In this document: in pieces, positions 1-44,025 of the stretch | Numbering within the stretch: position 1 is the first letter of the stretch | Layout of the letters: each line of letters begins with the position of its first letter | NCBI GenBank assembly: GCA_009927815.1 | Contig: RFMI01000062.1 | Span: 1-44,025 of the forward strand | DNA length: 44,025 bases | Source of the DNA: Betaproteobacteria bacterium | GTDB lineage: Bacteria; Pseudomonadota; Gammaproteobacteria; Burkholderiales; UBA3065 | Reading direction: 5' to 3' | Translations under genes and position numbers: made by a program | Notes under the pieces: generated by a model | Seen by the model: only the letters and a program-made list of their open reading frames with translations | What the model was told of the DNA's origin: nothing | Databases searched by the model: none

Positions 1-168
1 GATGCCAGCGCGCGCGGCCCTGCACCGGGCGCGATGGAACTGTCGCGCTCCGGCGACACCGCATCCTCCACCATGGGACGTGCCGCCACGGCAACGCCGG
101 CGCCACCGGCCGCCGACGAGCGTGCCCGCGATGCCTTGCGCAACCGTGACCGGGAGGCCCGCCCATGA
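1..168 (+). CDS. hflK: HflK C-terminal end (partial, 5' truncated by window)
   Basis: Frame 1 open from base 1 to TGA 166-168 (...ADERARDALRNRDREARP*); low-complexity tail directly upstream of and overlapping hflC (ATGA). Confidence 0.6.
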   Translation, partial: DASARGPAPGAMELSRSGDTASSTMGRAATATPAPPAADERARDALRNRDREARP

Positions 169-1031
169 ACCGCACCCTGATTAGCGTCGCGGTCGGCGCC
201 TTGGTGGTCCTGATTTTCGGCCTCGGCTCGATCTACACCGTTGACCAACGCCAAAGTGCGATCGTCTTCCAGCTCGGCGAAGTCGTGAATACGGTCGAGG
301 AACCCGGTCTGCACTTCAAGTTGCCGCTGGTGCAGAACGTGCGCTTCTTTGACCGTCGCATCCTGACGCTGGATGCGCCTGAACCCGAGCGCTTTATCAC
401 CTCGGAAAAGAAACGTGCTGGTCGATAGCTACGTCAAGTGGCGCATCAAGGACGTCAAGCAGTTCTACGTGTCGGTTAATGGTGACGAGACGCGTGCGGC
501 CACGCGTTTGGCGCAGACCATCAACTCGAGCCTGCGTGACGAGTTCGGCAGCCGCACCGTGCGCGACGTGGTCTCCGGCGAGCGTGACAAGATCACCGTC
601 GCCATGCGCGAGACCGCCAACGCCGAAGCGCGCAAGATCGGCGTCGAGGTGGTCGATGTGCGCATCAAGCGCGTCGAGCTGCCAGTCGAAGTGAGCGAGT
701 CGGTGTTCCGCCGCATGGAGGCTGAGCGCAAGCGTGTCGCCAATGAGCTGCGGTCCACTGGTTCCGCCGAAAGCGAGCGCATTCGCGCCGACGCCGACCG
801 TCAGCGTGAGGTCATCCTCGCCGAGGCCTACCGCGAGGCGCAGCGCATCAAGGGTGGCGGTGACGCCCGTGCCGCCGAGATTTACGGCAAGGCTTACAGC
901 GCTGACGGCGAGTTCTACGCCTTCTACCGCAGTCTTGAGGCCTACCGGTCGAGCTTCAAAGACCGCTCGGACATGCTGGTGCTCGATCCATCCAGCGAAT
1001 TCTTCAAGTACATGAAGAAATCCGGACGTTG

Positions 1032-1032
<1 letters not shown>
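165..1032 (+). CDS. hflC: Protease modulator HflC (SPFH/band 7), apparent frameshift near 411-413
   Basis: ORF 165-428 (MNRTLISVAVGALVVLIFGLGSIYTVDQRQSAIVFQLGEVV...ERFITSEKK) continues in another frame as NVLVDSYVKWRIKDVKQFY...FFKYMKKSGR to 1032; together a full-length HflC. Confidence 0.9.
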
Positions 1033-3331
<2,299 letters not shown>

Positions 3332-3335
3332 CAAC

Positions 3336-3363
3336 AAAAAACCCGGCCGAGGCCGGGTTTTTT
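3336..3363. terminator. Bidirectional intrinsic terminator between convergent purA and rplI
   Basis: AAAAAA-CCCGGCC-GA-GGCCGGG-TTTTTT, perfect 7-bp stem with A and T tracts on either side. Confidence 0.9.
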
Positions 3364-3377
3364 GTCGTGTGCGGCGA

Positions 3378-3827
3378 TCACACTTCCGCGACCACCACGA
3401 CCTTGACTTCAACCACCACGTCTTGGTGCAGGGCAACGGTGACGGCGTGTTCGCCGAGCGACTTGAGCGGGCCATCGGGCATGCGCACGTTCATCTTCTC
3501 GACTGTCTGACCGGCCTTACCCAGCGCTTCGGCGATGTCGGCGTTGGTCACCGAGCCGAACAATTTGCCATCGACGCCAGCCTTTTGCGCGACCGTGACC
3601 ACCAGGTCGGCCATGGCTTCTGCCTGAGCCTGTGCTGCAGCCAGACGGGCGGCTTCAGCGGCTTCGAGTTCGGCGCGACGGGCCTCAAACGCAGCGATGT
3701 TGTTGCTGGTCGCGCGCTTGGCTTTGCCCTGCGGAATCAGGAAGTTGCGGGCATAGCCGTCCTTGACCTTAACCACGTCACCCAGTTGACCCAGGTTGAC
3801 CACTTTTTCCATGAGGATGATCTGCAT
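3378..3827 (-). CDS. rplI: 50S ribosomal protein L9
   Basis: [36 protein letters not shown]. Confidence 0.97.
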
Positions 3828-3841
3828 GTCGTGTGCTCCCC

Positions 3842-4105
3842 TCAGTGAAGGTCGGTGTACGGCAGCAGCGCGAGGAAGCGCGCGCGCTTGATCGCTTCCG
3901 ACAGCTGGCGCTGGTAGAACGCACGAGTGCCGGTGATGCGGGCCGGGCTGATCTTGCCGTTTTCGGTGATGAAATCTTTCAGCAGCTCAACGTCCTTGTA
4001 GTCGATTTGCTCGACCTTCTCGGCGGTGAAGCGGCAGAACTTCTTGCGGCGAAACAGCGCCTTGGCGCCATTGTTTTCGCGCTTCTTTTTGAAATCACGA
4101 GCCAT
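3842..4105 (-). CDS. rpsR: 30S ribosomal protein S18
   Basis: [65 protein letters not shown]. Confidence 0.97.
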
Positions 4106-4134
4106 GTTCTAGTCTCTCTCGGTTCGTCGGGCGC

Positions 4135-4518
4135 TCAGGCGGCCGGTTGTGCAGGGGCTGCGGCGGAGTCGGTGTCGCGGCCAACCAGGCTGCGCGACTT
4201 CTCTTCCTTCATCATCGGCGACGGTTCGGTCTGGGCCTTGTCCATGCGGATGGTGAGGTGGCGCAACACGGCGTCGTTGAACTTGAACGCGTCTTCCAGC
4301 TCGGCCAGGACCTCCGACGAACACTCAATGTTCATCAGTACGTAGTGGGCCTTGTGGATCTTCTCGATCGGGTAGGCCAGCTGACGGCGGCCCCAGTCTT
4401 CCAAGCGGTGGATATGACCACTGCCGTTGGCCACCGTGGCACGGTAGCGCTCGATCATGCCCGGAACCTGCTCTGACTGGTCCGGATGCACGATAAATAC
4501 AATCTCATAGTGACGCAT
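4135..4518 (-). CDS. rpsF: 30S ribosomal protein S6
   Basis: [25 protein letters not shown]...[27 protein letters not shown]. Confidence 0.97.
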
Positions 4519-4539
4519 CGCATCTCCTTGTGGATTGAA

Positions 4540-4563
4540 GCCTGCCGGTGCGAACGGTCAGGC
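4540..4563 (-). promoter_or_regulatory. Leader hairpin upstream of rpsF (candidate S6:S18 autoregulatory element)
   Basis: Minus strand GCCTG-ACCGTTCGCACCGG-CAGGC, 5-bp closing stem with CCG-containing apical region, about 20 nt upstream of the rpsF start. Confidence 0.4.
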
Positions 4564-4600
4564 AAGGTGAACGCCAGTTGCCCAGCGCGGAAAGCCAAAG

Positions 4601-4629
4601 ATTATGGCGCCCTAGGCTAGAACGCGCAA
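4601..4629 (-). promoter_or_regulatory. Candidate sigma70 promoter for rpsF-rpsR-rplI
   Basis: Minus strand TTGCGC-N17-CATAAT. Confidence 0.5.
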
Positions 4630-4656
4630 GTCCCCGCAAGGTACGCCCGAGCCGAG

Positions 4657-5397
4657 TTACACCGCGGGCAGGCGTCTTCGGGTCTCGGCCAGGCAAATGC
4701 CGGTGGAGACGGACAGGTTTAGGCTTTCGACCGTGCCGCTCATCGGGATGTGTGCCAGCGCGTCGCAATGTTCGCGGGTCAGGCGCCGCAGGCCACTGCC
4801 CTCAGCGCCCAGCACCCAGGCCATCGGCAGCCGCAGGTCGACGTCGTAGAGCGGCTTGGAGCCGTCCATGTCGGCGCCGACCGTGAGGATGTCCCGATCT
4901 GCCAGCTCCTCCAGGAACCGCGCCAGGTTGGTCACCATCAGGTAGGGCACGGTTTCGGCGGCGCCACAGGCCACGCGCGACACCGCAGGCGTCAGGCCCA
5001 CCGAGCGGTCCTTCGGGGCTACCACGGCGTTCACGCCGAAAGCATCAGCGACGCGCAAACACGCACCCAGATTGTGTGGATCTTGGCAGCCGTCGAGCAC
5101 CAGCAGCAGCAGGTGGTCGCCAGCGGCGTCCATCACCGCGTCAATGTCGGTGGCCAACACCTGCGCTGAGACGCGGGCAATCACGCCCTGATGGCGCGCA
5201 CCGCGGGTCATGCCATCGAGGCGGTCGGTGTTGGCCGGGTGCAGCTTGACCCGGTGCTGCTCGGCCAGCGCGACCAGCGCCTTGAGGCGGCCGTCGCGGC
5301 GGTTGTCGGCGAACCAGATCTCCTGCACCGAGGCCGGGTTCTGCCGCAGGCGCGCGGTGATGGCGTGAAAGCCGAGCAGCAGTTGTCCTTCAGCCAT
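4657..5397 (-). CDS. rlmB: 23S rRNA (guanosine-2'-O)-methyltransferase RlmB (SpoU family)
   Basis: MAEGQLLLGFHAITARLRQNP..., LDGCQDPHNLGACLRVADAFGVNAVV, GAEGSGLRRLTREHCD, IPMSGTVESLNLSVSTGICL. Confidence 0.95.
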   Translation of the reverse strand: MAEGQLLLGFHAITARLRQNPASVQEIWFADNRRDGRLKALVALAEQHRVKLHPANTDRLDGMTRGARHQGVIARVSAQVLATDIDAVMDAAGDHLLLLVLDGCQDPHNLGACLRVADAFGVNAVVAPKDRSVGLTPAVSRVACGAAETVPYLMVTNLARFLEELADRDILTVGADMDGSKPLYDVDLRLPMAWVLGAEGSGLRRLTREHCDALAHIPMSGTVESLNLSVSTGICLAETRRRLPAV

Positions 5398-7666
5398 GGC
5401 GCGGCCCCTTTTTGCCCGCGCTCGTCTTGCCGCTGGTCTTGCGTGCGCCCGAGGCCTTGCGGATGGGCACAACGTCGCCCGCTGAGTCGTCCTCGCCGCC
5501 AGCGACCAGCGTGAAGTCGATGCGCGTGGTCTCGACGTCGGCGCGCACCACTTGCACCGTCAGACGGTCGCCGAGGCGAAACTGCTTGCCGGTGCGCTCG
5601 CCCAGCAGGCGGTGCTTGTCGGCTTCAAAGTGGAAGTAGTCGGTGCCCAGCTCGGAGATGTGCACCAGACCCTCAATGAACACGTCGTCGAGCGTGACAA
5701 AGATGCCAAAGCCGGTGACGGCGCTCACGGTGCCGGCAAACACTTCACCGATACGGTCGGACATGAACATGCACTTAAGCCAGTTCAGAACGTCGCGGCT
5801 GGCTTCGTCAGCGCGGCGCTCGGTCATCGAGCACTGGTTGCCGAGTGCGTTCCAGTCCCCCGCGTCGTAACGCTTCTTTTTGATCACGGCCTTGATGGCG
5901 CGATGCACCAGCAGGTCGGGGTAGCGGCGGATCGGCGAGGTGAAGTGCGCGTAGGCCTCGTAGGCGAGGCCAAAGTGGCCGATGTTGTCGGGGCTATAGA
6001 CCGCCTGACTCAGCGAGCGCAGCATCACCGTTTGCAGGAGTCCGGCGTCGGGCCGCTGACGGATCTGCGCCAGCAATTTGCCGTAATCCTTGGCGCTGGG
6101 TTTTTCGCCGCCGCCCAGACCAAAGCCAAACTCCGCCATAAACGCGCGCAGGTTGTCCAAGCGGTCGGGCGAGGGGCCGTCGTGGATGCGGTAGAGGCCG
6201 GGGTGCTCGTGCTTTTCGAGAATGTCAGCAGCGCAGACATTGGCTGCGAGCATGCACTCCTCGATCAGGCGGTGGGCGTCGTTGCGAACCACCGGCACCA
6301 CGCGGTCGATGCGCCCCTCCGGAGTAAAGAGAATCTGCGTCTCAGTGGTCTCGAAGTCGATGGCACCACGCTGTTCTCGGGCCTTGAGCAAAACGCGGAA
6401 CACCTGGTGCAGGTTTTGCAGCTCGGGCATCAGGCGGGCGGTGTCGTCGTCGGTGGCGCCAGCGTTGAGCGCATCCCAGACGCGGGTGTAAGTGAGCCGC
6501 GCCTGCGAATGCATCACCCCCGGGTAGAAGCGGTAGCCGATGATTTCGCCTTTGGCACTGATCTGCATGTCGCAGACCATGCACAGGCGGTCGACGTGCG
6601 GATTGAGCGAGCACAGGCCGTTGGACAGGCTCTCCGGCAGCATCGGGATCACCCGCCGCGGGAAGTACACCGAGTTGCCACGCTGGATCGCCTCGGTGTC
6701 GAGCGCGTCGCCCGGCTGCACGTAGTGGCTCACGTCGGCGATGGCGACGATCAGGCGGAAATCCTTGCCTTGCGGTTCGCACCACACCGCGTCATCGAAA
6801 TCTTTGGCGGTTTCGCCGTCGATGGTCACCAAGGGTAGTTGGCGGATGTCTTCGCGGCCACGGAGGTCGGTCTTGCGCACCTCGGCCGGGAGCTTGCGCG
6901 CTTGTTCGGCGGCAGCCGGCGAAAACTCGTGCGGCAGATCGTGCTTGCGCAGCGCGATCTCGATCTCCATGCCGGAGTCGCCGTAGTTGCCCAGCACCTC
7001 GGTGACGCGGGCGGTGGCCTCGGCCGACGTTGAGGGCTGCGTCAGAATCTCGACCGTCACCACCTGGCCCGGCCGCGCGCCGCCGTGCTGGCCCGGCGCG
7101 ATCAAGATGTCCTGGGCGATGCGGCGGTTTTCGGCGGCGACGAACCAGACGCCGTTCTCGCAGTAGATGCGTCCGACCAGGCTGCGGTTTTTGCGCTCCA
7201 GCACCTCGACGATCGCGCCTTCGGGACGGCCGCGGTTGTCGCGGCCCTTGAGCCGCACTGCGACGCGGTCGCCATGCAGGACTTGGTGCATCTCGCGCGG
7301 CGACAGCCAAATGTCGGCACTGCCGTTGTCGGGGATGCAAAAGCCGAAGCCGTCGGGGTGGCCATCGACGCGTCCGGCGATCAGGTCGAGTTTGTCCATC
7401 AGGCCGATCGCGCCCTTGCGGTTGCGCAGGATCTGGCCGTCGCGCTCCATGGCCGACAGCCGTCGGCTAAACACGTCGAATTCGGCCGGGGTGATGTCCA
7501 GCAGCTTGGCCAGCTGCACCTCGCCCAGGGGCACGCCCTGCTCGCGCAAAGTGTCCAGAATGAACTCGCGACTGGGCAGGGGGTTGTCGTAGCGTTGGCG
7601 CTCCCGCGCCAGATGAGGGTCCTGCGTGCGGCGTGACGTGTCGGCCGCTTTTTTTCTGTTCTTCAT
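5390..7666 (-). CDS. rnr: Ribonuclease R
   Basis: MKNRKKAADTSRR...; RNB motifs ETAKDFDDAVWCE, SNGLCSLNPHVDRLCMVCDM; C-terminal S1 domain GTVSAVTGFGIFVTLDDVFIEGLVHISELG. ORF upstream of this Met runs through the tRNA-Leu and is not taken as coding. Confidence 0.96.
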   Translation of the reverse strand: MKNRKKAADTSRRTQDPHLARERQRYDNPLPSREFILDTLREQGVPLGEVQLAKLLDITPAEFDVFSRRLSAMERDGQILRNRKGAIGLMDKLDLIAGRVDGHPDGFGFCIPDNGSADIWLSPREMHQVLHGDRVAVRLKGRDNRGRPEGAIVEVLERKNRSLVGRIYCENGVWFVAAENRRIAQDILIAPGQHGGARPGQVVTVEILTQPSTSAEATARVTEVLGNYGDSGMEIEIALRKHDLPHEFSPAAAEQARKLPAEVRKTDLRGREDIRQLPLVTIDGETAKDFDDAVWCEPQGKDFRLIVAIADVSHYVQPGDALDTEAIQRGNSVYFPRRVIPMLPESLSNGLCSLNPHVDRLCMVCDMQISAKGEIIGYRFYPGVMHSQARLTYTRVWDALNAGATDDDTARLMPELQNLHQVFRVLLKAREQRGAIDFETTETQILFTPEGRIDRVVPVVRNDAHRLIEECMLAANVCAADILEKHEHPGLYRIHDGPSPDRLDNLRAFMAEFGFGLGGGEKPSAKDYGKLLAQIRQRPDAGLLQTVMLRSLSQAVYSPDNIGHFGLAYEAYAHFTSPIRRYPDLLVHRAIKAVIKKKRYDAGDWNALGNQCSMTERRADEASRDVLNWLKCMFMSDRIGEVFAGTVSAVTGFGIFVTLDDVFIEGLVHISELGTDYFHFEADKHRLLGERTGKQFRLGDRLTVQVVRADVETTRIDFTLVAGGEDDSAGDVVPIRKASGARKTSGKTSAGKKGPRHG

Positions 7667-7709
7667 TGATTTCCGGTTGGGATTTGCATATATTTCGCCG
7701 TCCTGAATT

Positions 7710-7796
7710 GCCCAGGTGGCGGAATTGGTAGACGCACTAGGTTCAGGTCCTAGCGGTGGCAACACTGTGGAGGTTCGAGTCCTCTCCTGGGCACCA
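7710..7796 (+). tRNA. tRNA-Leu (anticodon CAG), CCA encoded
   Basis: GCCCAGG acceptor pairs with CCTGGGC; anticodon arm CTAGG-TTCAGGT-CCTAG; long variable arm; GGTTCGAGTCC T-arm; ends ACCA. Confidence 0.97.
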
Positions 7797-7804
7797 CGAT
7801 CAAA

Positions 7805-7830
7805 CCCGGCCACTAGCCGGGTTTTTTCTT
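7805..7830 (+). terminator. Intrinsic terminator after tRNA-Leu
   Basis: CCCGGC-CACTA-GCCGGG-TTTTTTCTT. Confidence 0.88.
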
Positions 7831-7937
7831 GTCCTGCGCAGGGTAACGCAAAGGCGATGACTCGTCGCGGAATTTGATTCGTAGCGGCGAGTGCTTGGGC
7901 GTGGCGATATGATAGCCAGCCGCACTCAACTTCTCCG

Positions 7938-9338
7938 GTGACCCGCGCGTTGGCCGACCTCGACCCGATCTCGCAGTTCAAAGTCCCACCGCACTCGCTG
8001 GAGGCCGAGCAGTCGGTGATCGGCGCGCTGCTGCTCGACAACGCCGCTTGGGAGCGCGTGCTTGACAAGGTCAGCGCCGAGGACTTCTACCGCGCCGAGC
8101 ATCGCCTGCTGTTCAAGCACATCGCCACGCTGGTGGACGCCGACCAGCCGGCTGACGCCATCACCGTCATGGAGTCGCTGCAGCGCTCCAACGCGCTGGA
8201 TGCTGCTGGTGGCAGTGCCTATCTCACCAGCCTGGTGGCCAACGTGCCGGGCACCAGCAATGTGCAGAAGTACGCCGAACTGGTGCGCGAGCGCTCGGTG
8301 ATGCGACGACTCCTGGGCGTGGCCAACCAGATCGCCGACAGCACCTTCAACCCCGCTGGTCGCGGCGCCAAGGACCTGCTCGAAGAGGCCGAGAAGCTGG
8401 TGTTCGAGATCGCCGAGTCGCAAGGCCGAAGCACCGTCGGCTTCCAGAAGGTCGACGACCTCATGAAAGAAGTGCTGGACCGTGTGACTGCCCTCTACGA
8501 GCGCGAAAACAAAGACGATGTCACTGGCATTGCCACCGGTTTTAACGATCTGGATGAGCGCACCTCGGGCTTGCAACCGGGCGATCTGATCATCGTCGCC
8601 GGACGCCCGAGCATGGGCAAGACCGCGCTCTCGCTCAACATCGCCGAGCACGTTGCGCTCAACCTGAAAAAGACCGTGGCGGTGTTTTCCATGGAAATGG
8701 GCGGTGCCCAGCTGGTGATGCGGATGCTCGGCTCGGTGGGTAAGCTCGACCAGCACCGGGTGCGCAACGGCAAACTGGGCGACGATGAATGGGACCGCCT
8801 GAGTCTCGCGCTCGACAAGATGCAGGGCGCGCCACTGCACATCGACGAGACCGCTGCGCTCAACCCGTTTGAATTGCGCTCGCGGGCGCGTCGACTGGCG
8901 CGGGATACGGCGGCCACCGGCGGCCTCGGCTTGATCGTCATCGACTACCTGCAGCTGATGAGCGTGCAGGGTGACGGCGAGAATCGTGCCACCGAGATCT
9001 CGGAGATCTCGCGGTCGCTCAAGGCGCTGGCGAAGGAGCTCAAGGTGCCAGTGATCGCCTTGTCGCAGCTCAACCGTAGTCTCGAGCAGCGCCCCAACAA
9101 GCGGCCGGTGATGTCGGATTTGCGCGAGTCGGGCGCCATCGAGCAGGACGCCGACCTGATCCTGTTCATCTACCGCGACGAGGTGTACAACCCCGAGACG
9201 CAAGAGAAAGGTGTTGCCGAGATCATCATCGGCAAGCAGCGCAATGGCCCGATCGGCACCGTGCGACTGGCTTTCCTGGGCGAGCACACGCGCTTCGAGA
9301 ACCTGAGCTATCGCGGCGACTCGCGCCACGATGATTGA
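7938..9338 (+). CDS. dnaB: Replicative DNA helicase DnaB
   Basis: PPHSLEAEQSVIGALLLDN; GDLIIVAGRPSMGKTALSLNIAEH; VIDYLQLM; LSQLNRSLEQRPNKRPVMSDLRESGAIEQDADLILF. Confidence 0.97.
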   Translation: MTRALADLDPISQFKVPPHSLEAEQSVIGALLLDNAAWERVLDKVSAEDFYRAEHRLLFKHIATLVDADQPADAITVMESLQRSNALDAAGGSAYLTSLVANVPGTSNVQKYAELVRERSVMRRLLGVANQIADSTFNPAGRGAKDLLEEAEKLVFEIAESQGRSTVGFQKVDDLMKEVLDRVTALYERENKDDVTGIATGFNDLDERTSGLQPGDLIIVAGRPSMGKTALSLNIAEHVALNLKKTVAVFSMEMGGAQLVMRMLGSVGKLDQHRVRNGKLGDDEWDRLSLALDKMQGAPLHIDETAALNPFELRSRARRLARDTAATGGLGLIVIDYLQLMSVQGDGENRATEISEISRSLKALAKELKVPVIALSQLNRSLEQRPNKRPVMSDLRESGAIEQDADLILFIYRDEVYNPETQEKGVAEIIIGKQRNGPIGTVRLAFLGEHTRFENLSYRGDSRHDD

Positions 9339-9344
9339 GCTGTC

Positions 9345-10723
9345 CTAGAACGGCGCCGATAGTCCAGCGCCTGCGAGCACCGCCCGAAACTCGCCCTGAA
9401 TGCGCACCAGAGCCTCGGCGTTGTCAGCCTCGAAGCGCAAGACCAGGACCGGCGTCGTGTTGGAGCCGCGCACCAGGCCGAATCCGTCGGTGTATTCGAC
9501 GCGCAGCCCATCCAGCGTCACGACTTCGCGTGCGCTTGGGAATTGCGCCTCGCGCTGCAGTTGGGCGATGAGCGCATGGTGGTCGCGGCCGTCAACGCGA
9601 ATCTGCAGCTCCGGCGTGCACAGCGAGTCGGGCAGGGCGGCGAACGCGGCGTCAATGTCGTCACGATGTGACAGGATCTCCAGCAGCCGCGCGCCGGCGT
9701 AGAGACCGTCGTCGAAGCCGAACCAGCGCTCCTTAAAGAACATGTGGCCGCTCATTTCGCCGGCCAGCAGCGCACCGGTCTCGCGCATCTTCGCTTTGAT
9801 CAGCGAGTGGCCGGTCTTCCAGAGGGTCGGCTTCCCGCCATGCTGTCTAATCCAATCAAAGAGATGCCGCGTGCACTTAACGTCAAATATCACTTCGGCG
9901 CCAGGGTTGCGGGATAGCACATCGGCGGCAAACAGCATCAGTTGCCGGTCCGGGAAGATCACCTGGCCTGTGCGCGTGACCACGCCCAAGCGGTCGCCAT
10001 CGCCGTCGAAGGCTAGACCGATGTCGGCGTGACCTTTGGCGAGTTCGGCGATCAGGTCCTCCAGGTTGTGCGGGTCGGACGGGTCCGGGTGGTGGTTGGG
10101 GAAGGTGCCGTCCACTTCGCAGAACAGCTCGGTCACCTCGCAGCCGAGGCGCCGGAACAGCTCGGGCGCCACCGCGCCGGGCGAGCCGTTTCCGCAGTCG
10201 ACAATCACCCGTAGCGGTCGTGCCAGACGCACGTCGCCAGTGATGCGGTCAGGTAAGCCTCGCGCACGTCGGCGGTGCTGTAGTGACCGGGATGCGCGGG
10301 TGCGGGCCCGAAATCGAGCGCCTCGATGCGTCGTCGCAGACCCTGGATCGCCTCGCCCGAGAGCGTTTCGCCGGCCAGCACCATCTTCAGGCCGTTGTAT
10401 TGCGGCGGGTTGTGACTGCCGGTCACCATTACGCCGCCGCCCTGATGCAACTGGTGCACCGCGAAGTACAGCATCGGTGTCGCACAGACGCCGATGTCGG
10501 TGACGTGTACACCGGTGGCCTGCAGGCCCTCGGCCAGCGCGTCGCTGAGGTCCGGGCCTGACAGGCGCCCGTCACGACCGATGACCAAGTGGCTCTGGCC
10601 GCGCGCCCGCGCCTCGGCGCCGATGGCGCAGCCGATCTGCGTCACCGCGGCGGGGGTGAGGTGAGTGTCGACCACCCCGCGGATGTCGTAGGCCTTGAAC
10701 AAACTGGCTGCGGGGATGGTCAT
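9345..10723 (-). CDS. algC: Phosphomannomutase/phosphoglucomutase (AlgC family), apparent frameshift near 10247
   Basis: ORF 10205-10723 (SLFKAYDIRGVVDTHLTP...GVMVTGSHNPPQYNGLKM) continues in another frame as RITGDVRLARPLRVIVDCGNGSPGAVAPELF...GLAFDGDGDRLGVV to 9345; adding one C restores YLTRITGDVRLARPLR. Confidence 0.92.
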
Positions 10724-10735
10724 GGCGGTCTCCGG

Positions 10736-11155
10736 TCAGCCGCGGGTGTTGGACTGCGGCTCGAATGCCGGCAGCTCGACCACCGGCGCTGGCGTCCAGC
10801 CTGGCTTACGGTGCTCGGCGACCACATTGGTGAAGACGCCGCCGCGCACGTACCAGCGTGCGGTCAAGCGCATGAAGCGCGGTTGGGTAGCCGCCACCAG
10901 ATCGTCGAGGATGCGGTTGGTGACCGCCTCGTGGAAAGCGCCCTCGTCGCGGTAGCTCCACATGTAGAGCTTCAAGCTTTTTAGCTCGACGCAGGCTTGG
11001 TCGGCGATGTAGTCGAGCGTGAAGTGCGCGAAATCTGGCTGGCCGGTCTTGGGGCACAGGCAGGTGAACTCCGGGATCTCCATATGGATCAGGAAATCGC
11101 GTTCGGGCTTGGGATTGGGGAAGGTCTCGAGGGTTTTGCTGGGTTGTAGGGCCAT
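10736..11155 (-). CDS. queF: NADPH-dependent 7-cyano-7-deazaguanine reductase QueF
   Basis: [58 protein letters not shown]. Confidence 0.95.
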
Positions 11156-11262
11156 GGGCTGGGTCTGGTGCTGGATGTTGGGTAGAATCGCGAAATTGTA
11201 GCCTAGCCACGGCGTCCGACCTCTGCGGTCGCCTGTCCGATCATGCGTCTGACCTGTCCGCC

Positions 11263-14200
11263 GTGCGCCTGACCCAGATCAAGCTCGCCGGCTTCAAGAG
11301 CTTCGTCGATCCCGTGGCGATTCCGGTGCCCGGACAGTTGGTGGGCGTGGTCGGGCCCAATGGCTGCGGCAAGTCCAACATCATCGATGCAGTGCGCTGG
11401 GTGCTCGGCGAGTCGGCGGCCGGCCGGCTGCGCGGCGAGTCGCTGCAGGACGTCATTTTCAACGGCTCGAGCGGGCGCAAACCGGTGGCGCGCGCGTCGG
11501 TGGAACTGCTGTTCGACAACCGCGAGGGACGGGCGCCCGGGCAGTGGCAGCCGTTTGCCGAGATTGCGGTGCGTCGGGTGCTCGAGCGCAACGGTGACTC
11601 GCAGTTCTTCATCAACAACCTCGCGGTGCGCAAGCGTGATGTTGGCGACCTGTTTTTGGGCACTGGCGTGGGCGCCCGCGCCTACGGCATCATCGAGCAG
11701 GGCATGGTCAACCGCATTGTCGAGGCGCGTCCCGAGGAGTTGCGCAACTTCCTCGAAGAAGCCGCCGGCGTGTCGCGCTACCGCGAGCGCCGAAGGAGAC
11801 CGAGGGCCGGCTGGGCGACGCCCGCATCAACCTCGACCGCGTCGAGGACGTGCTGCGCAGCCTTGATGAGCAAATCGCCCGTCTGACCACACAAGCCGCT
11901 GCCGCTCAGCGCTATCGCGATCTGTCTGCCGAGCTGAAGACGGTGCAGGCCACGCTGGTGGGTTTGCGGGCGTATCTGGCCAGCGAGCAGGCACGGGCCG
12001 CTGAGATCGAGGCCGCCGCCACCGAGACCGCGATTGAGGCACAAATGTCGCAGGTGCGCGCGCTCGAAGCCGATGTCGAGGCTCTGCGGCAGACGCAAGT
12101 TCACGCCGCCGATGAGCTCAGTTCCCGTCAAGCGGCAATGTATGCGGCCGGCGCCGAGGTCGCTCGCATCGAGCAGAGCCTGCAGCATGTGCAGCAGACT
12201 CGCGCGGCGCTCGACGCCCGCATTCGGGCCCAGCAGCAGCGCGAATCCGAGGAGACCGAGCGCGCGCGTCAGCTTGCCGCTGCGCAGGCCACCGTCGCCG
12301 ACGAAATTGCCGGGGCGCAGGCGCTGGCCGCCGACGCTACGCGCCGTCAGCACCAGGCCGAGTCCGACTGCAGCGCCGCTGAATCGGCTGAGGCCGGGGC
12401 GCAGCAGGCGCTGGGGGAGATCGCAAGCCAGCGCCAGAGTGCCCGCAGCGCAGTGCAGACCGCCGAGTCCGAGGTGCGCATGGTTGGCCAGCGGCTCGAC
12501 ACCATCGCCCGCCAGCTGGCGCGGCTCGAATCGGAGATCGCGGCTGCGGCAGCCGACGGCAGTGCTGCCGACGATGCGGCGGCCGACTCCCGACTGGCCG
12601 ACCTGCAGCGCATGCTCGACGAGCAGACCGCCCTGGGGCAGTCATTGCAGGGCGAGATCAGCGCACGCGAGCCAGAGTTGGCCGTGTTGCGCGACGAGTT
12701 GACGCAACTGACTCGCGACCTCGCTGCCGCCCAAGCCCGCGCCGAATCGCTGGATGCGCTGCGCCGTCAGCAGGGCGCTGGGCTCGATCCCTGGCTCAAG
12801 ACACGCGGCTTGTCCGCGGCGCCTCGGCTGCTCGATGGTTTGCGGGTCGTGGCGGGTTGGGAGGCGGCTTTCGAGGTGGCGCTTGGGGCACGCCTGCAGG
12901 CGCGGCAGGTGCAGTCGATCACCGATCACAGCAGCGATGAGTTGCCACCCACGCTGGCTTTGATCGAGGCCGGTGCCAGTGATGCACGGTCGGCTGACGC
13001 GTCGGACGGCCTGACGCCGCTGGTGACCCGGCTGCAGGCGTGTCCAGCCGGTCTGGCCGCGTCGCTGCATGCGGCGCTGGCTGGCGTCTTCTGTGCTGAC
13101 GACCTCGCCAGCGCCTTGCGGGACCGCGGGCGTTTGCGCGACGGCGAGTCGCTGGTGTGCCCGAACGGCGTGCTGGTGTGGCGGCATGGCCTGCTGGTGG
13201 GTGGGCAGGGCGGGCAACTCTCGGTCCAGGCCGATTGGCTGACCCAGACCGCGCGGGTCGCCGAACTGGTTGCAGCCCGAGCGCCGCTGCAGGTCCGCCT
13301 AGAGGACGCGCAGGTGGCCCAGCGCCGCGACCAGCAGCAATGGCAGGCACTGCAACCGACCCTCGAGCAGACCCGTCGGGAGTTGCGAGGCCTCGAGGTG
13401 GCCGCTGCCCGCCGGCGCGAGGCGCAGGCGCAGGCGCAGGCGCGGCGCCAGGCCATTACCAGCGAACAAGCGCATCTGCAGTCGGATCAGCACGTGCAGC
13501 AGGACACGCTGTTGCGGGCGCAGGCCGAGGTTGCGGCGATGGCCGGCGAGGCGGCCGCCTTCGACGCGAGCTGGCAGGATGCGCAGACCGCTGCTGCCGA
13601 ATCGCGGGCCACCGCGCAGTCGGCGCGTGAGCGTCGTCGCCAAGCAGAGCGCGCTGCCCAAGAGGCGGCCTACCGCGTGCAGACCCTGCAGTCACGGGCT
13701 GCCGAGCTCGAGGCCAGCCGCGTCCAGGCGACGCAACGGGTGCAGCAACTGGCGGACGAGCTGGCCACTCTGCGTGCCGAGTCTGCGGCGCTGGAGGACC
13801 AGACCCTGCCGGCCAGTTTGGCGGAGGCGGTGCAGGCGCGTTTGCAGTCCGAGAGCGACCTGCAGACTGCTCGCGAGGCCAGCGAGGCAGCAGTGACGGC
13901 GCTGCGCGAGTCGGAGCAGCAGCGCATGGTCGCAGAACACGCTTTGACTCCGCTGCGCGAGCAACTGGCAACCTTGCGGGCGCGAATCGAGGCGGCGGTG
14001 CTGCAGCGAGGCCAGCAGCTCGATCTGCTGACAGGGATGGGGGTGGCGCCGCAGGCGGTCGATGTCCCCGAAGATCTCGATGAGGAGCCGCTGCGCCGCC
14101 GCGTCGGGCGTCTGCAGCGCGATATCGAGGCGCTTGGCGACGTCAACCTGGCGGCGATCGCCGAACTGGCCGAAGCCAGCGAGCGACGGGGCTTTCTGGA

Positions 14201-14747
14201 TGCGCAGGCGACCGACTTGCGCGCTGCCATCGGCACGCTGGAGGACGCCATCCGCCGCATCGACCGCGACAGTCGCGAGCGGCTGCAGCACACCTTCGAC
14301 GAGGTCAACCGTGGCCTGGCCGATTTGTTTCCAGCCATGTTCGGCGGCGGTGAGGCGCGCCTCGAACTCACCGGCGACGAGATTCTCGATGCTGGTCTGC
14401 ACCTGACAGCCCATCCGCCGGGCAAGCGCAACACCAGCCTAGCGCTGCTCTCCGGCGGTGAAAAAGCGCTCACCGCGCTGGCGTTGGTGTTTGCCCTGTT
14501 CCGCCTCAATCCGGCCCCGTTCTGCTTGCTCGACGAGGTCGACGCGCCTCTCGACGACAGCAACACCGAGCGTTTTTGCCAGCTGGTGCGGCGCATGTCG
14601 GCGCAGACGCAGTTCTTGTTCATCACCCACAACAAGGTGACGATGGAGATGGCCGCCCAGCTGGTCGGGGTGACCATGCCTGAGCCTGGCGTGTCGCGGG
14701 TGGTGGCAGTCGATGTCGCCGAGGCGGTGCGTTTGGCGGCGGCTTGA
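11263..14747 (+). CDS. smc: Chromosome segregation protein SMC, apparent frameshift near 11793
   Basis: [51 protein letters not shown]; coiled coil; C-terminal [40 protein letters not shown]. ORFs 11263-11886 and 11850-14747 join if one base is restored ([32 protein letters not shown]). Confidence 0.94.
13421..13444 (+). repeat. Short tandem GGCGCA hexamer tract inside smc
   Basis: GGCGCA x3 followed by GGCGCG, encoding EAQAQAQAR in the coiled coil. Confidence 0.6.
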
Positions 14748-14775
14748 GCAGGCTCGCGCGTCTCGGCCGTATAAT
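14744..14775 (+). promoter_or_regulatory. Candidate promoter in the smc-zipA gap
   Basis: Perfect TATAAT at 14770-14775; TTGAGC at 14744-14749 with a long (20 nt) spacer. Confidence 0.4.
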
Positions 14776-14813
14776 CAAGTGATTGGCGGACAATTCGAGA
14801 GTGATTTTCAGAT

Positions 14814-18737
<3,924 letters not shown>

Positions 18738-18738
<1 letters not shown>

Positions 18739-19477
18739 TGCTGGCCATCATCGGTGGAAGCGGCTTCGACAGCAGCGCTGTGCTGCAAGAGCCTCGCGAG
18801 ATGCTGGAGACCACGCGTTTTGGCGAGCCCTCGGCGCCCCTGTGGTCGGCTCGCTTGGCGCCACCCGGGTGATTGTGCTGGCGCGCCACGGGCGTCCGCA
18901 TCGCATTCCGCCGCATCGGATCAACTACCGCGCCAACATCCTCGCGCTGCGCCAAGCCGGCGTGCGGCGTGTGGTGGCGGTGGCGTCGGTCGGCGGTATT
19001 GCGGCCGGTCTGGGTGCCGGCGCCGTGATTGTTCCCGATCAGATCATCGATTACACGCACTCGCGCGACCACACTTTTTGCGACGATGGCAGCGACCCGC
19101 TTCGCCACATCGACTTCACCCAGCCGTTCGACACCGACCTGCGCGAGCGTTTGATCGACGCCGCGCATCGGCTTGGCATCTCGGCGCGATCTGGCGGCAC
19201 CTACGCCGCCACGCAAGGGCCGCGACTGGAGACCGCCGCCGAGATTCGGCGCCTGCAGCGCGACGGCGCCGATATGGTCGGCATGACCGGGATGCCGGAA
19301 GCCGCGCTGGCTCGAGAAGCCGGTTTGGCCTATGCCATGTTGGCGGTGGTGGCCAACGACGCGGCGGGTATCGGCGAGAGTGCCGAGCGCGTCTCGCTGG
19401 ATGCTGCACACACTGCTTTCGCGGCGGCTATGCAGCAGGTCGTGCGCATCGTGCAGCACCTGGCGGAGGACCTCTGA
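18738..19477 (+). CDS. S-methyl-5'-thioinosine/5'-methylthioadenosine phosphorylase family, apparent frameshift near 18842
   Basis: [35 protein letters not shown] | [53 protein letters not shown]; one G missing at CTGTGG. Confidence 0.88.
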
Positions 19478-20010
19478 TGGCTGTGCGGCCAGTATTGCGA
19501 ATGGGCGACCCGCGGTTGCTGCAGGTCTCGGCGCCGGTCAGCACCTTTGGCACGCCTGAGTTGCGCGAGCTGGTGCACGACCTGCAAGACACCATGGCGG
19601 CGCTCAACGGCGCAGGCATCGCTGCGCCTCAGATCGGCGTGTTGCTGCAAGTGGTGATCTTTGGCGTGGGCAGCAATCCGCGCTATCCCGACGCCGACCA
19701 AGTGCCCTACACCGTCCTTTGCAATCCGGCCATTACGCCGCTCGACGATGCGGAGGAGGAGGGCTGGGAGGGCTGCCTGTCGGTGCCGGGGATGCGTGGT
19801 GTCGTGCCGCGTCACGCAAGGGTGCGTTACACCGGTTGCGACCTCGACGGCAACCCGATCGACCGCACGGTCGCGGGCTTCCATGCCCGCGTGGTCCAGC
19901 ACGAGTGCGACCACCTCTGGGGCATCCTCTACCCGATGCGCGTCCGTGACATGAGCCGGTTCGGTTTTACCGAGGCGCTGTTTCCTGGACAGGTTATCGC
20001 CGACGACTAA
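19477..20010 (+). CDS. def: Peptide deformylase
   Basis: Three PDF motifs: [30 protein letters not shown]. Confidence 0.95.
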
Positions 20011-20047
20011 GTGGCCCGGCAGATCGTCTGGGCGACGTCGCGGTGCT

Positions 20048-21004
20048 CTACCGAACCTCGAGACTGCCCAGCGCCTTTGCCAAGGCGGCGCCAGCGGTCG
20101 CGCCCAGTCGCCGCGCGAAGCGCTCGCTGAAATCCGGTTTCTGCGTGTAATCGACGACGTCTTCGGCTTTGAACACGTCGCGAGCGACGCTGTCGGTGCT
20201 GCCGATGGCGTCGGCCAGGCCCAGGTCTACGGCCTGCGTGCCGGTCCACATCAGGCCGCCGAATAGACGAGCGTCCGGCTTGAGCCGCTGCCCGCGGCCA
20301 CGTTTGACCGCGTCGATGAAATGCGCGTGGATGTCGTCGAGCAGGCGCCGGGCGTGCGCCACCTCGTCCGGTTTGACCGGCGAGAACGGGTCGAGAAAGG
20401 CTTTGTTCTCGCCCGCGGTGAGCAATCGGCGTTCGACACCGAGGCGCTCCATACCACCGGTGAAGCCGAATCCATTCATGATCACACCGATCGAACCCAC
20501 GATGCTCGACGGGTTGACGTAGATGCGGTCGGCGGCTGCGGCGATGTAGTAACCGCCCGAGGCGCAAATGTCCTGCACCACTGCGTGCAAGGGGACGTCG
20601 GGGTGTAGCTGGCGCAGCCGGCGGACCTCGCGGTAGATCAGATCGGATTGCACCGGGCTGCCGCCCGGGCTATCGATCTGCAGCAGCACGCCGCGCGTGT
20701 TCTCGTCCTTGAAAGCGGACTGCAATGCTTCAATCACGTGGTCCGCGGAGACTTCGCCATCCGCTTCGATCACGCCCTCGATGCGCACCAGCGCCGTGTG
20801 CGGTTTGCCGTGACCAGCGGGTTCGCCGCCGAGGCTGGCCACCACCAGCACCGCGCCCAGCAAGATCAAGCTGTTGATGCTGCGGAAGGCGATGCTCCAG
20901 CGTCGCGCGCGGCGTTTTTCGTCCAGCGCTTCACGGGCCAAGTCGACCAGGATGTCGCGGGCCGGATCGGTGGACTGAAGGGAGTGCGGGTTCGGGTCGG
21001 TCAT
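20048..21004 (-). CDS. sppA: Signal peptide peptidase SppA-like, S49 family
   Basis: LLQIDSPGGSPVQSDLIYREVRRLR; CASGGYYIAAAADRIYVNPSSIVGSIGVI; N-terminal TM. Confidence 0.93.
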   Translation of the reverse strand: MTDPNPHSLQSTDPARDILVDLAREALDEKRRARRWSIAFRSINSLILLGAVLVVASLGGEPAGHGKPHTALVRIEGVIEADGEVSADHVIEALQSAFKDENTRGVLLQIDSPGGSPVQSDLIYREVRRLRQLHPDVPLHAVVQDICASGGYYIAAAADRIYVNPSSIVGSIGVIMNGFGFTGGMERLGVERRLLTAGENKAFLDPFSPVKPDEVAHARRLLDDIHAHFIDAVKRGRGQRLKPDARLFGGLMWTGTQAVDLGLADAIGSTDSVARDVFKAEDVVDYTQKPDFSERFARRLGATAGAALAKALGSLEVR

Positions 21005-21012
21005 GGACAGTG

Positions 21013-21693
21013 TTATAGCGCAGCGACGGGTTCGTGGGTGCGCAACCAGCGATCGAGTTGACCGTAGTCGTCGCACAGGATGCGGGTGGCGGGTCCGTGC
21101 AGCGCTTCGCGCGGGTGCGCGCCAAAGGTCACACCGACAAAGGCAGTTCCCGCCGATTCGGCCATCAGCCGGTCATGGCTGGTGTCGCCGATCATCAGCG
21201 TGCGCGAGGGGCTCACGCTGAACTCGTCCATCAGCTCGAGCAGCATCGCCGGATGCGGCTTGGGGTGGGTCTCGTCGGCGCAGCGCGATCCGTGGAATAG
21301 CGGGCCGAGGCCGGTGGTGCCGAACTGCCGGTCAAGTCCAGCGCGGCTTTTGCCGGTGGCGACAGCCAGTCCGCTGCCGCGAATGCTGAGCCAGCCGAGC
21401 AGGTCGCGGGCGCCGCTGAAAGGCTGGATCACGCCGCCGGCGTCGCGGCCGACGAAGATGCGCTTGTAGTGCGCGACCACGTCGAGCAGCACGCCATGCG
21501 CCACGCCAGGGAAACAATAGGCCAGCGCATCGTCCAGACCCAGCCCGATGACATGTCGGGCGTCATCCAGCGACGGGCGGGGTGCGCCAGCAGCGTCCGC
21601 TGCGTCGAGGATGCACTGGGCGATGAGTCCGGCCGAGTCGACCACGGTGCCGTCCCAGTCGAACACGATCAGGTCGAAATCAGTGGCTGCCAT
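21013..21693 (-). CDS. HAD-superfamily hydrolase (phosphoglycolate phosphatase-like)
   Basis: FDLIVFDWDGTVVDS; LAVATGKSRAGLDRQFG; TLMIGDTSHDRLMAESAG. Confidence 0.9.
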   Translation of the reverse strand: MAATDFDLIVFDWDGTVVDSAGLIAQCILDAADAAGAPRPSLDDARHVIGLGLDDALAYCFPGVAHGVLLDVVAHYKRIFVGRDAGGVIQPFSGARDLLGWLSIRGSGLAVATGKSRAGLDRQFGTTGLGPLFHGSRCADETHPKPHPAMLLELMDEFSVSPSRTLMIGDTSHDRLMAESAGTAFVGVTFGAHPREALHGPATRILCDDYGQLDRWLRTHEPVAAL

Positions 21694-22726
21694 GGCTGTC
21701 TCCGCCTAGGGCTGCGTCAAGCCGGTCGACAAATCCTTGCAGAGCAGGCGGCAAGGGCGCGGTGACGGTCATCGGCTCGCCGCTGGCGGGGTGGGTGAAC
21801 GTCATCTGGTGGGCGTGCAGGAACATCCGCTTAAGACCCTGCTTGGCCAGCGTCCGGTTCCATTCGAAGTCGCCATATTTGTCGTCACCGGCGATCGGGT
21901 GGCCGGTGTGTTGCAAGTGGACGCGGATCTGGTGGGTACGACCCGTCAGAAGCTCGCAGTCGAGCAGGCAAGCGTCCGGCCAGCGTTGTTGCAACCGGAA
22001 TACGGTCTCGCTGGCCTGACCGTCGGCCGACACACTCACCCGCCGTTCGCCGTCGGCGTTGACGTACTTGTGCAAAGCCGCCCGCACCGTACGCTTGTCG
22101 TCGCGCCATGCGCCATCGACCAGCGCGAGATAGTGTTTGTCGGTGGCGCCGTCGCGCAACTCGTCATGCAGGCGCCGCAGCGCCGAGCGTTTTTTGGCCA
22201 GCAGCAGTACGCCAGAGGTTTCGCGGTCAAGGCGATGCACCAGCTCGAGGTCGCGCAATTCGGGCCGCGCCATCCGCACCTGTTCGATCAGGCCGAAGCT
22301 CACGCCGCTGCCGCCATGCACGGCCACGCCAGCCGGCTTGTCGACGATCAGCAGGTGTGCGTCCTCGAACAGCAGCGGGAAGTCGCGTGGCGGCGCCGCG
22401 CGCGTGTCATCGCGCTCGGCGATGCGCACCGGCGGGACGCGCACCGTCTGACCGATGGCCAGCTTGTGCTCGGGCTTGACTCGGCCGCCGTCAACCCGCA
22501 CCTCGCCACTGCGCAGGATCCGGTAGATGTGGCTCTTCGGCACGCCCTTAAGCAGGCGGGTGAGAAAGTTGTCGACGCGCTGGCCGTCGCTGCCCTCGTC
22601 GACGGTGACCAAGCTTACTTGCGCCGCACTGACGATATCTTTACGCGGAGGCGCTGAAGTCCCTATACTTGGTGCTCCACCCGGTTGGGTCCGGGCCGGA
22701 CGATTTCCCTGGTTAATGTCGTTCAC
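21680..22726 (-). CDS. rluC: 23S rRNA pseudouridine synthase RluC (start codon uncertain)
   Basis: S4 domain QRVDNFLTRLLKGVPKSHIYRILRSGEVRVDG; catalytic LELVHRLDRETSGVLLLAKKRSALRRLH. Confidence 0.93.
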   Translation of the reverse strand: MNDINQGNRPARTQPGGAPSIGTSAPPRKDIVSAAQVSLVTVDEGSDGQRVDNFLTRLLKGVPKSHIYRILRSGEVRVDGGRVKPEHKLAIGQTVRVPPVRIAERDDTRAAPPRDFPLLFEDAHLLIVDKPAGVAVHGGSGVSFGLIEQVRMARPELRDLELVHRLDRETSGVLLLAKKRSALRRLHDELRDGATDKHYLALVDGAWRDDKRTVRAALHKYVNADGERRVSVSADGQASETVFRLQQRWPDACLLDCELLTGRTHQIRVHLQHTGHPIAGDDKYGDFEWNRTLAKQGLKRMFLHAHQMTFTHPASGEPMTVTAPLPPALQGFVDRLDAALGGDSHGSH

Positions 22727-23102
22727 CAGCTGCGTTTAGCGGACAAGCAACGAGTCTACCCAAGATTGCGTGCTCGAGACCGACAAGGTTTTCGGGCGGC
22801 GTCCAAGGCCCAAGTGATGGCGCGCCGCGCTGTCGGCCCCGATTGGTGAGGACCTGAGTCCCCGATCGCAGCCACAGCAGAGCTCCGCAGGCAGGTGCCG
22901 GCTTCAGTCGGCCCCCGCGTGAGATGGTCCGTCAACGGCTGAACGCGCCACCCTGGCATTGAGTGTCTGTGCTGACCATCCGGAAGTCCCCCGACGATAG
23001 CGTTTCTACCCGTGCTGCCCAAGCAGCCGCGGGTTTTGTCGCGTCGCGACCGACGACTGGCTGACGGCTGATACGTCCCGCTCGAGCGCGCGGGAGAGTG
23101 AA
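22727..23102 (+). promoter_or_regulatory. Long leader region upstream of rne, with a hairpin at 23008-23034
   Basis: 376-nt non-coding gap between divergent rluC and rne; ACCCG..GCTG-CCCAAG-CAGC..CGGGT followed by TTTTG. Confidence 0.4.
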
Positions 23103-25795
23103 ATGAAGCGCATGTTGTTCAATGCGACGCAGGCCGAAGAGCTGCGCGTCGCCATCGTCGATGGTCAGAAGCTGATCGACCTCGACATCGAAACCGCTGG
23201 CCGCGAGCAGCGCAAATCCAACATCTACAAGGCAAGGATCACCCGCGTCGAGCCGAGTCTCGAAGCGGTGTTCGTCGATTACGGCACCGACCGCCACGGT
23301 TTTTTGCCGTTCAAAGAGATCACCAAGAGTGGTCTTGCCAGCGACGCCGAGCCTGTTAAGGGCCGGCCCGCGGACTGGATCAAGGAAGGCCTTGAGCTGA
23401 TCGTTCAGGTCGACAAGGACGAGCGCGGCAACAAGGGTGCGGCGCTCACCACCTACATCAGTCTGGCAGGTCGCTATCTGGTGCTGATGCCCAACAACCC
23501 GCGCGGCGGTGGCGTCAGCCGCCGCATCGAGGGCGAGGACCGCAACGAGCTGCGCGACCTGATCGCCCAGCTCGAGATTCCTGCCGGCATGAGTGTGATC
23601 GCGCGCACCGCAGGCATCGGCCGGGCGCTCGAAGAGCTGCAGTGGGACCTCAACTACCTGCTGCAACTGTGGCGCGCCATCGAGGGCGCCGCCGACAGCG
23701 CGCCGGGTCCGTTCTTGATTTACCAAGAATCGAGCCTGGTCATTCGCGCCATCCGCGATTACTTCACCGCCGACATCGGCGAGATCCTCATCGACACCCG
23801 GCTATTCACGAGCAGGCCGAGCAGTTCATGAGCCACGTGATGCCGGCCAACGTCAATCGCGTCAAGCTCTACAAGGACGACGTGCCGCTGTTCTCGCGCT
23901 TCCAGATCGAGCACCAGATCGAGACCGCGTACTCGCGGCAGGTCAACCTGCCGTCGGGTGGCGCCATTGTCATCGACCACACCGAAGCGCTGGTCGCGGT
24001 GGACGTCAACTCGGCGCGTTCGACCCGCGGTTCGGACATCGAGGAGACCGCCTTCCGCACCAACCTCGAAGCTGCCGACGAAGTCGCTCGCCAGCTGCGA
24101 CTGCGCGACCTTGGCGGTCTGGTGGTGATCGACTTCATCGACATGGAGTCGGCGAAGAACCAGCGCGACGTGGAGAACCGTCTCAAGGACGCGCTGCATC
24201 TGGACCGCGCCCGCGTGCAGATGGGCAAGATCTCGCGCTTCGGCATGCTCGAGCTGTCGCGTCAGCGGCTGCGTCCAGCCTTGTCGGAGGGCAGCCATAT
24301 CCCGTGTCCGCGCTGCCACGGCACTGGGTTTGTGCGCGACACCGAATCGACCGCGCTGCACGTCCTGCGCATCCTGCAAGAAGAGTCGATGAAGGAGAAC
24401 ACGGCGGCTGTGCACGTGCAGGTTCCGGTGGATGTCGGCACCTTCCTGCTCAACGAGAAGCGCAATGAGATCTGGGGCATGGAAGCGCGCCTCAAGGTCA
24501 ATGTGGTGGTGATTCCGAACTCGCACCTTGAGACGCCGAATTACGAGATCAAGCGTCTGCGTCACGACGACCTCAAAGACGCCGATCAGACCATCGCCAG
24601 CTACCAGATGGTCGAGGAGCCTGCGGAGCCGGAGCAGGCGCAGCGCAACAAGGATCGCGAGCCGCAACGGCAGGAGGCCGCTGTTAAGGGCATCACTCCG
24701 GCTCAGCCGGCGCCTGTGGTGGCTGAGGCTGCAGCCGCCCCGGTGGCGCCGCCGCCATCGTCGGGTGGTGGCTTCCTGAGCAAACTGTTCGGCTGGTTGG
24801 CGCCCAAGGCGCCAACGCCAGCACCGGCGCCGGTGGTTGCTGAACCCGCGGCCCGCCCCGAGCGCGACGGTGGCCGTGGTGGACGCGGTCGCGGCGAGCG
24901 TGGTGGACGTGGTCGTGGCCGTGGCGAAGGTGGTCGTGGTGAGCGCAGCGAATCGGCCGAGGGTCGTAGCGAGCGCAGCGAATCGCGTCAGACCGAGGGC
25001 CGTGGTGGCCGTGGTCGTGGCGAGGGCCGTGGCGCCGAAGCCCGTGCTGAGCGCGCTGAGAGTGCCGCTGCCGAGCGTCCGCAGGTGCCGGCGAGCGATA
25101 CCGCAGCGGTTGAGGCAGCTGCCGGTGAGGGCCGCTCACGCCGTCGTCGTCGCCGCCGCGGCGGCGGTGGCGGTGGTCGGGACGCCGAGAGCGACGTCGC
25201 GGTTAGCGCAACCAAGGTTGACATGGTCAATGACGAGGTTGAATCGAACGACGCTGACGTCGTGGTCGGTCTGGACGAGATCGTTCCGGTTGAGACCGTA
25301 GACAACGGTGCGCCATCGGAGTCGCCGGCTAGCGAGGCAGCGCCAACCGGTGCGCGGGGCTCGCGTCAGCGTCGGCCGCGCCGCGCCGAGTCGCCGGCTG
25401 ACGCACCAGTCGAAGCGCCCGAGGACGCTAGCGCTGACCTGGCGGCTGAGGCGGCATCGCCGGTGGTCGAGGCCGTCGCTGATCAGCCGGCTGCGCCTGT
25501 AGCCGAACCGGTCGCTGCCCCTTTGGCCGAATCGGTCGCCGAGCCCGTGGCCGCCGCTGAGCCCGCCGTCGACGCACCCGCGCCACGTCGACGCAGCCGT
25601 GCCGCGCCGAAGATCGAGATCCCGGTTGATCCCAACCTTGAACAGGTTGAGACGGTCGCGGTTGCGGTGCCGGCACCAGTGGCTGAGGTCGAAGCCGAGC
25701 CTGCCAAACCTCGCCGTCCGCGCGCCCGCCGCGCGCCGGCAGCCAAAGTGGTCGACGAGCCGCTGGAGCAGGTCGAGACCCGCAACGGCGAGTAG
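23103..25795 (+). CDS. rne: Ribonuclease E, apparent frameshift near 23797
   Basis: [61 protein letters not shown]; continues after the shift [42 protein letters not shown], Zn-link [10 protein letters not shown]- and P/A-rich tail. CCC for expected CCCC breaks the frame. Confidence 0.95.
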
Positions 25796-25800
25796 GCACG

Positions 25801-26808
25801 ATGTCCGCGTCCGACGTGATGGCAGAGCTGGCGGGTGGTGCGTTTTGCCGCCTGAGCCAGTTCGCGGTCAGCCGGGCCTGCGGCGACGACGCCCGGGTTT
25901 TCCTCAACGGGCAGCTGTCTAGCGACGTCAAAACCTTGCCTGCGGGCTGCTGGCAGCTGTCCAGCTACAGCACGCCCAAGGGCCGGGCATTGGCCACCTT
26001 TGTGCTCGCCAATGACCCCACTGAGTGCGTTGAGAGCGGCTTTTGGCTGATCACCCGGCGCAGTGTCGCCGAGCTCACCTTCAAGCGTTTGGCGATGTTC
26101 GTCATGCGCAGCAAGGTGGCGTGGGCCCACGACACCCACGCAGCCTTTGGGGTGTGTGGCACTGGCGGTCGCGAGCTGTTGGCGACTTGGCTCGGCTGCG
26201 AACCACCGGCCGAGGGGGCTTGCGTGGTGGCGACGCTTGACACTGTGGGGCTTGATGCAGACGCGACGGCTACAGATTGCCGCGTTTTGGGGCTGGGTGG
26301 AGCGGCTTGGTGGCTGCTCGTCCCGCTGGCACAAGCGGATGCGCTCGCTGGCCGTTTGGCGCACTGTCTGCCCGAGCGGTCGTCTGCCGACTGGGACGCC
26401 GTTGAAGTGGCCGCTGGTAGGCCGTGGGTCGAGAGCGAGACCCGTGAGGCCTTTGTCCCGCAGATGCTTAACCTCGACCTCACTGGCGGCATCAGCTTCA
26501 AAAAGGGCTGCTATCCCGGTCAGGAGATCGTCGCGCGTACTCAGTACTTGGGCAAGGTCAAGCGGCGCATGTTGCGTTTTGCGGTCGACGGCGTAGCGGC
26601 CTCGGTGGCTGCTGGTACATCGGTCTTTGCCGCTGCAGACGCCGATCAGGCCCTCGGACAGGTGGTTCTGGCGGCGCCGGGTGATGCCGGCTCGCAGCAG
26701 CTGCTGGCGGTGCTGCAGATGGACCTGGCCGCAGGTGCTGACCTGCGTCTTGCCGAAGCCTCCGGCCCCGCGCTGCGCCCCTTGCCTCTGCCGTATCCGC
26801 TGGACTGA
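25801..26808 (+). CDS. ygfZ: Folate-binding protein YgfZ (GcvT-like)
   Basis: Signature KGCYPGQEIVARTQYLGKVKRRM. Confidence 0.92.
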   Translation: MSASDVMAELAGGAFCRLSQFAVSRACGDDARVFLNGQLSSDVKTLPAGCWQLSSYSTPKGRALATFVLANDPTECVESGFWLITRRSVAELTFKRLAMFVMRSKVAWAHDTHAAFGVCGTGGRELLATWLGCEPPAEGACVVATLDTVGLDADATATDCRVLGLGGAAWWLLVPLAQADALAGRLAHCLPERSSADWDAVEVAAGRPWVESETREAFVPQMLNLDLTGGISFKKGCYPGQEIVARTQYLGKVKRRMLRFAVDGVAASVAAGTSVFAAADADQALGQVVLAAPGDAGSQQLLAVLQMDLAAGADLRLAEASGPALRPLPLPYPLD

Positions 26809-26900
26809 ACGGCGATCCAAACCATCGGTCGGATGGCCGAAGATTCGCCCCAACCCGCGTGCAATAATCCGCCGCACCCACCCGATATCAGGAGAATTTG

Positions 26901-27909
<1,009 letters not shown>

Positions 27910-27926
<17 letters not shown>

Positions 27927-28497
27927 GCCCAAGTCAGGTCGCAAGGGCGCCGGGAAACCGGCGTCGACCCTCGCACGGGCGGTGCGACTGCTTGCCCGGC
28001 GCGACATGAGCCGGGCAGAGTTGCTGGCTCGCCTGTCACCGCGCCCAGGTCCGCGTGACGATGGTGCACCGCCGCCAGACGATGCAGCTGAATCCTCGCA
28101 AGCCCAAGTCGGGTCTGAAGCTGCGACGGGGGCGGATGAATTGCACCAGGTTCTCGACCGATTACAGTCGCTGGGCCTCCAGTCGGACCAGCGCTTTGCC
28201 GACAACTATGTCCGTGGACGCCAGGCTCGAACCGGCAGTCGGCGGCTGGCTGCGGAGTTGCGTCAGCGCGGAGTCGACGCCGAGGCGGCAACTGAGGCCT
28301 TGCGAGAGGCGGCCGATAGCGAATTGGAGCGCGCCCGGGCTTTGTGGGCACGCAAATTTTCGTACAGTCGGGATCCAGCCGAGCGCGCCCGGCAGATGCG
28401 GTTTCTCGCCTCGCGAGGCTTCGACCTCGGTGTGATTCGCAGCGTCGTGGGGTCTGCGCCTGACGACGCGCCAATCGACGACCCTATGGAGCCTTGA
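27910..28497 (+). CDS. recX: Regulatory protein RecX (GTG start overlapping recA end)
   Basis: [86 protein letters not shown]; immediately downstream of recA. Confidence 0.85.
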
Positions 28498-29451
28498 TCA
28501 GAAGCCTAGATCGAAGCAGCGCCCGTTCAGGCAGCGCAGGCGTTTCTTGCGGGCGATCTCAGCCAGACGCTCGTCCTCGGCTTTTTTGAGGGCAGCGGCC
28601 TCGGCCTCGGCTTTGCGCGTAGCCTCTTCGGCTTTACGCACGAGTTCCTTTTCCTCGGCGGCGGCCTTGGCGGCCTCTTCGGCGGCGAGTTTGTCGCGGG
28701 CGTCCTGCTCGGCTTGTAGGCGTTCGCTGCGCACTGTGTCCGATTCGCGAGCTTCCAGTTTGACGGTCTTGCCGGACAGTACAGCTTCGACAGCCGTCGA
28801 TTCGTCGATGACTTTGGTCGATCGCCCCACAACCAGAACGTAGACATCGTTGCAGCGCGTCTTGCGGGGGTCGCGAGCACTCACCGGACACTCCACATCG
28901 ACGCGAGGTTTGAGCGCGACGAACCGTTCGCAGGCCGCCAGCACCGGCTTGGCTTGGGGTGAGTCGGGAGTCGGCAGGGTGGTCGGGTCGGCTGCTGCAC
29001 CGCGAAGATTGCGCCGCGCCAGGCCGGTCTCGATGCATTCGCGATGCTTGGGCGAGAGGGGTGCGTAAAACGTTTCCCACACCTTCCCGATCTGCTCTGG
29101 TGCTGGCTTGACGTCTAGTCGCCGCGAGTAGCGCCCGGTACAGCCCGATACCGAGAGCGAGCCTTTGAAGCGGAATTTGCCTTCCCAATAGACCGTTTGC
29201 GGACCTTCGCTGCGAGGCGTAAACGGCACGACCGTCTCAAAATCGGGCGGTGCCAGCTCGCGCTCGATGCGCTCTCCAGTCGGCAGCAGAATTTCGATAT
29301 TGCAATTTTGCAGGCCCTCGGGCGGGACTGAGATGTTCAGCGCCGTCTCGCGGCCGACCATCAGCGGGCCGGCTGCCGATGAGACGGCCGGGGCGAGGCC
29401 CGACAGGGCGAGAGCAAGCGGCGGCAGAAGGCGCCAGAAGTTCGCGATCAC
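28498..29451 (-). CDS. Uncharacterised exported protein: signal peptide, Cys-containing N-terminal domain, Ala/Lys/Glu coiled-coil tail ending RCLNGRCFDLGF
   Basis: ORF with signal-peptide-like N-terminus (MIANFWRLLPPLALALSGLAPAVSSAAG) and no family I recognise; 18 bp downstream of the sensor kinase on the same strand. Confidence 0.7.
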   Translation of the reverse strand: MIANFWRLLPPLALALSGLAPAVSSAAGPLMVGRETALNISVPPEGLQNCNIEILLPTGERIERELAPPDFETVVPFTPRSEGPQTVYWEGKFRFKGSLSVSGCTGRYSRRLDVKPAPEQIGKVWETFYAPLSPKHRECIETGLARRNLRGAAADPTTLPTPDSPQAKPVLAACERFVALKPRVDVECPVSARDPRKTRCNDVYVLVVGRSTKVIDESTAVEAVLSGKTVKLEARESDTVRSERLQAEQDARDKLAAEEAAKAAAEEKELVRKAEEATRKAEAEAAALKKAEDERLAEIARKKRLRCLNGRCFDLGF

Positions 29452-29469
29452 GCCCCGATTGTATGCCGC

Positions 29470-32297
29470 CTAGCGCACCTTGTTTGCGACGGCTGATTCG
29501 ATGGTCTCAAACAACTTGATCTTGTCGATGGGTTTGCTCAGGACCGCATTGGCGCCCGCTTCGAACACGCGGTCGCGGTCGTCACTCATGGTGTCAGCCG
29601 TGAACGCGATGATGGGCAGCAGTTGTCCATGAGGCATCTCGCGGATCAGGCGTGTGGCTTCGATGCCACCCATGACCGGCATACGCATGTCCATCAGCAC
29701 CAGATCGAAGGCCTGCGCCGGGGCGCTGGCCGCCCGCACCTGTTCGACCGCCTTGCTGCCATCCTCGGCTTGCGAGACCCTGGCATTGGCCCGCTCCAGC
29801 ATGGTGCTCACCACCTCGCGGTTGATGATGTTGTCGTCCACAACCAAGATGCGCAGCCCCGAGACGTCTGCCAATGGGCGCTCTTCGTTGGATGCGTTGC
29901 CCTGGTCGATTTGCGCCACTGACGCCAATTCAACTTCGGCCCAGAAGCGCGATCCCTCACCGGGGGTGCTCGAGACGCCGACCATGCCTTGCATCAGTTG
30001 CGCCAGTTCGCGGCAGATATAGAGTCCGAGACCGGTGCCACCGTATTGGCGGGAGGTCGACGCATCGGCCTGCACGTAGGGCTGGAACAGTCGCTGCTGC
30101 GCGTCCGTGTCGATGCCGACACCGGTGTCGATCACTTCAAAGCGGAAGCGGTTGGCGCCGACCAGTTTTACGCTGAGGCGAATACTGCCGTTGCTGGTGA
30201 ACTTGAGGGCGTTGCTGATGAAGTTGGCAAGGATCTGGCGCAGCCGAACCGGGTCGCCAAACACGAGGCGTGGCAATTTTGGGTCGGCGTCGTAGACGAA
30301 ATCGAGTTCGCGGGCGCGTGCGATCGGCCCATACAGGCCACGAACGCCATTCATCAGTCCGGGCAGATCGAAGATCACCTGTTCCAGTTGCAGTCGGCCG
30401 GCTTCGATCTTGGTCATGTCGAGCACTTGCGTCATCAGGTCGGCCATTTCCTTGCCACTGATGACGATCTGGTTGATGTAGCTGTTGCGGACCGTGTGAT
30501 CGAGGTCAGGCGAACGCGCCAGTTCGGCCATACCGAGGATGCCATTGAGCGGAGTGCGCAGTTCGTGGTTGATGGTGGCGAGGAACTCGGTCTTCGCGTG
30601 ATTGGCGTTGCGCTGGCTCTCGGCCAAGGCTTCGGCCGCTTCACGGCGATCGCGTTCGAGGCGTAGCGATCTTCCAGCATTTGCCGGTTCTCGCTCTCCA
30701 GGCGCTGCGCCCGGACAATGGCCTGCTCGGCGAGTTTGCGTTCGGTGATGTCCGCGACCACACCGAGCACGCGTGTCGCCCGTTGGTCGTCTTTGAACAC
30801 GCCGGCATAGGCCGACAACCAGTGTTCGGAGCCGTCCGGCCAGATCACCCGGAACTCGCCATGCCAATCGCGCTGAGCGGTGATCACCGTGTCCTGCCAA
30901 CCTTTGAGGACGGCATCACGCTCGTCGGGGTGTATGGCCCGGTAATAGGTGTCGAGGGTCCAGAGCGGTTGCAGGCTGGTGTAGCCGTAACACTGGTCGT
31001 GGCGTAAAGACCGTTCGAAGGTGCCGCTGTCGATATTGAGCTCCCACGTGCCCATGTGGGCGACGTCCATCGCGTAGCTCAAGCGGGTTTGGCTCTCCCG
31101 CAACGCCGCCTGGGCGCGCTCACGCTCGGCGATGTCACGTGCGATCAGTGAGCCACCGACGATCTTGTTGCTCGCGTCGAAGATCGGCGACATGGTCACG
31201 GACACGCTGACCGAGCGACCGTCCCGATGGCGACGTGTGGCGTCGTAGGGCGGGACACGCAAGCCGCCGGCCAGGTTACCCAGAATGATGGATTCCTCAG
31301 GGGCTTGGTCGTCAGGCACCAGCATGAGGACTGATTTGCCGATCGCCTCATTGGGCGCGTAGCCGAACAGATCCTGGGCAGCACTGTTCCAACTGACGAT
31401 GGTTCCGTCCAGATCCATCGACACGATTGCGTCGGTCGACGATTCGACGATCTTAGCCAGCCGGTCGGCTGCGCTTTCGGCGGTTTTGAGTTGGGTCTCG
31501 TCGCGGATCAGCATGGTCAGGCCGCGCAGTTCGCCGGCCTCGCTGCGGTTCAGCGCGCAGGTCAGTGACACCATGGTTCGGACCCCTTGGGCCGACTCCA
31601 GGCACAAGCTGTGCTCGGTGGCGTGGTCGCCGGCCAAGGCATGGATCGATTCGAACAGCCGGCCGTCGGTGTCGCTGCCCGTGGCGACGCGGAACACCTC
31701 GGCCAGGCGGCGCTGAGCGGCTTGTGTCAGTTGCCAACCCGTGATGCGCTCGGCGACCGGGTTCATGCGCAGTATCCGGCCGTCGGCATCGGTGGTGATG
31801 AAGCCGGCCCCGATCAAGTCGAGTGTGGCTGACAAGCTCTGTTCTGTGTCCGCCAGGTGTTCCTCGGCGGTTTTGCGTTTGGCGACTTCGCTTTCAAGTG
31901 CCGAGATGGCGTCTTGCAATTGTTTGACCGACGGGATCTTGAGGATCTTCGGCAGCAGTGGCCACAGCCCGACCGCGGTGGCGACGGAGACCACAGCGGT
32001 GAACATCTTGGTTACCGCGTGCAGGCCGTAGTCGGGTGTCCAGATGGTCCAGATGTCCATCACGTGGGTCGTGCCACAGGCAAAGATGAAGACGCTGAAC
32101 AGCACCGCAACCCACCGGTACGGCACGTCCGGCCGCCGGCGCAGGAACGCAACGATTACCGCAGGGATCGAGAAGTAGGACAGGGCCACCACCGCGTCAG
32201 CGGTGACCATCGACCAGAGCAGAGTCGGGGTCCAGGTGAAGCAATACCCGTGCGGCAAATAACCTTGGCGGCCAAGAAAATCGCCCATGAACTCCAT
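29470..32297 (-). CDS. Hybrid sensor histidine kinase: ethylene-receptor-like N-terminal TM domain, multiple PAS, HisKA, HATPase, C-terminal receiver; apparent frameshift near 30665
   Basis: N-term GYLPHGYCFTWTPTLLWSMVTADAVVALSYFSIPAVIVAFLRRRPDVPYRWVAVLFSVFIFACGTTHVMDIWTIW; PAS VESSTDAIVSMDLDGTIVSWNSAAQDLFGY; HisKA FLATINHELRTPLNG; GTGLGLYICRELA; receiver LVLMDMRMPVMGG. ORFs 30435-32348 and 29470-30900 join if one C is restored. Confidence 0.9.
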
Positions 32298-32471
32298 TCG
32301 CGGCTCTCCGTGAAGTCTGTCGGTCAGTGTTGTGGCGAATCTCGCCATCGCGCCTGCGAGAGGGCTCGCTTGTGTTAAGCGAGTTTATCTACTCAATTAG
32401 ACAGAATAAAGCCAAAGGCCGACTTGGTGGGCGCTAATAACGGGCGGGATGGGCTCGGCTGAATCGACAAA

Positions 32472-32487
32472 GCCACCCGAAGGTGGC
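32472..32487 (-). terminator. Terminator-like hairpin after tRNA-Thr
   Basis: Minus strand GCCACC-TTCG-GGTGGC followed by TTTGTC; UUCG tetraloop, short U tract. Confidence 0.5.
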
Positions 32488-32500
32488 CTTGTGAAAGAGG

Positions 32501-32576
32501 TGGTGCCGGCAAGAGGAGTCGAACCCCCGACCTTCGCATTACGAATGCGCTGCTCTACCAACTGAGCTATGCCGGC
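32501..32576 (-). tRNA. tRNA-Thr (anticodon CGT), CCA encoded
   Basis: Minus strand GCCGGCATAGCTCAGTTGGTAGAGCAGCGCATTCGTAATGCGAAGGTCGGGGGTTCGACTCCTCTTGCCGGCACCA, full cloverleaf. Confidence 0.97.
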
Positions 32577-32657
32577 CTGGCAAAGAAGCGCGATTATAAG
32601 GCGCGAGCCGCTTTCGCGGCAACGCGCCGGGTCAGGCTCTGGCCGGCTGCCGCAGCC

Positions 32658-33095
32658 TCAAGCGGCCTCGGCGGGGCTTTCGCTGCGCCGCACCCGCAAG
32701 GTGAGGTCGATGCGTTCTACTTTGAACCCACGGGCAATGCGCTCCAGCGGGAAGCCTTGCAGCATGTCCAGCGGGATGTCGTGCAAGGTATCGCTGTCGA
32801 TGTCGTGGATGTGCAGGTGCGGTTCGGTATTGGGGTCATACAGCGTGACGCCCGCGCGCGAAGTGACGGTTTGCAACAGGCCTCGATCCACGAACAGGTT
32901 GAGCGTGTTGTAGACCGTCGCTCGAGAGATCCGTGGTCGGCTCTGGTTGATCACGGTGAACACCTGCTCGGCAGACAAGTGCTCTCGGCGCGTCATGATT
33001 AATTCAGCGATTCGCAAACGCGGCGAGGTGGTGTTGACGCCGATGCTGCGCAGGAGGCCCGTTAAGGCATCAGGGCTGATGAGGGGTCCGTTCAT
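32658..33095 (-). CDS. Fur-superfamily regulator, Irr/PerR-like without cysteines
   Basis: LRSIGVNTTSPRLRIAELIM...HLSAEQVFTVINQSRPRISRATVYNTLNLFVDRGLL; HLHIHDIDSDTLHDIP in place of the usual HHHxxCxxC. Confidence 0.9.
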   Translation of the reverse strand: MNGPLISPDALTGLLRSIGVNTTSPRLRIAELIMTRREHLSAEQVFTVINQSRPRISRATVYNTLNLFVDRGLLQTVTSRAGVTLYDPNTEPHLHIHDIDSDTLHDIPLDMLQGFPLERIARGFKVERIDLTLRVRRSESPAEAA

Positions 33096-33118
33096 GGCTG
33101 CCGTCCTTTCTCATGTGT

Positions 33119-33142
33119 CACCCAAACTGGACAATTTGGGTG
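33119..33142. promoter_or_regulatory. Perfect inverted repeat upstream of the Fur-like gene (candidate operator)
   Basis: CACCCAAA-CTGGACAA-TTTGGGTG, 8-bp perfect arms, 23 nt upstream of the start codon. Confidence 0.5.
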
Positions 33143-33169
33143 TAAGTAAGGTTGGACACTGCGCCGCTG

Positions 33170-33195
33170 CCGCTCAAGTGTCAAGCGGTTTTTTT
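33170..33195 (+). terminator. Orphan terminator-like hairpin in plus orientation
   Basis: CCGCT-CAAGTGTCA-AGCGG followed by TTTTTTT, between two minus-strand genes. Confidence 0.4.
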
Positions 33196-33218
33196 GATCG
33201 GACTGAGGTGCTCGACGT

Positions 33219-33524
33219 TTAGTTTGCCGAGCCCGGCGATGCTGCAGCGCCAATGGAGCAGCGGGCCAAGGATTTGTCGCACTTGTTGCGCAGCGTGCTA
33301 GCGAGTTCGTCGACGGTGACGTCGGCGAATGCGGCGGCCACCAGCGCGGTGATGATGACGTCGCAGGCTTCTTCGATGATTGCCTCACGGGGCAGTTGAC
33401 GGGTCCAGGTGCGCGCCAGCTCGCCAGTTTCCTCTGTCAGTTTGACGAGATTGTGGGCTGGGCTGTTGCCGGGGATGCCGTGGGCGATGCGCTGTGCGGC
33501 GTCGATCAGTTCGTTCAAGTCCAT
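33219..33524 (-). CDS. MazG-like nucleotide pyrophosphohydrolase family protein
   Basis: MDLNELIDAAQRIAHGIPGNSPAHNLVKLTEETGELARTWTRQLPREAIIEEACDVIITALVAA; EEtGEL...EEacD pattern. Confidence 0.7.
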   Translation of the reverse strand: MDLNELIDAAQRIAHGIPGNSPAHNLVKLTEETGELARTWTRQLPREAIIEEACDVIITALVAAAFADVTVDELASTLRNKCDKSLARCSIGAAASPGSAN

Positions 33525-33682
33525 GGAGAGTTTTGGGGTGCTGTCGGGGTGGCGCGAGTGTCGCACGCCGCTCTGCCTTGCAGGCCCGAACCGTCCCAGG
33601 TGACGGTTGGGATCGCCGCGATTGGCGGTTGACCGGGTGGTGGTCTCGCGCGCACCCCGACAGCAGTTGTATGCTCGCCGAC

Positions 33683-34846
33683 ATGAGCGATTCCTTCATT
33701 GACCGCCATCAAGACAACTGGACCGCGTTGCGCCGTGATCTGCACGCGCATCCGGAGCTGGCGTTCGCCGAGACACGCACCAGCGATCGTGTTGCCGAGC
33801 GCCTGGCCTTGGCCGGTCTCGAGGTGCGACGGGGGCTCGCGGGTACTGGTGTGGTCGGGTTGCTGCAGGGACGACGCCCCGGTCCGATGATTGGTCTGCG
33901 TGCCGACATGGACGCATTGCCCCTGCACGAGGCCAACGACTTTGCTCATCGCTCCACCCATGCCGGCCGCATGCACGCCTGTGGTCACGATGGCCATACC
34001 GCGATGCTGGTGGCCGCCGCCGAGACGCTGGCTGACGCGCCAGACTTTGCCGGCGCGGTGGCGTTCATCTTCCAGCCCGCCGAAGAGGGCGATGGCGGCG
34101 CGCGGCAGATGATGGACGAAGGCCTGTTCGCCGAATTCCCCTGCGAGGAGGTCTACGCGCTGCACAACTGGCCTGGCCTCGCGGCGGGCAGTTTTGCCGT
34201 GCACCGCGGCCCGGTCATGGCCTCGGCCGACCAGTTCGACATCGTCCTGCATGGCCATGGCGCGCACGCCGCGATGCCACATCAGGGGCTGGATCCGGTC
34301 ACTGCCGCTGCGGCCCTCATCCAAACCTTGCAGACCGTGGTCAGCCGACGCACCGACCCGCTCAAGGCGGCGGTGGTGAGCGTCACCCGCATGCAAGCCG
34401 GCGAGGCCTACAACATCATCCCCGAGTCGGTGACGGTTGGCGGAACGGTGCGGGCGCTGGACAACGGGGTTCGCGATGCGCTGCAGCTGCAAATCAGCGA
34501 GGCAGCTGCTGGCATCGCAGCGGCGCATGGTTTGCGGGCCACGGTGGAGTACCGGCGCGGTTATCCGGCCACCGTCAACCACCCGACCCAAGCCGATTTC
34601 GCGCGTGCCATTGCCGAGGAGGTGGCTGGCCGGGAGTCGGTGCGCACAGATCTGGCGCCGTCGATGGGCGCCGAGGATTTCGGCTTCATGCTGATGGACA
34701 AGCCGGGCGCCTACTTGTGGATTGGCAACGGCCCGGGCAGTGGTGGCTGCATGCTGCACAACCCGCACTACGACTTCAACGACGCGATCCTGCCGCTGGG
34801 CGTGCGCTTCTGGCGCGCCTTGGTGCAGCGTCGCTTGCCGCTCTAG
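33683..34846 (+). CDS. M20 family amidohydrolase (hippurate hydrolase-like)
   Basis: LRRDLHAHPELAFAE; GLRADMDALPLHE; MHACGHDGHTAMLVAAAE; FQPAEEGDGGARQMMDEG; MGAEDFGFML. Confidence 0.93.
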   Translation: MSDSFIDRHQDNWTALRRDLHAHPELAFAETRTSDRVAERLALAGLEVRRGLAGTGVVGLLQGRRPGPMIGLRADMDALPLHEANDFAHRSTHAGRMHACGHDGHTAMLVAAAETLADAPDFAGAVAFIFQPAEEGDGGARQMMDEGLFAEFPCEEVYALHNWPGLAAGSFAVHRGPVMASADQFDIVLHGHGAHAAMPHQGLDPVTAAAALIQTLQTVVSRRTDPLKAAVVSVTRMQAGEAYNIIPESVTVGGTVRALDNGVRDALQLQISEAAAGIAAAHGLRATVEYRRGYPATVNHPTQADFARAIAEEVAGRESVRTDLAPSMGAEDFGFMLMDKPGAYLWIGNGPGSGGCMLHNPHYDFNDAILPLGVRFWRALVQRRLPL

Positions 34847-34853
34847 AGCGGCT

Positions 34854-36359
34854 TCAGCCGGGCTCTCCGCGCAGGATCGACTGTGCCACTTGCTTGCCGA
34901 GCTCCACGCCCCACTGGTCGAAGGCATTGATGTGCCAGACGCAGGCCTGTGTGAACACCTTGTGCTCGTAGCAGGCCAGCAGGGCGCCCAGCGATTCGGC
35001 GTCCAGCCGTTCGGCGCGGATCACCGTCGAGGGCTGGTTGCCGGGCAGGTCACCGTGCGGTGCTGGGGCTGCGGCGACCTGTCCGCCAGTACACAGCACG
35101 CGCGCCTGAGCATGGGCGTTGGCATTGAGCGCCGGTTCCAGCGCCGCGGTGTCGTCGAACACGATGATGTCGGCCGGGATCAGGGCGGTGCCCTGGTGCA
35201 AGAGCTGCAAGAAGGCGTGCTGAGCGTGGGAGCCGGCCGCGCCGAACAGCACGCCGCCCGTGTCCCATGTCACCGGGTGGCCATCAAGGTCGGTGCGTTT
35301 GCCCAGCGACTCCATCTCGAGCTGCTGCAGGTAGTCCGGCAGGCGCCGCAGCGGCCACGCGTAGGGCAGTACGGCGTGCGCTTGTGCACCCCAGAAATTG
35401 CGGTACCAGATCCCCAACAAGCCCATCAGCGCTGGCAGATTGCGTTCGATTGGGGTGTCGGCGAAATGCGTGTCGATGGCGTGCGCACCGCGGTGCAGTG
35501 CGGCGACGACCGCCGACCCGCAGGCGATCTGCAGCACCAGACCCACGGCCGACCAAAGCGAGTAGCGGCCGCCCACCCAGTCGCCGAAGGCAAAGCATTG
35601 CTCGCCAGCGACGCCCCATTCGCGGGCGCGCTGCGGGTTGGCTGTGACGGCGACAAAGTGGCGCTGGACTTGTGCTGGCGGGATGCCGCCGTCCAGCAGC
35701 CAGTTGCGGGCGCGCTGCGCGTTGGCCAGCGTCTCCAAGGTGCCGAAAGTCTTTGAGCAGACGATGAACAGCGTCGAGGCGGGCTCGCAGTCGCCTAGGG
35801 CAGCGGCCAGCGCACGCGGGTCGAGGTCGCTGACGCAGCGGGCGATCGGGCCGTCGGCGCTTGCTGCGAGGGCGTCCAGTGCCAGCGCTGGACCCAGATC
35901 CGAGCCGCCGATGCCGAGGTTGATGACGTGGCGTATCGATGCCCCGCTGGCGCCGCGCCAGTCGCCACTGCGCACCGCTGCAGCAAACTCGCGCTCAGCC
36001 TGCTGACCAGCGGCGATGTTTGCGCGCAGGTCGGTGCCGCCGACCACAAGCGGTGTGTCGCTGCGCAGGGCGGTGTGCAGCGCGGAACGGCCTTCGGTCA
36101 GATTGACCGGGTCGCCCCGCAGCATCCGGGCGAATCGGGTTTGCACACCGGCTTGATCGGCCAACTCGGCAAGCAGCTGCAGCGTATCGCCGCTGATCCG
36201 GTGGTGAGCACAGTCGGCCGTCAGCGGGCCGGCCTCCACCGTCAAGCGCTCTCGGCGGCTTGGGTCGGCTGCCAGCGCAGCATCGGCGCGCCAAGCGTCC
36301 AGCGTCTGCCGGTGACTGTGCAGCTGCTGCCAGGCGGGAAGTTCGGTCGGACGCGGCAT
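34854..36359 (-). CDS. pgi: Glucose-6-phosphate isomerase
   Basis: VINLGIGGSDLGPALALDAL; FIVCSKTFGTLETLANA; WDTGGVLFGAAGSHAQHAFLQLLHQGT; INAFDQWGVELGKQVA. Confidence 0.95.
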   Translation of the reverse strand: MPRPTELPAWQQLHSHRQTLDAWRADAALAADPSRRERLTVEAGPLTADCAHHRISGDTLQLLAELADQAGVQTRFARMLRGDPVNLTEGRSALHTALRSDTPLVVGGTDLRANIAAGQQAEREFAAAVRSGDWRGASGASIRHVINLGIGGSDLGPALALDALAASADGPIARCVSDLDPRALAAALGDCEPASTLFIVCSKTFGTLETLANAQRARNWLLDGGIPPAQVQRHFVAVTANPQRAREWGVAGEQCFAFGDWVGGRYSLWSAVGLVLQIACGSAVVAALHRGAHAIDTHFADTPIERNLPALMGLLGIWYRNFWGAQAHAVLPYAWPLRRLPDYLQQLEMESLGKRTDLDGHPVTWDTGGVLFGAAGSHAQHAFLQLLHQGTALIPADIIVFDDTAALEPALNANAHAQARVLCTGGQVAAAPAPHGDLPGNQPSTVIRAERLDAESLGALLACYEHKVFTQACVWHINAFDQWGVELGKQVAQSILRGEPG

Positions 36360-36436
36360 TCGGCAAGTGTAGCCAAGTTCCGGGTCAGCCCGGAGAGCGG
36401 AGACACAACGCGAATCGGGGCGATTGGCTACACTAG

Positions 36437-36799
<363 letters not shown>

Positions 36800-36801
36800 A
36801 C

Positions 36802-37701
36802 GTGCCGGAGAGCCTGGTCGGCAAACTGGTTGTTGCGATCTCCTCGCGCGCGCTGTTCGATTTTGAGGAGGAGAACCAGGTTTTCGAGGAGACCGACGAC
36901 CGCGCCTATCGGGCCCTGCAGCTTGAGCGGCTAGACATCCCGGCCAAGCCGGGCGTCGCTTTTTCGCTGGTGCGCAAGTTGTTGGCGTTCAACACCGACG
37001 ACGCTCAACGGGTCGAGGTGGTGATCCTTTCGCGCAACGACCCGGTCTCGGGCATGCGCGTGTTTCGTTCCGCGCAGCATTATGGTTTGCCGATCCAGCG
37101 CGGCAGCTTCACCCGCGGTCAGCCGCCGTGGCGCTATCTGCGGCCGCTTCATGCCAACCTGTTTCTCTCCGCGCATCTGTCGGACGTGCGCTCGGCACTC
37201 GAGGCCGGTGTGCCGGCGGCGCAGGTCTACCCGCACTCGACGCGAGCCACCGATGCCCACCCGCATGAGGTCCGCATCGCCTTTGACGGTGACGCGGTGT
37301 TGTTCTCCGATGAGGCCGAGCGGGTCTATCAAACCCATGGGCTCGACGCCTTTCAGGCCCACGAGCGCGACAATGCGGCGCAACCGCTGTCCGAGGGGCC
37401 ATTCAAGCCGCTTTTGGCGGCTTTGCATCGTTTGCAGCAGGAGGGTACCCCGGCGATGCGCATCCGCACCGCGCTGGTCACGGCGCGCAGCGCGCCGGCG
37501 CATGAGCGCGCGATTCGCACTCTGATGGACTGGAACATCGAGGTTGACGAGGCGATGTTCCTCGGCGGTCTGGCCAAGGGCGATTTCTTGCGCGAGTTCG
37601 AGCCCGATTTTTTCTTCGACGATCAGGCCGGGCACTGCGAATCGGCGGCGGCGGCGGGTCCTGCAGGCCAGGTGTTGTTCGGCATCCGCAATCCGGTTTA
37701 G
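36802..37701 (+). CDS. 5'-nucleotidase, cytosolic type-I-like family
   Basis: VVAISSRALFDFEEENQVFEETD; VEVVILSRNDPVSGMRVFRSAQHYGLPIQRGSFTRG; IAFDGDAVLFSDEAERVYQTHGLDAF. Confidence 0.88.
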   Translation: MPESLVGKLVVAISSRALFDFEEENQVFEETDDRAYRALQLERLDIPAKPGVAFSLVRKLLAFNTDDAQRVEVVILSRNDPVSGMRVFRSAQHYGLPIQRGSFTRGQPPWRYLRPLHANLFLSAHLSDVRSALEAGVPAAQVYPHSTRATDAHPHEVRIAFDGDAVLFSDEAERVYQTHGLDAFQAHERDNAAQPLSEGPFKPLLAALHRLQQEGTPAMRIRTALVTARSAPAHERAIRTLMDWNIEVDEAMFLGGLAKGDFLREFEPDFFFDDQAGHCESAAAAGPAGQVLFGIRNPV

Positions 37702-37725
37702 GCCGGTCTTCAGCCAAGTGCCGCC

Positions 37726-38316
37726 TCAGAGGCGCTGCCAGCAGCCGGTCTCGCTGACCAGCCAATCCATCGGCAGGTCTTGCGCATGCGGTTGGACATC
37801 GTCGATGCGTCCGAGCTCATAGGCGACGCCCACGGCGACCGGACGCGGTTGCAGCGTGGCGAGCGTGCGGTCGAAATGGCCAGCGCCGTAGCCGATGCGG
37901 TAGCCGCGCGCGTCAAAGCCGTTGCACGGGATCAGCAGCAGTTGCGGGACCACGTCCGGGCCGTCGCCGGGGAACGGGATGCCATAGCGGTCCAGCGGCA
38001 TCTCGTGGCCGGGGTCCCAGCGGCGAAAGCGCATCGGCGTGCCAGTCGGGCCGACTACAGGCAGCGCTGCCCACCGCGTTTCGGCTGCGGCTAGCCAGTC
38101 GCCGATGACCGCTCGAGCGTCGAATTCAGCTTTGTAGGGCCAGCAAAAGCCTACGGATGTCGGTTGCAGGCGCTGCAGCAGGTCGCTGAGATGACGGCTA
38201 AGTGCCGCGTCGGCGTCGATCCGATCGCGCGGGTTCATGCGTTGACGCGCTTCGATCAGCGCCAGCCGCATAGCGCGGCGGGCGGCGCGAGCCGGATCGG
38301 TTGCGGCGTCGGTCAT
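37726..38316 (-). CDS. 5-formyltetrahydrofolate cyclo-ligase
   Basis: [42 protein letters not shown]. Confidence 0.92.
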
Positions 38317-39311
38317 GCGGCCGCGACCTCGGTGACCAGCTCGGGTCCCCGGTAGATCAGACCGGTGTAGACCTGCACCAGGCTTGCGCCAGCTTCGAAC
38401 TTGGCGCGCGCGTCAGCCCCAGAGGCGATCCCACCGACGCCGATGATCGGCAGCGCCCCGTCGAGTCGTCGGGCGAGCGCGGCGAGCCGTTCAGTGCTGC
38501 GCGCGAACACCGGCCGCCCGCTCAGTCCGCCGGCTTCTTTGGCGAGCGGATGGCCTGCCACGGCAGCGCGGTCGAGTGTGGTGTTGGTGGCGATGACTGC
38601 GTCCATCGCGTGTCGCGTCAGGCGCATCGCGATGTCATCGAGTTGGGCGTCGTCGAGGTCGGGCGCGATCTTCACCGCCAGCGGCACGTAACGGCCGTGG
38701 TGGTCGGCCAGGCGGGTTTGCGTTTGCTTCAGGGTGGAGAGCAGGGTGTCGAGTTCGTCGCCATGTTGCAGGCTGCGCAAGCCTTGCGTGTTCGGGGAGC
38801 TGATATTGACCGTCACGTAATGGGCAAGCGGGTAGACAGCCTCCAGCGCGGTCCGGTAGTCGTCGACGGCGTGTTCGAGGGGCGTGGTCGCGTTCTTGCC
38901 GATGTTGATGCCCAGAATGCCCCGCCAGCGCGTCGCGGCGACGTTGGCGAGTAGCGCGTCGAGTCCGCCATTGTTGAAGCCGAGGCGGTTGATCAGTGCC
39001 TCGTGCTCTGGCAGACGAAAGATGCGCGGTTTGGGGTTTCCGGGCTGCGGCCGCGGTGTCACCGTACCGACTTCGATGAAGCCGAAGCCTAACGCCGCCA
39101 GACCGTCGATGTGCGCGCCGTTCTTGTCGAGTCCGGCGGCAAGGCCGACCCGATTCGGGAAGTCGATGCCCATGACCCGCGCACTGGCTCCCGGCGCCGG
39201 ATGCGGATGGCGAACAAGCCTGCCGAGTATGTCGACCCCGCGCAGCACCCAGTCATGGGCGGTCTCGGCATCGAGGGCGAAGAGGGCGGGGCGCAGCAGG
39301 GCGTAGCTCAT
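38313..39311 (-). CDS. pyrD: Dihydroorotate dehydrogenase (quinone)
   Basis: [95 protein letters not shown]. Confidence 0.96.
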
Positions 39312-39363
39312 GCGGCGGATTGTACGGTCATCTTTGGCGGCCGATTGCCGGTATCCTTGCGCG

Positions 39364-41660
<2,297 letters not shown>

Positions 41661-41690
41661 GGCAGACGGGCGATTTACCCAGTCGCGGGC

Positions 41691-42932
41691 TTAAACCAGA
41701 ACCTGTCCGGCCTGCGGGTGCGACAGAAACGCCGAGGGACTGGCACTCGCGCCGTAGGCCCCAGATTGGCCGATAGCGATCAGGTCGCCGACCTCGGCGC
41801 GCGGTAGCGCCACCTGCCGTCCCAGCACGTCCAGCGGCGTGCACAGCGGTCCACACACGTTGACGGTTTCGATTGCGGGCGCGTGCGGGTCTCGCGCCAG
41901 CCAAACTGGATAATCGCGCCGCAACACCTGGCCGAAGTTACCGGACGCTGCCAAGTGATTGTGCATGCCGCCATCGCAGAGCAAAAAGGTCTCGCCGCGC
42001 GAGGTCTTGCGGTCGATCACACGGGTCAGGAAGACGCCGGCTTCACCCACCAGGTAGCGCCCGAGTTCCAGCAGCACCGTCGTGCCCGGCAAGTGCTGGC
42101 GGGCGCTTGCTGCAATGTCGTGTAGTGCGGTGCGTATCGGTGCCAGATCGAGTCGGGTGTCGCCGGCAAAGTAAGGGATGCCGAATCCGCCACCGAGGTT
42201 GATCAGCGCGGGCGGGCAGGGTGCGTGATGCGCCAGGTCCCGGCACAGCTCGTAGGTCTTGTGGAGGGCCGCGGCGATTTGCGTACCGCTGAGGTTCTGC
42301 GATCCGGCGTAGACATGAAAACCCTCGAAATCGATAGTGTCGGGCCATGACTTGAGGATCGACGGCACGTGCTCGGCGTCGATGCCAAAGGCTTGCGCAC
42401 CGCCACCCATGCGCATCCCGGAGTGGCGCAACTCAAAGTCCGGGTTGACCCGGATGGCTGCGTGACCCCGCTGCGCGCCAGTTGCAGCCAGCGCTGATAG
42501 CCGCGCCAATTCGCCAGCCGATTCGACATTGACCACTGCGCCACAGTCGAGCGCCGCCTGCAGCTCGACGTCGCGTTTGGCTGGCCCGGCAAAACCAAGG
42601 TCGCGTCCGGTCTTGCCGGCGGCTACTGCCGCTTGAAGCTCGCCGAGCGAGGCGATATCGAAGCCGTCCACTAGCTTCGCAAGCAGGCTCAGGAGTTCCG
42701 GCAAGGGATTGGCTTTGACCGCGTAATGCAGACGCATGCCTGCGGGCAGGATGGCCCTTACCTCGGCGACTCGCGTACGCACCAGCGCAGCGTCGATGGC
42801 GTAGAGCGGCGTGCCATGGCGTTCGGCCAGCAGCGAGGCCGGCACGCCGCCGATGCAGAGCATGCCCGCCGCGTCCACCGCCAGCAGCGTCGGCGCGTGA
42901 CGTGGTTGCTCCGAAGCAGCGGCGTCAGTCAT
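41691..42932 (-). CDS. Pyridoxal-dependent (ornithine/DAP-type) decarboxylase, likely exosortase A system-associated
   Basis: Fold-III PLP motifs: YAVKANPLPELLSLLAKLVDGFDIASLGEL; HVYAGSQNLSG; LGGGFGIPYF; ELGRYLVGEAGVFLTRVIDRK; CGPLCTPLDVLGRQVALP. Paired with an acyl-CoA ligase. Confidence 0.85.
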   Translation of the reverse strand: MTDAAASEQPRHAPTLLAVDAAGMLCIGGVPASLLAERHGTPLYAIDAALVRTRVAEVRAILPAGMRLHYAVKANPLPELLSLLAKLVDGFDIASLGELQAAVAAGKTGRDLGFAGPAKRDVELQAALDCGAVVNVESAGELARLSALAATGAQRGHAAIRVNPDFELRHSGMRMGGGAQAFGIDAEHVPSILKSWPDTIDFEGFHVYAGSQNLSGTQIAAALHKTYELCRDLAHHAPCPPALINLGGGFGIPYFAGDTRLDLAPIRTALHDIAASARQHLPGTTVLLELGRYLVGEAGVFLTRVIDRKTSRGETFLLCDGGMHNHLAASGNFGQVLRRDYPVWLARDPHAPAIETVNVCGPLCTPLDVLGRQVALPRAEVGDLIAIGQSGAYGASASPSAFLSHPQAGQVLV

Positions 42933-44025
42933 GGCGATGGCGGCGCAGCGCCTCGGAGCGGATCAGCATGCGGTCGAACTTACCATTGGCGTTGCGCGGC
43001 AGGGGGGTGCCCAGGTGATCGATGCTGCGCGGAACCTGCCAGCTGGCGAGCGCCCCGCGCAGGCCGTGCAGCAGCGTCTCGACATCGGGCGCCGCGGCCG
43101 GCGTTTGGCCGACCACCAGCACGATGGCCTCGCCCAGCAGCGGGTCGGGGACGCCCACCGCAACGCATTCGGGCACACCCAGCGCTGCCGCCGCCGACTC
43201 CACCTCAGTCGGGCTGACCCGGTAGCCCGAGGTCTTGATCTGCTCGTCGCGGCGGGCGACAAAGTACAGATAGCCATCCGCATCTTGGCGCACGGTGTCA
43301 CCTGACCAGACCGCCGGTTCGCCGTCGGGTCCCGCGCGGAAGCGTTCGGCTGAGCGCGCCGGATCGTTCCAGTAGCCGCGCGTCACCAGCGAGCCCTGCT
43401 GGACCAGTTCGCCGGGCTCGTCAGGCGCGCAGCGGCTGCCATCGGCTCGCAACACGTGCAAGCGCGCTCCCGGGATGGCAATGCCCATCGAGTCGGGTCG
43501 CTGGTCGAATTCGAACGGCGGTAGCCAGCTGGCGCGGAACGCTTCGGTGAGTCCATACATGGCGATTGGCTGCGCTTTTGGCCAGCGCGCGCGCAGGGCT
43601 TGCCACGCGGAGCGCGGCAGGTGGCCGCCGGTGTTGGCAAAGTAGCGCAGCGAGTCGCCCTTGCCGGTATTTGACGATGTCGCCAGCAGTTGCAGGTACA
43701 GCGGCGGCACGGCCGTGAGTCCTGTGATGGCGTGTTCGTCGATGGCGCGGGCCACGTCGCTGGCGAATAGGTGGTCGAGCAGCACCACGCTGGCGCCCAC
43801 CGCAAAGGCAGTGCTTAGCTGCGAAAACCCGGCGTCGAAGGACAGCGGCAGTGCTGCGAGGAGGCGGTCATCGGCGCGGTTCTGCAGGTAGGACGCCACG
43901 CTGGTGGCACCGGCCAACAGATTGGTGTGAGTCACCATCACGCCCTTGGGCGCGCCGGTGCTGCCCGAGGTGTAGAACAAGATCGCGAGTTCGTCGGCGC
44001 TGCGCTGCTCTGGCTCGAATCCCCC
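42925..44025 (-). CDS. AMP-forming acyl-CoA ligase, likely exosortase A system-associated (5' end beyond window)
   Basis: FYTSGSTGAPKGVMVTHTNLLAGA; MYGLTEAFRASWLPP; SGDTVRQDADGYLYFVARRDEQIKTSGYRVSPTEVE; frame remains open to the window edge (GGFEPEQRSADELAI...). Confidence 0.87.
   Translation of the reverse strand, partial: GGFEPEQRSADELAILFYTSGSTGAPKGVMVTHTNLLAGATSVASYLQNRADDRLLAALPLSFDAGFSQLSTAFAVGASVVLLDHLFASDVARAIDEHAITGLTAVPPLYLQLLATSSNTGKGDSLRYFANTGGHLPRSAWQALRARWPKAQPIAMYGLTEAFRASWLPPFEFDQRPDSMGIAIPGARLHVLRADGSRCAPDEPGELVQQGSLVTRGYWNDPARSAERFRAGPDGEPAVWSGDTVRQDADGYLYFVARRDEQIKTSGYRVSPTEVESAAAALGVPECVAVGVPDPLLGEAIVLVVGQTPAAAPDVETLLHGLRGALASWQVPRSIDHLGTPLPRNANGKFDRMLIRSEALRRHRHD

Follow-up and report, generated by a model that had tools for sequence, protein, structure and literature searches.

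Introduction

Outside plants, only a few ethylene receptors have been proven, namely those of Synechocystis, Azospirillum and an arbuscular mycorrhizal fungus (PMC11819568). In this family, Cu(I) is held by C65 and H69 (numbering of Arabidopsis ETR1, AtETR1), and the distance between H69 and the copper shifts when ethylene binds (PMC13012798; PMC11819568). Alanine scanning has defined seven AtETR1 residues that are needed for ethylene binding (PMC11819568), and a D25-K91 salt bridge has been proposed as the coupling between binding and output (PMC13012798; PMC11819568). Signalling by plant receptors depends little on kinase activity (PMC11819568), and in both Synechocystis and Azospirillum removing the receptor has the same effect as ethylene (PMC13012798; PMC11819568). 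The receptor of Synechocystis sp. PCC 6803, SynEtr1, also responds to light, through a separate domain (PMC6682694). AzoEtr1, from Azospirillum brasilense Sp7, is a proteobacterial receptor with measured ethylene binding and phenotypes, and a fragment of it comprising residues 1-130 binds ethylene when expressed in yeast (PMC11819568). Thus, while a sequence-only reading of the DNA analysed here was right that the bacterial family is known, "in outline" understated what has been published on AzoEtr1. Here we examined a hybrid histidine kinase gene of a Burkholderiales bacterium (host assembly of 1.76 Mb in 140 contigs), contained in a stretch of 44,025 nucleotides that we call the window, and compared its product with these receptors.

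Results

The open reading frame list and the profile matches placed the hybrid histidine kinase gene on the minus strand, with its start codon at Met 32297 and its stop codon at 29470-29472; the reading frame and the start are those previously assigned. An alternative in-frame ATG lies upstream at 32348; conservation among the congeners begins only at 32297, and a GGAG at 32309-32306 would plausibly serve Met 32297 as ribosome-binding site. All flanking features lie on the minus strand as well. Downstream, 18 bases past the kinase, a hypothetical protein is encoded (28498-29451) that by eye carries an apparent signal peptide. Upstream are a tRNA-Thr(CGT) (32501-32576), which belongs to the syntenic context and stands outside the system, and a Fur-family regulator (32658-33095), for which no connection to the kinase was shown beyond synteny in the genus. 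Beyond the genus we found no conserved neighbour that would name a partner, the hypothetical protein and the Fur-like gene being syntenic in the genus only.

Residues 1-121 (31935-32297, minus strand) matched the Pfam family ETR1_N (PF25487; match at 31935-32222) with 128.6 bits and an E-value of 1.1e-37, the curated cut-off being 27 bits. This was the sole match in the 1.76 Mb of the assembly, and the 14 control genomes gave none. The profile search therefore assigned the N-terminus to the ethylene receptor family and not to an unrelated transmembrane sensor family. Alignment to AtETR1 showed that all seven residues required for binding are present, with codons on the minus strand: D34 (D25; 32196-32198), Y41 (Y32; 32175-32177), I44 and P45 (I35 and P36; 32163-32168), I71 (I62; 32085-32087) and the Cu(I) ligands C74 (C65; 32076-32078) and H78 (H69; 32064-32066). 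The spacing D34-Y41-C74-H78 reproduces D25-Y32-C65-H69 without gaps, as had been proposed. The equivalence of K97 (32007-32009, minus strand) with K91 also held, with an intervening loop three residues shorter. This helix-3 lysine, predicted to pair with D34, was invariant across a 13-sequence alignment. The AlphaFold2 model (mean pLDDT 82) contained three N-terminal helices, at residues 24-54, 61-83 and 90-111, followed by a long helix starting at residue 124 that we read as a predicted coiled coil. Neither a sequence search of the domain nor a fold search retrieved a relative of solved structure; the best fold match had an E-value of 0.68, and the helical matches were at chance level. The profile match, the full residue set, the three predicted transmembrane helices and purifying selection (see below) together bear out the proposal of an ETR1-type N-terminus.

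The coiled-coil linker precedes three PAS domains (30756-31817, minus strand; approximately 31473-31817, 31131-31463 and 30756-30995). On the same strand, profile matches located a HisKA domain with the H-box NHELRTP (30397-30597), in a frame that differs from that of the sensor, a HATPase_c domain (29926-30258) and a receiver with the conserved Asp (VLMDMRMP) and Lys (LSKP) (29500-29850). HisKA, HATPase_c and receiver each scored above their cut-off with catalytic motifs intact, and in four congeners they share one frame with the sensor. All domains of the multi-PAS, HisKA and receiver architecture previously proposed were thus found, but a one-base break, which that proposal had overlooked, splits the sensor from the kinase and receiver in the sequence as assembled. 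Base-level alignment located this break at 30651-30663 (minus strand, near 30,657), after the PAS domains and before HisKA, where the window lacks one coding base that all congeners have. As a consequence, the sensor frame runs on to 30435 and finishes in unrelated residues, while HisKA, HATPase_c and receiver lie in another frame. The four congeners examined all encode the protein in an intact single frame of 947-952 aa. The window sequence was left unrepaired: the two halves were compared separately, and identity and dN/dS were computed from the separately translated halves joined together.

Automatic counts of frame breaks are inflated by antisense and non-coding open reading frames (1-2 in the controls G2/G3, 6-12 in the comparisons with G1), so only breaks in identified genes that were confirmed by base-level alignment were used. 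Relative to three congeners, four further genes in the 44 kb each lack exactly one coding-strand base: PGM/PMM (~10,250), SMC (~11,776-11,793), RNase E (~23,799) and FtsK (~41,160). A suspected break near 3841 was discarded, ribosomal protein L9 being intact there. Because five single-base losses occur within 44 kb, mostly in core genes, the break in the kinase gene is, as judged from sequence comparison, most likely an error of the assembly consensus, which is much likelier than gene decay. A genuine one-base deletion that kept the sensor-PAS half and lost the kinase, leaving a recent pseudogene, would agree with a break that is present in the given sequence and absent from all four congeners. 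We nevertheless consider it quite improbable, given the same kind of loss in the four genes above, receivers at other places in the assembly that are likewise divided between frames (for example at C1:6592-6929 and C104:2079-2413) and a dN/dS that is still low both in the sensor and in the parts after the break. As for a programmed frameshift or a receptor deliberately made in two parts, to which the overlap of the two long open reading frames might point, its chance appears negligible: the split occurs in no congener, TACGCCTCG shows no evident slippery heptamer, and the C-terminal frame starts within PAS-coding sequence in the wrong frame. With the break taken as a consensus error, the expected full protein is most likely ETR-3xPAS-HisKA-HATPase-REC, as the sequence of congener L008 suggests, and the indel errors in this contig mean that other frame breaks in this genome deserve distrust.

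A gene of this architecture was found in all five genus genomes searched (the window and four others), at one syntenic place, with the recA side downstream and the tRNA-Thr and Fur-family genes upstream. L008 (CAMDGF010000004.1) comes from a metagenome-assembled genome labelled Klebsiella pneumoniae; the homologue that it encodes is 86% identical and sits in the syntenic place of the window's Burkholderiales genus, and the label looks wrong. Among the sampled genomes, the domain was matched in 26 of 399 from the order, the five genus genomes included (24 above cut-off), and in 30 of 399 from the phylum (29 above cut-off). Twelve genome loci were confirmed, at 46-86% identity. A tree of 36 domains placed the genus as sister to other Burkholderiales multi-PAS ETR kinases with a support of 100/98. 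Within the genus, the ethylene-binding domain showed a dN of 0.08-0.11 and a dS of 1.0-1.2, that is, a dN/dS of about 0.08-0.09, compared with about 0.3-0.5 for PAS1 and PAS2; these NG86 ratios are approximate, with dS near saturation. The sensor is under strong purifying selection and, compared with the two nearest congeners, is the best-kept sizeable domain. Congener G004 departs from this: its sensor shares only 57-58% identity with that of the window, I62 is replaced by Val, and one residue is inserted before the Cys.

Of the described receptors, AzoEtr1 (L078) carries the same eight key residues (DYIPICH and the Lys; equivalences from PMC11819568) and shares 46.5% identity with the window protein across 127 aa. 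Both proteins have PAS, HisKA and HATPase domains. However, AzoEtr1 is only about 525 aa long, with one PAS domain and a separate, overlapping response-regulator gene, whereas the window protein contains three PAS domains and a receiver fused to it, and no response-regulator gene lies beside its own. No cyanobacteriochrome domain, the light-sensing part of SynEtr1, was found in the window protein. AtETR1 resembles it in the succession of ethylene-binding domain, histidine kinase and receiver, and differs in having a GAF domain where the window protein has PAS. Closer relatives are the Burkholderiales ETR kinases L010-L015 (for example of strain UKL13-2), which have a sensor 61-66% identical and a homologous PAS region (48-50% identity over the whole N-terminal part in L010-L013) but lie in another neighbourhood, with a kinase half only about 31-38% identical.

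Outside the Pfam match, alignment revealed a motif ahead of the first transmembrane helix, HGxC..W (H16-G-Y-C19-F-T-W22; 32232-32252, minus strand), that is nearly invariant among bacterial members and that the N-terminus of plant ETR1 presumably lacks. In a set of 67 sequences, HxxC was present in 59 of the 62 having both C65 and H69, and absent from four of the five without C65 or H69 (Fisher p 2e-4, phylogeny ignored, the exceptions being divergent sequences). This joint loss suggests, as a speculative idea to which we give rather low odds, that HGxC..W forms an additional site with metal or redox activity in bacterial receptors, functionally linked to the one where Cu(I) binds ethylene. 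Copper might enter there, or the motif might act as a redox gate, and bacterial receptors would then be joint copper/redox and ethylene sensors.

Divergence at the binding residues was seen elsewhere in the order and the phylum. Seven ETR1_N proteins of the order family f21 (L064, L065, L069, L070, L073, L074 and L077) have R or E in place of K91, and five of the seven carry D25N. A GGDEF output was found by Pfam in L064 and L074 and by eye, from a C-terminal signature, in L069, L070, L073 and L077; L074 has also lost H69 (F), H16 and C19. Since the Asp-to-Asn change cuts the affinity of the plant receptor about 100-fold (PMC13012798), the GGDEF proteins of f21 may be low-affinity ethylene-to-c-di-GMP switches, or they may have abandoned ethylene sensing. 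Among divergent ETR domains of the phylum, L112 and L113 carry H69R, and L111 carries K91S without HGxC; on these substitutions, the three are candidates for natural ethylene-blind receptors. In Maribacter phage Molly_1, a marine Bacteroidota phage, the 289-aa "hypothetical protein" gp065 (L079:3932-4801; NC_062751.1 36990-37859) matched ETR1_N at 60.9 bits (cut-off 27), keeps Y32, C65 and H69, and carries D25N and P36S. Its gene lies just ahead of the one for the endolysin, and two genes beyond follows the terminase large subunit. In the viral contigs, a search with gp065 matched itself only, and the window domain had no relative. A literature search on ETR-GGDEF and phage ETR proteins returned nothing specific.

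Discussion

We conclude, with a probability of roughly 0.85, that the window gene encodes a bacterial ethylene receptor, in which a three-helix Cu(I)-dependent domain would be mounted on a hybrid histidine kinase, the frame break being an artefact. From what is known of the family, ethylene from outside the cell would bind at a Cu(I) ion coordinated by C74 and H78, both copper loading and ligand being deduced from the residues, and binding would alter the arrangement of the helices around D34 and K97. The signal would then pass through the coiled coil and the PAS domains and change autophosphorylation and the onward relay to the attached receiver. Judging from AtETR1, SynEtr1 and AzoEtr1, ethylene would most likely lower both. 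From the attached receiver, phosphate may continue to an HPt and response-regulator output. Genome-wide, seven HPt matches were found; those that we inspected seem to be parts of CheA-type or hybrid proteins, and the surroundings of the kinase gene contained neither a dedicated HPt nor a dedicated response regulator. At G000:C82 (L029), a hybrid kinase that carries two receivers and an HPt adjoins a receiver fused to an apparent adenylate/guanylate cyclase domain and might be the relay partner of orphan hybrid kinases, that of the window among them. The genome also encodes two Cu P1B-type ATPases. Self-production of ethylene by an enzyme of the EFE type was considered and dropped, the genome containing no DIOX_N protein (the 2-oxoglutarate-dioxygenase type of ethylene-forming enzyme), and for this reason the ethylene signal is probably external.

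Two other readings of the sensor deserve consideration. The ETR fold might physiologically sense a signal other than ethylene, such as copper itself, redox state, light through a partner, or another small olefin or gas. The ligand is not readable from sequence, the nearly invariant HGxC..W could supply copper or redox chemistry, and SynEtr1 does sense light, although by a separate domain that is absent here (PMC6682694). Against these points stand the complete set of ethylene-binding residues and the 46% identity to AzoEtr1, and we regard such a signal as improbable. The idea that an unrelated transmembrane sensor family resembles ETR by chance has practically nothing left to it: an E-value of 1e-37, the presence of every binding residue and the 12 confirmed genome loci at 46-86% identity all contradict it, and the profile search refuted it.

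Ethylene receptor kinases are already known in bacteria, and the window protein is a further member, correctly identified by the sequence-only reading. As a protein family it is ordinary; its interest is modest and lies in ecology. The genus has small genomes, of about 1.8-2.1 Mb, and one of its metagenome-assembled genomes comes from a pond. In water, ethylene arises from other organisms and from sunlight acting on dissolved organics (PMC6682694). Concrete mutational tests are offered by both the HGxC motif and the D25N/GGDEF branch. Because the gene is kept in all five genus genomes, as against only 26 of 399 sampled in the order, our findings suggest that sensing of environmental ethylene matters in aquatic bacteria that have no known association with plants.
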